The position numbers and the translations under genes are program-made. Shown piece after piece: positions 1 to 64,000 of a DNA stretch of 64,000 nt. The stretch is from Brevundimonas fontaquae (GTDB lineage Bacteria; Pseudomonadota; Alphaproteobacteria; Caulobacterales; Caulobacteraceae). Location: NCBI RefSeq assembly GCF_017086445.1, contig NZ_CP070968.1, positions 3,162,001 to 3,226,000 of the forward strand. The letters are read 5' to 3'. A model generated the notes under the pieces. The model saw nothing but the letters and a program-made list of their open reading frames with translations, was not told the origin of the DNA and did no database searches. The number at the start of each line of letters is the position of its first letter. Positions within the stretch are counted from its first letter, which is position 1.

Positions 1-579
1 CAGCGCCTTGCCGGCCCGTGTCACCGGCACGGGTTTTAGCGACGACGGCGGCGTCCAGCCCTCGCGCGGCAGGAACCGGACCCGATGCTCGGCCGTGTCC
101 AGCTCCAGCACCAGTTCGCGCAGCACGTCCTGTCCCAGGATCAGCGCCGCACCCAATCCCTGATCGCTGGCCAGCGGCCCCAGGCCAAGGATCGCCGCCC
201 GCAATCCGCTCAGCCGCAAGCCGCCGATCGCCACCTCCAGCGTCGTCCCCCGTCCCACCTGGGCGTCGCCGCCGACGCCGTACGCCACCATCGGGATATT
301 GAAGACATTGGTCAGCCCCAGCCGCTCGACCAGCGACCGGTCGATGACCGAATACTGCGCGCCGGAATCGATCAGGGCCCGCACCGGCTGTCCGTTTACG
401 GTCACCTCGACCGTCGGGGTCGGCGCGCGCGGTTCGGCATAGGGCAGCCAGCCGCTGGAGCCGTTCGCCGCGAAGGCGACCGTCGGCCCGCGCCAGACCA
501 CATGGTCGCGCAGCCACCAAGCCCCGCCTGCGCCGCCGGCGACCAGCCCCAGCCGGATCAGAAGATCACGTCGTCTCAT
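1..579 (-). CDS. Retropepsin-like aspartic protease family protein (3' end cut by window edge)
   Basis: This minus-strand frame stays open from an ATG at 579 to the window edge, so 193 residues are visible and the C-terminus is missing. An N-terminal arginine patch (MRRRDLL) is followed by a Gly/Ala/Leu-rich stretch that looks like a signal anchor, so the rest is probably periplasmic or membrane-tethered. The motif ALIDSGA, with its Asp at about residue 71, followed by SVID, matches the active-site signature of retropepsin-like single-domain proteases. Later segments LGLGPL and ILGQDVL fit the flap and psi-loop regions of that fold. An in-frame ATG at 591 is an alternative start. The gene is divergent from thrC. 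Substrate unknown. Confidence 0.72.
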   Translation of the reverse strand, partial: MRRRDLLIRLGLVAGGAGGAWWLRDHVVWRGPTVAFAANGSSGWLPYAEPRAPTPTVEVTVNGQPVRALIDSGAQYSVIDRSLVERLGLTNVFNIPMVAYGVGGDAQVGRGTTLEVAIGGLRLSGLRAAILGLGPLASDQGLGAALILGQDVLRELVLELDTAEHRVRFLPREGWTPPSSLKPVPVTRAGKAL

Positions 580-803
580 GGTCACTGACATGGACCGTCG
601 CAGCGATCCGCGCCAGCGGGGCGATGTCGCGGCCCCTCTTGCAGGACCGACGGCAATTGCCCCTTAGGCGGCAAAAATGTGCGCTTGAACCATCGCGTCT
701 GCACCCAGACGCGGATTGTCTGGCCACAGCCCGCGAAAACCCGACAAAATCATCCAGAAACCGGGTGACGCCGCCGCCCCGTCTGGCTACGACCATCGGT
801 GTC

Positions 804-2198
804 ATGAGCACCTCCAGCGCCCGCTACGTCTCGACCCGAGGCCAATCTTCCGAAACCGATTTCGCCGACGCCCTGCTGCGCGGCATCGCGCCCGACGGCG
901 GCCTCTATATTCCCACCGCCTGGCCCAGCCTGTCGCCCGCCGCCTGGACCGGAACGGCCGACTACAAGCCGATCGCGCTGCAAGCGATCGCCACCTTCAT
1001 CGGCGACGCCCTGCCCGCCGGCGCGCTGGACCGCGCGCTGGACCGACTGACCGCCGGGTTCAACCATCCGCTGGTCACGCCTCTGGTCGAGCTGGAGCCG
1101 GGCCTGTTCGTGCTGGAACTGTTTCACGGCCCGACCGCCGCCTTCAAGGATCTGGCGATGCAGCTGGTCGCCAGCCTGACGGACGAGGCCCTGGCCGCGT
1201 CGGGCGAGCGTCTAACCATCCTGACCGCCACCTCAGGCGACACCGGCGCCGCCGCCGTGCGCGCCTTCGCCGGCGCCAAGTCCGTCGATCTGGTCGTGCT
1301 CCACCCGCTGGACCGCGTCTCGCCGGTTCAACGCAAACAGATGACGACGGTCGAGGCGGACAATGTCCTGAACCTGGCCGTGCGCGGTGATTTCGACGAC
1401 TGCCAGCGTCTGGTGAAGGGCCTGCTGGCCGACGAGGCGCTGCGCGAACGCGGCCGCCTGTCCTCGGTCAATTCGATCAACTGGGCGCGGCTCGCGGGCC
1501 AGATCCCCTACTATGTTTCCGCGACCGCACAGCTGGGCGGGGCCGCGACCTTCGTCGTGCCGACCGGCAACTTCGGCGACGCCTTCGCCGGCATCGCCGC
1601 CACGAAGATGGGCCTGCCGTCGAACGGCTTCGTCGCCGCCGTGAACCAGAACGACGCCCTGGCCCGCGCCCTGCATGACGGCCTATATTCACGCCGTCCG
1701 GCGGTCGAAAGCGGCAGCGTCTCCATGGATGTGCAGGCGCCGTCCAACTTCGAGCGGCTGGTGTTCGAGGGGACGGGCCGCGACGCCGAGGCGACGCGCG
1801 TGGTGTTCGAAACCTTCGCCCGCGACGGCGCCATCGCCTTCGATCCGGCGCTGCTTACCGCCCTTCGCGACCACGTCTCGGCGGTTTCCATCGACGAGGA
1901 TGAGACGCGCGCCGAGATCGCCCACGCCTATGAGACCTGGGGCCGTGTCGTGTGCCCGCACACGGCCGTGGCGCTGGCCGCCGCGCGACGGCAGGACCGC
2001 TCGAAAGGCCCCGTCATCGCCCTGTCCACCGCCCATCCGTCCAAGTTCGGCGACTTCGTTTCGAACGTCCTGGGCTTCGAACCCGAACCCGCAAACGTCA
2101 TCGCCGCCCTGGGCGACAAGCCCGAGCGGTTGACGATCGTCGATGGGACGATGGAGGCGGCGCGTGACGCCGTGGCGGCCTTTTCAGGCCGCCACTAA
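804..2198 (+). CDS. thrC: Threonine synthase
   Basis: A 464-residue PLP enzyme that converts O-phosphohomoserine to threonine in the cytoplasm. The frame is open upstream to 624, but the ATG at 804 gives the usual N-terminus (MSTSSARYVSTRG, then an Asp/Phe-rich helix and GLYIP). The PLP lysine is K115 in FHGPTAAFKD, and TSGDTG near residue 140 is the phosphate-binding loop. The segment NSINWARL is also typical of threonine synthase. It lies next to thrB and the kinase-dehydrogenase fusion but on the opposite strand, with csbD between, so it is not in their operon. The stop is 6 bases from the convergent csbD stop. Confidence 0.96.
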   Translation: MSTSSARYVSTRGQSSETDFADALLRGIAPDGGLYIPTAWPSLSPAAWTGTADYKPIALQAIATFIGDALPAGALDRALDRLTAGFNHPLVTPLVELEPGLFVLELFHGPTAAFKDLAMQLVASLTDEALAASGERLTILTATSGDTGAAAVRAFAGAKSVDLVVLHPLDRVSPVQRKQMTTVEADNVLNLAVRGDFDDCQRLVKGLLADEALRERGRLSSVNSINWARLAGQIPYYVSATAQLGGAATFVVPTGNFGDAFAGIAATKMGLPSNGFVAAVNQNDALARALHDGLYSRRPAVESGSVSMDVQAPSNFERLVFEGTGRDAEATRVVFETFARDGAIAFDPALLTALRDHVSAVSIDEDETRAEIAHAYETWGRVVCPHTAVALAAARRQDRSKGPVIALSTAHPSKFGDFVSNVLGFEPEPANVIAALGDKPERLTIVDGTMEAARDAVAAFSGRH

Positions 2199-2204
2199 AA
2201 CGTC

Positions 2205-2519
2205 TTAGCGACGGCCGCCGCCGGTGAGGGCGCGCAGCAGAAGCAGGCCTACGCCGGCGACCGAGAGGGTCGTGACCAGCGGACGCTTGCGCGCCTCGGC
2301 GGCGACGGTGCGGGCCTTGTCGCGATAGTCGACGGGCACCTTTTCGACCAGGCGATCGACCGAATCCATCGCCTTGCCGAAGGTTTCCAGCGAGCGGCCC
2401 TTGGCGTCGTTGTAGGCGCCTTCGACCTGCAGCTTCTGGTCGCCGACCAGCTTGCCGACGCCTTTTTGGAACTTGCCTTGCGCCTGCGAGGCGGCGCCGT
2501 TGATGGTTTCGTCAGTCAT
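2205..2519 (-). CDS. CsbD-like stress-response protein with C-terminal hydrophobic tail
   Basis: A 104-residue protein. Residues 1 to about 60 (MTDETINGAASQAQGK, VGKLVGD, YNDAKG) match the CsbD family, small hydrophilic proteins often induced by general stress whose molecular role is unclear. Residues 80-100 form a hydrophobic segment (LVTTLSVAGVGLLLLRAL) ending in GGGRR, suggesting membrane attachment, which plain CsbD proteins lack. The ATG at 2519 was chosen because the CsbD domain begins there; the frame stays open a little further upstream. It is convergent with thrC and lies about 90 bases downstream of thrB on the same strand. Confidence 0.8.
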   Translation of the reverse strand: MTDETINGAASQAQGKFQKGVGKLVGDQKLQVEGAYNDAKGRSLETFGKAMDSVDRLVEKVPVDYRDKARTVAAEARKRPLVTTLSVAGVGLLLLRALTGGGRR

Positions 2520-2611
2520 GATCTTCGTCCTCGGGGAGCGGCGCACTTCGCCGTTGCAGCATCAAAGCCCGGCCAAGCTTTCGGTTCCAGCGACGAAGCC
2601 GCGCAGGCGGC

Positions 2612-3556
2612 TCAGGCCGGTTCGGTCGCGCGCCAGTGGTCCATCCGACGCAGGAAGACCGCCGGATCCTTGGGCGTCACCAGATTGGCGGGATCGTGGA
2701 AAATGCGGTCGTGCAGCCGCGTCACGGTGAACCGCAGGGCCGCCGCTTCCCCCAGACGCGGCAAGGCCTCCCGCTCCGCGCCGCTAAGCGGCCGCACGGA
2801 TTCATAGCCGCGCTGGAAGGCCGTCAGGGCGTCCGGCATGGGTCGCCCCTCGGCGTCGAAGCCCCAGGCCGACAGGGCGATGGCGAGGTCATAGGCGAAG
2901 GCGCCGGTGCAGCCGAAATAGAAGTCGATCACCGCCGAAACGGCGTCGTCCTCGAACAGCACATTGTCGGGGAAATAGTCGGCATGGATCGCTCCGCCCG
3001 GCAGATCGTCCGTAAAGGGATCGCCCAAGCGCGCCAGCGAGGCGTTCACCTGATCCAGGAGACGTCGATCCTCGCCCGAGGCCGCCGGGGCGCACCGATC
3101 GGCCAGCCGACGCCACATGGCCGGCCCAACCGGATTGGCGCGTTTCAGATCAAAATCAGCCGCGGTCAGATGAAGCCGCGCCAGCACCGCCCCCGCCGCC
3201 GCCTGATCGGCCGATGACGGCGTGCGCAGCCAGGCGCCGGTCTTCCATTCGATCACCGCCGCCGCCCGGCCGTTCAGTCGTCCCAGCCATGCCCCCGACC
3301 GGTCCTCGACCGGCGTCGGGCAAGGAAAACCGCGCGCCGCCAGATGCGCCGTCAGCCCCAGGCAGAAGGGCAGCGAGGCCTCGTCCGTCCGCCCCTCGAA
3401 CAGGGTCAGCACAAACCGGCCCTGCGTCGTGTCCAGTCGATAGTTGGTGTTCTCCACCCCCTCGGCGATGGCCGTCAGTTCGACCACCTCGCCGATGTCG
3501 TAGCCGGCCAGGAAGGCCTTGGCGTCGGCGATGGAAACGGGGGTGAAGACGGCCAT
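2612..3556 (-). CDS. thrB: Homoserine kinase, APH-fold type
   Basis: A 314-residue kinase that phosphorylates homoserine to O-phosphohomoserine, the substrate of ThrC. It belongs to the aminoglycoside-phosphotransferase-like ThrB family typical of alphaproteobacteria and pseudomonads, not the GHMP type of E. coli. The catalytic loop is HADYFPDN (H191, D193, N198), followed by the metal-binding VIDF. The N-terminus MAVFTPVSIADAKAFL is characteristic of the family. It starts 4 bases after the kinase-dehydrogenase fusion ends, so the two form an operon that should be controlled by the leader attenuator upstream. Confidence 0.95.
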   Translation of the reverse strand: MAVFTPVSIADAKAFLAGYDIGEVVELTAIAEGVENTNYRLDTTQGRFVLTLFEGRTDEASLPFCLGLTAHLAARGFPCPTPVEDRSGAWLGRLNGRAAAVIEWKTGAWLRTPSSADQAAAGAVLARLHLTAADFDLKRANPVGPAMWRRLADRCAPAASGEDRRLLDQVNASLARLGDPFTDDLPGGAIHADYFPDNVLFEDDAVSAVIDFYFGCTGAFAYDLAIALSAWGFDAEGRPMPDALTAFQRGYESVRPLSGAEREALPRLGEAAALRFTVTRLHDRIFHDPANLVTPKDPAVFLRRMDHWRATEPA

Positions 3557-3560
3557 GGGC

Positions 3561-5297
3561 TTAGTTTAGGCCCGCATCGGCGCGCCGTGCACGCACGATC
3601 TCGGCCAGATCCGCCATGATGCTCTCGGTCGTGGCCCAGCGCCCGGCGCCCCGGCCCCGGCAGCGCCACACGCGGCCGTCGGCGCCATAGACCTTCAACG
3701 CATTGCCCTCGCCGCGCAGGGTCGAGAACAGAGGGTCGCCATGGTCGGCTTTCAGCGACACCGACGGCCGGATCACCCCGTCCTTCAGATGGGCGGCGCC
3801 GATCTGGCGCACGCCGCCGGCGGCCGAGGTCGTCTCGCTCAGGTGGTCGCGCGGCACGTCGCCTTCGGGCGAACGGCCGAACGCTTCGTGGCACAGCAGC
3901 CGCACCTTGGCCGCCGCATCCAGACCTTCCAGATCCGAGGACGGGTCCTCCTCCGCAAAGCCCGCCGCGCGGGCGTCCGCCAGGGCTTCGTTGAAGGCCG
4001 CCCCGTCGCCCAGCCGCTCCAGCATGAAGTTGACCGTGCCGTTCAGCACCGCCTCGAAACCGACCACCTCGCCGGCTGCGCGGGCCGCGCGGACCGTCTC
4101 GATCATCGGCGATCCTCCGCCGACCGAGGCCGACCAGAAGATGCGCCGTCCATTGGCTTTCGCCAGTTCTTGCAGCCCGCCCGGATCGCGGCTGACCGCC
4201 TGTTTGTTGGCGCTGGCGACATCGCAGCCGGCCTCGAGCGCAGCGCGGATCACCGCGTGGCCCGCCTCGCCTTCCGACAGGGCCTCCAGCACGATGTCGG
4301 GCTTCCTGGCCCACAGGTCCGCCGGGTTTGAGGTGAACAAGGACGCCGGACAGTCCACGTCGCGGGCCTTTTTGGGGTTGCGCACCAGCACGCCCACGAC
4401 CTCGTAGCGAGGATCGTCGAGCAGCTTGCCCAGCACGCCGCCGCCGACCACGCCGCATCCGGCGACCGCGACCTTCAGCGGCGGCAGGGCGGGCGCGGGA
4501 CCAGGCGGCGCAGACTTGTCGCCGATGACCGTGCCGTCGGCGCGATCCAGGGCCGCCACCTCGATCTCGACCCCGCGGCTTTCGCCCAGGTCGATGGCGT
4601 CGTGCTGGACCAGCGCGCCGCCCAGCTTGCGCGCCACATCCCAGGAGGCGCGGCGATAGCGCAGGGCCGGGGCCGTCTTATCGTTGGGGTCGTGGTCGTA
4701 AAGGCCGTCCACGTCCTTGACCAACCGCACCTTCTTCAGCCCCAGCTCAGCGGCCAAGAAGACCGCCGTCAGGTCCGATCCGCCCCGCCCCAGCAGGGCC
4801 ACCTTGCCGTCCGGCCGCACCGCGCCGAACCCGGGCACCACCACCACCTCGTGGCGATCCAGCGCCTGTTTCAGATGGTCGGGGCGTAGGCCGCAGGGGC
4901 GCGAATGCTCCGGCTCGCCCTCCGCCACGATGCCCAGCTCCCGCACCGACAGGGCGCAGGCGTCCAGCCCGATCCGGTCGCAGGCGATGGCCACCAGGGC
5001 CGCCGACTTCTCCTCGCCCAGGGCCACATAGCCGGGCAGCAGGTCGTTGGAATGGGCCAGGCCCAGCGCCCTCGCCTCGCCCAGCAGCCGGTCCGTCGCC
5101 CCGCCGAAGGCCGAGACCACCGCCACCACCTTCCGCCCCGCCCGCACATGGCCATAGACGGCCGAGGCGACCAGCGGCGCCTCCGCCGGGCTGCGCAGGA
5201 TGGACGAGCCGAACTTCAGCACCACGACCTCTGGTGCAGGCTGACTGCTGGGGTCGAGGCTTTCGGATTTTTCTACGACGGCGAGTTGGGCGGACAT
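3561..5297 (-). CDS. Fused aspartate kinase-homoserine dehydrogenase lacking ACT domains
   Basis: A 578-residue protein in two parts. Residues 24 to about 262 are an amino-acid-kinase domain like aspartokinase (K28 in KFGSSIL, GRGGSD at 170-175, KDVDGLYDHDP at 194-204). Residues 274-578 are a homoserine dehydrogenase: Rossmann motif AGCGVVGGG, then ANKQAV, NGTVNFM and the catalytic segment EEDPSSDLEGLDAAAK. It would phosphorylate aspartate and reduce aspartate semialdehyde to homoserine. E. coli ThrA has the same order but about 820 residues, with a regulatory ACT region between the domains; here about 12 residues (Pro/Ala-rich) join them and no C-terminal ACT is seen. KFGSS replaces the usual KFGGT, so kinase activity is not certain. 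thrB follows directly. Confidence 0.88.
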   Translation of the reverse strand: MSAQLAVVEKSESLDPSSQPAPEVVVLKFGSSILRSPAEAPLVASAVYGHVRAGRKVVAVVSAFGGATDRLLGEARALGLAHSNDLLPGYVALGEEKSAALVAIACDRIGLDACALSVRELGIVAEGEPEHSRPCGLRPDHLKQALDRHEVVVVPGFGAVRPDGKVALLGRGGSDLTAVFLAAELGLKKVRLVKDVDGLYDHDPNDKTAPALRYRRASWDVARKLGGALVQHDAIDLGESRGVEIEVAALDRADGTVIGDKSAPPGPAPALPPLKVAVAGCGVVGGGVLGKLLDDPRYEVVGVLVRNPKKARDVDCPASLFTSNPADLWARKPDIVLEALSEGEAGHAVIRAALEAGCDVASANKQAVSRDPGGLQELAKANGRRIFWSASVGGGSPMIETVRAARAAGEVVGFEAVLNGTVNFMLERLGDGAAFNEALADARAAGFAEEDPSSDLEGLDAAAKVRLLCHEAFGRSPEGDVPRDHLSETTSAAGGVRQIGAAHLKDGVIRPSVSLKADHGDPLFSTLRGEGNALKVYGADGRVWRCRGRGAGRWATTESIMADLAEIVRARRADAGLN

Positions 5298-5330
5298 CGG
5301 GGTTCTCGGGAAAGGTCGGGATGGGGTGGG

Positions 5331-5369
5331 GTGAAAAGAAAAACCCCGCCTGGCGGACCGGGCGGGGTT
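5331..5369 (-). terminator. Attenuator terminator hairpin in the threonine operon leader
   Basis: On the minus strand the 9-base arms AACCCCGCC (5361-5369) and GGCGGGGTT (5342-5350) form a hairpin with a 10-base loop, followed by TTTTTCTTTT. This is a strong intrinsic terminator lying between the leader peptide stop and the start of the kinase-dehydrogenase gene, 34 bases before that gene. The 5' arm overlaps CCCGCCC, which can pair instead with GGGCGGG at 5410-5416, inside the last leader codons. That gives a plausible antiterminator. Confidence 0.85.
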
Positions 5370-5399
5370 CGGGTTCTGCGGTTGCCGGGGTTCGGCGCG

Positions 5400-5540
5400 C
5401 TAAACTCGTCCCGCCCGTTCGGGCATGGTGGTGGTGCCGGTGGTACCGCCGATAATCGTGCCGCCGAGGATCATGCCGAAACGCGTCGCGGCGAGGCCGG
5501 CGACGGTCGAAACTTCGGCGATGAGCGAGCGCTGTTGCAC
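5400..5540 (-). CDS. Threonine/isoleucine-rich leader peptide of the threonine operon
   Basis: From a GTG at 5540 the frame gives 46 residues ending in TAG at 5400. Residues 28-38 read TIIGGTTGTTT, that is six Thr and two Ile codons in eleven, at 5427-5459. An internal ATG at 5474 would give a 24-residue peptide with the same cluster. Neither start has a clear Shine-Dalgarno site. The peptide is followed by a terminator hairpin, and a competing antiterminator strand overlaps its last codons, as in classical threonine operon attenuation. A TTGACA hexamer on the minus strand at 5593-5598 is a candidate -35 box, but no convincing -10 was seen. Confidence 0.8.
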   Translation of the reverse strand: MQQRSLIAEVSTVAGLAATRFGMILGGTIIGGTTGTTTMPERAGRV

Positions 5541-5728
5541 AGGGCAGGTCCGGTTGAAATCTGAGCCTAGGGTGATCGGACGACCCTGACTCTGTCAAGT
5601 CGCATTGGATGATTTTTTCACGACAAGGCGTTTATGGTGCGTTTTCACCTCCATCGAGTCGACCCATGCCACTAATGAGGTTGAATTTTTCGCTTGACCG
5701 GCGCCGCCTCGATCATCAACGTAAAGTC

Positions 5729-5843
5729 ACTCATCAAGACCAGCCGAGGGATTAGGCCCTTTGACGCTGGGGCAACCATCGGGTCTCACAGCTCGAAACG
5801 GTGCCAACTCCTGCGGGGTCCTTCGGGGTCGCGAGAGATGAGT
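5729..5843 (+). promoter_or_regulatory. SAM-I-type riboswitch upstream of metX
   Basis: The P1 helix is a perfect 7-base pairing of ACTCATC (5729-5735) with GATGAGT (5837-5843). Between these lie the conserved elements in order: GAGGGA, GGCCC, TGA-GC, GGCAACC (5771-5777), and GGTGCCAACTCC (5800-5811), followed by a stem closed by a TTCG loop and GAGA just before P1'. This order and wording match the SAM-I aptamer (S-box). The 3' strand of P1 shares two bases with a following hairpin (GTGGAGC 5842-5848 with GCTCCAC 5863-5869), which may be the expression platform. No T-run follows it, so control may be at translation. It precedes metX by 76 bases, which fits feedback on methionine synthesis. 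Confidence 0.85.
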
Positions 5844-5919
5844 GGAGCATCGACGAGACGACGCTCCACGCTCTGTCACCGCATCGAGACTTGCTGAGCG
5901 AGAACGATGCGGAACGACA

Positions 5920-6972
5920 ATGACACTGGCTGAAACCACCCTGCTCGAAGACCCCGACTGTCGCCGCGCGACAGCTCTTACCCCTGTCCGCGAACCGACG
6001 CGTGAGCGCGGCGGCGCCCGCGACGTCATCGTTCCCATTCCCGCCGATTTCCGCCTCGCCTCGGGCGAAAAACTGAACCAGCCCAATATTGTAGGCCGCC
6101 TGCATGGCCGGATCGGCGCGCCCGTCGTCGTGGTCGCCGGCGGCATCTCGGCCGGACGCTTCGTCCACCGGACGGAGACCAACGGCCTGGGTTGGTGGTC
6201 CGGCGCCGTTTCGGTGCGCGGTCCCATCGACCTGAGCCGGCTTCAGGTCCTCGCCGTCGATTTCGCTCCCGGCGCCGAGTTCCTGGCTGCGCCCGTCACC
6301 ATCACCACCCAGGATCAGGCCCGCCTGCTGGCTCTGGTGCTGAACCATCTGAAGATCGAGCGCGTCGCCGCCTTCGTCGGCTGCTCCTATGGCGGCATGG
6401 TCGGCCTGGCCTTCGCCGAACTGTTCCCCGACTGGGCCGAGCAGCTGATCATCGTGTCGGCCGCCCACCGCGCCCATCCCCAGGCCACGGCCTGGCGCGG
6501 TATCCAGCGCCGCATCCTGCAGTTCGCCGTCGCCGCCGGCCGTCCCGAGGAAGGCGTCGCCCTAGCCCGCGAACTGGCCATGACCACCTATCGCACGGCC
6601 GAGGAATTCGACGACCGCTTCGACACCACCGCGCCCACAGCCGTCGGCGGAGCCTATCCCGTCTGCGACTATCTGACGGCGCGGGGCCAGGCCTACCGGA
6701 CCCACACCACCCCGGCCCGCTGGCTGTCGATGTCCGATTCTCTGGATCGCCACAGCGTGACCCCGGAAGCCATCACCACCCCCGTCACCCTGATCGGCTT
6801 CACCTCCGACCGGCTGGTGCCGATCGACGACATCCGCGAACTGGCCGCGCGGTTGCCGACCCTGTGGCGCTTCGTCGAAGCGCCCTCGCTCTACGGCCAC
6901 GACGCCTTTCTGAAGGAGGACGCCTTCGTCGGCGACATCCTCCGCGCCGCCTTGAAGGATATCAAAGCATGA
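5920..6972 (+). CDS. metX: Homoserine O-acyltransferase, MetX family
   Basis: A 350-residue alpha/beta-hydrolase-fold enzyme predicted to acylate homoserine (acetyl or succinyl donor not decidable by eye), the committed step to methionine. The nucleophile is S156 in GCSYGGM; the acid and base are in FTSDRLVPIDD and YGHDAFL near the C-terminus. The frame is open to a GTG at 5842, but that codon lies inside the riboswitch, and the ATG at 5920 gives a sensible start with GCGGA 6 bases upstream. The first 30 residues are variable. Its stop overlaps the metB start (ATGA), so the two are translationally coupled. Confidence 0.9.
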   Translation: MTLAETTLLEDPDCRRATALTPVREPTRERGGARDVIVPIPADFRLASGEKLNQPNIVGRLHGRIGAPVVVVAGGISAGRFVHRTETNGLGWWSGAVSVRGPIDLSRLQVLAVDFAPGAEFLAAPVTITTQDQARLLALVLNHLKIERVAAFVGCSYGGMVGLAFAELFPDWAEQLIIVSAAHRAHPQATAWRGIQRRILQFAVAAGRPEEGVALARELAMTTYRTAEEFDDRFDTTAPTAVGGAYPVCDYLTARGQAYRTHTTPARWLSMSDSLDRHSVTPEAITTPVTLIGFTSDRLVPIDDIRELAARLPTLWRFVEAPSLYGHDAFLKEDAFVGDILRAALKDIKA

Positions 6973-8150
6973 CCGCCCGTCCCGCCAATCCGCACACCAT
7001 CGCCGCCCGCACGGGCGTGGATACGGACACGGCCCATGGCGCGGTCATGCCGCCGCTGTATCTGTCGTCCAACTATTCCTTCGCCGGCTTCGATCAGAAG
7101 CGGAAGTACGACTACAGCCGTTCGGGCAATCCGACCCGCGACGTGCTGGCCGAAACCCTGACCGAGCTGGAAGGCGGCGCCGGCTGCGTCATCACCGCCA
7201 CCGGCATGGCGGCGGTCGATCTGCCCCTGACCCTGTTGGAGCCGGGCGACCTGCTGATCGCGCCGCACGACTGCTACGGCGGCACTTGTCGCCTGTTGAA
7301 CGCCCGCTCCCGAAAGGGGCATTTCGAATTGCTGCTGGTCGATCAGGGCGATCCCGTCGCCTTCGAGGCCGCCCTGGCCCTGAAGCCCAAGCTGGTGCTG
7401 GTCGAAACCCCGTCCAACCCGCTGCTGCGTCTGGTCGACGTCGCGGACATCTGCACCCGCGCCCATGCGGCGGGCGCCAAGGTCGTCTGCGACAACACCT
7501 TCCTGTCGCCGGCGCTGCAGAACCCGATCAAGCTGGGCGCCGATTTCGTCGTCCACTCGACGACCAAGTTCATCAACGGCCATTCCGACGTGGTCGGCGG
7601 CGCCGTCATCTCGGCCGACGCCGAGGATCACCAGACCCTGGCCTGGTGGGCCAACTGCACCGGCGTGACCGGCTCGCCCTTCGACGCCTATCTGACCCTG
7701 CGCGGCGTGCGCACCCTGTTCGCGCGCATCGAGCGGCAGCAGGCCACGGCAGGCAGGATCGCCGAAAAGCTGGCCGCCCACCCGGCGGTCAAGGCCGTCC
7801 ACTATCCGGGCCTGAAGTCGCACCCCAACCACGCCCTGGTCGCGGCCCAGCAGGCCGGACCCGGCGCCATGCTCAGCTTTGAGCTGCAAGGCGGCACGGA
7901 CGCCGTGCGCGATCTGGTCGAGACGCTGGAGATCTTCACCCTGGCGGAATCGCTGGGCGGCGTCGAAAGCCTGATCGCCCACCCCGCCACCATGACCCAC
8001 GCCGCCATGACGTCGGAACAGCGCGCGACGGCCGGCATCGGCGACGGCCTGGTGCGCCTGTCGGTGGGTCTGGAGCATGTCGAGGATCTGATCGCCGACC
8101 TGTTCCCGGCGCTGGACGCCCTCGTGCCCGCAACCGCCGCGGCCGCATAA
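6969..8150 (+). CDS. metB: Cystathionine gamma-synthase-type PLP enzyme
   Basis: A 393-residue enzyme of the Cys/Met-metabolism PLP family. The PLP lysine is K200 in HSTTKFINGHSD; SRSGNPTR near residue 51 and the segment SLGGVESL near the C-terminus are family marks. Length and overall wording are closest to MetB (cystathionine gamma-synthase, E. coli 386 residues), which joins the acylated homoserine to cysteine. MetZ-type direct sulfhydrylation cannot be excluded. It overlaps metX by 4 bases, so both are controlled by the SAM-I-type riboswitch. A tRNA-Glu gene follows. Confidence 0.9.
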   Translation: MTARPANPHTIAARTGVDTDTAHGAVMPPLYLSSNYSFAGFDQKRKYDYSRSGNPTRDVLAETLTELEGGAGCVITATGMAAVDLPLTLLEPGDLLIAPHDCYGGTCRLLNARSRKGHFELLLVDQGDPVAFEAALALKPKLVLVETPSNPLLRLVDVADICTRAHAAGAKVVCDNTFLSPALQNPIKLGADFVVHSTTKFINGHSDVVGGAVISADAEDHQTLAWWANCTGVTGSPFDAYLTLRGVRTLFARIERQQATAGRIAEKLAAHPAVKAVHYPGLKSHPNHALVAAQQAGPGAMLSFELQGGTDAVRDLVETLEIFTLAESLGGVESLIAHPATMTHAAMTSEQRATAGIGDGLVRLSVGLEHVEDLIADLFPALDALVPATAAAA

Positions 8151-8202
8151 CTTTTTGCTTGCAGGAGGGGCCGAACCGGGGCAAATGCGCCGCCCCGGCT
8201 GC

Positions 8203-8277
8203 GGTCCCTTCGTCTATCGGTTAGGACGTCAGGTTTTCAACCTGAAAAGAGGGGTTCGACTCCCCTAGGGACTGCCA
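8203..8277 (+). tRNA. tRNA-Glu (anticodon TTC)
   Basis: A complete 75-base cloverleaf: acceptor GGTCCCT pairs with AGGGACT (with one terminal G-T), the anticodon loop TTTTCAA carries TTC, the T arm is GGGGTTCGACTCCCC, and CCA is encoded at the 3' end. It lies 52 bases after metB. Confidence 0.97.
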
Positions 8278-8282
8278 CCGGC

Positions 8283-8304
8283 GGCGCCTTTTCAGCGCCC
8301 TTTC
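8283..8304 (+). terminator. Probable intrinsic terminator after tRNA-Glu
   Basis: GGCGC (8283-8287) and GCGCC (8295-8299) pair across a 7-base loop, followed by CTTTCT. It starts 6 bases after the tRNA CCA. The stem is short but GC-rich. Confidence 0.55.
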
Positions 8305-8418
8305 TGGACATCGTCGAGCGAATGCTCCGACCCCGGATTAAGATTTCAGTAACCATTTTGTTCGGAAGCGGGCAATAAGTCTTTCGATTCACAGACTTTT
8401 TTCGGACGCAGTCAGGAA

Positions 8419-8452
8419 CTATCCACAGGGACTGTGGTTAACCCATCGTTAG
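8419..8452. promoter_or_regulatory. Candidate DnaA-like and CtrA-like sites upstream of a small gene
   Basis: CTATCCACA (8419-8427) and, on the other strand, TTAACCACA (8433-8441) each differ by one base from the DnaA box TTATNCACA and face each other. TTAA-N7-TTAG at 8438-8452 overlaps the second and is one base from the CtrA consensus TTAA-N7-TTAA. The cluster is 40 bases upstream of the small gene at 8494. From base 8305 to 8418 no gene or other signal was seen. Only sequence resemblance supports this. Confidence 0.3.
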
Positions 8453-8493
8453 CTCGGCGCAGAAGCGCCTCTCCCTCCTGCACCGAGATCCTC

Positions 8494-8760
8494 ATGTTTA
8501 TCGCCATCGCCCGCCCGGCGGTGGAGCCCAAAGGCCCCGACGCCGTCGCCGTCCCCGGCTCTCCCGCCATCGCCGAACTGTCGCCCCGCGCCCTGCATGC
8601 GCGTCTTCTCGAAAACGCCGCCCTGCGCCGCATGCGCGGATTGGAGCGCCGCAGAGAGCAGCGTCTCGAAGACGCCGACTACTGGCTGCATGCCGCACCG
8701 ATCGCCGTCCGGAAAGCCAGCGCCCTGCGCGAAGAACGCAGTTTCTCGCCTATCCCCTGA
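8494..8760 (+). CDS. Small hypothetical protein
   Basis: An 88-residue frame from ATG 8494. It is basic and helical in its second half (LHARLLENAALRRMRGLERRREQRLEDADYWL is split here by description: an Arg/Leu/Glu-rich amphipathic stretch at about residues 34-64), with no signal peptide or membrane segment. I recognise no family. The frame opens upstream at a GTG at 8434, which overlaps the DnaA/CtrA-like sites, so the ATG is preferred. Codon use (GC-rich third positions) looks like real coding sequence. It stands alone between tRNA-Glu and galE. Confidence 0.5.
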   Translation: MFIAIARPAVEPKGPDAVAVPGSPAIAELSPRALHARLLENAALRRMRGLERRREQRLEDADYWLHAAPIAVRKASALREERSFSPIP

Positions 8761-8838
8761 CAGTCGTTACACATCCCTGAATACATACGTGGGTGATTTG
8801 GGGTTGATTTACCGACCCTTGGTATCCGACAAGAGTGG

Positions 8839-10008
8839 ATGGGCGAAGTCGGATCGGCGCTGACATCTGCGAAGGCGATCCTGGTCACGGGCGGCGCGGG
8901 CTATATCGGCGCTCATGTGTGCGAGGCCCTGGCGGCCGCCGGCTATCGTCCCGTCACCTACGACAACCTGTCCACCGGCCGGCGCCGTTTCGTGCGCTGG
9001 GGACCGTTGGTCGAGGGCGATGTCTGGGACGCGGACAAGGTGCGCCACACCCTGATCGCCCACGACATCAGCGCCGTCATGCATTTCGCCGGCTCGTCCG
9101 TGGTCCCTGAATCGGTGCGCGCGCCGCTGGACTACTATCGCAACAATGTCGGCGGTCTGTTCGGCCTGTTGGGCGGGATGCGGGAAGCGGGTGTAAACCG
9201 GCTGGTCTTTTCCAGCACCTGCGCCGTCTATGGCGATCCCGGCGACGATCCGATCACCGAGGCGACGCCGCTGGCGCCCGTCACCCCCTATGGCCGATCC
9301 AAACTGGGCTGCGAACAGATCCTGTCGGACGCCAGCGCAGCGCACGGGCTGAATGTGATCGCGCTGCGTTATTTCAACGCCAGCGGCGCCTCAGCGTCAG
9401 GCCTGATCGGTGAAGATCGGCCGGTCGAGACCCATCTCATCCCGCGCGCCATGATGGCCTTGCGCGGCCAGATCGATGATTTCGCCGTCCATGGGACCGA
9501 CTATCCGACACCCGACGGCACAGCGGTGCGCGACTACGTCCACGTTGGCGACCTGGCTCAGGGCCACCTCGCCGCCCTGACCCAGTTGCTCGGCGACCGA
9601 CGCGGCTTTTTCGCCTGTAATCTGGGGGCGGGTCGCGGCCATTCGGTGCGGCAGGTGCTTGAGGCTATCACAAACCATAGCGGCCTCCGCCTGCCCGACG
9701 CAGCCGGAGCGCGCCGTGCGGGCGACCCGCCGCATCTTGTGTCGGACATCACCTTGGCGCGCCAGGCGCTGGGCTTCGCGCCACGCCAGTCGGACCTGCC
9801 TTCCATCGTCGCCAGCGCCTGGGCCTGGCACAGCCGGCTCAGCGCAGTTCGGGCATTCGGCGGCGCAGCGAGGCTTTCAGCTTTTCGAACTTCTGCCCCG
9901 CCGACTTGGGCCTTACCCGCCGACGGAGTTCCAGCCCGCCACCCCACAGCGCATGGACCGGCGCTTCAAGATGCGGATGGCGATCATGCTGATGGACGAT
10001 GGGGCTGA
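8839..10008 (+). CDS. galE: UDP-glucose 4-epimerase
   Basis: A 389-residue frame whose first 334 residues are a full short-chain-dehydrogenase-type epimerase: NAD motif TGGAGYIG (residues 17-24), SSTCAVYG, catalytic YGRSK, RYFNASGA, and the C-terminal substrate region RDYVHVGDLA. It interconverts UDP-glucose and UDP-galactose for surface sugars. The usual length is about 330; here no stop occurs at the expected place and the last 55 residues (Pro/Ala/Arg-rich, no family) are read from DNA that codes on the other strand for the end of the convergent gene at 9839-10783. The tail is probably a by-product. AAGAG 5-9 bases before ATG 8839 supports the start. Confidence 0.9.
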   Translation: MGEVGSALTSAKAILVTGGAGYIGAHVCEALAAAGYRPVTYDNLSTGRRRFVRWGPLVEGDVWDADKVRHTLIAHDISAVMHFAGSSVVPESVRAPLDYYRNNVGGLFGLLGGMREAGVNRLVFSSTCAVYGDPGDDPITEATPLAPVTPYGRSKLGCEQILSDASAAHGLNVIALRYFNASGASASGLIGEDRPVETHLIPRAMMALRGQIDDFAVHGTDYPTPDGTAVRDYVHVGDLAQGHLAALTQLLGDRRGFFACNLGAGRGHSVRQVLEAITNHSGLRLPDAAGARRAGDPPHLVSDITLARQALGFAPRQSDLPSIVASAWAWHSRLSAVRAFGGAARLSAFRTSAPPTWALPADGVPARHPTAHGPALQDADGDHADGRWG

Positions 10009-10783
10009 CGCTGGCGTCGGGATTGACGACCTTGCCCCCTTCGAACCTCAGCGTCTCGCCGGGCGTCAGGCCCAGGGTCGCCACGCGACCATAGTTGGGG
10101 CGCACGGTCATCGCCGTCAGATCCTGATGGATCGCCATGTTGAAGGCCGCCTGATCGGCGCCGAACGCCCCGCCGATCTCGGATCGCGGCGTCGCCGCCA
10201 GCGACAGGATCAGTCGCGACAGGCGCGAGACGTCGGCGCGCGGCCCGACGATGGTGCCCACACACAGACAGGCCTTGTCGGCCAGCTGCCGCGCCTGCGC
10301 CTCGCCGAACAGGGCGCGCAGATACTTCATGTTGAAGGCGTGATCGGCCAGCGGCGTCTCGGCCTCGACATAGGCCTCAAGGCCCTGGGGCGCCGGATCG
10401 AAGGGCGGCGCCTGAAAGATCACGTCGCGCACGTCGCAGGCCAGGGCGACGCCTGCCCGATCACCCAGCAGACCAGCGAAGGCCACGAACCGCTGCATTA
10501 CCGGATGCGGCGCCCATCCGCGCCAGACCGGCGCATCGACGGCGGTCACCCGATGCTGGGCCAGAAAAGCGCGCAAATCCGGTTGGGCGTCGACCACGAG
10601 GGCCACAGGGCCCTCGAACACCGCCCGCAGCGACAGGACGAAGGGCGCGATGTCGGCCGCGTCGTATCCGGTGGCGTAGCCGACGACGACATCGCCGTCC
10701 GGCAGGGGCGTAAACCGGCGAGCGACCTCGAACGCCTCGGCCAGCCAGTCCAGATAGTCCGACCGAACCGCCCCCTGTTTCAT
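9839..10783 (-). CDS. Putative glycosyltransferase-like protein with a DXD-type motif
   Basis: A 314-residue cytoplasmic-looking protein without a signal peptide. ALACDVRDVIFQ near the middle resembles the DXD region of GT-A nucleotide-sugar transferases, and the nearby DQAAFNMAIHQ and the final His-containing VHQHDRH fit several bacterial and eukaryotic transferases of this type. I do not recognise a named family, so substrate and product are unknown. It ends inside the galE frame (170-base convergent overlap) and starts 5 bases before the carA stop on the same strand, so it may be transcribed with carA. Confidence 0.6.
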   Translation of the reverse strand: MKQGAVRSDYLDWLAEAFEVARRFTPLPDGDVVVGYATGYDAADIAPFVLSLRAVFEGPVALVVDAQPDLRAFLAQHRVTAVDAPVWRGWAPHPVMQRFVAFAGLLGDRAGVALACDVRDVIFQAPPFDPAPQGLEAYVEAETPLADHAFNMKYLRALFGEAQARQLADKACLCVGTIVGPRADVSRLSRLILSLAATPRSEIGGAFGADQAAFNMAIHQDLTAMTVRPNYGRVATLGLTPGETLRFEGGKVVNPDASVSPIVHQHDRHPHLEAPVHALWGGGLELRRRVRPKSAGQKFEKLKASLRRRMPELR

Positions 10784-10787
10784 GGCG

Positions 10788-11948
10788 TCAGCGGTCGCCC
10801 ATCAGATCGGCGAACCGGTCGAACAGGTACAGGCTGTCGGTCGGTCCGGGCGAGGCCTCAGGGTGGTGCTGGACGCTGAAGATCGGCTTGTCCTTGACGG
10901 CGATGCCGCAGTTGGTGCCGTCGAACAGGCTGACGTGGGTCTCGGTCACGGCGTCGGGCAGGCTGTCGCGATCGACGGTGAAGCCGTGGTTCATCGACAC
11001 GATCTCGACCTTGCCGGTGGTCAGATCCTTGACCGGATGGTTGGCGCCGTGGTGGCCCTGATCCATCTTCACCGTCTTGGCGCCCAGGGCCAGGGCCAGC
11101 ATCTGGTGGCCCAGGCAGATGCCCATCAGCGGCTTGCCGCTGGCGACCAGCTTCTGGATTTCAGGCACGGCGTATTCGCCCGTGGCGGCTGGATCGCCCG
11201 GACCATTCGACAGGACCACGCCGTCGGGATTGCGGGCCAGCACCTCTTCCGCCGTCGTCGTCGCCGGGACCACGGTGATGCGCGCGCCGGTCGAGGCCAG
11301 GGCGCGCAGGATGTTGCGCTTCACGCCGTAATCGATGACCACCACGTCCTTGCGGCCTTCGGTCTTCGGGTGCCCTTCCGGCCAGTCCCACAGCCCCTCG
11401 TTCCATTCGAACGCCTGCAGGGTCGAGGCGGGCTTGGCCAGGTCCAGACCGACCAGTCCGGTCCAGCCCTTGGCCTGAGCCACCAGGGCCTCCAGGTCGA
11501 AGTTTCCGTCCGGGTCGTGCGCGATGACGGCGTGGGGCGCGCCCTTGTCGCGGATGATCTTGGTCAGGGCGCGGGTGTCGACGCCGGCCAGGCCCACGAC
11601 GCCGCGCCGCTTCATCCAGTCGTCGAAACTGGCGTCCGAGCGATAGTTGGCCGGATCGGTCGGCACGTCGCGGAAAATGGCGCCGCGCGCCGAGGTGTCG
11701 GACCCGCCGCCCATCTGTTCGATGTCTTCGACATTGGTCCCCACATTGCCGACGTGCGGGAAGGTGAAGGCCAGGATCTGGCTCATGTAGGACGGGTCGG
11801 TCAGGATTTCCTGATAGCCGGTCATGGCGGTGTTGAAGACCACCTCGCCCAGGGCCGAGCCGACGGCGCCCACGCCAATGCCCTGCAGGATCGTGCCGTC
11901 CGCGAGCGCGAGAACGCCGGTGGCGCCCGGAAGAATCTTCGTCGTCAT
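10788..11948 (-). CDS. carA: Carbamoyl-phosphate synthase small subunit
   Basis: A 386-residue glutamine amidotransferase subunit that feeds ammonia to CarB for carbamoyl phosphate (arginine and pyrimidines). The N-terminal half carries [11 protein letters not shown]; the C-terminal half is a class I amidotransferase with nucleophile C278 in GICLGHQ and the His/Glu pair in HHPEASPGP. The ATG at 11948 (MTTKILPG) was preferred over 11996, because the family starts just before a segment like GVLALADG. carB is not in the window. The putative glycosyltransferase follows 4 bases downstream and the GH3 gene precedes it by 97 bases, all on one strand. Confidence 0.96.
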
Positions 11949-12045
11949 GGGCGCGCTCCTAAAATCGAATCCGGCCGATACGAAGGCCGAAGGCAAACGG
12001 CGGCGTCGTTAAGCCCTGCCGCCTGCCCCGTCAACGTGGCGCGCG

Positions 12046-14373
12046 TCACCGCCCGTCGGTGATGGACGCCGGACCGATCAGCTGGAACGTCGCCTTGGCC
12101 CCGCCCTGGGCGTGCGGCGCCAGCCAGACGTCGAACAGACCGGGCTCGATGCGCCAGGTCTCGTCCGCGCCGATGAAGCCCAGTTGGCGAGCGTTCAGGG
12201 TGAAGCTCACCTTCGTGCTCTGGCCCGGCTTCAGCGACACGCGCTTGAAGTCCTTCAGCAATCGGCCCGGCTGGGTCAGGCTGGCGACCCGGTCGTGGAT
12301 ATAGAGCTGCACCAGCTCCTCGGCCGGATGCGACCCGGTGTTGGTCACGGTCACGGCCAGGTCTAGCGTGCCGGCCCAGGCCAGCTTGTCGCTCTCCATC
12401 TCGACCGGCCCATAGCTGATCGCGCCATAGGTCAGGCCATAGCCGAAGGGATAAAGCGCCGTATTGGTCGTCTCGCGATAGCGGGCCTTGTATTCCTCGC
12501 TCGCCAGATCGGGATTGGCCGGGCGGCCGGTGGTCTTGCGGTCGTAGGAATAGGGCTGCTGGCCCGACTTGTGCGGGAAGCTGACCGGCAGGCGCGCCGA
12601 CGGGCCGTGATCGCCGAACAGGACGTCGGCGACAGCGTGGCCCATCTGTTCGCCCAGGAACCAGGTCACGACGATGGCCTGGGCGTTCTTCACATTGCCT
12701 TCCAGCGCAAGCGCCCGGCCGTTCCTCAGCAGGATGACCATGGGCTTGCCCAGCGCCGCCATGGCGTCGACCAGGGCGACCTGCGGCGCGGGCACCACGA
12801 TCTCGGTGCGCGACTGGGCCTCGCCCGACATATTGGTCGCCTCGCCGATGGCCAGGACGATGACCTCGGCGTCGCGGGCGGCGGCGACGGCCTGCTCGAT
12901 CCCGCCGTCCAGCGGCGTCTCGACACCCGAACCGCGTGCGAGGGTCAGGTTCTGCGGATCGCTCATGGCCGCGCGGAAGCCGGCTTCCAGCGAAACGCGT
13001 CGCTCGGGCGCGCCCCAGATGGTCCACGGCCCCCAGATATTGTCCACGTCGTCGGCGAACGGGCCGACCAGGGCGATCTTCTGGCTCTTCTTCAGCGGCA
13101 GCAGGCCGTTGTCGTTCTTCAGCAGCACGACCGACTTGCGGCCCGCCTCGCGCGACAGCTCGACGTGTTCGCGCGACCCGATCACCGCCTTTTCACGCAC
13201 CGGATCGGTGCCGCGATAGGGATCGTCGAACAGGCCCAGCGCCGCCTTGGTGTTCAGGACGCGACGCACCGCCTCGTCCAGCCGCGCCATCGACACCTCG
13301 CCCGAGGCGACCAGGCTGGGCAGATGTTCCAGATACAGGCCCGACACCATCGACACATCGACCCCCGCGTTGAAGGCCAGGCGGGCGGCGTCGCGGCCGT
13401 CCTCGGCGAAGCCGTGGGCCACCAGCTCCTGCTCGGAGGTGTAGTCGGAGACGACGAAGCCCTCGAAGCCCCATTCGCCGCGCAGGATGTCGGTCAGCAG
13501 CTTGCGGCTGCCCGACGCCGGCACGCCGTTGACGTCGTTGAAGGCGCTCATGATCGACAGGGCGCCGGCGTCCACGGACGCCTTGAACGGCGGCAGGAAG
13601 ACCCCGCGCAGGGTCTGCTCGCTCATGTCGGTGGTATTGTACTCGACCCCGCCGACGGCGGCGGAATAGGCGGCCATGTGTTTGGCGGTGGCCAGGACCG
13701 CGTCACGGTCGTCCAGACCCTTTTCGCCCTGGAAGCCGCGCACGCGGGCGGCGGCCAGCAGGTTGTTCAGCAGAACGTCCTCGCCCGCGCCCTCGACGTT
13801 GCGGCCCCAGCGCTGGTCGCGCGCCACGTCCACCATGGGGGCGTAGGTCTGGTGAACGGCCGACGCCGCCGTCTCGACCGCCGCGGCCCGCGCCGTGCGC
13901 CGCGCCAGTTCGGTGTCGAAGGCCGCCGCCTCGGCCAGGGGCACGGGGAAGATGGTCGACAGGCCGTGGATCACGTCCGCTGCGAACAGCAGCGGGATTT
14001 TCAGCCGGCTCTCCTCCATCGCCACGCGCTGGATGCGACGGCCCGCCTCGGCGCCGATGCCGTTGAACAGGCTGCCGACCTTGCCTTCGCGGATCAGGGC
14101 CGTGACGCGCGCGGGATCGCCCGTGCCGTCCAGCGGGTTCACCGCCGTGGGCATCCAGCGGAACGGATCGGCCAGCAGGTTCAGCTGGCCCGCCTTCTCC
14201 TCGACCGTCATGGCCGCGATCAGATCCTCGATCTTCTGGCGGTGACGGGCGACGGTGCGGGACGCTTGGGCGGAAACAGGCATGGGGAACACTCCGGCGC
14301 CCATCAGGGCCAAAAGCCCCAGGCCAGACAAGAAATTTCTACGGGAAGCCGCAGGCTTGAGAGGTCGCGTCAT
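12046..14373 (-). CDS. bglX: GH3-family beta-glucosidase with Tat-like signal
   Basis: A 775-residue periplasmic glycosidase, about the length of E. coli BglX. Residues 1-36 form a signal peptide with a twin-arginine-like motif SRRNFL and an Ala-rich cleavage region (VSAQA). The GH3 N-terminal barrel follows, with the nucleophile D310 in FVVSDYTSEQ, KHMAAYSA, and the sugar-binding FAADVIHG. The second GH3 domain and a C-terminal fibronectin-III-like domain (about residues 680-765) complete it. It should release terminal beta-linked glucose or xylose from oligosaccharides. The 139 bases upstream contain only an inverted repeat (GAGAGGC-CTA-GCCTCTC, 14416-14432). Confidence 0.92.
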   Translation of the reverse strand: MTRPLKPAASRRNFLSGLGLLALMGAGVFPMPVSAQASRTVARHRQKIEDLIAAMTVEEKAGQLNLLADPFRWMPTAVNPLDGTGDPARVTALIREGKVGSLFNGIGAEAGRRIQRVAMEESRLKIPLLFAADVIHGLSTIFPVPLAEAAAFDTELARRTARAAAVETAASAVHQTYAPMVDVARDQRWGRNVEGAGEDVLLNNLLAAARVRGFQGEKGLDDRDAVLATAKHMAAYSAAVGGVEYNTTDMSEQTLRGVFLPPFKASVDAGALSIMSAFNDVNGVPASGSRKLLTDILRGEWGFEGFVVSDYTSEQELVAHGFAEDGRDAARLAFNAGVDVSMVSGLYLEHLPSLVASGEVSMARLDEAVRRVLNTKAALGLFDDPYRGTDPVREKAVIGSREHVELSREAGRKSVVLLKNDNGLLPLKKSQKIALVGPFADDVDNIWGPWTIWGAPERRVSLEAGFRAAMSDPQNLTLARGSGVETPLDGGIEQAVAAARDAEVIVLAIGEATNMSGEAQSRTEIVVPAPQVALVDAMAALGKPMVILLRNGRALALEGNVKNAQAIVVTWFLGEQMGHAVADVLFGDHGPSARLPVSFPHKSGQQPYSYDRKTTGRPANPDLASEEYKARYRETTNTALYPFGYGLTYGAISYGPVEMESDKLAWAGTLDLAVTVTNTGSHPAEELVQLYIHDRVASLTQPGRLLKDFKRVSLKPGQSTKVSFTLNARQLGFIGADETWRIEPGLFDVWLAPHAQGGAKATFQLIGPASITDGR

Positions 14374-14513
14374 TTAGGCTGGCGCTCCTTTCGGGGGACA
14401 ATCGAGCAGCGAAGCGAGAGGCCTAGCCTCTCGGCCCCGACAGCTTCAACCCCCGCCTGCCATGTAAATCGATGTAACGCCCCGCTACGCGGTCACGCCG
14501 CGTTTCGCCGCCA

Positions 14514-15296
14514 TCATCCCAGGGCGATGTCCAGGAACATCATTCCGACCAGGCCGATCATCAGGCCGATCATCGATCCCTCGCCCTTGGACTTCTCGCG
14601 GGTCTCGGGAATGATCTCGGCGGTGACGACATAAATCATGGCTCCGGCCGCCAGGCCCAGCCCCCACGGCAGTGCGCCGGGCAGCAGGTCGACGACGCTG
14701 GCGCCGATCAGCCCGCCGACCGGCTCGACCAGGCCCGAAGCCAGCGCCGCCGCAAAGGCCGGCCAGCGGCCGTATCCCAGGGTCGCCATCGCCGCCGACA
14801 CCGCCAGCCCCTCGGGCATGTTCTGGATGCCGATGCCGAGGGCCGTGGACAGCCCTTGATGCATGTCGCCGCCGCCGAAGCTGACGCCCACGGCCGCGCC
14901 CTCGGGGAAGTTGTGCAGGGTGATGGCGATGATGAACAGCCAGATGCGCCGCGACAGGTCGCGCGATCCCGCCGGTCCGATGGCCAGCATGTCCACCGGC
15001 GCGAACCGGTTCATCAGGCCGATCACCGTCGCCCCGATCAGCACCGCCGCCCCCATGACGCCGGCCGCCGCCGCCTGGCTGGCCCCGCCCGCCTGCAACA
15101 CGTCGACGCCGGGAATGATCAGCGAAAAGAAGGAGGCCGCCAGCATGACCCCGGCGGCGAAACCCAGCAGGGCGCTCTGGGTCTGCACCCCCGGCTTCTT
15201 GATGAACAGCAGTGGCACGGCGCCCACCGCCGTCATCATGCCCGCCGCCAGACTGCCCAGACCGCCTGCGGCGATGGGGGAAAGGGATTCCATCAT
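14514..15296 (-). CDS. ZIP-family divalent metal transporter
   Basis: A 260-residue inner-membrane protein with about eight hydrophobic segments. TM4 has the metal-site motif HNFPEG, and TM5 has QNMPEG where most ZupT-like proteins have a His in the first position. It probably imports zinc or a similar metal. The Met-Met at 15296/15293 gives an N-terminus just before TM1; the frame runs upstream into the proB region, where it is only antisense. It is divergent from proB with 64 bases between. Confidence 0.88.
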
Positions 15297-15360
15297 CCGT
15301 CTGCATTGCGGCGCGACGCGGCAAGAGACAAGCCCGAACCGTGGCGTTAGAGAAAGCTTC

Positions 15361-16518
15361 ATGTCCCAGCGCGCCGCCCTCCCCGTCGGCCCGAACGCTG
15401 CGTCGGCGCTGGGCGCCGCCCGGCGGGTCGTGGTCAAGATCGGATCCTCCCTGCTGATCGACGCGGCCACGCGTCAGCCGACGCGTGATTGGCTGGCCGC
15501 CGTCGCCTCGGATCTGGCGGCGCTGAAGGCCGAAGGGCGCGAGGTCATCGTCGTCTCGTCCGGCTCGATCGCTCTGGGCCGGGGCCGGTTGCCCGCGCTG
15601 GGCGCACGGCTGGAGGACAAGCAGGCGGCGGCCTCGGTCGGACAATCCCTGCTGATGGCCGCCTGGTCCGGGGCGCTGGACCCGCACGGCCTGATCGCGG
15701 GCCAGGTTCTGCTGACGCGCGACGACACCGAGCGCCGCAGGCGGTGGCTGAACGCCCGCGCGACCGTCGAGGCCCTGTTGACCCACGGCGTCATCCCCAT
15801 CGTCAACGAGAACGACACGGTGGCGACCGAGGAAATCCGTTACGGCGATAACGACCGGCTTGCGGCGCGCACGGCCCAGCTGGCGCGAGCGGACCTGCTG
15901 GTCCTGCTGTCGGACGTGGACGGCCTCTATACCGCCGATCCGCGCCGTGATCCGAACGCCGCCCATTTGCCCCTGATCGAGACGCTGAGCCCCGACATCC
16001 TGGCCATGGGCGGGGGCGCCAACGCCGAGGCGGGTGTCGGAACCGGCGGCATGGCGACCAAGTTGGCGGCGGCCCAGATCGCGCGCTCGGCCGGTTGCGC
16101 CACCATCATCGCCTCGGGCCAGACCCTGTCGCCGCTGAGCGCCATCCGCGACGGCGCGCGCGCCACCCTGATCGCCGCCCCCGACGGGCCGATGGCCGCC
16201 TACAAGCAGTGGATCGCCGGCAGCCTGTCGCCGACGGGGGTCCTGACGCTGGACGCCGGGGCGATCACGGCGCTGAAGGCGGGCAAGAGCCTGCTGCCCG
16301 CCGGAGTCACGGGAGTCTCCGGCACTTTCGAAAAGGGTGACTGCGTGCGTTTGATCGACCCGGACGGTCGCGCCGTCGGCGTGGGCCTGGCCGCCTACGC
16401 CGCCGACGAGGCTGCGCGCCTTCGCGGCCGCCGCTCGGACGAGATCGAGACCCTGCTGGGCTATCGCGGGGCCTCGGTCCTGATCCACCGCGACGACATG
16501 GTGCTGGACGACCGATGA
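15361..16518 (+). CDS. proB: Glutamate 5-kinase with PUA domain
   Basis: A 385-residue kinase that makes gamma-glutamyl phosphate, the first step to proline. Residues 20-270 are the amino-acid-kinase domain ([49 protein letters not shown]) and residues 285-370 are the RNA-binding-like PUA domain found in most bacterial ProB. The start ATG at 15361 follows AGAAAG. It overlaps proA by 4 bases (ATGA). obgE, often upstream of proB in this group, is absent here. Confidence 0.96.
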
Positions 16519-17777
16519 CCGACCTCTCGACCCGAATGCTCGACTTGGGCCGGCGCGCCCGCACCGCAGCCGTGCTCTTGCGCGAAGCCCCCGCCGCCGC
16601 CCGCACCCGCGCGCTGGAAATCCTGTCCGCAAAGCTGACGGCCGCCGAACCCGCCCTGATCGCGGCCAACGCCCGCGACGTGGAGGCCGCCCGCGAGGGC
16701 GGCATGACCGAGGCCCTGATAGACCGCCTGTCGCTGAGCCCCGCCCGCATCGCCGGCATGGCCGAGGCGGTGGCGACCATCGCCGCCGTGCCCGATCCGC
16801 TGGGCGTCGAGACCGAACGCTGGACCCCCGCCAATGGCCTCGACATCGCCCGCGTCCGCACCCCGATCGGCGTGCTGGGCGTGATTTACGAGAGCCGCCC
16901 CAACGTCACCGCCGACGCCGCCGCCCTGTGCATCCGCTCGGGCAATGCCGCCATCCTGCGCTGCGGCTCGGACTGCCTTCAGTCCTCCCTGGCCATCGCC
17001 GCCCTGATCGCCGAAGCCCTGGCCGAAGCCGGCCTGCCCGCCGATGCGGTGCAACTGGTCGATACCCCCGACCGTGAGGCAGTCGGCCTGATGCTGACCG
17101 GGCTGAACGGCGCCATCGACGTCATCGTCCCGCGCGGCGGCAAGAGCCTGGTCGCCCGCGTCCAGGCCGAGGCCAGAACGGCGGTGCTCAGCCATCTGGA
17201 AGGTCTGAACCACACCTATCTGCATCAGGCCGCCGATCTTGAGACCGCCCGCGCCATCGTCCTGAACGCCAAGATGCGCCGCGTCTCGGTCTGCGGCGCC
17301 ACCGAGACCCTGCTGGTGGACCGGGCGGCGGCCCAGCGCCTGCTGCCCCCCGTCGCCGCCGACCTGATCGCCGCCGGCTGCGAACTGCGCGGCGACGCCG
17401 ACGCCCGCGCCATCGTCCCCGTCATGACGCCCGCGACCGAGGCCGACTGGATCACCGAATATCTGGCCCCGATCCTCGCCGTCCGCGTCGTGGACGATCT
17501 GGACGCCGCGACCGACCACATAGCCCGCTACGGCTCGGGCCACACAGAGGCCATCGTCACCACAGACGCCCACGCCGCCGAACGGTTCGCCGCCAAGGTC
17601 GACAGCGCCATCGTCCTGATCAACGCCTCGACCCAGTTCGCCGACGGCGGCGAGTTCGGCTTCGGCGGCGAAATCGGCATCTCCACCAACCGCCTCCACG
17701 CCCGCGGGCCGGTCGGAGCCGAGCAACTGACCACCTACAAATATGTGGTGCGCGGCCAGGGCCAGATCAGGCCCTAA
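16515..17777 (+). CDS. proA: Glutamate-5-semialdehyde dehydrogenase (gamma-glutamyl phosphate reductase)
   Basis: A 420-residue NADPH enzyme that reduces gamma-glutamyl phosphate to glutamate semialdehyde. It has the aldehyde-dehydrogenase fold with the catalytic cysteine C260 in [10 protein letters not shown] and the family segments [10 protein letters not shown] and PRGGKSLV. The overlap with proB shows translational coupling, so the pair supplies proline. A toxin-antitoxin pair follows 36 bases later. Confidence 0.96.
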
Positions 17778-17787
17778 CTTGCCCCCG

Positions 17788-17804
17788 GTAAGGAAATTCC
17801 TTAC
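17788..17804. promoter_or_regulatory. Palindromic operator candidate of the MazEF-like pair
   Basis: GTAAGGAA-A-TTCCTTAC is a perfect 17-base palindrome ending 9 bases before the antitoxin ATG at 17814. Antitoxins of this type usually repress their own operon through such palindromes. Confidence 0.6.
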
Positions 17805-17813
17805 TCTCAAGCC

Positions 17814-18029
17814 ATGATCAAGAGCCGCCTGACATCCAAGGCCCAGACGACCATCCCTCAGGCGGTGCGCGCCGCGCTGAGCCTGCAGGACGGCGACGAG
17901 TTGCAATATGATCTGGACGGCGACCGAGTGATCCTGCGCAAGGTCCGCAGGGCGCCGGTCGAAGACCCCTTCGCGGCGTTCGACGAATGGGACAGCGACG
18001 CGGACCGCAAGGCCTATGCCGGACTTTGA
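17814..18029 (+). CDS. AbrB/MazE-type antitoxin
   Basis: A 71-residue protein whose first 45 residues (SRLTSKAQTTIPQAVRAAL, then DGDELQYDLDGDRVILRK) are a SpoVT/AbrB swapped-hairpin DNA-binding domain. The acidic tail (DPFAAFDEWDSDADRKAY) is the usual toxin-binding arm. It should neutralise the toxin encoded next, with which it overlaps by 14 bases, and repress the operon at the palindrome just upstream. Confidence 0.88.
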   Translation: MIKSRLTSKAQTTIPQAVRAALSLQDGDELQYDLDGDRVILRKVRRAPVEDPFAAFDEWDSDADRKAYAGL

Positions 18030-18351
18030 GCGCGGCGACGTCGTCCGCGTCCCCTTCCCCTACACCGATCGCAGCACCCGACAGCATCGCCCGGCCCTGG
18101 TCGTTTCCGATGGGCCGCTAGGCGATGATGGCAGGCTGGTGTGGGTCGTGATGATCACCAGCGCCGACAACCGATCTTGGGCGGACGACGTACCGCTGGG
18201 CGACAGCTATTCCGAAGCCGGCCTGCCCGCCCCGTCCGTCGTTCGACCCGCGAAGATTGCGACAATAGACCCTGCTGTCGCAACTCGCCTCGGCCGTATC
18301 GACGCCGAGCGTCTGGCGCGGACAATGACTGTGATGCGCGCCAACCTCTGA
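18016..18351 (+). CDS. PemK/MazF-family toxin
   Basis: A 111-residue protein with the MazF fold marks: N-terminal FERGDVVRVPFPYTD, RPALVVSD near residue 28, and a C-terminal VVRPAKIATID segment. Members are mostly sequence-specific mRNA endoribonucleases. The start ATG at 18016 lies inside the antitoxin gene in another frame, the normal arrangement of such pairs. Target sequence unknown. Confidence 0.88.
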   Translation: MPDFERGDVVRVPFPYTDRSTRQHRPALVVSDGPLGDDGRLVWVVMITSADNRSWADDVPLGDSYSEAGLPAPSVVRPAKIATIDPAVATRLGRIDAERLARTMTVMRANL

Positions 18352-18366
18352 CTTGCAAGTCCTTTC

Positions 18367-18398
18367 GGGCCTCAAGCAGCGCGAAGCGCGATAGGCCC
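18367..18398. repeat. Intergenic inverted repeat, copy 1 (GGCCTATCG ... TTGAGGCC type)
   Basis: Outer arms GGGCCTCAAG and ATAGGCCC enclose a GC-rich core with GCGCGAAGCGCG. The same outer words recur at 34920-34960 with a different core. It fits a dispersed extragenic palindrome. It lies between the toxin gene and gcd. Confidence 0.55.
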
Positions 18399-18407
18399 AG
18401 CGAGAGA

Positions 18408-18439
18408 GCTTATGCTTTGCCCTTGGGCAAAGCATAAGC
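18408..18439. repeat. 15-base perfect inverted repeat spanning the gcd stop codon
   Basis: GCTTATGCTTTGCCC (18408-18422) and its exact complement (18425-18439) are separated by two bases. On the minus strand this encodes the last gcd codons (ALPKGKA) and the TAA stop. It can form a stem with a very small loop and may act as a terminator or mRNA 3' stabiliser, although no T-run follows on either strand. Confidence 0.6.
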
Positions 18440-20824
18440 GATTACGTAATCGCCCTCCGGCGTTTCCATGAAGTGATGGCCGGCGGCGACTATCACCAGA
18501 TACTGGCGGCCGTTCTGCTCGTAGATCATCGGGTTGGCCTGACCGCCAGCGGGCAGGACGTCGGACCAGACGGTCTTGCCCGTCTCGATATCGATGGCGC
18601 GGATCAGGTCGTCGGTCGCGGCGGCGATGAAGATCAGGCCGCCGGCCGTGACCACCGACCCGCCGTTGTTCGGCGTGCCGATCTCCAGCGGCAGCATCGA
18701 GGGGATGCCGAACGGGCCGTTCTTGCGCGCCGTGCCGAACGGACGATCCCACAGGGTCTTGCCGCTTTGCACGTCGATGGCCCGGATGCCGCCGTACGGA
18801 GGCTCCTTGCACAGCAGGCCGGTGAAGGGCATCCGCCAGCCGGCGTTGACGTCGATCGCATAGGGCACGCCCATCTGCGGATCGCCCGCGCCCTCGGCCT
18901 TGGCGCCCTCGCCGGTCGTTTCCTCCTGATAGCGGGGGTCGTCACGGGGGAACCAGCCCAGCTTGTTCGCCTCGGCGCGCGGCACCAGACGATTGTAGTT
19001 GGGCATGTCGTTATAGTTGGCGATGATCACGCCGCGACGCGGATCCAGCGCCACGCTGCCCCAGTCCGAACCGCCGTTGTAGCCCGGATATTCGATGAAG
19101 CGACGGTCGGCGGTCGGGGGCGTGAACTGGCCCTGATACGATGCCTTCTTGAACTGGATGCGGCAGATCATCTGATCGATCGGCGACATGCCCCACATGT
19201 CGACTTCACGCAGGTCAGGCTTGGCCAGGGTGTTGAACAGCGAATAGGGCTGGGTCGCCGCGCGCTGGGCCGGTTCGACGCCACCGCGCGGGGCCGGACG
19301 ATCCTGAACGCCGTGCAGGGGCTGGCCCGTGCGGCGATCCAGCACGAAGATTTCACCGCGCTTGGACGGCAGGATCACCGCCGGCGTCACGCCCCCTGCG
19401 GTCGGCATATCGACCAGCGTCACCTGCGAACCCAGGTCATAGTCCCAGACGTCGCGGCGGACGGTCTGATAGCTCCAGCGCGGCTTGCCGGTCGTGACGT
19501 CCAGCGCGACCAGGGCGCTGGAATACTGGTTCTCCTGGGGCCGGCGCAGCGACGAGTAGTAGTCGGCGGCCGAGTTGCCCATCGGCAGATAGACCAGGCC
19601 CAGGGCTTCGTCGCCCGTCGCCGTCGTCCACATGTTCGGCGTGCCCGGCGTATAGGTCTGACCGGCCGGCGGCGCCGTGGTGATGTCGGGACGCATCATG
19701 TCCCAGGCGAAGCGCAGCTGGCCGGTGACGACGTCATAGCCCTGAATGACGCCCGAGGCGTTCCAGCGTTTCTGGCCGTCCAGAACCTGATGGCCCGTGA
19801 CGATGACGCCTCGCACGACGACGGGCGGCGAGGTGATCGAAACCATGCCGGGATAGGGATTGCCCATCCCTTCCTTGATGCTGACGGCGCCGTTGGTTCC
19901 GAAGGCGGGGCAAGGCACGCCGGTGCGCGCATCGACTGCGATGATGCGGCCGTCCAGCGTGCCTTCGATGATGCGCGTCGCGCAGGGCTGGGCCTGATCG
20001 ACGTTGGGCGCGGCGTAATAGGTCACGCCCCGGCAGGCGGCGGTGTAAGGGATTTGTTCGTCCGCCACCTTGGGATCATAGGCCCACTTCTGCCGGCCGG
20101 TATTGGCGTCCAGGGCGAACATCTTGTTGCGACCCGAGCAGAGATAGACGGTGTCGGCGATCTTCAGCGGCGTGGTCTCGGCGCCGAACCGTTCGCCAGG
20201 CAGGTCGCCGGTGCGGAAAGTCCAGGCCCGCTCAAGCTGACCCACATTGTCCTTGTTGATCTGGGCGAGGGGCGAGTACCGCTGGGCCGCGTCCGAGCCG
20301 CCATAGGCGGGCCAATCGACGCCCGCCTTGATCAGGGCAGGATCGCCGGCCACACTCCGATCGCCCGGCACCGGGCTGTCGACGCCGGGCGCGTTGATCT
20401 GACCGACCACCAAACCGAACACGACCGTCAGGACCGCCAGGCCAAGCGCGCCGAAGCCCGCCGTCTTACCGCCGCCGCGCGACCGCAGCACAGGCAGCGT
20501 CGCCAGCACCAGGAACATCAGCACCAAGGGCCCGACCAGGCGCGGGATCATGGCCCAGCCGTTCAGGCCCTTCTCCCACAGCGCCCAGATCACCGTGGCG
20601 ATGAAGACCGCACCATAGACCCAAGCCCCGCGCACGTCGCGCCAGACAAGCAAAAGGCCCGACACGATCAGCGCCAGGCCCGCGATCAGATAATACCAGG
20701 AGCCGCCCAGCATCGCGAGCTGCACGCCGCCGACCGTCAGCACCAGACCGATCACGGCCAGCAGGATCCCGAGCAGCAACGTCAGCCATCCCCCAAGGCC
20801 GGTCGGGGTTGTCCATCGGGGCAT
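18410..20824 (-). CDS. gcd: Membrane-bound PQQ-dependent glucose dehydrogenase
   Basis: An 804-residue quinoprotein, close to the 796 of E. coli Gcd. Residues 10-145 hold five membrane helices; the rest is the periplasmic eight-bladed PQQ propeller with repeated GxxxWAY/ALD-type W-motifs. WDYDLGSQVTLVD corresponds to the region of the catalytic Asp, and RTGQPLHG and DWGSVALD are family segments. It oxidises glucose to gluconolactone in the periplasm and passes electrons to ubiquinone. PQQ synthesis genes are not in this window. The start ATG at 20824 gives MPRWTTPTGLGGWL just before TM1. Confidence 0.93.
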   Translation of the reverse strand: MPRWTTPTGLGGWLTLLLGILLAVIGLVLTVGGVQLAMLGGSWYYLIAGLALIVSGLLLVWRDVRGAWVYGAVFIATVIWALWEKGLNGWAMIPRLVGPLVLMFLVLATLPVLRSRGGGKTAGFGALGLAVLTVVFGLVVGQINAPGVDSPVPGDRSVAGDPALIKAGVDWPAYGGSDAAQRYSPLAQINKDNVGQLERAWTFRTGDLPGERFGAETTPLKIADTVYLCSGRNKMFALDANTGRQKWAYDPKVADEQIPYTAACRGVTYYAAPNVDQAQPCATRIIEGTLDGRIIAVDARTGVPCPAFGTNGAVSIKEGMGNPYPGMVSITSPPVVVRGVIVTGHQVLDGQKRWNASGVIQGYDVVTGQLRFAWDMMRPDITTAPPAGQTYTPGTPNMWTTATGDEALGLVYLPMGNSAADYYSSLRRPQENQYSSALVALDVTTGKPRWSYQTVRRDVWDYDLGSQVTLVDMPTAGGVTPAVILPSKRGEIFVLDRRTGQPLHGVQDRPAPRGGVEPAQRAATQPYSLFNTLAKPDLREVDMWGMSPIDQMICRIQFKKASYQGQFTPPTADRRFIEYPGYNGGSDWGSVALDPRRGVIIANYNDMPNYNRLVPRAEANKLGWFPRDDPRYQEETTGEGAKAEGAGDPQMGVPYAIDVNAGWRMPFTGLLCKEPPYGGIRAIDVQSGKTLWDRPFGTARKNGPFGIPSMLPLEIGTPNNGGSVVTAGGLIFIAAATDDLIRAIDIETGKTVWSDVLPAGGQANPMIYEQNGRQYLVIVAAGHHFMETPEGDYVIAYALPKGKA

Positions 20825-21047
20825 GGGCTCACTCTCTGTGGTCGGCTGAAATCAGCGTGGAAAACGCCTCGAGGCTACGCTGGTTCCTATTGTCGCACCC
20901 CCGGAACAAAATCCTGTTGCGGCGCAAACGGCCTACATCAGCAACTTTTGACGACGAAAGATCGCCGATTGGACGATTTATTCTTTTTTATCGGCTGAGA
21001 ACGCCTCGCGGCAATAATATTTGCCTCTGACGCACCGTTTGCGGCAT
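20825..21047. promoter_or_regulatory. gcd/gltD divergent intergenic region
   Basis: About 220 bases between two divergent genes, AT-richer than the surroundings around 20970-21020 (TTTATTCTTTTTTATC, AATAATATT). It must hold promoters for both genes, but I could not assign convincing -35/-10 or sigma-54 elements. Confidence 0.35.
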
Positions 21048-22480
21048 ATGCGAGATATGCATAAGACCCTGAAGCAAGGCGGGACATTCGTCGTCGAACC
21101 TCGCCGCCTGTCCAAGGCCTCGGCCGAACTGCGCGCGCGCGGTTTTGGCGAGATTACGATTCCGCCCTCGACCGAGACGGCTGAAAAACAGGCGTCGCGC
21201 TGCACCGACTGCGGCGTGCCCTTCTGCCAGAACGCCTGCCCGCTTCAGAACAACATTCCCGACTGGCTGCGCCTTTCGGCCGAGAACGAGCCGCGCGAGG
21301 CCTGGCGCGTCGCGTCCCTGACCTCGACCATGCCCGAAATCTGCGGTCGGATCTGCCCGCAGGACCGGCTGTGCGAAGGGTCGTGCACCTTGAACCAGTC
21401 CGGCTGGGACGCCGTGACCATCGGCTCGGTCGAGGCCTGGCTGGGCGACCAGGCCTTCGCCAACGGCTGGGTCGAGCCGATCCGCCCGGCGGCCGAACGC
21501 GGCGAAACCGTCGGCATCGTCGGCGCCGGCCCGGCCGGTCTGGCCGCCGCCGACCGCCTGCGCTGCGAGGGCTATCAGGTCACGATTTATGACCGCCACG
21601 ACCGCGCTGGCGGCCTGCTGATCTACGGCATCCCCGGCTTCAAGTTGGAAAAGCACGTCGTGCAGCGCCGCGTGGACCGGTTGATCGACGGCGGCGTCCA
21701 GTTCGTTCTGGGCTGCGAGGTCGGCAAGGACGTGACCCTGACCGAGCTGCGCGACCGCCACGACGTCGTCCTGCTGGCCATGGGCGTCTATCAGCCGCGT
21801 ATCCTTTCGGCGCCCGGTCGCGGGCCCGATTCGACCGTCGCCGCCCTGTCCTATCTGACCCATCAGAACCGGCGCGACCTGGGCGACGCCGAACAGGACG
21901 GATGGCACGAGGCGCGCGGCAAGCGGGTCGTCGTCATCGGCGGCGGCGACACCGCGATGGACTGCGTCCGCACCGCCGTCCGGCAAGGCGCAGCCAGCGT
22001 CACCTGCCTGTATCGTCGTGATCGCGAGAACATGCCGGGCTCGGCCCGCGAGGTCGTCAACGCCGAGGAAGAGGGCGTCGTCTTCGAATGGCTGGCCGCG
22101 CCCAAGGCCCTGTTGTCGCAAAGCGATCAGGTCACGGGCGTGCGCGCCGCGCGCATGCAGCTGACCGAGGCTGCTCCGGGCCAGCGTCGCGACATCGTGC
22201 CCGTGCCCGGCGCCGACTTCGACGTGCCGGCCGACATCGTCATCGAGGCCCTGGGCTTCTCGCCCGAGCCGTTCGCGGCGCATGAGCCCGACCTGCACCT
22301 GCGCGACGACGGCACCATCAAGGTGGGTTCGGTCAGCTTCGCCACCAGCCTGCCCGGCGTCTTCGCCGCCGGCGACGCGGTGCGCGGCGCCTCGCTGGTC
22401 GTCTGGGCCGTCCGCGAAGGCCAGGACGCCGCCGCCGAAATCGACCGCTACTTCAAGACCCGCACCGAGGAGGTCGCGGC

Positions 22481-22484
<4 letters not shown>
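21048..22484 (+). CDS. gltD: Glutamate synthase (NADPH) small subunit
   Basis: A 478-residue flavoprotein that passes electrons from NADPH to GltB. The N-terminal region has two iron-sulfur cysteine clusters (CTDCGVPFCQNACP and CGRICPQDRLCEGSC), followed by the FAD motif GIVGAGPAGLAAA and the NADPH motif VIGGGDTAMDC; FAAGDAVRG closes the FAD site. ATG 21048 and ATG 21057 are equally possible starts and neither has a strong Shine-Dalgarno site. The stop overlaps the gltB start (ATGA). Confidence 0.95.
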
Positions 22485-26992
<4,508 letters not shown>

Positions 26993-27021
26993 CACCGAAC
27001 CGCCTGCCTCAGAAAGCCGCC

Positions 27022-28335
27022 ATGACCCGATCCGCCGCCCTCGCCGTCACGTTCGTCGCCGGGGCGGCGGCCTTCGCCTCACCGGCCCTGGCGGCCCCAT
27101 CCCTGCTGGCGCATCAGGCGCCGCTGGTCATCGACACGGCGGCGACAGCCTGGATCCTGACTTCGACGGCCCTGGTGCTGCTGATGACCCTGCCGGGCCT
27201 GGCACTGTTCTACGGCGGCATGGTCAGGAAGAAGAACATCATCAGCGTCGTCGCCCAGTCGGCGGCCGCCTTCGCCATCGTCTCGGTGTTGTGGTTCCTG
27301 GTCGGCTACAGCCTGTCGTTCGGCAAGGGACCGGACGCGATCAACGGCTTCATCGGCGGGGTGCAAGCGGCCTTCCTGAACGGCGTCACCGCCCAGACGG
27401 CCCACAGCCTGCTGCCCGGCCTGCCTGAGCTGCTGTTCGTCGCCTTCCAGATGACCTTCGCCATCATCACCCCGGCCCTGATCGCCGGCGCCTTCGCCGA
27501 GCGGATGAAGTTCTCGGCCAGCCTGCTGTTCTTTGGCCTGTGGCACCTGATCGTCTATGCGCCGATCTGTCATCAGGTCTGGGGCGGCGGCTATCTTGGC
27601 GGTCTGGGCGTGCTCGACTTCGCGGGCGGCGCGGTCGTCCACGTCAACGCCGGGATCGCCGGCCTGGTCTGCGCCCTGGTGCTGGGGCCGCGTCACGGCT
27701 TCGGGCGCGACAACATGGCCCCCGCCAACCTGGTCTATAGCGCGATCGGCACCGGCCTGCTGCTGGTCGGCTGGCTGGGCTTCAACGCCGGATCGGCGGG
27801 CGCGGCGGATGCTCTGGCCGCGACCGCCGCCTTCAACACCATCCTGGCCGCCGGCAGCGCCGCCCTGGGCTGGATGACCATCGAATGGTTCGACCGCAAG
27901 CGCCCGACCCTGCTGGGCCTGCTGTCGGGCGTCGTCGGCGGTCTGGTCGCCATCACCCCCGCCGCCGGTTTCGTCGATCCCAAGGGCGCCTTCTTCATCG
28001 GCCTGATCGGCGGCCCGGCCTGCTATGCGGGCGCGGTCTGGCTGAAGCACGCGCTGAAATACGATGACAGCTTGGATGCGTTTGGCGTGCACGGCGTCGG
28101 CGGCATCGTCGGCGCCCTGCTGACCGGCGTCTTCGCCACCACGACCGTCAACACCCTGTCGGACGGCGCGACCGTGTGGAAACAGGCGGTCGGCCTGGTC
28201 GGCGTCATCGCCTGGAGCGCCGTCGGCACCTTCGTCGTCCTGATGATCTGCAAGTTCACCACGGGCCTGCGCGTCACCAAGGATGAAGAGGTCGAGGGGC
28301 TGGACTATACCCAACACGGCGAGGCCATCCACTGA
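27022..28335 (+). CDS. amtB: Ammonium transporter
   Basis: A 437-residue Amt protein with a cleavable signal peptide (to about residue 24, ALAAP) and eleven membrane segments. Family segments include LALFYGGMVRKKN, QMTFAIITPALIAGAFAERMKF, the pore His pair (VVHVNAG and DAFGVHGVGG) and the C-terminal cytoplasmic tail. It imports ammonium for glutamine synthetase and the GltBD pair just upstream (29-base gap). A glnK gene, the usual partner, is not adjacent. Confidence 0.94.
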   Translation: MTRSAALAVTFVAGAAAFASPALAAPSLLAHQAPLVIDTAATAWILTSTALVLLMTLPGLALFYGGMVRKKNIISVVAQSAAAFAIVSVLWFLVGYSLSFGKGPDAINGFIGGVQAAFLNGVTAQTAHSLLPGLPELLFVAFQMTFAIITPALIAGAFAERMKFSASLLFFGLWHLIVYAPICHQVWGGGYLGGLGVLDFAGGAVVHVNAGIAGLVCALVLGPRHGFGRDNMAPANLVYSAIGTGLLLVGWLGFNAGSAGAADALAATAAFNTILAAGSAALGWMTIEWFDRKRPTLLGLLSGVVGGLVAITPAAGFVDPKGAFFIGLIGGPACYAGAVWLKHALKYDDSLDAFGVHGVGGIVGALLTGVFATTTVNTLSDGATVWKQAVGLVGVIAWSAVGTFVVLMICKFTTGLRVTKDEEVEGLDYTQHGEAIH

Positions 28336-28450
28336 CCCCACAGGCGCTGCCGGTTGATCCCGCCCTCGCCATTCCCCATCTTCATCTGTGACGGACGGTC
28401 TTGCCGATTGCGGGAGACCGGCCGCTCGGTCGCTGACGCAAGGACCCCAG

Positions 28451-28873
28451 ATGACGACGACGCGCACCCTCCTGTTCGACAGCCCCTTTCTGCTGGGCTT
28501 CGACCATACCCGCGCCCTGATCGACCGCGCCGCCAAGGCCGCGGCCGAAAGCTATCCACCCTACAATGTCGAACAGATCGGCGATGCGGGCGTCCGCATC
28601 AGCCTGGCCGTCGCCGGGTTCGCGCCCGACGAACTGGCCATCACCCTGGACGGCCGCCAGCTGACCATCGCCGGCAAACGCGACGACGCCGGCAGGGGCG
28701 AACAGGCCTTTCTGCATCGCGGCATCGCGGCGCGCGGCTTCGTTCGCAACTTCGTCCTGGCCGACGGGCTGGAGGTCGAGGGCGCCCGACTGGAGCACGG
28801 CCTGCTCCACGTCGACCTGATCCGGCCCGAGGCTGAGCGCCAAGTGCGGCGCATTCCGATCACGGCCGGCTGA
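28451..28873 (+). CDS. Small heat shock protein, Hsp20/IbpA family
   Basis: A 140-residue chaperone with the alpha-crystallin domain at about residues 33-130: YPPYNVEQIGD, ITLDGRQLTIAGKR, and the ARGFVRNFVLADGLEV segment that matches alphaproteobacterial HspD/IbpA. It holds unfolding proteins. The ATG at 28451 was chosen because the conserved N-terminus (LFDSPFLLGFDH) follows. A DUF1150 gene comes next, a pairing common in this class. Confidence 0.92.
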   Translation: MTTTRTLLFDSPFLLGFDHTRALIDRAAKAAAESYPPYNVEQIGDAGVRISLAVAGFAPDELAITLDGRQLTIAGKRDDAGRGEQAFLHRGIAARGFVRNFVLADGLEVEGARLEHGLLHVDLIRPEAERQVRRIPITAG

Positions 28874-28937
28874 AAACCACAGCCATTCGAACCGCCCGGC
28901 GATACGGGCGTTGTCAAATATGAAGGAGGCGGTCCTA

Positions 28938-29189
28938 ATGACGCCGATGACGATGACCAAGGAAGACTTTGCCGGACTGGGCGCCCCCGACCTGGTGTAT
29001 GTGCGTGAGATCAAGGCCTCGGACCTGCTTGAAGAAGCGGTCGAGATCAAGGACGTGGATCTGAACCCCGGCCAGATGCTCTATGCCGTTCATAGCGCCG
29101 ACGGCGAGCGTCTGGCGGTCATGATCGACCGCGACACCGCCTTCGCCGCCGCCGTGGCGCACGAGCTGGAGCCGGTTTCCGTTCACTGA
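28938..29189 (+). CDS. DUF1150 family protein
   Basis: An 83-residue protein matching DUF1150 (DLVYVREI, then LYAVHSADGERLAVMIDRDTAF near the C-terminus), a small family usually encoded after Hsp20 in alphaproteobacteria. Its role is unknown. The start is set by a perfect AAGGAGG at 28923-28929, 8 bases before ATG 28938, in preference to an upstream TTG at 28911. Confidence 0.87.
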   Translation: MTPMTMTKEDFAGLGAPDLVYVREIKASDLLEEAVEIKDVDLNPGQMLYAVHSADGERLAVMIDRDTAFAAAVAHELEPVSVH

Positions 29190-29199
29190 TCTCATGGAT

Positions 29200-29219
29200 G
29201 GCGGCGCGCAGGCGCCGCC
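29200..29219. terminator. Possible bidirectional hairpin between convergent genes
   Basis: GGCGGCGC (29200-29207) pairs with GCGCCGCC (29212-29219) over a 4-base loop, between the convergent DUF1150 and ptsN genes. There is no T-run on either side, so it is only a candidate terminator. Confidence 0.4.
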
Positions 29220-29221
29220 GT

Positions 29222-29689
29222 TCAGGCCGCCGTCGCGGCCGTAGCGTCCTTGACGAACAGGGCGCGGATAGCATCGGTCGTGCGCGCCTGTCTCAGTTGC
29301 TCCCGCAGCTCGGGCGACCGCAGCGCGCGCGACACCGCCGCCAACGCCCTCAGATGCTCGGCGCCCGCCTTGGGCGGGGCAAACAGGCCGACAATCAGAT
29401 CGACGGGCCGGTCGTCCACCGCATCATAGGCCACAGGCGTATCCAGTCGCACGAAAACGGCCGTCACCTTATCGACCTCGGTGAGACGCGCGTGCGGCAC
29501 CGCGACGCCGGACCCCAGCCCGGTTGATCCCAGCGTCTCACGTTCCATCAAGGCGTCGAAGATACGGGCTTCGTCGAGGCCCAGCGCATGCGACGCCGCC
29601 TCGGCCAGCGCGTGAAGCGCCTGTCGCTTGGACGACGCGCCGCTGCGCAGCACCACGCCCTTGGGCGCGAGCAGATCACCGATGTCCAT
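29222..29689 (-). CDS. ptsN: Nitrogen-regulatory PTS IIA protein
   Basis: A 155-residue EIIA-Ntr with the phosphorylated histidine H66 in GSGVAVPHARL and the conserved ETLGSTGLG before it. It is a regulator in the PTS-Ntr phosphorelay, not a sugar carrier. It is the last gene of the lptC-lptA-lptB-rpoN-hpf-ptsN block, 78 bases after hpf. Confidence 0.95.
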   Translation of the reverse strand: MDIGDLLAPKGVVLRSGASSKRQALHALAEAASHALGLDEARIFDALMERETLGSTGLGSGVAVPHARLTEVDKVTAVFVRLDTPVAYDAVDDRPVDLIVGLFAPPKAGAEHLRALAAVSRALRSPELREQLRQARTTDAIRALFVKDATAATAA

Positions 29690-29767
29690 TACACAACCTC
29701 GATACGCGCAGCAGACAACGGCGCGGCCGCCCGTTTAGAGACAACCGCGCCGAAGTCAAACTGAGGC

Positions 29768-30412
29768 TTAGTTCACCGAACCGTTGGACTTGGCCGTCCG
29801 TTCGGGATCGATCCATCCCACATTGCCGTCCGGACGACGATAGACGACCGCCAGACCGCCGTGCGCCGCGTTACGGAACAGCACGACCGGATAGCCCGTC
29901 ATGTCCAGCTCCAGCACGGCCCGTCCAACCGTGATGGTGCGGATTTCGTGCTCGGTTTCGGCGATGACCATGCCCACCGGCGGCGGGCCGTCGTTCTCGC
30001 TCGCGTCGCCGAAGACATCGTCCTCCACGCTGTCGGGATCACGCAGCACGATGCTGCGTGCGACTTCGCGGGCGGCGTTTTCGGTCTTCTCGGGCGACAG
30101 ACCCTTGGGTCCGATGTGGTGATCCTTGAGCCGGCGCTTGTAGCGGCGAACCCGCTTTTCGAGCCGATCGAGCGCCTCGGTGAAGGCCGAGTGGGCGTCG
30201 CCGCCCATTCCGGTCGTCACCAAGGTCTGGCCCGACGCGAGGCGGACCCAACAGTCCACCTTGAAGTTGTGGCCGTCCTTGGACACCACGACCTCGGCGT
30301 CTTCACCGCCTCGGGCGAAGTATTTTCCGACCCCGTCTTCGAGTTCCTGGGAGATGCGCGAGCCTAACGCTTCGCCGACATCCACTTGCTTGCCGCTGAC
30401 CTGGACTTGCAT
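29768..30412 (-). CDS. hpf: Ribosome hibernation promoting factor, long form
   Basis: A 214-residue protein: residues 1-105 are the ribosome-binding S30AE/YfiA domain (MQVQVSGKQVDVGEAL to KRVRRYKRRLKDHH), and residues 155-205 are the C-terminal dimerisation domain of long HPF (EIRTITVGRAVLELDMTGYPVVLFRNA). The long form makes 100S ribosome dimers in stationary phase. ATG 30412 starts exactly at the domain. It follows rpoN by 74 bases. Confidence 0.94.
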   Translation of the reverse strand: MQVQVSGKQVDVGEALGSRISQELEDGVGKYFARGGEDAEVVVSKDGHNFKVDCWVRLASGQTLVTTGMGGDAHSAFTEALDRLEKRVRRYKRRLKDHHIGPKGLSPEKTENAAREVARSIVLRDPDSVEDDVFGDASENDGPPPVGMVIAETEHEIRTITVGRAVLELDMTGYPVVLFRNAAHGGLAVVYRRPDGNVGWIDPERTAKSNGSVN

Positions 30413-30486
30413 GCCGATAGAACGCGCCCGGCCCGATTTGGTGTCAATCCAGATCACCGATTTGTGGTCACGCTTGGCTGTGGATT

Positions 30487-31986
30487 TCAGCCCGTCTTCA
30501 TCATCCGGCGGCGCTCGACCGAGGACGGAATCCTCAAGGCTTCCCGATATTTGGCCACCGTGCGGCGGGCGATGTCGATGCCCGTTTCCTTCAGGATTTC
30601 CACGATCCGGTCGTCGGACAAAACGTCACCCTCAACCCCTTCGCTGTCGATCATGGATTTGATCTTGTGACGGACGGCTTCGGCCGAATGGGTCGATGCG
30701 CCATCCACCGACTGGATGGCGGCGGTGAAGAAGAATTTCAGCTCGAACACGCCCCGCGGCGTGGAGATGTATTTGTTCGAGGTGACGCGGCTGACGGTCG
30801 ATTCGTGCATGCCGATGGCGTCGGCGACGGTCTTCAGATTGAGCGGCCTCAGGAATTCGACGCCGAAGGCCAGGAAGGCGTCCTGCTGGCGCACGATCTC
30901 GGATGAGACCTTCAGAATGGTCTTGGCCCGCTGATCCAGCGACTTGACCAGCCAGTTGGCCTGGGCGGCGCAGTCGGCGACGAAGGTCTTTTCGGTGTCC
31001 GATCGCGCGCCGGCCTGAACCAAGCCGTGATAGCGCTTGTCCACCAACAGGCGCGGCAGGGTGTCGGCGTTCAGCTCGACCCGCCAGCCGCCGGCGGGAT
31101 CGGGCCGCACATGCACGTCGGGCACGACCGTCTGGGCCGGCTCGCCGCCGAAGCCTGCGCCCGGACGCGGCGTCAGGGCCCGCAGTTCGGCGATCATATC
31201 GGTCAAATCTTCGCCATCGACCTCGCAGATGCGGCGCAGGCCCGCCAGATCGCGCTTGGCCAGCAGGTCCAGATTGTCCAGCAGGGCCGCCATCGCCGGA
31301 TCGAACCGATTGCGCTCGATCAGCTGCAGCTTCAGGCATTCCGGCACCGACCGCGCCATGATCCCGGTCGGCTCGAAGCCGTGGCAAACGCTCAGCACCG
31401 CCTCGATCCGCTCCAGCGGCACGCCCAGCCGGTCAGCGAACTCGGTCAGTTCCCCGCGCAGATAACCGCCCTCGTCGGTCGCATCGATCAGGGTCAGGGC
31501 GATGCCGTGGTCGGCCGGCGACAGGCCCGCGCTCGACGCCTGGGCCTGAAGATGCTCCCACAGGGTCAGCTCGTGCGCGTCGGGCCGCTCGCCCTCGCCT
31601 TCGAACATCTGGCCGCCCTTGCCGGCGCTGGACCAGTCCGACAGCCCCGGCTGGGCCTCGTCGGTCATCCGGTCGCTGGTGCGCTCGCCCGGCGCGGCGT
31701 CGCCATAGACATCGTCCGAACCCGCATCCATGCCGGACACAGCCTCATGGCCGACCCCGTCGCCGAACGACATTTCACCGTCCGCTGTCGCCTCGACGCG
31801 CTCGACCGGCTCCGGCGTCTCGCCCTCCGGCTCCTCGCGTTGCAGCAGCGGATTGCGTTCCAGCTCGGCCTCGACGAAGTCTTCCAGCTCGAGGTTCGAC
31901 AGTTGCAGCAGCTTGATCGCCTGCTGCAGCTGGGGCGTGATGACCAGCCCCTGCCCCTGCCTGACCTCTAACCTTTGCCCGATCAC
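30487..31986 (-). CDS. rpoN: RNA polymerase sigma-54 factor
   Basis: A 499-residue sigma factor. Region I (RLEVRQGQGLVITPQLQQ, then AIKLLQLSN) binds enhancer proteins; an acidic region follows (residues 55-140), then the core-binding domain, a helix-turn-helix and the RpoN box ARRTVAKYRE near residue 473, which contacts the -24 element. The frame runs up to 32097, but the GTG at 31986 lies just before region I with GGAAG 9 bases upstream, so it is the likely start. It drives nitrogen-related and flagellar or stalk genes in Caulobacterales. Confidence 0.93.
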   Translation of the reverse strand: MIGQRLEVRQGQGLVITPQLQQAIKLLQLSNLELEDFVEAELERNPLLQREEPEGETPEPVERVEATADGEMSFGDGVGHEAVSGMDAGSDDVYGDAAPGERTSDRMTDEAQPGLSDWSSAGKGGQMFEGEGERPDAHELTLWEHLQAQASSAGLSPADHGIALTLIDATDEGGYLRGELTEFADRLGVPLERIEAVLSVCHGFEPTGIMARSVPECLKLQLIERNRFDPAMAALLDNLDLLAKRDLAGLRRICEVDGEDLTDMIAELRALTPRPGAGFGGEPAQTVVPDVHVRPDPAGGWRVELNADTLPRLLVDKRYHGLVQAGARSDTEKTFVADCAAQANWLVKSLDQRAKTILKVSSEIVRQQDAFLAFGVEFLRPLNLKTVADAIGMHESTVSRVTSNKYISTPRGVFELKFFFTAAIQSVDGASTHSAEAVRHKIKSMIDSEGVEGDVLSDDRIVEILKETGIDIARRTVAKYREALRIPSSVERRRMMKTG

Positions 31987-32100
31987 GTTCGAAATCTTCC
32001 CGCCCGGCCGCCGAGTGGCCCGGAACTTGCTGGGACAGAATGTCGCCGAACCGGTTAACGCGAGACGAACGGCGCGCGAGCCCGCATTCCCCAACACGTC

Positions 32101-32200
32101 ATCCTCGGGCTTGACCCGAGGATCGGATGTTCAGTCCGTAGTGCGATGACGTTGAAAGCGATGCCGCGGACCACCTGATCGTCGGGTCAGGCCCGAGGAT
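32101..32200. repeat. Pair of opposite copies of a CTCGGGCTTGACCCGA-type repeat
   Basis: ATCCTCGGG-CTTGA-CCCGAGGAT at 32101-32123 is a perfect inverted repeat. Bases 32181-32200 are the reverse complement of its first 20 bases with one mismatch. The two face each other across about 60 bases in the 248-base gap between lptB and rpoN, so they could also fold together. No gene was seen in the gap. Confidence 0.6.
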
Positions 32201-32234
32201 TACGGAGCGTAAGCAAGCGGCCGAAAGCGTCAGA

Positions 32235-33080
32235 TCAGATGTAGTTTTCGCCCAGATACACCCGGCGCACTTCGGCGTCGTGGATCGCCTCGTCGGACGT
32301 GCCTTCGAACAGCACCGCGCCGTTCGAGATGATCGACACACGGTCGGTGATGTCCAGGGTCTCGCGCACATTGTGGTCGGTGATCAGCACGCCGATGCCC
32401 TGGCTGGCCAGATAGCGGATCACGGTGCGGATGTCGGCGATGGCCAGGGGGTCGATGCCGGCGAAGGGTTCGTCCAGCAGCATGAAGGACGGCCGGCCGG
32501 CCAGCGCCCGCGCGATCTCCACCCGCCGACGCTCGCCGCCCGACAGCGCCGTCGCCCGCGCGTGGCGCAGATGGTCGATGTGCAGTTCGTTCAGCAGCCG
32601 GTCGGTCTCGGCGCGGATCTGGTCGCGCGGATAGTTCAGCTCGACCACCGCCTTGACGTTCTGCTCGACCGTCATGCCGCGAAAGATCGAGGCTTCCTGC
32701 GCCAGATAGCCCAGACCCATGCGACTGCGCTGATACATCGGCTGGCCGGTGATGTTCTCGCCGTCCAGCCAGATCGCGCCCGAATCCGGCGGGATCAGGC
32801 CGGTGATCATATAGAAGCAGGTGGTCTTGCCGGCTCCGTTGGGACCCAGCAGGCCCGCCACCTCGCCGCGCTGCACCGTCAGGGACACGTCGCGCACCAC
32901 CTGACGCTGGCCGAACGACCGGGCCAGGTTCATCACCCGCAGGCCCTTTTCCGCAGGCGCGGGCGCCACGGCGGCCGGTTGCGGCCGCTCGTCCAGGTTC
33001 AGGGCTGACAGTTCCTTGCGCGCCAAATGCTCAGGTCCGTGTGGCCAGACGGCCTCAGTTCGAGTTGGGATAGAAAACAC
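32235..33080 (-). CDS. lptB: LPS export ABC transporter ATP-binding protein
   Basis: A 281-residue ATPase with Walker A GPNGAGKTT (residues 79-87), signature LSGGERRR, Walker B FMLLDEP and switch His in ITDHNV. It powers LptFG in moving lipopolysaccharide to the LptA bridge. About 45 residues precede the ABC domain, Pro/Ala-rich, longer than the 241-residue E. coli protein. The start at 33080 overlaps lptA by 26 bases; no better ATG or GTG lies nearer the domain. Confidence 0.94.
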   Translation of the reverse strand: MFSIPTRTEAVWPHGPEHLARKELSALNLDERPQPAAVAPAPAEKGLRVMNLARSFGQRQVVRDVSLTVQRGEVAGLLGPNGAGKTTCFYMITGLIPPDSGAIWLDGENITGQPMYQRSRMGLGYLAQEASIFRGMTVEQNVKAVVELNYPRDQIRAETDRLLNELHIDHLRHARATALSGGERRRVEIARALAGRPSFMLLDEPFAGIDPLAIADIRTVIRYLASQGIGVLITDHNVRETLDITDRVSIISNGAVLFEGTSDEAIHDAEVRRVYLGENYI

Positions 33081-33561
33081 CCTGCACGCGGCTTCCGGCG
33101 GCGCCGCGCGGCGCGCCGTCCATGCGGGCGGTCTCGGTGTTGATGTTGTAGACCAGGCGCGAGCCGGTCAGGACGTTCTTGCCCTGGGTCAGGATGACGT
33201 TGCCCGTCACCACGATCTCGCCATTGCCCAGATTATAGACGGCGCGGTCGCCGCGCATCGACTGGTCAGGCGTCACGAAATAGACGGTTCCGCTGGCCTC
33301 GGCGCGTTGCAGATCGCCACCCTCGCCGCTGACCAGGGTCAGGGTGTCGGCGCGAAAGCGGTTGCCGCCCTGCGTCGCCTCGGCCCGGCCGCGCAGGATG
33401 ATGCGGTTGGGCGCATATTCGACCGAGTCCGCGCCATAGGCGACGGGCTGATTTGTCGCCTGGGCCCCGGCGCGAGATTGAGCATCGACCAGGGCCGGCA
33501 TGCCTACGACGGCCGCCGCCGCGATGACGGCCAGCGCCTTCGAAATCTTCGTCACGATCAT
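33055..33561 (-). CDS. lptA: LPS transport periplasmic protein
   Basis: A 168-residue OstA-like protein with an N-terminal signal peptide (cleavage near ALVDAQS). Repeated beta strands (VEYAPNRIILRGRAEA, YNLGNGEIVVTGNVIL) fit the jelly-roll that bridges the periplasm for LPS. Its start overlaps the lptC stop by 4 bases. Confidence 0.9.
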   Translation of the reverse strand: MIVTKISKALAVIAAAAVVGMPALVDAQSRAGAQATNQPVAYGADSVEYAPNRIILRGRAEATQGGNRFRADTLTLVSGEGGDLQRAEASGTVYFVTPDQSMRGDRAVYNLGNGEIVVTGNVILTQGKNVLTGSRLVYNINTETARMDGAPRGAAGSRVQGVFYPNSN

Positions 33562-34217
33562 CCGCCTGACCCCTTGGGCGTCAGAACGCCCTTCACCTTG
33601 TTGTCGCCTGCGCCGTCGAACACGACGCGCTGTCCCTGATCGTAGATCGCATAGGACGATGCGTTGATGGTTCCAATAGGGCCGGAACCCTGAACGCCCT
33701 TTGAACCGGTGACATTTCCGGTCGAGGTGTCGACCACCGCCTCAGGCGTGGTCAGGACAAAGCCCGTGCCCCCGTCCGAAATGCGCACGTTCGGACCGAT
33801 CGTCACCGTCTTTGCCTGCTCGTCATAGATGCCGCCGTCGGCGGTCAATTCGGTGACCTTGCGTCCGCCCAGATTCAGCTTCAGCGCCGGGCCGATCAGT
33901 TTGAACTTGCCGGTATCGGGATCGCGCACGGCGCCCTGCGCGCCGACGGTGAAGGCGCGGCCTTGTGCGTCCTGACCGTGGAATAGGGGGGCGTCCAGGC
34001 GGACCTCCTGGCTCTGGCTGGCCTTACGCTCAACACCCGACATGACGGTGCGGAACACGGTCCAGGTCAGGGCGCCGCCCGCCAGCACCAGGATGACGAT
34101 CGGCAGGACGCGGCGATAAAGCTTCACCCGCCGCGAGCGCGCACGCCAGCGCGCGCCGGCCAGGGCGACCCTGGCCTCGTCGGCCTCGATGCGGGACTGT
34201 TCGCCGTGTTCGGTCAA
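33558..34217 (-). CDS. lptC: LPS export system protein LptC
   Basis: A 219-residue bitopic protein: a basic N-terminus, a membrane helix at about residues 37-57 (LPIVILVLAGGALTWTVF), and a periplasmic jelly-roll with APLFHGQDAQGRAF and DGGIYDEQAKTVTIGPNVRI. It links LptBFG to LptA. Assignment rests on fold-like pattern and on the lptC-lptA-lptB order. Confidence 0.88.
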   Translation of the reverse strand: MTEHGEQSRIEADEARVALAGARWRARSRRVKLYRRVLPIVILVLAGGALTWTVFRTVMSGVERKASQSQEVRLDAPLFHGQDAQGRAFTVGAQGAVRDPDTGKFKLIGPALKLNLGGRKVTELTADGGIYDEQAKTVTIGPNVRISDGGTGFVLTTPEAVVDTSTGNVTGSKGVQGSGPIGTINASSYAIYDQGQRVVFDGAGDNKVKGVLTPKGSGG

Positions 34218-34224
34218 GCGCGCC

Positions 34225-34839
34225 TCAGCTGTGGGCGAAGATGTCGGTCTCGTCCCAGCCGGCCAGGTCGAGCGCCGACCGCGTCGGCAGGAAGTCGAAA
34301 CATTCAGCGGCCAAATCGGTTCGCCCTTCGCGCGCCAGCATCATGTCCAGCTTGGCTTTCGCCGCGTGCAGATACAGGACGTCCGACGCCGCATAGTCCA
34401 GCTGCGCCTGGCTCAGCGTCTCGGCGCCCCAGTCCGAGGACTGCTGCGCCTTGGACAGGTCCACGCCCACCGTCTCGCGCACCACATCCTTCAGCCCGTG
34501 CCGGTCGGTATAGGTGCGCGCCAGCTTGGAGGCGATCTTGGTGCAATAGACCGGCCGCGTCTCGACGCCGAGGTGCAGCAGGAACATGCCGATGTCGAAC
34601 CGGCCGAAGTGGAAGATCTTGGTCACCGCCGGATCGGTCAGCACCCGCTTCAGGTTCGGACAGTCATAGGCGGGCCGGTTCAGCCGCACGACATGGGCGT
34701 TTCCGTCGCCCGACGACAGCTGCACCACACACAGCGGATCGCGGCGGAAACGCAGGCCCATCGTCTCGGAATCGATGGCGACCTCGGACCCCAGGTCCAG
34801 ATCGTCGGGCAGATCGCCCTCATGCAGGTAAACGGTCAT
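34225..34839 (-). CDS. RNase D-like 3'-5' exonuclease
   Basis: A 204-residue single-domain DEDDy exonuclease: IDSETMGL carries the first Asp-Glu, FHFGRFDIGM the second Asp, and YAASDVLYL the Tyr and last Asp. The HRDC domains of full RNase D are absent, as in the short alphaproteobacterial homologues. Substrate probably RNA. It is 7 bases upstream of lptC, the usual arrangement in this group. Confidence 0.88.
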   Translation of the reverse strand: MTVYLHEGDLPDDLDLGSEVAIDSETMGLRFRRDPLCVVQLSSGDGNAHVVRLNRPAYDCPNLKRVLTDPAVTKIFHFGRFDIGMFLLHLGVETRPVYCTKIASKLARTYTDRHGLKDVVRETVGVDLSKAQQSSDWGAETLSQAQLDYAASDVLYLHAAKAKLDMMLAREGRTDLAAECFDFLPTRSALDLAGWDETDIFAHS

Positions 34840-34919
34840 GCTCAGGCTCTTACACGGCGAACGCGGCGCGCGAAACGGCCTACAGCAATGCTAAGCGCCG
34901 CGCCTCGCAATCACGAAAC

Positions 34920-34960
34920 GGCCTCAAGTAGTCGAGCGCCGAGCGCGAGACGATAGGCCC
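34920..34960. repeat. Intergenic inverted repeat, copy 2 (GGCCTATCG ... TTGAGGCC type)
   Basis: GGCCTCAAG at 34920-34928 and CGATAGGCCC at 34951-34960 repeat the outer words of the element at 18367-18398 around a different GC-rich core. It lies between the RNase D-like gene and tRNA-Leu. Confidence 0.55.
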
Positions 34961-35000
34961 AAAACAAAGAAAGCGCCGCACCGTTTGGTGCGACGCTTTC
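34961..35000 (-). terminator. Intrinsic terminator of tRNA-Leu
   Basis: On the minus strand, 14-base arms (35000-34987 and 34982-34969, one G-T pair) form a stem with a 4-base loop, followed by TTTGTTTT. It begins 8 bases after the tRNA 3' end. Confidence 0.85.
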
Positions 35001-35007
35001 TGAAAGA

Positions 35008-35094
<87 letters not shown>

Positions 35095-35176
35095 CCCGTC
35101 GGCAGCGCCTTGCGGCGTTTCCATCGGGAAGGCGCGGACCTCTAAGGGAGGCTCCGGGCGGGGTCAACAAGGATTT

Positions 35177-35211
35177 TTCGCCTTTGCGAGATTTCTTGCG
35201 TGAAAGGCGAA
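35177..35211. repeat. Inverted repeat downstream of the beta-lactamase gene
   Basis: TTCGCCTTT (35177-35185) and AAAGGCGAA (35203-35211) are exact complements around a 17-base centre. It lies 25 bases past the beta-lactamase stop and may be its terminator, although no T-run follows on that strand. Confidence 0.4.
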
Positions 35212-35235
35212 CCCCATCACGGAAACGGCTGCAGA

Positions 35236-36141
35236 TCAGGTCGCCCAGCCGATCGCAATCTCGCCCAAGGTCTTGAGAACGGCCTCGTCCTCCGGCCTCG
35301 TGTCCTCCGCAAAGGCGGTCGTTTCGAAATAGCCGACCACGACGATCGGACTGCGCCCGCCGGGCGGAATCAGGACCGCGAGGTCGTTGGTCTTGTTGCC
35401 GACATTAGGCCGCATGCCGGTGCCGGTTTTGTCCAGGCCGCGCCAGCCGGACGGCAGGGCGGCGCGGATGCGGTTGCGTCCGCTCTCCGTCGCCTCCATC
35501 CAGCCGCCCAAACGATCACGGTCGGTGGAGTTCAAGACATCGCCCAATACGATGCGTCGGACCGTCTCGGCCATCGCCCTGGGGCTGGTGCTGTTTTCCT
35601 GCGTGCCGGGCGGAATGACGTTGATGTCTGGTTCGTAGCCGTCGATCCGACTGGTGGCGTCGCCGATGTCGCGCCAGAACCGGGTCAAGGCCTCCGGCCC
35701 GCCCAACCGGCGCATCAGGACATTGGCCGCTGCGTTGTCGCTCGTGACCTGCACCGCTTCAGCGAGCGTCAGAATGGGCAGGGCGCCCTTGTCGAGATTA
35801 TCTTCCACCACCGGCGAATAGGCGACGATGTCGGCTCGACTGAACGCCAGAGGCTCGGCCAGATCCAGACGTCCTGCAGCGGCCTCTCGCAGCGCCATCG
35901 CCGCCAGCGACAGTTTGAACGTCGAGCAGTGGCAAAACCGCTCGTCGGCTCGCCAACCCAGGCTTCGTCCGGTGCCGGTATCCAGAACGAATGCGCCCAA
36001 TCGTTGGCCGGCGTGGCGTTCCAGTGCGCGAAGGCGCTCGGTCGGTTCGGCCTTGGCCTGCGATGCACAGGCTCCTGCGCCCAACAGGCCCGCGCTCAAT
36101 GACAGCGAAAGGGAGAAAGCACGGCGATCCATTATGGTCAT
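35236..36141 (-). CDS. Class A beta-lactamase
   Basis: A 301-residue serine beta-lactamase with all active-site marks: S73-T-F-K76 (Ambler 70-73), S134-D-N (130-132), E170 and N174 in EPDIN (166 and 170), and K238-T-G (234-236). It hydrolyses beta-lactams in the periplasm. The signal peptide (MDRRAFSLSLSL, to about residue 30) has a double arginine and could use Tat. A Cys precedes the active Ser, as in several carbapenemases, but the partner Cys at Ambler 238 is Gly here, so that disulfide cannot form. No ampR-type regulator is adjacent. Spectrum cannot be read from sequence alone. Confidence 0.93.
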   Translation of the reverse strand: MTIMDRRAFSLSLSLSAGLLGAGACASQAKAEPTERLRALERHAGQRLGAFVLDTGTGRSLGWRADERFCHCSTFKLSLAAMALREAAAGRLDLAEPLAFSRADIVAYSPVVEDNLDKGALPILTLAEAVQVTSDNAAANVLMRRLGGPEALTRFWRDIGDATSRIDGYEPDINVIPPGTQENSTSPRAMAETVRRIVLGDVLNSTDRDRLGGWMEATESGRNRIRAALPSGWRGLDKTGTGMRPNVGNKTNDLAVLIPPGGRSPIVVVGYFETTAFAEDTRPEDEAVLKTLGEIAIGWAT

Positions 36142-36255
36142 CTGTCTGATCCTCGTCTCGGCTCGCCCACTGGTCGTAGCAGGCGGCGCGACCTTAACGC
36201 CCGCTAAGCCTGATTTCTAACCCAGTCTTGAGGTGACAGCGGCTAGGGGAAAAGC

Positions 36256-37116
36256 ATGACGGAGCCGTCCCCGACCCTGCCGACGACCGAATACCGCGCC
36301 CCGGAACGTCGGGCGAAACCGCGCGCGCCGTTCCGCCAGAACCGCCGCGCTCACGAGCGGGTCACGATCCTGGGGCAACCGATGGATCTGGTGAAGCCGG
36401 AAGAGGTGCTGCACCACATTCAGCAGGCGGTGCGGCAGGGGGCAAAGAGCCTGATCGCCAACCACAATCTGCACAGCCTGTATCTGATGCAGAAGCGACC
36501 TGAACTCGGCGCCTTCTACGATAGGGCCGATCTGATCGAGGTCGATTCGACGCCGCTGCTGGCTTTCTCGCGCGCCCTGGGCCTGCACAGCCGGGGCTTT
36601 CACCGCTGCACCTATCTGGACTGGCGCGACCATTTCTGGAGCGTGGCGAACCGTGATGGCTGGCGTGTCCTGTCCGTCGGCGGCGCGCCCGGCGTCGGCG
36701 ACGAGACGGCCCGCCGGCTGAAGCTCCGCTATCCGGACGCCGACATCGCCATCCACCACGGCTTCTTCGACGCCCGGCCCGGTTCGTCAGAGAACGCCGC
36801 CGTCCTGGATCGGATCACGGCCTTTAAGCCCCACATCCTGTTCGTCGGCATGGGGATGCCGCGCCAGGAGCTCTGGATCGCCGAAAACTTCGAGCGCCTG
36901 CCTGATTGCGTCATCCTGTCGGTGGGCGCCGCCTTCGACTATGAGGCGGGGGTTCAAAGCGCGGCCCCGCGCTGGATGGGACGCGCCGGCATCGAATGGG
37001 CCTATCGCCTGCTGCACGATCCGAAACGGCTGTTCGTCCGCTACTGCGTCGAGCCCTGGACCCTCCTCCCGCTGGCCCTGCGCGATATCCGCCAGGCCAA
37101 GGGTCGCATCCGCTGA
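36256..37116 (+). CDS. WecG/TagA/CpsF-family glycosyltransferase
   Basis: A 286-residue GT26-type enzyme. After a basic 35-residue N-terminus come VTILGQPMDLV, ANHNLHSLYLM, DLIEVDSTPLL, and the strongest family mark GMGMPRQELWI near residue 200. Such enzymes transfer a sugar (often N-acetylmannosaminuronate or N-acetylmannosamine) to a lipid-linked precursor at the inner face of the membrane. AGGGG before ATG 36256 supports the start. Together with the export gene at 38598 it suggests a surface polysaccharide locus. Confidence 0.9.
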   Translation: MTEPSPTLPTTEYRAPERRAKPRAPFRQNRRAHERVTILGQPMDLVKPEEVLHHIQQAVRQGAKSLIANHNLHSLYLMQKRPELGAFYDRADLIEVDSTPLLAFSRALGLHSRGFHRCTYLDWRDHFWSVANRDGWRVLSVGGAPGVGDETARRLKLRYPDADIAIHHGFFDARPGSSENAAVLDRITAFKPHILFVGMGMPRQELWIAENFERLPDCVILSVGAAFDYEAGVQSAAPRWMGRAGIEWAYRLLHDPKRLFVRYCVEPWTLLPLALRDIRQAKGRIR

Positions 37117-37209
37117 TCACGTTATTCCTACTGGCCAGATAGATATTTATCGCCATGATCCCTCTGGCCCGGCGCGTGTTATCGACAGCGACGGAAACGG
37201 AAAACGGGG

Positions 37210-38547
37210 GTGCGCGTGCCGCAGCAGAATGGACCGCATGTCGCCATCGTCGGCGCGGGTTTCAGCGGTCTGCTGACCGCCGTCAATCTGCTGAAGGCCT
37301 CGCGCGACGTGCGCGTCACCCTGATCGAAAGGCGCGGCGTTTTCGGTCCCGGCACCGCCTATGACACCGGAAATCCCGGCCATCTGCTGAACGTCCGCCT
37401 GGACAATATGAGCGCCTTTCCCGACCAGCCCAGCCACCTCGCCGACTGGCTGGCCGAACAGCCGTCGTGGCGCGCGCAGGACGGCTTCATCACCCGCGGC
37501 GTCTATGGCGACTATCTTCAGGCCTTGCTGGACGAGGCGCTGGACGACGCCCCCGACCGACTGAACCTGATCGGCGCCGAGGCGCAATCCATCGATCGCC
37601 AGAACGATGGCTGGCGTATCCTGACCAGCGACGGAGAGGTCGCGGCCGATCAGGTCGTGCTGGCGCTGGGCAATCTGGAGCCCGCCTCGCCCCCCGGCGT
37701 CGAGGACGCGGTGCGCGCCTCCCCTGCCTATGTCGAAAACCCCTGGCGGTTCGATCCTCAGACGGCGCGCGACGCCCGCAATGTCCTGCTGATCGGTTCG
37801 GGCCTGACGATGGTGGATGCGGCCATCACCCTGCGCCGGCCCGGACGCCGCCTGACCGCCCTTTCGCGTCACGGCCTTTTGCCTCGCGCCCACGCGACCG
37901 TTCCGCCTACGCCCTATGTCGGCGCGTTTTCGGGCAGCCCGGCCGAAATCCTGCGTCAGATCCGCGCCGCGACAGCCGAGGCCGACTGGCGCGCCGTGTT
38001 CGACCGCCTGCGCCATTCCGCGCGCGACATTTGGCGCGGCTGGTCGCGGGTCGAGCGCGGCCGCTTCCTGCGCCATCTGCGCCCCCTGTGGGATGTGCAT
38101 CGCCACCGCCTGTCGCCCGGCCCGGCGCGCGACATTCATTCCATGCTGGCCGGCGGCGAACTGACGATCCTGGCCGGCAAGCTGACCGAGCTGAAGGCGA
38201 CCGACGTCATCGAGGTCTCGTGGCGTCCGCGCGGAAAGAAGCGCGCCATCAAGGAACGGTTCGATCTGGTCGTGAACTGCACCGGGCCGCTGGGCGTGAT
38301 CTCCAAGAGCACCGAACCGATGATCCGCGACATCCTGGACAAGGGTTACGGTCGCCCCGACCCCTTGGGCCTTGGGCTGCAGGTCGATGACGAGGGCGGT
38401 CTGCTGGACGGCGCAGGTGCCCCCGCGCGTGGTCTTCACGCCATCGGCCCCCTGACGCGCGGCGCCTTCTGGGAGATGACGGCCGTGCCCGACCTGCGCG
38501 GCCAGGCCCGCGATCTCGCCGCCCGTATCCTGTCGGACCGCCCCTAG
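37210..38547 (+). CDS. FAD/NAD(P)-binding oxidoreductase, uncharacterised
   Basis: A 445-residue protein starting at GTG 37210. The N-terminus HVAIVGAGFSGLLTAVNLL is an FAD-binding Rossmann motif; GPGTAYDTGNPGHLLNVR and a second nucleotide motif LLIGSGLTMVDAA mark the family that includes E. coli YdhS-like proteins (NAD_binding_9). Substrate unknown. No signal peptide. It follows the WecG-like gene by 93 bases on the same strand and precedes a polysaccharide export gene, so a part in polysaccharide modification is possible but unproven. Confidence 0.75.
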   Translation: MRVPQQNGPHVAIVGAGFSGLLTAVNLLKASRDVRVTLIERRGVFGPGTAYDTGNPGHLLNVRLDNMSAFPDQPSHLADWLAEQPSWRAQDGFITRGVYGDYLQALLDEALDDAPDRLNLIGAEAQSIDRQNDGWRILTSDGEVAADQVVLALGNLEPASPPGVEDAVRASPAYVENPWRFDPQTARDARNVLLIGSGLTMVDAAITLRRPGRRLTALSRHGLLPRAHATVPPTPYVGAFSGSPAEILRQIRAATAEADWRAVFDRLRHSARDIWRGWSRVERGRFLRHLRPLWDVHRHRLSPGPARDIHSMLAGGELTILAGKLTELKATDVIEVSWRPRGKKRAIKERFDLVVNCTGPLGVISKSTEPMIRDILDKGYGRPDPLGLGLQVDDEGGLLDGAGAPARGLHAIGPLTRGAFWEMTAVPDLRGQARDLAARILSDRP

Positions 38548-38597
38548 ACCCGAACAACCGACACGTTTAGCCTTCACACCCGGAACGATCGGGGGCG

Positions 38598-39140
38598 ATG
38601 ACAGTGGGGGCAAGAAGAGGCATCGGCCTGCTGGTCGCGATCCTGTCGCTGGGCCTGACGGCCTTTGCGCCTCAGAGCGTGTCGGACTATCGCCTCGCCT
38701 CCGCAGACAAGGTGCGCATCGACGTCTTCGGCGAGGCAGCGCTGGGCGGCGAGTTCGTGATCGACGCCAATGGCCGGATCGCCCTGCCGCTGATCGGCGA
38801 GGTCCAGGCTGCGGGTCTGACGGGCGCCCAGCTTCAGGACGCCGTTGCTCAAGCCTTGAGCCAGGGCTATCTGAACCAGCCGCGCGTCACCGCCCAGGTC
38901 CTGACCTATCGGCCGATCTACATCCTGGGCGAGGTCAATCGGCCGGGAGAATACCCCTATCTGCCGGACCTGACGGTGCTGAACGCCGTGGCGACGGCCC
39001 AAGGCTTCACCTATCGCGCCAACACGCGCCGCGTCTTCGTGCGTCGCGCCGGATCACAGGTCGAAGAGGCCCAGCCGCTGACCGCCGATGCGCGTGTTTC
39101 GCCCGGCGACACTTTGCGGATCGGCGAACGCTACTTCTGA
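38598..39140 (+). CDS. Polysaccharide export protein, Wza/GumB type (short)
   Basis: A 180-residue protein with a signal peptide (ending near TAFAPQS), the Poly_export domain (YRLASADKVRIDVFGE, GRIALPLIGEVQAAGLTG) and one SLBB domain (YILGEVNRPGEYPY). It should form or assist the outer-membrane polysaccharide channel. No lipobox Cys is present, so it is a soluble or differently anchored member, shorter than Wza (about 380). Confidence 0.88.
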   Translation: MTVGARRGIGLLVAILSLGLTAFAPQSVSDYRLASADKVRIDVFGEAALGGEFVIDANGRIALPLIGEVQAAGLTGAQLQDAVAQALSQGYLNQPRVTAQVLTYRPIYILGEVNRPGEYPYLPDLTVLNAVATAQGFTYRANTRRVFVRRAGSQVEEAQPLTADARVSPGDTLRIGERYF

Positions 39141-39147
39141 CCCGCCG

Positions 39148-39450
39148 TCAGATCGGCATCGCCATGATTTCCTTATAGGCGGAAATCACCTGATCGCGGA
39201 CCGAGATCACCGTTTCCAGCGACGCCTCGGCCGAGCTCAGCGCCGTGACCACGTCGATCAGATTGCCCTGGCCCTGAACCGAGCGGGTCATCTGGGTTTC
39301 GGCCGCGCGCGACTGCTGGGTCATGTCGGTCATGGCGTTCTTGACCAGGTCGGCGAAGCCGCCGTCCCCGACGCCGGGCGCCTGGGCTGCTGTCGGCATG
39401 GCGCCGCCCTGAACGGCGGCATAGGCCTTGGCGGCCATCATCGGATTCAT
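39148..39450 (-). CDS. fliE: Flagellar hook-basal body protein FliE
   Basis: A 100-residue rod/MS-ring junction protein: FADLVKNAMTDMTQQSRAAE and the C-terminal VVTALSSAEASLETVISVRDQVISAYKEIM are the conserved parts. It is the last gene of flgB-flgC-fliE, 10 bases after flgC. Confidence 0.95.
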   Translation of the reverse strand: MNPMMAAKAYAAVQGGAMPTAAQAPGVGDGGFADLVKNAMTDMTQQSRAAETQMTRSVQGQGNLIDVVTALSSAEASLETVISVRDQVISAYKEIMAMPI

Positions 39451-39460
39451 GGCCTAGCCC

Positions 39461-39880
39461 TCAGCGTTTGATGATGTCGAGGGTGCGGCTGTCCATCGAC
39501 CGCGCCGTCTCGATGACGTTCAGATTGGCCTCATAGGCGCGCTGCGCCTCGCGCATGTCCATCGCCTCGACCAGGGTGTCGACATTGGGCCGCATCACAT
39601 AGCCCTGGGCGTTCGCGGCCGGGTGCGACGGGTCATAGTCCATCTTGAAGTCGCCCTGGTCGGGCCGGACCTCGGCCAGGGTGACGCCTGTCGCCCCATC
39701 GACCTCGCGCGCCTGGAAGACGGGGATCTGGCGGCGATAGGGCTCGCCGCCCGGTGTGCGCGCCGTCGACTGGGCGTTGGCGATGTTCTCGGCGATGACG
39801 CGCATGCGCGACTGCTGGGCCTTCAGGGCCGAGGCCGCCACGGCCATGGTGCTGTTGGAGGGCGCGATGGGATCAGGCAT
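39461..39880 (-). CDS. flgC: Flagellar basal-body rod protein FlgC
   Basis: A 139-residue rod protein with the N-terminal AASALKAQQSRMRVIAENIANAQST motif (given here as a pattern of Asn/Ala heptads), DYDPSHPAANAQGYV and the C-terminal helix REAQRAYEANLNVI. It is exported without a cleaved signal. Confidence 0.95.
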   Translation of the reverse strand: MPDPIAPSNSTMAVAASALKAQQSRMRVIAENIANAQSTARTPGGEPYRRQIPVFQAREVDGATGVTLAEVRPDQGDFKMDYDPSHPAANAQGYVMRPNVDTLVEAMDMREAQRAYEANLNVIETARSMDSRTLDIIKR

Positions 39881-39893
39881 TTATCAGTCCTCC

Positions 39894-40298
39894 TCAGCCG
39901 CCGGGCCGCTTGGCGGCCATGCGGATCATGGACATGGATTTCTGGTAGAAGCCGATGGCGGCGTCATAGGCCATGCGGCTCTCGGCCATCTTCAGCATCT
40001 GCTCCTCGACCACGACCGAGTTGCCGTCCAGCGTGGTCTCCGAATCGGGCGCCTTGGTCGGAGCGAACCGGACCGGCGAACCGGCCGGCGCGATATGGGC
40101 CGCATTGGTGCGCACCATCTGCAGACCCCCGCCCGAGCGCATGGCGGCGGCGAAGTCGGTCGGCTGTTTCAGGTCGCGCCCGACGAAGCCCGGCGTATCG
40201 GCGTTGGCGACGTTCTCGGCGATGACCCGTTGGCGGGCGTCCAGCCAGCCCAGCCGGCCCTTGATCTGCCCCAGCAGCGGTATGTCGGCGACGCCCAT
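39894..40298 (-). CDS. flgB: Flagellar basal-body rod protein FlgB
   Basis: A 134-residue rod protein: LDARQRVIAENVANADTPGF near the N-terminus, and DGNSVVVEEQMLKMAES with the closing helix YDAAIGFYQKSMSMIR. First gene of the flgB-flgC-fliE operon, divergent from fliO. Confidence 0.95.
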   Translation of the reverse strand: MGVADIPLLGQIKGRLGWLDARQRVIAENVANADTPGFVGRDLKQPTDFAAAMRSGGGLQMVRTNAAHIAPAGSPVRFAPTKAPDSETTLDGNSVVVEEQMLKMAESRMAYDAAIGFYQKSMSMIRMAAKRPGG

Positions 40299-40355
40299 GG
40301 CGGTCTCCCGTGCGACGCGAATGCGCGCGATGGGCAGAAAATGCCGCCTGGATGG

Positions 40356-40400
40356 TTAATAGGGGGTTATCTCAACGGGTCGTTAACCGTGGTGGTTAAC
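40356..40400. promoter_or_regulatory. CtrA-like sites between flgB and fliO
   Basis: TTAA-N7-TTAT at 40356-40370 is one base from the CtrA consensus TTAA-N7-TTAA. At 40382-40400 GTTAACC and GGTTAAC form a 7-base inverted repeat with a 5-base spacer and supply two more TTAAC half-sites. The position, between two divergent early flagellar operons, is where CtrA acts in Caulobacter class II promoters. Confidence 0.5.
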
Positions 40401-40443
40401 ATTCGCGGCCTGAGCGCGGACTGCGCGGGGCCTTTGCAGCGTC

Positions 40444-40734
40444 ATGAATTTCCTCGATCTCGCCCGGGCGGTCTTCGGCCTGGCCTTCACCCTCGGCCTG
40501 ATCGGGATCGCGGCCTGGGCTGCGCGCCGCTATGCCCCGCAAATCCTGGCCCGGCTGAACGCTGAGCGCGGCGAGCGCCGGCTTCAGGTCGTCGAGACCC
40601 TGGTGCTGGACCCCGCCCGTCGCCTCGTTCTGGTCCGCGTCGACGACGAGGAGCGGCTGATCCTTCTGGGCGAAGGCCGCGAACTGATCGAGCCGCGCCA
40701 GCTCCCTCTCGGCAGAATGGGAGGCGGCCAGTGA
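40444..40734 (+). CDS. fliO: Flagellar biosynthesis protein FliO
   Basis: A 96-residue membrane protein with one N-terminal helix (residues 7-27) and the cytoplasmic FliO domain (LQVVETLVLDPARRLVLVRVDDEERLIL). It helps assemble FliP. Its stop overlaps the fliP start (GTGA). Confidence 0.9.
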   Translation: MNFLDLARAVFGLAFTLGLIGIAAWAARRYAPQILARLNAERGERRLQVVETLVLDPARRLVLVRVDDEERLILLGEGRELIEPRQLPLGRMGGGQ

Positions 40735-41543
40735 AGCCCGCCGTCTTCGTCAAGCCGACCGGCGCCGAACTGAAACGCGCGGCCCTGCTGTCGCTGTTCA
40801 CCACCCTGGTCTGTCTGGCCTGGCCCGTCGCGGCCCTGGCTCAGCAGGCGGCGCAAAGCGGCTCGGCTCTCAACATCGACCTGGGCACCGGCGCCGGCCT
40901 GACCCAGCGCGTGGTCCAGTTGGTCGGTCTGATGACCGTCCTGTCCCTGGCGCCGTCGATCGTCATCATGACGACCAGCTTCGTGCGGATCATCGTGGTC
41001 CTGTCGCTGTTGCGCACGGCGCTGGGCCTGCAACAGTCGCCGCCGAACGCCGTCCTGGTGTCTCTCTCGCTGTTCCTGAGCGCCATCGTCATGGCCCCGA
41101 CCTGGCAGGACGCCTATGATTCGGGCATCCGTCCGCTGATGGATCAGCAGATCGAACTGCCCCAGGCCTTCGATCAGGCGTCCGAACCCGTAAAAACCTT
41201 CATGCTGGCCCAGGTGGACCGCGGGGACCTCGCCCTGTTCACCCGGCTGTCGAAGATCGACCCGCCCCAGAACGTCCAGGACCTGCCCCTGCGCGTGGTC
41301 ACCCCGGCCTTCATGATCAGCGAGCTGAAGAAGGCCTTCGAAATCGGATTTCTCCTTTTCGTTCCGTTCCTTGTGATCGATCTGGTGGTGGCCAGCGTGC
41401 TGATGTCCATGGGCATGATGATGCTCCCTCCGGTGGTGGTTTCCCTCCCCTTCAAGTTGATCTTCTTCGTGCTGGTGGACGGTTGGCGATTGGTCGCCGG
41501 AAGCCTGGTCGAGAGCTTCCAGCGGGCGTCCGGTACCGGATAA
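40731..41543 (+). CDS. fliP: Flagellar type III export gate protein FliP
   Basis: A 270-residue protein with a signal peptide (to about residue 36, ALAQQ) and four membrane segments. Family marks are TSFVRIIVVLSLLRTALGLQQ (positions about 80-100), LFLSAIVMAP, and VTPAFMISELKKAFEIGFLLFVPFLVIDLVVASVLMSMGMMM split over residues 190-235. GTG start at 40731 coupled to fliO. Confidence 0.96.
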   Translation: MKPAVFVKPTGAELKRAALLSLFTTLVCLAWPVAALAQQAAQSGSALNIDLGTGAGLTQRVVQLVGLMTVLSLAPSIVIMTTSFVRIIVVLSLLRTALGLQQSPPNAVLVSLSLFLSAIVMAPTWQDAYDSGIRPLMDQQIELPQAFDQASEPVKTFMLAQVDRGDLALFTRLSKIDPPQNVQDLPLRVVTPAFMISELKKAFEIGFLLFVPFLVIDLVVASVLMSMGMMMLPPVVVSLPFKLIFFVLVDGWRLVAGSLVESFQRASGTG

Positions 41544-41657
41544 TCCCCCGCCCCATATGGCTTTAAGCGTCATCGGCGCTTGCAAAGCGTATGGAAATCC
41601 GTGTTGATCCCCCGGTCCTCGCTCGGAATCGGGCGACTAACACTGGAAACGCTTCTT

Positions 41658-41936
41658 ATGACCACTCAAGCCGAACTGATCGCCGCCGTCGCCAAGGACG
41701 CTGGTGTTTCGCAGGCCGACGCCGGCAAGGTGCTGACCGCGATCGTCGAAAACATCCACTCGACCCTGAAGTCGGGCGGCGACATCCGCATCTCGAACCT
41801 GGGCGTCTTCGACACCGCCGACCGCGCTGAGCGCGAAGGCCGCAACCCGGCCACCGGCGCGACCATCAAGATCGCCGCCTCCAAGGCCGTGCGCTTCCGC
41901 GTCTCCAAGCCGCTGAAGGACGCCGTCAACGGCTAA
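41658..41936 (+). CDS. HU-family DNA-binding protein
   Basis: A 92-residue histone-like protein: N-terminal helices (TTQAELIAAVAKDAGVSQADA), NLGVFDTADRAEREGRNPATG for the beta arm, and IKIAASKAVRFRVSKPLKDAVN at the end. The canonical RxGRNPxTGE-type arm is present with ATIK following. ATG 41658 starts at the domain; the upstream frame to 41580 lacks support. Confidence 0.94.
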   Translation: MTTQAELIAAVAKDAGVSQADAGKVLTAIVENIHSTLKSGGDIRISNLGVFDTADRAEREGRNPATGATIKIAASKAVRFRVSKPLKDAVNG

Positions 41937-41943
41937 GCCTTTT

Positions 41944-41964
41944 CGGTCCTGCGATGCAGGACCG
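41944..41964. terminator. Hairpin after the HU gene, possible terminator
   Basis: CGGTCCTGC and GCAGGACCG pair perfectly over a 3-base loop, 7 bases after the HU stop and before the convergent TPR gene. The T-run (CCTTTT) precedes the stem on the plus strand and does not follow it, so termination is uncertain. Confidence 0.45.
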
Positions 41965-42014
41965 GCAATGCTCGACGGGCGGGGGTCGCGACGCGATCTC
42001 CGCCCGTTTCAATT

Positions 42015-44864
42015 TCAGGAGGCGCTCTTCGCGTCGGCGTCTTTTCTGAACGCCTGTTTGGCGCTGTTGACCCAGCCGACGAAGGTGTCGGCCTGGCTGG
42101 ACAGATTGGCGAAGTCGCCCGTTCCCGCCACGCCCGACAGATTGTCATCCAGCGCGACCCGCAGCGCCGCCGCCGAACGCGCGCCGGGAACCATCGGCCC
42201 AAAGCGCCCGCTCAGCCTCTGCAACGCCGCCCGATCGCCCGCCAGCGAATAGCCGACGCCCGCCCGGATCAGCCAGCTTTCCTCGGCCGGCGTCAGCGGC
42301 GTGGTCGCGGTCTTGTAGCGATCGCTCAGCCGCGCCTCATAGATCGGCGCCGCCTCGCCCCACTTCTGCTGCTTCCAGAAGATGTCGGCCCGCACCTCGC
42401 GCGCCGGGTTCGACTGATCCCGGTCCAGCACCTCCAGCGCATGGTCGAACCGGCCCAGATCCATCAGGGCGCGCGCCTCCAGCGCCCGGCGCTCGCTGTT
42501 CATCGCATTGGGCAGCAGGGTGGTGCGCGAGCCCCAGATGGCCTGCAACGCCTTCTCCGGCTGGCGGTCCATCAGATAGACGGTGGCCAGATTGGTCGCG
42601 ACCTGGGCCTTGGCCACCCCATCCAGACGCTCATCCACCTGGTGCTTCAGCAGTTCGGCGGCCTGGTCCAGCAGGTCCACGTCGATCAGCCGGCGCGACA
42701 GACGCCGCACCATCTCGTCGCCGTCCGCCCCGATGGGCGTCAGTTCGCGGAAGTCATAGAACAGCGCCAGCGCCTGCACCGGCTGCAAACCGTCCGCCGC
42801 GCCGTCCAGGAACAGGGCGCGGAAGGCGTTCGCCTGATCCGCCTGCACCTCGGCTGCGCCCGGCACGCCGGCCATCCGCTTGCCCGCGCCGCGCAGGGCG
42901 TCCAGCGCCTCGCGATATCGCCCCTGCTGCAGATAGATGCCCGACAGTTTGCGCACGACCGCCATCTCGGTCGCGTCCCCGCGCCAGCGCCATTTCAGCT
43001 GTTCCAGCTGGGCCGTCGCCTGATCCGGCGTGATCGCGCCCTTGTCCAGCTCCAGGCTGATGGCGCCCAGTTTCGCCGGCGTCGCGATCCCGTCCAGCGG
43101 CGCGCGCGCCACGGCCTTATAGACCGCCAGCGCCCGGTTCTTGTCGCCGTTCAGCTCGAACATCCGCGCCTGCACCAGACGCGCGGTCAGTTGATCGACC
43201 GCCGGCGCATCCTGGCTGAACACATAGGTCAACAGCTGCTGGGCGGCGGCGAGATCATTCAACTGGATCGCGGCCATGGCGTGGGCTGCGCCGAACCGCG
43301 CGCGCCATTCCTTGGGGAAGCTGTCGATGGCCGGGGCGCCGGCGGCGAAGTTGCGACGCGCCCCCTCCCAGTCGCCCATTTCCGAGGCGATATAGCCCAG
43401 CCAGACCTTGGTCGCCGGATCGTTGGCCAGGGCCGCGCCAGCGAAATCGACCTGGGCCTCCTCCAGACGCCCGACGCCGACGCGCGCCACGCCGCGCAGG
43501 CCGCGTACCTCGGGCTCGCCTTGCAGGTTGGGCGCCTTGGCGATCAGGGCGTTCAGCACCCCGATGGCCTCATAGTTCAGGCCCGACCCGACCAGGAACC
43601 GGGCGAGCGCCATCCGCGCCTCGATCGGCGCGCGTGGATTGTCCGCCGCCGCGATCGTCTCCAGCCCCGCTGCGTCTTGCAGCCGGCGATAGCGGTCCGA
43701 GAATCCCGCCTCGCCCGTCGCGGCCCAGGTCTCGTCGATCAGCGCCGGATAGGCCGCCCGCTTGGGCGCATCCGCATTGTGGTCGCCCGTCTCCAGCCCG
43801 GCCGCCGGCGACGACAGCGCCAGGCCCTTGGGCCGGCTCAGCGTCACCAGATCGCCCGCCGCCTCGATCTTCAGGTCGTCAGCCGCGGTTTCGACCGCCA
43901 GACCCTGCGCCGTCGGGATCAGGCTCAGATCGACCGTGCGCCGTCCGCCGGCGTATCCCTTGCCGGGCGCCAGGGCCGTCACCGCCGCGAACCGGTCCCC
44001 GACCAGCGGATCGGTCAGCCAGACCGCCTTGGTCGCCCCGGCCATCTGTGCCACCAGCACCGGCGCGCCGTCGTCGGACCGGTTGACCTCGACCCCGCCC
44101 GCCGCGCCGCCGGCGCCGCCCAGGGTCACGGTCCAGGTCCCGCCCTGGCCCTGCGCCGATACGCCCAGCCCCTCGGGTTCGGCGATCCTCAGGGCCGTAT
44201 AGCCCGGTCCCGCCGCCCACTGGGCGTTCTTGGCCGATCCCAGCGCCTTGGCGCCGCTCATATCCATGCGGGCGGCCGTGTCGAACACGACCCATACGGC
44301 ATCGCCCCGGCGGAAGACGGCCGCCCCCACCGGCGCGCCCCAGTCGAAGATCAGGACGGTCTTGCCGCCGGCCGTCTCGGCCCGCACCGGCACCACGGCC
44401 TTCGTCGTCTGCGGCGCGGCGGCGTCGCCGCCCTCCGGCGCCTTGCCGGGCGCATAGAGGTTCAGCCACACCGCCCCGTCCGCCACGCCCGAGCGCGCAT
44501 CCGCGCCCTGTTCCAGCGTCAGGATCAGGTCCGTGCCGCCCGCGCCCCGGCTCGGCCGCGTCTCGACCGACTTCACCCCGGCCGGCGGATCGACCTTCAA
44601 TCGCGAGACGTCGGGCGCGGCGGTGGTCCCCAACCGAACGACGACCTTGTCGCCCTCGCGGCTGATGCGCGAGCGCACCCCGATCACGCCGCCGAACTCG
44701 ACCCGCGTGAACTCGGCGTTTGCGCCGATATTGATGGACAGCGGATCGCGCGAGCGCCCGACTTCCTGGGCCAGCGGCGCCATCGGCGCGAACACGACGG
44801 CGCCGGCCGTGGCGGCGGCCACGGTCGTCTTCAGGATGCGCTTTGTCGGCGAGGCCCCGGACAT
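42015..44864 (-). CDS. Large TPR-repeat exported protein, function unknown
   Basis: A 949-residue protein. Residues 1-33 look like a signal peptide (TTVAAATAGAVVFAPMAPLAQE). Residues about 40-380 are beta-rich, with strands such as GDKVVVRLGTTAAPDVSRL that recall AMIN-type domains. From about residue 400 to 930 there are many helical pairs of TPR type (for example LNALIAKAPNLQGEPEVRGL, GDWEGARRNFAAGAP, GRFDHALEVLDRD). It is probably periplasmic and a binding scaffold. The frame is open to 44966; ATG 44864, preceded by GGGAG, is the best start. It neighbours HU and flagellar genes, but its job is unknown. Confidence 0.75.
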   Translation of the reverse strand: MSGASPTKRILKTTVAAATAGAVVFAPMAPLAQEVGRSRDPLSINIGANAEFTRVEFGGVIGVRSRISREGDKVVVRLGTTAAPDVSRLKVDPPAGVKSVETRPSRGAGGTDLILTLEQGADARSGVADGAVWLNLYAPGKAPEGGDAAAPQTTKAVVPVRAETAGGKTVLIFDWGAPVGAAVFRRGDAVWVVFDTAARMDMSGAKALGSAKNAQWAAGPGYTALRIAEPEGLGVSAQGQGGTWTVTLGGAGGAAGGVEVNRSDDGAPVLVAQMAGATKAVWLTDPLVGDRFAAVTALAPGKGYAGGRRTVDLSLIPTAQGLAVETAADDLKIEAAGDLVTLSRPKGLALSSPAAGLETGDHNADAPKRAAYPALIDETWAATGEAGFSDRYRRLQDAAGLETIAAADNPRAPIEARMALARFLVGSGLNYEAIGVLNALIAKAPNLQGEPEVRGLRGVARVGVGRLEEAQVDFAGAALANDPATKVWLGYIASEMGDWEGARRNFAAGAPAIDSFPKEWRARFGAAHAMAAIQLNDLAAAQQLLTYVFSQDAPAVDQLTARLVQARMFELNGDKNRALAVYKAVARAPLDGIATPAKLGAISLELDKGAITPDQATAQLEQLKWRWRGDATEMAVVRKLSGIYLQQGRYREALDALRGAGKRMAGVPGAAEVQADQANAFRALFLDGAADGLQPVQALALFYDFRELTPIGADGDEMVRRLSRRLIDVDLLDQAAELLKHQVDERLDGVAKAQVATNLATVYLMDRQPEKALQAIWGSRTTLLPNAMNSERRALEARALMDLGRFDHALEVLDRDQSNPAREVRADIFWKQQKWGEAAPIYEARLSDRYKTATTPLTPAEESWLIRAGVGYSLAGDRAALQRLSGRFGPMVPGARSAAALRVALDDNLSGVAGTGDFANLSSQADTFVGWVNSAKQAFRKDADAKSAS

Positions 44865-44985
44865 ATCTCCCGACCCATGCCGCACAAGGCCTTTAATCGC
44901 GGTTAACCGCCGTTCACCGTGATCGCGCTGGATTAGGACAACCCGTCCACGCGACAGGACCGCCACAAAGGTCCATACTCGTCCA

Positions 44986-45375
44986 ATGACCGATTATCCG
45001 CGCCTCAGCACCCTGAAGACCGGCCTGGCCTGTCGCTGCCCCCGCTGCGGCAAGGGTCCGCTGTTCAAGGGCTATCTGACGCTTCAGAAGGAATGTCCCG
45101 CGTGCGGGCTCAGCTACGCCTTCGCCGATCCGGCGGACGGCCCAGCCTTCTTCGTCATGACGGCCGTCGGGGTGGTGGGGATGATCCTGCTGATGGTGTT
45201 CGACTTCACCGTCCACCCGCCGATCTGGGTGCATCTGGTGGTGACCCTGCCGATCCTGGTCGCCCTGTGCCTGGGCTGCCTGCGCCCCTTCAAGGCCTGG
45301 CTGGTCGCCGAACAATATGTCCACAAGGCCGCCCCGCCCGAGTTCTCCTCGAACGGCAAGCACGGGCCTTTCTGA
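44986..45375 (+). CDS. DUF983 family membrane protein
   Basis: A 129-residue protein with a four-Cys zinc-ribbon-like N-terminus (CRCPRCGKGPLF and CPACGLSY) and two membrane helices (about residues 55-78 and 82-103). This is the DUF983 pattern common in alphaproteobacteria, sometimes near cytochrome oxidase genes. Function unknown. Confidence 0.88.
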   Translation: MTDYPRLSTLKTGLACRCPRCGKGPLFKGYLTLQKECPACGLSYAFADPADGPAFFVMTAVGVVGMILLMVFDFTVHPPIWVHLVVTLPILVALCLGCLRPFKAWLVAEQYVHKAAPPEFSSNGKHGPF

Positions 45376-45387
45376 CACCGTGACGTC

Positions 45388-45514
45388 GTCATTCCGGGGC
45401 CGCGCATCGCGCGGAACCCGGAACCCAGGACCGCGCACTCCGACCTCGCCGCATCCGGCGCCCGGACCGTCCCCCCTGGCTTCCGGGTTCGTCCTGCGGA
45501 CGCCCCGGAATGAC
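45388..45514. repeat. 127-base intergenic inverted repeat (GTCATTCCGGGGC ends)
   Basis: GTCATTCCGGGGC (45388-45400) and its exact complement (45502-45514) bound the element. Inside, GGAACCCGGAACCCAGG and CCTGGCTTCCGGGTTCG nearly complement each other, so the whole region can fold into one long stem. It fills the gap between convergent genes and contains no reading frame of note. Confidence 0.7.
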
Positions 45515-45525
45515 GGTGAATCGGA

Positions 45526-46101
45526 TTAGGGTTCGATCACCGTCAGCTCGGGCCAGCGCGCCCGCGCGCTGTCGACGGCCTTGGCCCAGCCCTTGGCCAC
45601 CGGCCGGTTCGGGTTGGGCCGGATCGTCAGGGCGAACACATCCTCCAGCCCGAACGGCGCGGCGACGCTGAGGCTGTCGTCGGCCTCCAGCCGCACCCCG
45701 ACCGCAAAGGTCGGCGCAACGAACCGCCCCAGGGCCTCATCCGTCGAATGCAACGGCGCATAGGGTTCGCCGAACCGGTTCTGGAACCACAGGTGCACCC
45801 GCGCCTGGTTGCGGACCTCGACCTGGCTGCGGACCGGTTCGTCGAAGGCGGCGGCGACGCGTTTGATGACGACGTCCTCGGCCTCGTAGGACAGGTCCGA
45901 ACCGTCGAAATAGGCCAGGTCGTAGTCCTTGACCCCATAGCCCGCCGGCCGCCCCGTCATGGCGTTCCATACGGCCTGATAGACCGCCCCCGACACCAGC
46001 CGCCAGTCGGGCAGCTCCAGCGCCCTGACCGTCGTCAGGACGTGCATCAGGCCAGCGTCGGCGCGCACGAGGGCCGCCAGTTCCGCCTCCAGCTCGCTCA
46101 T
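45526..46101 (-). CDS. Nucleotidyltransferase family protein (DUF925-like)
   Basis: A 191-residue protein with GAVYQAVWNAMTGRP followed by KDYDLAYFDGSDLS, the Gly-rich and Asp-x-Asp pattern of the NTP_transf_6 (DUF925) group, and VEVRNQARVHLWFQNRFG, its most conserved segment. Cytoplasmic, substrate unknown. It overlaps the thiD stop by 4 bases. Confidence 0.82.
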   Translation of the reverse strand: MSELEAELAALVRADAGLMHVLTTVRALELPDWRLVSGAVYQAVWNAMTGRPAGYGVKDYDLAYFDGSDLSYEAEDVVIKRVAAAFDEPVRSQVEVRNQARVHLWFQNRFGEPYAPLHSTDEALGRFVAPTFAVGVRLEADDSLSVAAPFGLEDVFALTIRPNPNRPVAKGWAKAVDSARARWPELTVIEP

Positions 46102-46898
46102 CCCCGCACCGGCCAGCCGTGATCCAGCGGCCCGTGTCCGCCGCCCAGGCCTGGCGCCCGGCGGATCGCCTCGCCGACATAGGCCCAGGCTTCGGCCACC
46201 GCGACCTCCAGCGGCCGCCCCATCGCCAGCCCGGCCGCACAGGCGCTGGCCAGGGTGCAGCCGGTGCCGTGGGTGTGGCGGGTGTCGACGCGGTCGGCCT
46301 CCAGCGCCGTCTCGCCGTCGGGCGTCAGCAGAAGGTCGATCACCGTCGCTCCCGGCACATGGCCGCCCTTCATCAACACCGCCCGCGCGCCCATGGTCAG
46401 CAGGGCCTCGCCCGCCCGGCGCTGGCCGTCCAGATCATGCACCGCAAAGCCTGTCAGGGCCTCGGCCTCGGGCGCATTGGGCGTCAGCAGGGTCGCGCGC
46501 GGGATCATCAGCCGCTTCACCGCCTCTACCGCCGCATCCGGCAACAGGGGATGGCCGCCCTTGGCCACCATGACCGGATCGACCACCGTCGGGGCGTCCG
46601 CCTCGTCCAGCAGGGCCGCGACCGTCTCGACCACTTCGACCGAGCCCAGCATGCCGGTCTTGACCGCATCGGTCCCAATGTCCTCCAGCACGGCCCGCGC
46701 CTGGGCCGCGATCAGATCCAGCGGCAGCGGATGGACCCCGTGAACCCCCAGGGTGTTCTGCACCGTGATGGCCGTAATGGCGGTGGCGGCGAACCCGCCC
46801 ATCATCGTCACGGCCTTGATGTCGGCCTGGATGCCCGCGCCCCCGCCGCTGTCGGACCCGGCCAGGATCAAGACGCGTCCTTGATGAAGCGCGCTCAT
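46098..46898 (-). CDS. thiD: Hydroxymethylpyrimidine/phosphomethylpyrimidine kinase
   Basis: A 266-residue ribokinase-fold enzyme that phosphorylates HMP and HMP-P in thiamine synthesis. Family marks: ILAGSDSGGGAGIQADIK, TVQNTLGVHGV, DPVMVAKGGHPLL, and the ATP-site HTHGTGCTLASA. Start ATG 46898 overlaps the end of the SMR gene by 4 bases. No TPP riboswitch was seen nearby. Confidence 0.96.
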   Translation of the reverse strand: MSALHQGRVLILAGSDSGGGAGIQADIKAVTMMGGFAATAITAITVQNTLGVHGVHPLPLDLIAAQARAVLEDIGTDAVKTGMLGSVEVVETVAALLDEADAPTVVDPVMVAKGGHPLLPDAAVEAVKRLMIPRATLLTPNAPEAEALTGFAVHDLDGQRRAGEALLTMGARAVLMKGGHVPGATVIDLLLTPDGETALEADRVDTRHTHGTGCTLASACAAGLAMGRPLEVAVAEAWAYVGEAIRRAPGLGGGHGPLDHGWPVRG

Positions 46899-47239
46899 GC
46901 CGCCGCTCCCGAAAACAGTTTCAGTCCGACGATGCCCGCCACGATCAGCAGGATGCACACGGCCCTGATCGCCGTCGCCGGCTCGCCATAGACCAGGACG
47001 CCCACCACCGCCGCGCCCACCGCCCCGATGCCGGTCCAGACCGCATAGGCCGTGCCGATCGGCAGCTTCTGCGTGGCGACCCACAACAGGATCATGCTGC
47101 CCGCCAGCGCGATCAGAACCGCCAGCGAGGTCCACGGCCGGCTGACGCCCACATTCTTGAGCCCAGAGGCCCAAAGCACTTCCAGCAGACCGGCGACGAC
47201 CAGCGTCGCCCACGGATTGATCGACATCACCCAGGACAT
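46895..47239 (-). CDS. SMR-family small multidrug/guanidinium exporter
   Basis: A 114-residue protein with four membrane helices. The conserved Glu is in AGLLEVLWASGLK, and LPIGTAYAVWTGIGAVGAA matches the Gdx/SugE subgroup, which exports guanidinium. An ATG at 47227 would give a length nearer the usual 105. It lies in a tight minus-strand run with thiD. Confidence 0.88.
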   Translation of the reverse strand: MSWVMSINPWATLVVAGLLEVLWASGLKNVGVSRPWTSLAVLIALAGSMILLWVATQKLPIGTAYAVWTGIGAVGAAVVGVLVYGEPATAIRAVCILLIVAGIVGLKLFSGAAA

Positions 47240-47281
47240 GGCGACCAGATGGAACAGGCCGCGGTCCGGAGCAAGCCGCGA

Positions 47282-47638
47282 TCAGCCGCCCAGCGGCCCC
47301 TTGAAGATGAAGAAGGCCCCAAGCGCGATGAAGGCGAAGCCGACCAGATGGTTCACCGTCAGCTTCTCGCCCAGATACAGGACCGAAAAGCCGGCGAAGA
47401 CCAACAGGGTGATCACCTCCTGCATCGTCTTCAGCTCGGCCGGCGAATAGACCTGGATGCCGATGCGGTTGGCCGGCACCGCCAGCCAGTATTCGAAGAA
47501 GGCGATGCCCCAGCTGGCCATGACCAGGATCCACAGCGGCTTGTGATCGAACTTCAGATGGCCGTACCAGGCGAAGGTCATGAAGACGTTCGACAGGCAC
47601 AACATGACGATGGGGGCGATATAGGCGGTCAGGGGCAT
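47282..47638 (-). CDS. DUF486/DMT-family membrane protein
   Basis: A 118-residue protein with four membrane helices. SNVFMTFAWYGHLKF, EYWLAVPANRIG and ELKTMQEVITLLVF are marks of the DUF486 family, which belongs to the drug/metabolite transporters. Substrate unknown. It precedes the SMR gene by 42 bases, so both may act together or be unrelated small exporters in one transcript. Confidence 0.88.
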   Translation of the reverse strand: MPLTAYIAPIVMLCLSNVFMTFAWYGHLKFDHKPLWILVMASWGIAFFEYWLAVPANRIGIQVYSPAELKTMQEVITLLVFAGFSVLYLGEKLTVNHLVGFAFIALGAFFIFKGPLGG

Positions 47639-47702
47639 GAGGCAGATCAGGGCTGTTGCAGACCTGCCCTCTACACCGGCTGCGACGGTCCGTCGCGGGC
47701 CT

Positions 47703-48530
47703 TTAATCCGCCGCCGTCACCGCCGTTTGAACCTTCAGCGCCTGCACCGTCTCGCGCACGTCGTGGACCCGCACCATCCGCGCCCCGCGCCGCGCGCCTT
47801 CCAGCGCCAGGGCCAGTGACCCGCCCAGCCGGTCGGTTGCCGCGACCGCCGTCGCATCGATGGCCTGGATCGTGCGCTTGCGGCTGGCGGCGTACAGCAC
47901 CGGAAAGCCCAGATCGACCAGCGCCCGCAGCCGCGCCGTCAGCGCCAGATTGTGCGCCAGGGTCTTGCCGAACCCGATGCCGGGATCCAGCCAAACCCGC
48001 TCACGCGCCACGCCCGCCGCCATCGCCGCCGCGGCCCGCCCGCGCAGATAGTCCCGCACTTCGACCACCACGTCGTCATAGCGCGGGTCCGCCTGCATCG
48101 TCCGGGGTTCGCCCTTCATGTGCATCAGCACCACGTCGCAACCCAGTTCGGCCGCGACCGCCGCACTGTCGGGCGCATGGCTCAGCGCCGTCACGTCGTT
48201 CCACATCGTCGCCCCGGCCGCGACGGCGGCGCGCGCGACGCCGGGCTTCATCGTATCGATGCTGATCGCCCCGCCCCACCGCGCGCGGACGCCGGCGATG
48301 ACCGGCGCGACCCGCTCGATCTCCTCGGCCGCGCCCACCGGCTCGGCCCCCGGCCGCGTGCTCTCGCCGCCGATGTCCAACACGTCCGCCCCGTCCGCGA
48401 CCAAACGCATGGCCTGGTCCACCGCCGCCTCGACCGAGATCCACCGCCCGCCGTCCGAGAAGCTGTCGGGCGTGACGTTGACGATCCCCATGACCTGAGG
48501 CCGTCCCGGTGTTTGACTTTCATGGGCCAT
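47703..48530 (-). CDS. folP: Dihydropteroate synthase
   Basis: A 275-residue TIM-barrel enzyme of folate synthesis that joins p-aminobenzoate to the pterin. Marks: MGIVNVTPDSFSDGG, LDIGGESTRPGA, ISIDTMKPGVA, LMHMKGEPRTMQ, DPGIGFGKT and the final SRK and VHDV segments. Drug-site residues could not be judged by eye. Confidence 0.96.
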   Translation of the reverse strand: MAHESQTPGRPQVMGIVNVTPDSFSDGGRWISVEAAVDQAMRLVADGADVLDIGGESTRPGAEPVGAAEEIERVAPVIAGVRARWGGAISIDTMKPGVARAAVAAGATMWNDVTALSHAPDSAAVAAELGCDVVLMHMKGEPRTMQADPRYDDVVVEVRDYLRGRAAAAMAAGVARERVWLDPGIGFGKTLAHNLALTARLRALVDLGFPVLYAASRKRTIQAIDATAVAATDRLGGSLALALEGARRGARMVRVHDVRETVQALKVQTAVTAAD

Positions 48531-48616
48531 GGGACCAGCCTGTAGCCGTGATCGCGCATTTCGTCAGCCAGGCTCGACGCCTTTCCCACGCGGGACGCCT
48601 CGTCGCAGGCGACTGA

Positions 48617-48652
48617 CCCGGAACGGCCGCGCGCCCATCGCCCCGTTCCGGG
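48617..48652. repeat. 10-base inverted repeat between folP and the Rnk-like gene
   Basis: CCCGGAACGG (48617-48626) and CCGTTCCGGG (48643-48652) are exact complements across a 16-base loop in the 202-base divergent gap. A second, shorter one follows (CGCCGCAC 48681-48688 with GTGCGGCG 48701-48708). Either may be a regulator site or mRNA structure. Confidence 0.4.
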
Positions 48653-48732
48653 CATTGATCTGAACCCCACTCCTTTTCGCCGCCGCACGACGCCACGCGC
48701 GTGCGGCGTCCCATGCCGTCTGCGAGCCCGCC

Positions 48733-49143
48733 ATGACCAAATCCACTCTGCCCCTCCGCCCCGACATCTTTCTCAGCGCACAGGACCACGATACCCTGTC
48801 GCGCCTGGTCGGCGACATGCCCGGCGACGGCGTGGCGGGCATGCTTCAGGAGGAACTGGAGCGCGCCGTCATCTGCGAACCGGGCGACCTTCCCAAGGGC
48901 GCCGTGCCCCTGAACCGTTGGCTGCACTATATCGACGGCCGCGCGTCCGATCCGCGCCGCATCCAGATCGTCCTGCCCGCAGACGCCGACATCGATGCGG
49001 GCAAGGTCTCAGTCCTGTCCCACGTCGGCGCAGGCCTGATCGGCCTGATCGAGGGCCACGCCATCGCCTGGACCGACCCCTCCGGCGCCGCGCGCAGCCT
49101 GACGCCGGTGATGATCGAGGACGCGGAAATCCTGCCCGCCTGA
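48733..49143 (+). CDS. Rnk/GreA-C-terminal-domain protein
   Basis: A 136-residue protein. Residues 45-130 (VPLNRWLHYIDG, RIQIVLPADADIDAGKVSVLSHVGAGLIGL, IEGHAIAWTDPSGAARSLTPVMIE split) match the FKBP-like C-terminal domain shared by GreA/GreB and Rnk, the regulator of nucleoside diphosphate kinase. The N-terminal 40 residues lack the long GreA coiled coil. It likely binds RNA polymerase without cleavage activity. It is convergent with ftsH and shares the terminator between them. Confidence 0.82.
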   Translation: MTKSTLPLRPDIFLSAQDHDTLSRLVGDMPGDGVAGMLQEELERAVICEPGDLPKGAVPLNRWLHYIDGRASDPRRIQIVLPADADIDAGKVSVLSHVGAGLIGLIEGHAIAWTDPSGAARSLTPVMIEDAEILPA

Positions 49144-49162
49144 TCCCCAGCGGCCGCTCATG

Positions 49163-49195
49163 AAAAACCCGCCGGGAGAGCGATCTCCCGGCGGG
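49163..49195 (-). terminator. Intrinsic terminator of ftsH
   Basis: On the minus strand CCCGCCGGGAGA and TCTCCCGGCGGG form a 12-base perfect stem with a 4-base loop, followed by TTTTTC. It lies 25 bases past the ftsH stop. The same stem may stop plus-strand transcripts of the Rnk-like gene, although there the T-run is missing. Confidence 0.92.
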
Positions 49196-49219
49196 CCCAT
49201 CTTCAGATCAGGCCTTGGT

Positions 49220-51175
<1,956 letters not shown>

Positions 51176-51261
51176 TGAGGTCCTCGGTCGTCCGCGACCC
51201 CGGTGGGATCGACGGTCTGGATGTGTCTGTCTGGGAAAATAGGGGCTTAATCAGCGTTACG

Positions 51262-52512
51262 CTATCGGGTGGCGGAAATCAGGTCGTCTTCGTGCGTCGT
51301 TTCGTCCAGCGCCAGCCTGAGCCGTTCCGCGACAAGGCCGCGCCGTTCGACCCCTTCGCCTGCAAGAACCGGGGCCACCGCGTCGTCCCTGATCAACACA
51401 GGCCAGGCCCCGCGCGTCGCCGCCGGCAGCCGATTGATCTCGGCCCTGTCGGCGTCCGACAGGCTGGCCAACCGCCCCCGCGCCGGAACCACAGACCAGC
51501 CGGGACGATCGGCGCAGAAGACGAACCGCCCGTCCCACACCGCCTCGACGCCGGGCGTCAGCGCCAGCGGCGAAATGTCTCGGCGGCGAAGTTCGCCGGC
51601 CTCGCGCATCAACCGCGCCGTCGCGCCGACAGCCTCGATGCGCGCCCCGCACAGGGTCGCCGCGAAATCCTCGCCCGCCTTCAGCCGCGCCATCAGAGCT
51701 TCCAACCGCGCACCCCGAGGCGGCGTCGATCCGCCGCCGACGCAGACCAGGGCCGCCGCCAGCGCCCGCGCGCCCACGTCCCGATCCACACGCACCATGG
51801 CCTCGCCGTCGATGATCGATCGCGCCCCGGTTTTCGACGGCGCCTGATTGATCAACCGGGGCGTCGCGCCCGCCAGCGCCTGCCGCGCCCGGCTGCGGCC
51901 GAAACGGGGATCGGCGTTGGCGGGATCCTCGATCCAGTCGGCCCCCTGCGCCGCCAGCCAGTCGCGCAAGCCCGCCCGCCGCTCGCCCAGCAGCGGCCGC
52001 AACAGCATCAGGCCGCGACCCTCGGGCCAGGCCGGCGACGGCGACCATTCGCGCACCCGTCCCAGCGTCGAGCCTTCGCTGCGCATCAGATCGGCCTCGG
52101 CGATGTCGTCGGCGGTGTGGGCGAACAGGACGACCGAGGCCCCCGCCTCGCGCGCCGCATCGGCGATCAGCCCATGCCGCGCCGCCCGCGCCGCCGCCGT
52201 CAGACCGGTCGCGGGCTTGTCCGCATCCCAGCTCAACCCGCGCCAGTCGGCCCCGGCGTTCCGCGCCGCCCCGGCCGCAAAGTCGGTCCAGCGGCCGCTG
52301 TCCGCATTCAGCCGATGATCGACGGTCAGGGCCAGCACCGAACGCCCGCGCGTCCGCGCCCAGTCTGTCGTCAGCCGCAACAGGGCGATGGAATCTCCGC
52401 CGCCCGACAGGGCCAGCGCCAGCGGCCGGCCCGTGTCCCGCGTCAGTCGCGCATCCAGCCGCGCGAAGGCTCGCGCCGTCAGATCGTCCCCAATCGCTGG
52501 GCTGGGCGTCAG
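51262..52512 (-). CDS. tilS: tRNA(Ile)-lysidine synthase, probable non-ATG start
   Basis: A 416-residue N-type ATP pyrophosphatase that makes lysidine at the wobble base of tRNA-Ile(CAU). The PP-loop SGGGDS is at residues 36-41 when read from CTG 52512; later family marks are VDHRLNADSGRW, FAHTADDIAE and WIEDPAN. Between the in-frame stop at 52594-52596 and the PP-loop there is no ATG, GTG or TTG. The first such codon (TTG 52380) comes after the loop and would remove it. CTG 52512 overlaps the cpoB stop as CTGA, like the usual ATGA coupling; ATT 52494 is another candidate. The coordinate of the start is therefore inferred. Confidence 0.85.
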   Translation of the reverse strand: MTPSPAIGDDLTARAFARLDARLTRDTGRPLALALSGGGDSIALLRLTTDWARTRGRSVLALTVDHRLNADSGRWTDFAAGAARNAGADWRGLSWDADKPATGLTAAARAARHGLIADAAREAGASVVLFAHTADDIAEADLMRSEGSTLGRVREWSPSPAWPEGRGLMLLRPLLGERRAGLRDWLAAQGADWIEDPANADPRFGRSRARQALAGATPRLINQAPSKTGARSIIDGEAMVRVDRDVGARALAAALVCVGGGSTPPRGARLEALMARLKAGEDFAATLCGARIEAVGATARLMREAGELRRRDISPLALTPGVEAVWDGRFVFCADRPGWSVVPARGRLASLSDADRAEINRLPAATRGAWPVLIRDDAVAPVLAGEGVERRGLVAERLRLALDETTHEDDLISATR

Positions 52513-53354
52513 GCGCAGGAACCCGTGGTCTTCAACTGCGCCGCCCGCGCCTTTTGCGGGTCCGAGGCGGCGGGCGCATAGCGACGCGTGAATTCAGCCA
52601 GGGCCGCGCACCCTTGCGGCTTCCTCTGCGTGGCGAACAGGGCGTCGGCCAGTTTCAGCGTCGTATCCGCCGCCCAGCCGATGCGCGGCCAGTCCTTCAG
52701 CGCGGCGGCGTAATAGGGCACCGCCCCCGCCTTGTCGTTCGCCGCGACCCGCAGGTCGCCCAGGCGCGAGTTGGCCTCACGCGACTGCGGCGTATCGGGC
52801 CAGGCTGCGATCACCGTTTCCAGCGCCCGCTCGCCGCGTGGCTTGTCGGTCGACAGCAGGGCCACCGCCGCCGCCAGGTCGCGCGTCGCATCGCCGGTCG
52901 GCGAGGTCGCCTCGATCGGCGCATTCAGTTCGGCCTGGGTCTCCAGCTTCTGCAACCGGCCCTCGGCGTCCGCCAGACGCGTCTTCAGCGTCTCGTTCTC
53001 GCGCGTGGCCTCGTCCAGTTGGAAGGTCAGCCGCTCGTTGTCGCCGTTGATCCGGCGCACCGTGGCTTCCAGATCGCCCAGGCGTCGGTCCATCAGGGCG
53101 AACTGCCCCTGCAGCGTCACCACCTCGGGGTCCGGCTCGACCAGCACCGGCTGGCCGGCGGCGTTTCTCTGGGTCAGGGCGCGCTCAAGCCGCCGCACAT
53201 TGCGGTCCAGCTGGTCCAGGCGGCGATTGTCCCACTCGGTCCGCTCCATGATGTTGGGCTGGGCCTGCTGGGCGACCGCGCCGCCCCCGATCAGCAGGAC
53301 GCCAAGGGCGGCGGCGGCGAGGAGATGAACGCGAGAGATCGAGAGCTTGGTCAT
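52509..53354 (-). CDS. cpoB: Cell division coordinator CpoB (YbgF)
   Basis: A 281-residue periplasmic protein: signal peptide (to AVAQQ, about residue 29), an N-terminal coiled coil (residues 40-140, RRLDQLDRNVRRLERAL and DEATRENETLKTRL), and a C-terminal TPR domain (residues 160-270). It links outer-membrane constriction by Tol-Pal with septal wall synthesis. ATG 53354 begins the signal peptide; the frame upstream is only antisense to the DUF3667 gene. Confidence 0.9.
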   Translation of the reverse strand: MTKLSISRVHLLAAAALGVLLIGGGAVAQQAQPNIMERTEWDNRRLDQLDRNVRRLERALTQRNAAGQPVLVEPDPEVVTLQGQFALMDRRLGDLEATVRRINGDNERLTFQLDEATRENETLKTRLADAEGRLQKLETQAELNAPIEATSPTGDATRDLAAAVALLSTDKPRGERALETVIAAWPDTPQSREANSRLGDLRVAANDKAGAVPYYAAALKDWPRIGWAADTTLKLADALFATQRKPQGCAALAEFTRRYAPAASDPQKARAAQLKTTGSCA

Positions 53355-53395
53355 CCGTCTAGCTTTCACCGATTTGGGGCCGCCGCAAGGCCGAG

Positions 53396-54535
53396 CTAGT
53401 GGCCGAGACCCAGATAGACGATGGCCGTGACGAACAGGCCGACCACGATGTTGCAGAACACCAACAGCGCGATCGTCCGCCACAGGGCCGAGAACCAGGA
53501 CAGCGAATAGGCGCCCTTCATCTGGGCGAACACATGCACGGGCACCGCGAGCAGGCCCAATGTAATGACGATGCCGCCCAGCCACCCGGCGATCGTCGCC
53601 GACACCACCATCAGCATCAGCAGCATGGCCATGAAGGTCAGCGAATACAGAACGAACACCCCGTGGTCGTACAGGGTGAAGCCACGCTTCCACAGGAACA
53701 GCAGGGCCACGAACGGGATGGACAAGGGCACCAGCAGGAAGGCGAACTTGTACATCGTCTGCTGCAACTTATAGACCGCCAGGTCCGGATTCTGCAGCTT
53801 CTTCAGCACCGTGGCGACGACGCCGTGCCCCTCCTTATCGGCGTCCTTGCCCATGACCTTGATCTTGGTCTCCCCGGCTTCTTCGGTCGCCATGTCCTTG
53901 ATGCTGGCCTGCCAGCTGCCGGGCTTCAGACCGTCGGCGCGGCCGTCGCGCTGCTCGACCTCCAGCCGGGCCAGGGCCGCGCGGCGGTCGTCGACCAGCT
54001 TCTGTCCGGCGTTGATCGCCATCTGCATCGTCGGGTCCGGCTGGGCGCCGCTTTCCGTCCGCATCTGGACCAGGGCCTTTTCGGCCTCGGCCAGGCCGAC
54101 GCGCTGGGACGCGATCCGTTCGGCCAGGCCCGCACCGCCGGCCTTTGACTCGGGATGCGGCATGAAGCTGAGCGCGAAGAACATCACGAACAGGGTGAAA
54201 AGGAAGATCGCCAGCGGCGAGACATAGCGCGTGCGCTTGCCTTCGACCCATTCGCGCGTCAGTCGGCCGGGGTTCAGCCACAGCAGCGGCAGGGTGCGCC
54301 AGATACGGGCGTCGAAATGCATGACCCCGTGCAGCAGCTCTTCGCCCAGGTGCAGCAGGCTGCGATGGACATGGGTCGGCTGGCCGCAGTTTGCGCAGAA
54401 ATTTCCGCTGGTCTCGGCCCCGCAGTCGGAACAGACGCCGTGGGCGTGATCCTCGCCCGCCTTGCCCGTCGGCTTTTCGATCGCGCCCGCCGCCAGGCCG
54501 CTCGTGACGACCGCGCCCGCCCCTTCGATATCCAT
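53396..54535 (-). CDS. DUF3667-type zinc-ribbon membrane protein
   Basis: A 379-residue protein. Residues 34-51 hold a zinc ribbon (CSDCGAETSGNFCANCG), followed by HRSLLHLGEELLHGVMHFD and NPGRLTREWVEGKRTRYVSPL, the DUF3667 core. Then come one helix (about 107-127), a charged loop of about 130 residues with coiled-coil character, and four more helices. Function unknown. It sits between pal and cpoB, a place usually without a gene in Tol-Pal clusters. Confidence 0.78.
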   Translation of the reverse strand: MDIEGAGAVVTSGLAAGAIEKPTGKAGEDHAHGVCSDCGAETSGNFCANCGQPTHVHRSLLHLGEELLHGVMHFDARIWRTLPLLWLNPGRLTREWVEGKRTRYVSPLAIFLFTLFVMFFALSFMPHPESKAGGAGLAERIASQRVGLAEAEKALVQMRTESGAQPDPTMQMAINAGQKLVDDRRAALARLEVEQRDGRADGLKPGSWQASIKDMATEEAGETKIKVMGKDADKEGHGVVATVLKKLQNPDLAVYKLQQTMYKFAFLLVPLSIPFVALLFLWKRGFTLYDHGVFVLYSLTFMAMLLMLMVVSATIAGWLGGIVITLGLLAVPVHVFAQMKGAYSLSWFSALWRTIALLVFCNIVVGLFVTAIVYLGLGH

Positions 54536-54599
54536 TCGTTGATCCCCCGATCCCTGTGACGACGTTCTTGCCGCCGGCCCGGCGTCAGGACAAGCGCGG

Positions 54600-54635
54600 A
54601 AACGAAAAGAGGCGCCGACCCTGCGGCCGGCGCCT
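54600..54635 (-). terminator. Intrinsic terminator after pal
   Basis: On the minus strand AGGCGCCGGCC and GGTCGGCGCCT form an 11-base stem (one G-T) with a 4-base loop, followed by CTTTTCGTTT. It begins 28 bases after the pal stop, so the DUF3667-cpoB-tilS genes downstream probably have their own promoter. Confidence 0.85.
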
Positions 54636-54662
54636 CCTTCAGATCAGCCGATCAGCCGGTCG

Positions 54663-55226
54663 TCAGCGCGGCGCGCCCGAGACGATGGCGGTGTGGGCGT
54701 TGCGGTTGCGGGCGAAGGCGTCCTCGTTCGAGCCTTCCGCGATCGGCCGCTCCTTGCCGAAGCTGATGGTGTCGATCCGGCCGGCCGGAATGCCCCGGTT
54801 GATCAGATAGGTGCGCACCGATTCCGCACGGCGGGCGCCCAGCGCCAGATTGTATTCGCGCGTGCCGCGTTCGTCGGCGTTGCCTTCGATGCGGATCGTC
54901 ACGGACGGATAGCGTTGCAGCCACTGAGCCTGGGCGTCCAGGCGCGGCATGGCCTCGGGACGGACCTCATAGGAGTCCAGGTCGAAATAGATGCGGTCGC
55001 CGACGTTGACGACAAAGTCCTGTTCGGTGCCCGGCGCGGCCGAACCCATGTTTCCGCCGGTCACCGGACCGGTGGGCGCGGTCGGATAGGCCGGGCCCGT
55101 CGGTTGCGTCGTGCCGTCGTTCGGACCGGGCACGCCGGTCTCGACCGGGGGCTTTCGGGTGCAGGCGGCCATGGCGGCGACGGCGCAGCCGACCATCGCC
55201 AGTTTGAGAATGCGGGAAGTCTTCAT
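54663..55226 (-). CDS. pal: Peptidoglycan-associated lipoprotein Pal
   Basis: A 187-residue lipoprotein: signal peptide with lipobox ending in C22 (AMAAC), a Pro/Gly/Thr-rich linker, and the OmpA-like peptidoglycan-binding domain (YFDLDSYEVRPEAM, IEGNADERGTREYNLALGARRA). It anchors the outer membrane and binds TolB. Confidence 0.97.
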   Translation of the reverse strand: MKTSRILKLAMVGCAVAAMAACTRKPPVETGVPGPNDGTTQPTGPAYPTAPTGPVTGGNMGSAAPGTEQDFVVNVGDRIYFDLDSYEVRPEAMPRLDAQAQWLQRYPSVTIRIEGNADERGTREYNLALGARRAESVRTYLINRGIPAGRIDTISFGKERPIAEGSNEDAFARNRNAHTAIVSGAPR

Positions 55227-55367
55227 GGGGTCGTCTCCTGACGTATCGTTTCTGGCAAGGGGGCGGGCCTCAAGCTTGGCTTTACTGTCTGCCTCGGGCG
55301 ATTTTTCGACGCCAGAGGTGATAACGCACAGTTGAGCTTTAAGGCTCCGACGGTGTCGGTGCGGCGT

Positions 55368-56732
55368 TTAGGCCGGGCAGCTGTCGGCGCCCTGGTTCAC
55401 GCCCAGATTGCTCGGGCCGCGGTCCAGCAGCGGCGACCAGGCCGGGTCGGTCCCGCGTCCGTTATAGCCCGCCTGCGACACCACGCGCCCCGACAGGTCT
55501 ACGGTCCACAGACGCGTGTCGCCGCCCGGCGTCTGGCGCGCGAACATCACGTAGCGGCCATTCGGCGCCCAGTTCGGCCCCTCCTCGAAATAGCTCGAGG
55601 ACAGGATGCGCTCGCCGGAGCCGTCGGCGTTCATCACCCCGGTCGAGAACCGGCCGCCGCCCTGTTTGGTGAAGGCGATCAGATTGCCGGTCGGGCTCCA
55701 GGACGGGGCCGTATAGATGCCGCCGCCGCGCGAAATCGGCCGCTGGCCCGATCCGTCCGACCGCATGACATACAGCCGCGCCGACCCCGAACGGTCCGAG
55801 GTGAAGACGATCTGGCTGCCGTCCGGGCTGAACGACGGCGAGGTGTCGATGCCCGGGTCGCTGGTCAGGCGCGTGATCTGGCGGCTGCGCAGATCCATCA
55901 CATAGACGTCGGTGTTGCCGCCCCGGATGATCGAAAACGCAATCTTGTTGCCGTCGTTGGAGAAGCGCGGCGCCAGCACCTGACCATCGAACTCGCCCAA
56001 GCTCTCGCGGCGGCCGGTCGTCAGATTATACAGGTAGATGCGGCTGTAATCCTTGCCCAGCGCCACATAGGTGATCTCGTCCGGCTGGGACAGCGAGAAG
56101 CGCGGCGACATGATCACCTCGTCGCCTTGCGTCAGATAGGTCGGGTTGAACCCGTCCTGATCGGCGATGGTCAGGCGGTTGATCCGGTTCAGCTGCGTGC
56201 CCTCCTCGGACACGAAGATCACGCGGGAATCGAAGAAGCCCGCCTCGCCGGTCATGCGCTGATAGATGACGTCGGAAATCTTGTGCGCGATCCGGCGCCA
56301 TTGCTCCTGGGTCGCGGTGAACTGATAACTGACCAGCTGGCACTGGCGGTAGGGATCATAGAGGCGGAAGCCTACGTCCAGCCTCCCGTCGCCGCGCGTC
56401 GTCACCCCGCCGTACAGCACCGCCTGCGCCCCGATCTGGGTCCACTGAGGGAAGTTGGGCGCATTGGCCAGCGTCAGCCCGGTCTCGATGAAGCTGGACG
56501 GGTTCAGCGGCTCGAAGAAGCCCGACCGCTTCAGATTGGCGCTGACCACATTGGAGATGTCCGACCCGTGCGTCCCGGCGAACGGCACGACCGCGATCTG
56601 AAGCGGGCGCAGCACGCCCTGATCGATCTCGACCTCGACTGGCTGGTTCTGCTGAGGCGTCTGCGCCGCCGTCGTCAGAGGAGCCGCCATCGCGACAGCC
56701 GCCACGGAGGCCAGAAGAAGGTTCAGACGCAT
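55368..56732 (-). CDS. tolB: Tol-Pal system beta-propeller protein TolB
   Basis: A 454-residue periplasmic protein: signal peptide (to TTAAQ, about residue 23), an N-terminal alpha/beta domain (VPFAGTHGSDISNVVSANL), and a six-bladed propeller with repeats such as GNKIAFSIIRGGNTDVYVMD and SPDGSQIVFTSDRSG. It binds Pal and TolA. 141 bases separate it from pal. Confidence 0.97.
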   Translation of the reverse strand: MRLNLLLASVAAVAMAAPLTTAAQTPQQNQPVEVEIDQGVLRPLQIAVVPFAGTHGSDISNVVSANLKRSGFFEPLNPSSFIETGLTLANAPNFPQWTQIGAQAVLYGGVTTRGDGRLDVGFRLYDPYRQCQLVSYQFTATQEQWRRIAHKISDVIYQRMTGEAGFFDSRVIFVSEEGTQLNRINRLTIADQDGFNPTYLTQGDEVIMSPRFSLSQPDEITYVALGKDYSRIYLYNLTTGRRESLGEFDGQVLAPRFSNDGNKIAFSIIRGGNTDVYVMDLRSRQITRLTSDPGIDTSPSFSPDGSQIVFTSDRSGSARLYVMRSDGSGQRPISRGGGIYTAPSWSPTGNLIAFTKQGGGRFSTGVMNADGSGERILSSSYFEEGPNWAPNGRYVMFARQTPGGDTRLWTVDLSGRVVSQAGYNGRGTDPAWSPLLDRGPSNLGVNQGADSCPA

Positions 56733-56839
56733 CAGATGCTCCCATAAGTCTCGAAGGATCGCCGCCCCTTATCGCCGGGCCGTTCGACTTTCGCCAGCTT
56801 CACGGGGAATGGGGCGACATTCGGGACAAGCGCGATCAT

Positions 56840-56860
56840 TGATGCGTGATGCGTGATGCA
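56840..56860. promoter_or_regulatory. Tandem 7-base repeats upstream of the VapB-like gene
   Basis: TGATGCG-TGATGCG-TGATGCA lie end to end, finishing 13 bases before the antitoxin ATG at 56874. They may be the operator for self-regulation of the pair. Confidence 0.4.
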
Positions 56861-56873
56861 TTATCTTGCGTCC

Positions 56874-57101
56874 ATGCGCACCACCCTCGCCATCGATGAC
56901 GACGTGCTGAACGCCGCACGAGCCATCGCGGTCCATCAGGATCGCACGATCGGCGAAGTCGTGTCCGAACTGGCGCGACAAGCGCTGCAAAAACGGCCGA
57001 CGACCGTCCGGTTTCGCGACGGTGTCCCGCTGCTGCCTGATCGGCCAGGACCAATGGTCACATTGGAAGACGTCAATGCGCTGCGCGACGAGTTGCCTTG
57101 A
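56874..57101 (+). CDS. VapB-type ribbon-helix-helix antitoxin
   Basis: A 75-residue protein with MRTTLAIDDDVLNAARAIA, a strand-helix start typical of ribbon-helix-helix antitoxins, followed by GEVVSELARQAL. The C-terminal part (FRDGVPLLPDRPGPMVTLEDVN) binds the toxin in this group. ATG 56874 starts the strand; an ATG at 56853 would lie inside the tandem repeats. It overlaps the toxin gene by 4 bases. Confidence 0.85.
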   Translation: MRTTLAIDDDVLNAARAIAVHQDRTIGEVVSELARQALQKRPTTVRFRDGVPLLPDRPGPMVTLEDVNALRDELP

Positions 57102-57541
57102 CCTATCTGCTGGACGTCAACGTGCTGATCGCCCTTGTCGATCCGCGTCACGTCTTTCATGACACGGCCAATATCTGGTTCCAGCGTGAAGCCGTCTCGT
57201 CATGGGCGACGTGTCCGATAACTGAAAATGGCTTGGTCCGCATCGTCGGCAACAGCCGTTATCGCAACCCGGTCGGAACCCCTTTCGAAGTCATTGGCAC
57301 CCTAAATCTTCTGCGTGACATGCCGGGACATGTGTTCTGGCCGGATACCCTCAGCCTGGCGGACGCCAGTGTTTTCGATGGTTCGGCGATCACGACGCCT
57401 GAGCAGGTCACAGATGCTTATCTGCTGGGGTTGGCGGTTTCGAACGGTGGGCTTTTGGCGACTTTCGACCGCCGCCTGTCGCCTCAGGCGGTCATCGGCG
57501 GGCGCGATGCGCTTCACCTTATAGCCCCGCCTCACGCCTAG
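57098..57541 (+). CDS. VapC-type PIN-domain toxin
   Basis: A 147-residue PIN ribonuclease starting at TTG 57098 (TTGA overlap with the antitoxin stop). The acidic active site is complete: D6 in LLDVNVLIAL, the Glu in ITENGLVRIV, and Asp residues in TDAYLLGLAV and ATFDRRL. VapC toxins cleave tRNA or rRNA; the target here is unknown. The pair lies on the strand opposite to the tol genes, between tolA and tolB, and its stop TAG shares the bases CTAG with the convergent tolA stop. Confidence 0.9.
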   Translation: MTYLLDVNVLIALVDPRHVFHDTANIWFQREAVSSWATCPITENGLVRIVGNSRYRNPVGTPFEVIGTLNLLRDMPGHVFWPDTLSLADASVFDGSAITTPEQVTDAYLLGLAVSNGGLLATFDRRLSPQAVIGGRDALHLIAPPHA

Positions 57542-58416
57542 CGATTGCGGCACGCCCGTTCGGTGTTGAAGGTGGGGCGATAGACACCGCCGGGGAAGCC
57601 CTGCGGCACGTCGAAGGGCGCGGTCTGGCGCAGGGCGCGCAGGGCGCCGTCGGCGGCGGCGCGATAGACGTCCGATGATTGGGCGTTGATCAGGCTGGGC
57701 CCGCGCGTGATCCGTCCATCGGCCGACAGGGTCAGCTCGACCTGGATGCGCAGCTGGTCCGCGCCGGGGATGTCGCAGGGCAGAATCCAGTTCGGATAGA
57801 CCTGATTGAAGATGGCCGTGATCTGCGGCCCTGTGGCCTGGGACGCCGCGCCCGCCCCCTGCTGCCCCGTCGCCGGTCGGCCGCGATTGTTGGTCGGGCG
57901 CGTCGGTCCGGCCAGGGCGTCCAGGTCCAGGCTCGGCTCGGTGCGCTGGGGCGCGGGGCGGGCGGGTGCGGGCGTCGCCGGGCGCGGGGTCGGCTGGGCC
58001 TTGGTCGGCGGCGCCGGCGTCGGCGGCTGGGGTCGAGGCGTCGGACGCGGCGGCGTCGGCGTCGGCGTGGGCTTCGGCGTTGGCGTGGGCGTCGGGGCCG
58101 GGCGCGGCGGCGTGGGTCGCGGCGGCGTCGGGGTCGGGCGCGGCTGGGGTTGCGGCGGCGTCGGCTCGGGCGTCGGCGGCACGGGATCGGGCTGCTGCAC
58201 CGGCGCGGTCGCGGCGTCGTCGGGCGAGGGTTCGGGCTGCGGATTGTCCGCCGGCGCCGCCTGGATCACCTCCTCCGAGACGATGGTCACCGGCACCGAG
58301 GCCACCAGCGGCGTCTCGTCCTCGTCCGTCTTGTGCGACACCATCACGAAGGCGAGCGCGATCACCCCGGCGTGCAGGGCGAGCGATCCGAGGATGGCGG
58401 GGCTCGGCCGACGCAA
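57538..58416 (-). CDS. tolA: TolA-like energy-transducing protein with proline-rich linker
   Basis: A 292-residue protein: one N-terminal membrane helix (about residues 8-26, with LALHAGVIALAFV), a Pro-Thr-rich middle (about residues 60-165, with many PTP and PKP units), and a C-terminal globular domain (residues 195-292, ITAIFNQVYPNWILPCDIPGA and GRITRGPSLI). The usual E. coli TolA linker is Ala/Lys-rich and helical; here it is TonB-like. Gene order (tolQ-tolR before, tolB after) supports the call. Confidence 0.9.
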   Translation of the reverse strand: MRRPSPAILGSLALHAGVIALAFVMVSHKTDEDETPLVASVPVTIVSEEVIQAAPADNPQPEPSPDDAATAPVQQPDPVPPTPEPTPPQPQPRPTPTPPRPTPPRPAPTPTPTPKPTPTPTPPRPTPRPQPPTPAPPTKAQPTPRPATPAPARPAPQRTEPSLDLDALAGPTRPTNNRGRPATGQQGAGAASQATGPQITAIFNQVYPNWILPCDIPGADQLRIQVELTLSADGRITRGPSLINAQSSDVYRAAADGALRALRQTAPFDVPQGFPGGVYRPTFNTERACRNR

Positions 58417-58421
58417 AGGAT

Positions 58422-58874
58422 TCAGGCCTCCGGCGCCGTGTCGGTGATCAGGTTCAGCTTGGTGAAGCCCGAGGCGCTCAATCGCGCCATCACCCGCGCC
58501 ACCGCCTGATAGGGGGCGCGCCCGTCGGCCCGCACGAACACCGGCCGCTCCGCCGCCTTGTCCGCGCCGCCCGCCTCGGTCTGCAGTCGCGCCGATAGCT
58601 GTTCGAACGCCGTCTCGCTGTCGCCGACGAAGATCGCGCCCTGCTGGTCGATGCTGACGGACAGGGGTTCGGACTTGATCTCGACCGCGCTGGCCTCGGT
58701 CTTGGGCAGTTCGACGGGCACGCCCACCGTCAGCAGCGGCGCCGAGATCATGAAGATGATCAGCAGCACCAGCATCACGTCCACCAGAGGCGTGACGTTG
58801 ATCTCGGTCAGAGGCCCCTTACGCCCCCTGCGTCCCCGACGCCCGCCGCCGCTCGCACCACCGCCCAGGGCCAT
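58422..58874 (-). CDS. tolR: Biopolymer transport protein TolR
   Basis: A 150-residue ExbD/TolR protein: a Gly/Arg-rich N-terminus, one membrane helix with the proton-path Asp ([19 protein letters not shown]), and a periplasmic domain ([18 protein letters not shown], [18 protein letters not shown]). 4 bases separate it from tolQ. Confidence 0.96.
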
Positions 58875-58877
58875 GGC

Positions 58878-59630
58878 TCAGACGCCCCGCTTCAGGCTGA
58901 GGTCGCTGGACGGCGGGGGCGGAGGCGGCGGAGCCGACGGGCTGCCCAGGCGGCGCGCCACGGCGGCCTGCAGATCGTCGGCGAAAGCCTCCAGCCGGCC
59001 GACGAACTTGCCCGCGTCGATCGAGAACTTGTTGTAGGCGATATAGGCCGGGATGGCCGCCGCCAGGCCGATAGCGGTGGCGAACAGGGCTTCCGCGATG
59101 GCCGGCGCCACCGTCGTCAGATTGGTGTTGCCCGCCGCCGCGATCCGCCCGAACGCATTCATGATGCCCCACACGGTGCCGAACAGGCCGATGAAGGGCG
59201 AGGCCGTGGCCACCACCGACAGCACGCCCAGGCCATTCTCGATCCGCTGGCCCTCGCGCGAGATCAGGCTGTTCATCGCCTTGTCGATCCGCACCAGCAG
59301 CAGGTCGCCCTGATGCTCGTTCAACGCCCCGCGCTGACGCGCCTCGCGCCAGTCCGACAGGGCGATCACCAGCATGCGCGGCAGGGCGTGGTCCGGCTCG
59401 GGTCCGGCCTGGGACGCCACCTCTTCCAGCGACCGGCCGGACTGAACCGACTTTTCGAAGTCGTCGGCGCGCTTATTCAGCGCCGTGAACCGAACCGCCT
59501 TGTCGATGATGATCGTCCACGACCAGATCGAGGCCGCCGCCAGCCCGATCATCACGCTCTTGACCACCCAGTCGGCGGTCAGGAACAGCTCGACCGGGTT
59601 CATCATCGCGGCGTCGACAGGCGTGGTCAT
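58878..59630 (-). CDS. tolQ: Biopolymer transport protein TolQ
   Basis: A 250-residue ExbB/TolQ protein with three membrane helices. Marks are [44 protein letters not shown] (split over residues about 130-158) and [27 protein letters not shown]. First gene of tolQ-tolR-tolA. A TTAA-N7-TTAC word at 59760-59774, 130 bases upstream, resembles a CtrA site. Confidence 0.96.
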
Positions 59631-59770
59631 TCAGGCGCTCCGGGCGGAATCGAGATCGTCACGTTCCCTCTTCGACCGAGCGGACGTGACCATTGTGTGG
59701 CGTCCGGCCCGTTTAGCCCCGACCCGTCCGCCCGTCATCTGACAGGCGCGTCATAAGGGTTAACGGCAGG

Positions 59771-60205
59771 TTACTCGGACGCCGTCCGCCGCGCATTCGG
59801 ATCGACCGCAACAGAGACCGGGGCGCCGACGCTGATGATGACGCCCTCGTGGCCTTCCTTGGCGATGGAATAGGTGGCGGCGTCCTTCAGCAGTTGCTCC
59901 TCGCACTGGCGATCGCCCGACCGGCCCAGTTCAGCGCAGCCGCGCTTGGCCGCATCGGTCCAGCCCAGGACCCGGCGCGTCGCCGCCTCGGCCCGCTTGA
60001 TCGCCGCCTCGTCTTCTGCAGCAGCCTGGGCGATCAGGGCCTGGCGCGCGCCCTGCTGATATTGCAGCTCGGCCTGGCCCGCCATCTTGCGCTCCCAGAC
60101 CTTGTAATAGGGACAGCCTGCCAGCCCGCCGCCGACCAGCAGCACGAACAGCAGGATCGTGACGATCACCGCGCTGGCGGACATCTTGTAGGTTTCTGCG
60201 GCCAT
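59771..60205 (-). CDS. Hypothetical single-pass membrane protein
   Basis: A 144-residue protein with one N-terminal helix (about residues 11-30, VIVTILLFVLLVGGGLAG) followed by a Cys, then a charged Ala-rich helical region (QYQQGARQALIAQAAAEDEAAIKRAEAA split) and a short C-terminal strand region. I recognise no family. It sits between ybgC and tolQ on the same strand, so it is probably co-transcribed with them. Confidence 0.65.
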   Translation of the reverse strand: MAAETYKMSASAVIVTILLFVLLVGGGLAGCPYYKVWERKMAGQAELQYQQGARQALIAQAAAEDEAAIKRAEAATRRVLGWTDAAKRGCAELGRSGDRQCEEQLLKDAATYSIAKEGHEGVIISVGAPVSVAVDPNARRTASE

Positions 60206-60232
60206 GACGTTATCCCCCTCGTTGGCGCGATT

Positions 60233-60700
60233 TTAGTCGGCGGCCCCGCCGGCCGCCAGCCACGGCGTGACCTTCTCGACCAGACCCTTCGACGGCCGTC
60301 GCGGCCGCCCGTCCAGATGGATGCATACCGCCGTCACCTCGGCCCGGCACAACACCTCGCCGGCCCGCTCCACGCTCTGGCAGATGATCAGCCGCACGCC
60401 CTTCACCTGCTCGTAGACGGTGCGCACCACCAGGGCGTCGTCGATCCGCGCCGGTTTCAGATATTTGATGTTCAACTCCGACACCACGAAGGCCAACGGC
60501 TCGGCTTCCTCCAGAAGATCGGCGTGCCCCACCCCGATGGCGCGCAGGAAATCGGACCGCCCTCGCTCGAAATAGCGCACATAGTTGGCGTGATAGACCA
60601 GGCCGGTGAAATCTGTGTCCTCGTAATAGACGCGCACCGGCAACAGGTGATCGCGCCCCTCGAAACGGCCGGCGGTGGGTTGGTCGGAGATTGCGGTCAC
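60233..60700 (-). CDS. ybgC: Tol-Pal system acyl-CoA thioesterase YbgC
   Basis: A 155-residue hotdog-fold thioesterase with the active-site segment VYYEDTDFTGLVYHANY and FERGRSDFLR. It starts at GTG 60700, which overlaps the stop of the upstream membrane gene by 4 bases. YbgC proteins hydrolyse acyl-CoAs and associate with phospholipid synthesis; they are the normal first gene of tol-pal clusters. Confidence 0.95.
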   Translation of the reverse strand: MTAISDQPTAGRFEGRDHLLPVRVYYEDTDFTGLVYHANYVRYFERGRSDFLRAIGVGHADLLEEAEPLAFVVSELNIKYLKPARIDDALVVRTVYEQVKGVRLIICQSVERAGEVLCRAEVTAVCIHLDGRPRRPSKGLVEKVTPWLAAGGAAD

Positions 60701-61560
60701 TGAAACCTCGTGCGTCGTGCAGTCGCCATAGCCAGTCCGATCGCGACAAGCCATCCGATCACGGGCGAAGCGCCATATCCCACCACCGGCGCCGGATAGG
60801 CGCCCAGCAGATTGGCCGCCGACAGACCGATCCAGAACCCGGCCATGGCCAATCCGACTGAGGCTCCGACGCCTTGCGCGCGCCATCCCATCCAAAGCAG
60901 CGGGGCCGACAGCAGGATCAGAGCCATCACCGCCGCCACACCGAGGACCGGCGCCACCGCCCAGACGATCGGCACGACATCCTCGACATAGGGAACGCGC
61001 GGCAGGGCCTGCGAACGCGTCAGGCTCCAGAGCGCCAAAATCCAGGACAGGGCCGCCAGCGGCGCCAGCGTCTTCCACGACCCTCTCGCCGCCGTCAGCA
61101 ATCCGGTCGTTCCCACCGCGAAGGCCAGGCTGGCGGCTCCGTCGAAGCCGAGACCGAACGTCAGGATCGTCAGGGCCGCGACGCCTGCCGTCCACATATC
61201 GTCTGCATCCTGCGCCACGAGCCAGAGCAGCGGCGCGCCCAGCAGCGAAGCGGGATGAATCAGAACCGGCCCCAGCGCCAGCCAGCGATGCGCGCCCTGC
61301 ATCTCCACGCCCATCGTCAGCATCAGGAGGGCGACGACCAGGATCGCCGCCGCCAAGATCAACCTCGGACCCCGGCCCGGCCGCGCCGTCCGCGACGCCG
61401 CCCACAGCGCCACGGCCCCGATCAGAAACGCCGCGCCCTGGACCACGACCGACGCCGTCCCCGCCCCGGCCGCCCGGACCGCCAGCAGGCTGATCGCCGC
61501 CGTCGCCATTATCTGTGCGATCAGGGCGAGTGCTGGCCCATTCAACCGACGACGGATCAC
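60697..61560 (-). CDS. Short SEDS-like (FtsW/RodA-related) membrane protein
   Basis: A 287-residue protein with about eight to nine membrane helices, starting at GTG 61560. Residues 84-106 (GVEMQGAHRWLALGPVLIHP) resemble the SEDS loop NGARRWI-LG-IQPSE, and residues 257-275 (APVVGYGASPVIGWLVAIG) resemble the SEDS end VSYGGSSLL-LIALG. SEDS enzymes polymerise peptidoglycan glycans and are 360-420 residues. Here the region around residues 187-207 (PRVPYVEDVVPIVWAVAPVLG) aligns with PE-TDFIFAV-EELG, but the catalytic Asp appears replaced. The gene overlaps both neighbours by 4 bases. The relation is by eye only. Confidence 0.6.
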   Translation of the reverse strand: MIRRRLNGPALALIAQIMATAAISLLAVRAAGAGTASVVVQGAAFLIGAVALWAASRTARPGRGPRLILAAAILVVALLMLTMGVEMQGAHRWLALGPVLIHPASLLGAPLLWLVAQDADDMWTAGVAALTILTFGLGFDGAASLAFAVGTTGLLTAARGSWKTLAPLAALSWILALWSLTRSQALPRVPYVEDVVPIVWAVAPVLGVAAVMALILLSAPLLWMGWRAQGVGASVGLAMAGFWIGLSAANLLGAYPAPVVGYGASPVIGWLVAIGLAMATARRTRFQ

Positions 61561-61934
61561 GGCCGGCGGTTCGGCGCGGCCATGAAGCCGGGGCAGTAGC
61601 TTTGGCGCATTTCGCGGAACTCGGTCGGGAGGGGGTCGTCGCTGAACAGGATGCGGTTGGGGATGGAAACGAAGCCCACCGCCGGCCCGCCGGCGGCGCG
61701 CCCGACATAGCCGCATACCGATCGCCTTTGCCCGTTCTCGGCGTAGCGCAGCTCGGCGCCGCGCCCCGCCTGGGTGCGGATCTGGCGCATCACCCGCGCA
61801 TCGGCCGCCTCGGGCGACGGGGTATTCGAGGGCTGCATCAGCACCCAGACGCCGACCGCGCACAAGGCCAGAACCAGCGCCGCCGCGATCATCACACGCT
61901 GCTGAAGCGGGCTGCGATGGCGCATCACCCTCAT
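61557..61934 (-). CDS. Hypothetical protein with N-terminal membrane anchor
   Basis: A 125-residue protein: a basic start (MRVMRHRSPLQQR), one helix (about residues 14-33), then a periplasmic part with two Cys (SVCGYVGR and QSYCPGF), which may form a disulfide. No family recognised. It overlaps the alpha/beta hydrolase gene before it and the SEDS-like gene after it by 4 bases each, so it is translated from the same message. Confidence 0.7.
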   Translation of the reverse strand: MRVMRHRSPLQQRVMIAAALVLALCAVGVWVLMQPSNTPSPEAADARVMRQIRTQAGRGAELRYAENGQRRSVCGYVGRAAGGPAVGFVSIPNRILFSDDPLPTEFREMRQSYCPGFMAAPNRRP

Positions 61935-63397
61935 GCGGCGGGCGCTTCCAGGGTGAAGTCCAGCGGCGTGTCGGCGGCGGGCAGGCAGGTCCGATCCACC
62001 GGCTTGGACGGATCACGCAGGAAGTCGCGCGCCATCTTGCGCGTGCAGGGGCTGGCGTTGATGACGCCGTGGGTCGCGTTGGTCACGATCACCACCTGGC
62101 TGTTCGCATAGCCCCTGGCGGCCGCCTCGGTCAGCGGCGGCGGGCAGCCCGGATCGATCTCGGCGGCGACGAACAGGGTCGGGATGTCGGTCTGGACCGG
62201 CAGGTTTTCGATCGGCAGCGCCGGCCGTTCACCCACCGCAGCGCAGACGTCGAACAGCCGCGACAGCGACGGAACCAGCACCTCGGCGACCGGATCACCG
62301 GCCGCCCCGGCCGCCAGCCGCGCCTTGGACTCGAACGGCAGCTCTTCCTTGCACAGATGGGCCATGTGCTGGCCCTCGAAATAATAGGTGCGGTCCTCTG
62401 CGATCTCCGCGACCGGCGTCAGGTCGCCGGCGATGATCTTGTCCAGATCGACCGGCAGGCTGCGCACGCCCGTCGCGCTATAGGTCGTGTCCATCAGGAA
62501 GGCCGACAGGTCGTCGACGTTGAAGGTGCGCCCATCCTTGCCCGTCACCGGACCGGCCAGCCATTTGCGCGCCTCGGCCTCGAACCGCGCCTGAAGGTCC
62601 GGATGCTGCGCCGCGCAGGCCGCCTGGGCCGCGCATTTGGCCAGGATGATCCTCACCGCCGCCGAGACCTGTTCGGGCGTGCCGACGGCCCAGCTGCCCT
62701 CGGGCGGCCAGGGGCTGTCCATCACGGCGGCGCGCACGATCTGGGGCTGGTGGGTGATCACCGCCGCCTCGATGCGCGGCCCGTACGATCCGCCCCACAG
62801 GTCGATCTTGGCCAGACCCAGGGCCTGGGCCATGTCCTTCACATCGTCGGCGATGGCGGCGGCGTTGTACTGGTTCAGGTCGATCCCTTGCGCCTGATAG
62901 CCCTTCAGACAGGCGATCAGCCCGTCGCGATCCTTGTCGGACGGCGGCCCCGCATCGGTCAGTTCGACGCCCGGACAGTCCATCGACGGGTTGCTCGCCC
63001 CGCCGCCCCGCTGGTCGAACAGGATGACGTCCTGATCCACCGCAAAGGCTTCCGGGTTGCGACGCAGCGCCGCCAGCATCCGCCCCGCCCCAGGCGTCAG
63101 GGCCCCGCCCGGCCCGCCGTGGAACATCACCATCGGCGGCAGCGCCTGGCCCGAGGCGTCCTTGTACGGCGCGCTGGCCTTGAAGATGACCACCGCGATG
63201 TCGATGCGCCGGTCGCTGACCGAGCCGTCGCGCGCCTCGTCCACGGTCAGGGTCCCGCACCGCACCTCGCGCAGCCCTGTCGGCCAATCACTGGGACAGG
63301 CCTTGTCGGTGAAGACGGGGGCCGCCGCTCGCGCAGGCGGCGCCAGACCGATCAGGCCGGCCGCAAACGCCATCACGGCCAGGGTGCGCAGGATCAT
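61931..63397 (-). CDS. Secreted alpha/beta hydrolase, tripeptidyl-aminopeptidase/proline iminopeptidase type
   Basis: A 488-residue enzyme with a signal peptide (to about residue 24, PARAA). MFHGGPGGALTPG is the oxyanion loop, LWGGSYGPRIEAA carries the nucleophile Ser, and the C-terminal segment (IPTLFVAAEIDPGCPP and NATHGVINASPC) supplies Asp and His and matches the TAP-like C-terminal domain. Many paired Cys fit a periplasmic or secreted protein. It probably removes N-terminal residues from peptides. It lies between ruvB and ybgC. Confidence 0.85.
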   Translation of the reverse strand: MILRTLAVMAFAAGLIGLAPPARAAAPVFTDKACPSDWPTGLREVRCGTLTVDEARDGSVSDRRIDIAVVIFKASAPYKDASGQALPPMVMFHGGPGGALTPGAGRMLAALRRNPEAFAVDQDVILFDQRGGGASNPSMDCPGVELTDAGPPSDKDRDGLIACLKGYQAQGIDLNQYNAAAIADDVKDMAQALGLAKIDLWGGSYGPRIEAAVITHQPQIVRAAVMDSPWPPEGSWAVGTPEQVSAAVRIILAKCAAQAACAAQHPDLQARFEAEARKWLAGPVTGKDGRTFNVDDLSAFLMDTTYSATGVRSLPVDLDKIIAGDLTPVAEIAEDRTYYFEGQHMAHLCKEELPFESKARLAAGAAGDPVAEVLVPSLSRLFDVCAAVGERPALPIENLPVQTDIPTLFVAAEIDPGCPPPLTEAAARGYANSQVVIVTNATHGVINASPCTRKMARDFLRDPSKPVDRTCLPAADTPLDFTLEAPAA

Positions 63398-63454
63398 GGG
63401 ACGAAGGCTCCGGTTCGCCCCCAGCAAACCCCCGCCCGCCCCGCTTGGCAACGC

Positions 63455-64000
63455 CTATTCGAACAGGTCGCCCGGCACCGGTCCGGCGGCGGGTTGCGCC
63501 GGCGCGCTGAGGCCGAGATGCGCATAGGCCTTGGCGCAGGCCATGCGGCCGCGCGGGGTGCGCATGATGAAGCCCTGTTGCAGCAGATAGGGTTCGATCA
63601 CGTCCTCGACCGCGTCGCGCGCCTCGGCGATGGCGGCCGCCAGGGTGTCCATCCCGACCGGCCCGCCGCCATAGTTCTCGATCAACGCCTTCAGGAAGCG
63701 CCGGTCCAGGCTGTCCAGCCCGGCCTCGTCCACCTCCAGTCGCGCCAGCGCCCGCGCCGCCACCAGCTTGGAGATCGTCTCCGCCCCTTCGGCCGAGGCG
63801 AAATCCCGCACCCGGCGCAGCAGGCGCCCGGCGATGCGCGGCGTGCCCCGCGCCCGCGACGCGATCTCGCGCGCGCCCGCCTCGTCGATGGCTGCGCCCA
63901 TCTTGCGCGCCGTGCCGCGCACCACCGCCGTCAGTTCGTCGGGGGTGTAGAACTCCAGTCGCAGCGGAATGCCGAACCGGTCCCTGAGCGGCGTAGCCAA
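63455..64000 (-). CDS. ruvB: Holliday junction ATP-dependent DNA helicase RuvB (C-terminal part)
   Basis: The visible 181 residues run from the window edge to the stop and cover the end of the AAA domain ([20 protein letters not shown], sensor-2 region [18 protein letters not shown]) and the winged-helix domain ([31 protein letters not shown]). Walker motifs lie outside the window. RuvB drives branch migration with RuvA. Placement just before tol-pal is common in proteobacteria. Confidence 0.96.

Follow-up and report, generated by a model that had tools for sequence, protein, structure and literature searches.

A probable threonine/isoleucine attenuator before the ACT-less aspartate kinase-homoserine dehydrogenase fusion of Brevundimonas

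How can a homoserine dehydrogenase be adjusted to the supply of its end products when the enzyme carries no feedback domain? Canonical homoserine dehydrogenases get end-product control through allostery. The window analysed here, a stretch of 64,000 nucleotides from the genome of Brevundimonas fontaquae (3.30 Mb, one contig), contains an aspartate kinase-homoserine dehydrogenase fusion in whose protein Pfam finds no ACT family. ACT domains are present in the separate aspartate kinase of the same genome (L321) and in L097, the single canonical Caulobacteraceae homoserine dehydrogenase scanned. The nearest named relatives of the fusion gene belong to Brevundimonas vesicularis and B. huaxiensis (98% identity). 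thrB lies 4 nt 3' of the fusion, probably in the same operon, and a threonine synthase gene converges on the pair (Table 1). On the other side, metX (NF006449) and a metZ-like frame, named by eye, are divergent from the fusion; the SAM-I riboswitch before metX gives the homoserine branch point a further RNA switch, which is divergent from the fusion and is not part of the element described below. The original prediction placed a Thr/Ile leader-peptide attenuator directly in front of the fusion. Our analysis confirmed the observation and, as judged from the sequence, the region very probably acts as a ribosome-mediated transcription attenuator of the thrA-thrB operon.

Table 1. Position of the fusion operon, its leader elements and neighbouring features in the window.
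Feature	Position	Strand	Details
Threonine synthase (Thr_synth_N, PALP)	about 801..2198	+	convergent with fusion-thrB
thrB, homoserine kinase	2612..3556	-	TIGR00938 thrB_alt, 325.7 bits (cutoff 255.9)
Aspartate kinase-homoserine dehydrogenase fusion	3561..5297	-	578 aa; AA_kinase, NAD_binding_3, Homoserine_dh (Pfam)
Terminator T tract TTTTTCTTTT	5343..5334	-	
Intrinsic terminator hairpin (stem)	5341..5370	-	folding and consensus scan
Antiterminator strand CGGGCGGG	5410..5417	-	core GGCGG 5415..5411; inside last leader codons
Leader peptide frame	5400..5540	-	46 codons; GTG start 5540, TAG stop 5402..5400; ORF list and relatives
Regulatory Thr/Ile codons	5427..5459	-	6 Thr and 2 Ile per 11 codons
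Putative -10-like element CACCCT	5569..5574	-	18 nt from -35; promoter function proposed
Putative -35 element TTGACA of leader promoter	5593..5598	-	read from sequence; promoter function proposed
SAM-I riboswitch before divergent metX	5728..5844	+	Rfam RF00162, 79.7 bits

Translation of the leader frame gives the 46-residue peptide MQQRSLIAEVSTVAGLAATRFGMILGGTIIGGTTGTTTMPERAGRV. Its codons 28-38 read T-I-I-G-G-T-T-G-T-T-T, which are the six Thr and two Ile codons claimed for an 11-codon stretch. The start had been given as either of two, for 46 or for 24 codons. We favour the GTG of the longer frame, which was kept in all 14 near relatives checked (the window counted in); the internal ATG of the shorter one is not kept in all relatives. 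In these 14 leaders start and stop are constant and length differences are whole codons, and in other clades GTG or TTG stands at the leader start (alignments, by eye). Frame and start are conserved, and the leader would be translated; no clear Shine-Dalgarno sequence was seen. Among the 775 short ORFs (8-75 codons) of the window, a density of eight Thr/Ile per 11 codons was unique to the leader. When the 300 nt upstream of the fusion gene were shuffled 1000 times with dinucleotides preserved, no short ORF with eight appeared, the maximum being six, reached once.

The strong hairpin and T-run said to precede the gene were both recovered. The window terminator folds at -21.2 kcal/mol, the consensus scan finds part of it, and 36 nt separate the T tract from the start codon of the fusion; an intrinsic terminator lies between the leader and the first gene. 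The G-rich strand predicted over the last leader codons also proved to be in place: CGGGCGGG falls in leader codons 42-44 and can form a duplex of -20.4 kcal/mol with the 5' arm of the terminator. Upstream of the frame, TTGAC of the putative -35 element is kept in 53 of 54 aligned sequences (counted by eye; the exception is L053), and CACCCT or near variants occur at about equal distance in the alignments of relatives (by eye). A scan for E. coli-type promoters did not call this pair and found no promoter.

Conservation in relatives had been named as a check on the prediction, and the locus passed it. The Thr/Ile cluster, the terminator and the antiterminator strand were found, at fixed spacing, in 59/59 other uncut fusion loci of the Brevundimonas clade, whose fusions are 98% down to 63% identical to that of the window. 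Most of these records are titled Brevundimonas; a few bear the titles Caulobacteraceae, Alphaproteobacteria or 'bacterium' and one is a 'Bordetella' metagenome bin, the otherwise-titled records being 63-92% identical to the window's fusion. The public-genome scan comprised 65 loci, three of them cut at a contig end (L019, L030, L062). Another three had no leader: the distant gene L066 from Bacteroidota, L064, in which the kinase part is missing, and L055, a non-Brevundimonas fusion that follows a metZ-like frame. The leader-bearing genes formed a single group with support 100/99 when a tree was built from the homoserine dehydrogenase parts of Caulobacteraceae and L066 (83 of 106 rows after thinning).

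We then counted by genome. Out of 61 Brevundimonas genomes, 40 hold the fusion, 14 a partial match in which residues 1-155 of the kinase part, or more, are missing, and seven, some of them incomplete, neither. A covariance model, itself built from Brevundimonas leaders, scored at least 69.6 bits in 40/40 fusion genomes and in 0/21 of the others, including 0/14 of those without the full fusion. Across 101 Brevundimonas genomes it gave 70 strong matches in 69 genomes, and the next best match reached 41 bits. At L043 the leader persists though the upstream neighbours are leuD and leuB, not metX; here (472-2156) leader and fusion stand directly behind leuD-/leuB-like genes of the same strand, with Aconitase_C and Iso_dh domains. 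Four Brevundimonas genomes of completeness 99-100 (G032, G044, G092, G130) gave no match to the Homoserine_dh family; these organisms are possible threonine/methionine auxotrophs.

Over the 60 loci, the window included, the short frame contains 6-9 Thr/Ile codons per 11 codons, matching the products of the pathway: six in eight loci, seven in 28, eight in 17 and nine in seven, six being also the threshold used to select leaders. In 3000 shuffles of these loci, six was reached in 15 and seven in four. In 60/60 the hairpin has a T tract behind it (TTT and further T as a minimum). Terminators have a median energy of -21.2 kcal/mol (range -16.5 to -28.0) and antiterminator duplexes one of -20.4 kcal/mol (range -10.7 to -24.4), the two structures being nearly balanced. 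Covariation was assessed on 52 of the 60 sequences, five identical ones and the near copies L002, L004 and L006 being left out. One pair of the terminator stem is compensatory (A-U in 23 sequences, C-G in 22, other in seven) and its covariation score exceeded that of 500/500 shuffles; the number of covarying pairs did not exceed that in shuffles. In the antiterminator helix, which is 93.5% paired, near-invariance leaves no covariation to be seen. Codon choice is biased in both parts of the leader, with ACC making up 409/531 Thr codons of the leader bodies (downstream genes: ACC 38%, ACG 59%) and GGG or GGA encoding the Gly within the antiterminator in 58/58 loci that have one (24% of Gly codons in the fusion genes), counts that are not independent because the loci are related.

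In 60/60 loci the antiterminator core (GGTGG in L060) precedes the stop codon by exactly 13 nt. At 14 nt before this core stands a Thr codon in 55 loci, an Ile codon in four and a Met codon in one (L053); given the constant distance from core to stop and a run so rich in Thr and Ile, this spacing is not independent evidence. By toeprinting practice, the 3' edge of a ribosome is placed 12 nt past the first base of the A-site codon. With this edge, a ribosome on the 14-nt codon just frees the core and a ribosome at the stop covers it. An additional Thr/Ile codon, just 2-8 nt from the core on its 5' side, occurs in 16 of the 60 loci, and a ribosome stalled on it would cover the core.

Folding with the ribosome footprint masked, which had also been called for, gave the shift that the model requires in most loci. 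With the ribosome at the stop, the probability of the terminator was above 0.9 in 58/60 loci. With the ribosome stalled at the 14-nt codon, the antiterminator replaced the terminator in 43/60, the window among them; for this stall we took a codon at least 14 nt from the core, a choice that favours the attenuation model, and one geometry count used the last Thr/Ile codon at any distance. The predicted probabilities in the window are 0.99 for the antiterminator when stalled and 0.99 for the terminator at the stop. In the remaining 17 loci the equilibrium fold keeps the terminator despite the stalled ribosome. Nine of these 17 belong to the L043 clade, whose terminators are stronger; switching could still occur in the 17, real switching being kinetic. 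A footprint 9 nt longer covered the core and abolished the antiterminator in 60/60. Without a ribosome, the minimum-energy fold of the 236-nt leader of the window has the antiterminator and not the terminator, and a shorter window transcript gives a mixture (terminator 0.55, antiterminator 0.27).

From these sequence elements, their conservation and fixed spacing, the codon bias in the antiterminator and the predicted folds, we infer a promoter, translation of the leader, a stall and an effect on expression, which would be connected as follows. Transcription would start near 5560 and a ribosome would translate the leader. With Thr-tRNA and Ile-tRNA charged, the ribosome would reach the stop and cover CGGGCGGG; the terminator would form, and RNA polymerase would halt with 36 nt still to go to the fusion gene. 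A shortage of Thr or Ile would stall the ribosome on the Thr/Ile run. With the last Thr codon of the run in its A site, its leading edge would be 1-2 nt short of the antiterminator core, and the free core would pair with the 5' arm of the terminator, so that transcription would proceed into the fusion gene and thrB. Conservation, fixed spacing and masked folds thus support the logic of ribosome-mediated attenuation put forward in the original prediction.

Could the frame instead encode a small functional protein, with the hairpin as its terminator and the operon served by its own promoter before 5297 or by leakage? Public data sets do list the frame as a predicted protein, and a trans-acting leader peptide, peTrpL, is reported from an alphaproteobacterium. 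Length-matched relatives of the frame in protein databases are 'hypothetical protein' where named, and two leader peptides compared with the NCBIfam leader-peptide models at E up to 10 matched no family. In the window, just 36 nt separate T tract and start codon. We looked in the N-terminal half of the peptide for a codon-position signature of protein-level selection and found none, all three positions varying equally, and a cis-acting leader therefore fits better than a functional protein. Conservation resides in the Thr/Ile run and in the strand complementary to the terminator, where less-used Gly codons are fixed, and the Thr/Ile content fits the pathway of the next genes. We regard a small functional protein as quite improbable. 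The leader might also control translation initiation or mRNA stability and not transcription termination, since mutually exclusive antiterminator and terminator folds could act on stability too; with hairpin and T tract in 60/60 loci and the start codon of the gene outside the hairpin, we hold this to be very improbable. A chance Thr-rich frame in GC-rich DNA next to an ordinary terminator, which four other short ORFs of the window reaching six or seven Thr/Ile per 11 codons might bring to mind, is refuted for practical purposes by 0/1000 shuffles reaching eight and by conservation and fixed spacing over 60 loci.

The preferred reading, a transcription attenuator, has well-known counterparts. 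The leader is like the E. coli thr attenuator (thrL; RF00506 Thr_leader) in its Thr/Ile run and its ACC-rich Thr codons, and unlike it in its GTG or TTG start, its ACT-less fusion target and its bacterial class. In E. coli, as here, a terminator precedes an aspartokinase-homoserine dehydrogenase gene, with thrB next, and the Brevundimonas leader peptide is longer than that of thrL. RF00506 did not match the leader at its gathering score or at E up to 10; six Rfam matches at E up to 10 were all far below gathering scores and were rejected. The E. coli thr leader has eight ACC codons, and such a bias is explained there by selective tRNA charging (PMC1183508). The Caulobacter ilvIH leader (PMC4117421) and the Sinorhizobium trp leader (PMC10117765) share mechanism class and bacterial class with the present one and differ in standing before genes for branched-chain amino acids or Trp; in the passages of PMC4117421 consulted, neither 'threonine' nor 'homoserine' occurs. 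PMC10117765 also describes the Sinorhizobium sORF SEP5, which has six Thr and three Lys codons and lies in the 5' UTR of a gene that its authors link to threonine and lysine synthesis, and they suggest a leader peptide. SEP5 differs in that the gene is called aspartate dehydrogenase, in its conservation in Sinorhizobium only and in having Lys, not Ile. A survey with the Rfam Thr leader that included four Caulobacterales suggests that attenuator motifs originate in Gammaproteobacteria (PMC3766115). Among the passages of PMC full text consulted, which include parts of PMC2965389, PMC1273637, PMC4833913 and PMC4239095, none describes a threonine attenuator in Caulobacterales; the principal survey of attenuators in proteobacteria, Vitreschak et al. 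2004, lies outside this set. Within the set, the literature is in line with the original remark that no leader of this sort had been seen reported before the fusion.

We next asked how far the leader extends beyond Brevundimonas. None was found before 30 canonical hom genes at family level (Caulobacteraceae; at most four Thr/Ile per 11 codons), before 23 Caulobacteraceae fusions outside Brevundimonas (L127-L149; maximum five) or before the seven fusions of family f117, three of which (L281, L283, L284) have a metZ-like frame upstream. At class level, 118 genomes matched and 90 loci were fetched, three of them too short upstream; the 87 usable canonical hom genes had no convincing leader, five reaching five Thr/Ile per 11 codons and one, L249, six. 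The frame of L249 is Ile-rich and of a different kind, and was not accepted.

In a Maricaulis-related family (f116), leader-like regions were present in 22 of 33 fusion genomes, absent in ten and unsure in one (L300). Public proteins related to L292 are named Maricaulis and a more distant one Oceanicaulis; the 120 relatives listed have kinase and dehydrogenase domains and no ACT (precomputed Pfam; P0098 is partial). Like the Brevundimonas leader, those of f116 combine a Thr/Ile-rich frame, a terminator and a complementary G-rich strand; they differ in the end of the peptide and in the terminator, which in most of them reads CCCGCTCC...GAGCGGG. Their homology with the Brevundimonas leader is hypothetical. 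The count of 22 includes L263/L297 (one genome) and L292, which have only five Thr/Ile per 11 codons and were accepted by eye, which favours the model. With the ribosome stalled at the last Thr/Ile codon the f116 terminator gave way in 2/23 rows, and with a stall at a Thr/Ile codon that precedes the G-run by 12 nt or more in 20/23, a dependence on the stall codon chosen that makes this result weaker than that for Brevundimonas. In a whole-fusion tree of 41 chosen rows the leader needs two changes, which may be two origins or one with loss. Weaker matches of the Brevundimonas model, at 32.5-41.1 bits, were inspected in 16 loci. Three of them (L263, L266, L268; 34.6-37.8 bits) are leaders before the fusion, matches that cannot decide homology because terminators without a leader score similarly. 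The other 13 were taken as ordinary terminators: six false positives in Brevundimonas (L269-L272, L274, L275) lie upstream of a peptidyl-tRNA hydrolase-like gene and two (L265, L267) near a thioredoxin-like gene, both named by eye, and five at other places. In L263 and L268, leader and fusion follow a PEP carboxykinase-like gene (by eye).

Within Brevundimonas, the two RNA switches are distributed with the form of the gene. A SAM riboswitch is divergent from the fusion, 408-493 nt off, in 37 of 40 fusion genomes; in the other three, the contig of the fusion has none within 5 kb. Among the 14 genomes with a partial match, the riboswitch lies upstream on the same strand at 2.2-2.6 kb in 13 and on another contig in the last. 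The arrangement in the 13 is consistent with metX-metZ-hom as one operon behind the SAM riboswitch. No Thr/Ile leader was found before 17 Brevundimonas genes without the full fusion (maximum five per 11 codons). Brevundimonas dehydrogenase genes behind metZ-like frames (L150-L166) retain an N-terminal open stretch; in G025 a weak match (45% identity) to kinase residues 21-80 suggests decayed kinase remnants. One genome of completeness 100 (G147) holds both kinds, a fusion with leader (L280) and a kinase-less gene behind a metZ-like frame (L151), a pair reminiscent of ThrA and MetL. Two less complete assemblies (G030, G058) also show both.

The probable mechanism is of a textbook kind; what is new is where it occurs, the absence of ACT from its target and its exchange with an operon under a SAM riboswitch. 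The leader may supply end-product control in place of allostery, because the fused enzyme is without an ACT domain. We put forward, as a tentative reading in which we place less than even confidence, that in Caulobacterales an ACT-less homoserine dehydrogenase has moved between two RNA switches, answering to methionine within the SAM-riboswitch metXZ operon and to a Thr/Ile attenuator as a free-standing fusion. In this tentative scheme the leader would replace the missing allostery, two-copy genomes would have separately built the ThrA/MetL division of E. coli, and the Thr/Ile leader may have arisen twice, in Brevundimonas and in the Maricaulis-related family. A probable Thr/Ile attenuator, of a type best known from Gammaproteobacteria, is now placed in Caulobacterales before a fused enzyme without the usual feedback domain. 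Our results also suggest an identity, that of thr leader peptides, for some of the small 'hypothetical proteins' in Brevundimonas. The partition between SAM riboswitch and Thr leader is a comparative system for the change of regulator at a branch-point enzyme, and the fusion offers a test of whether RNA control can replace lost allostery.
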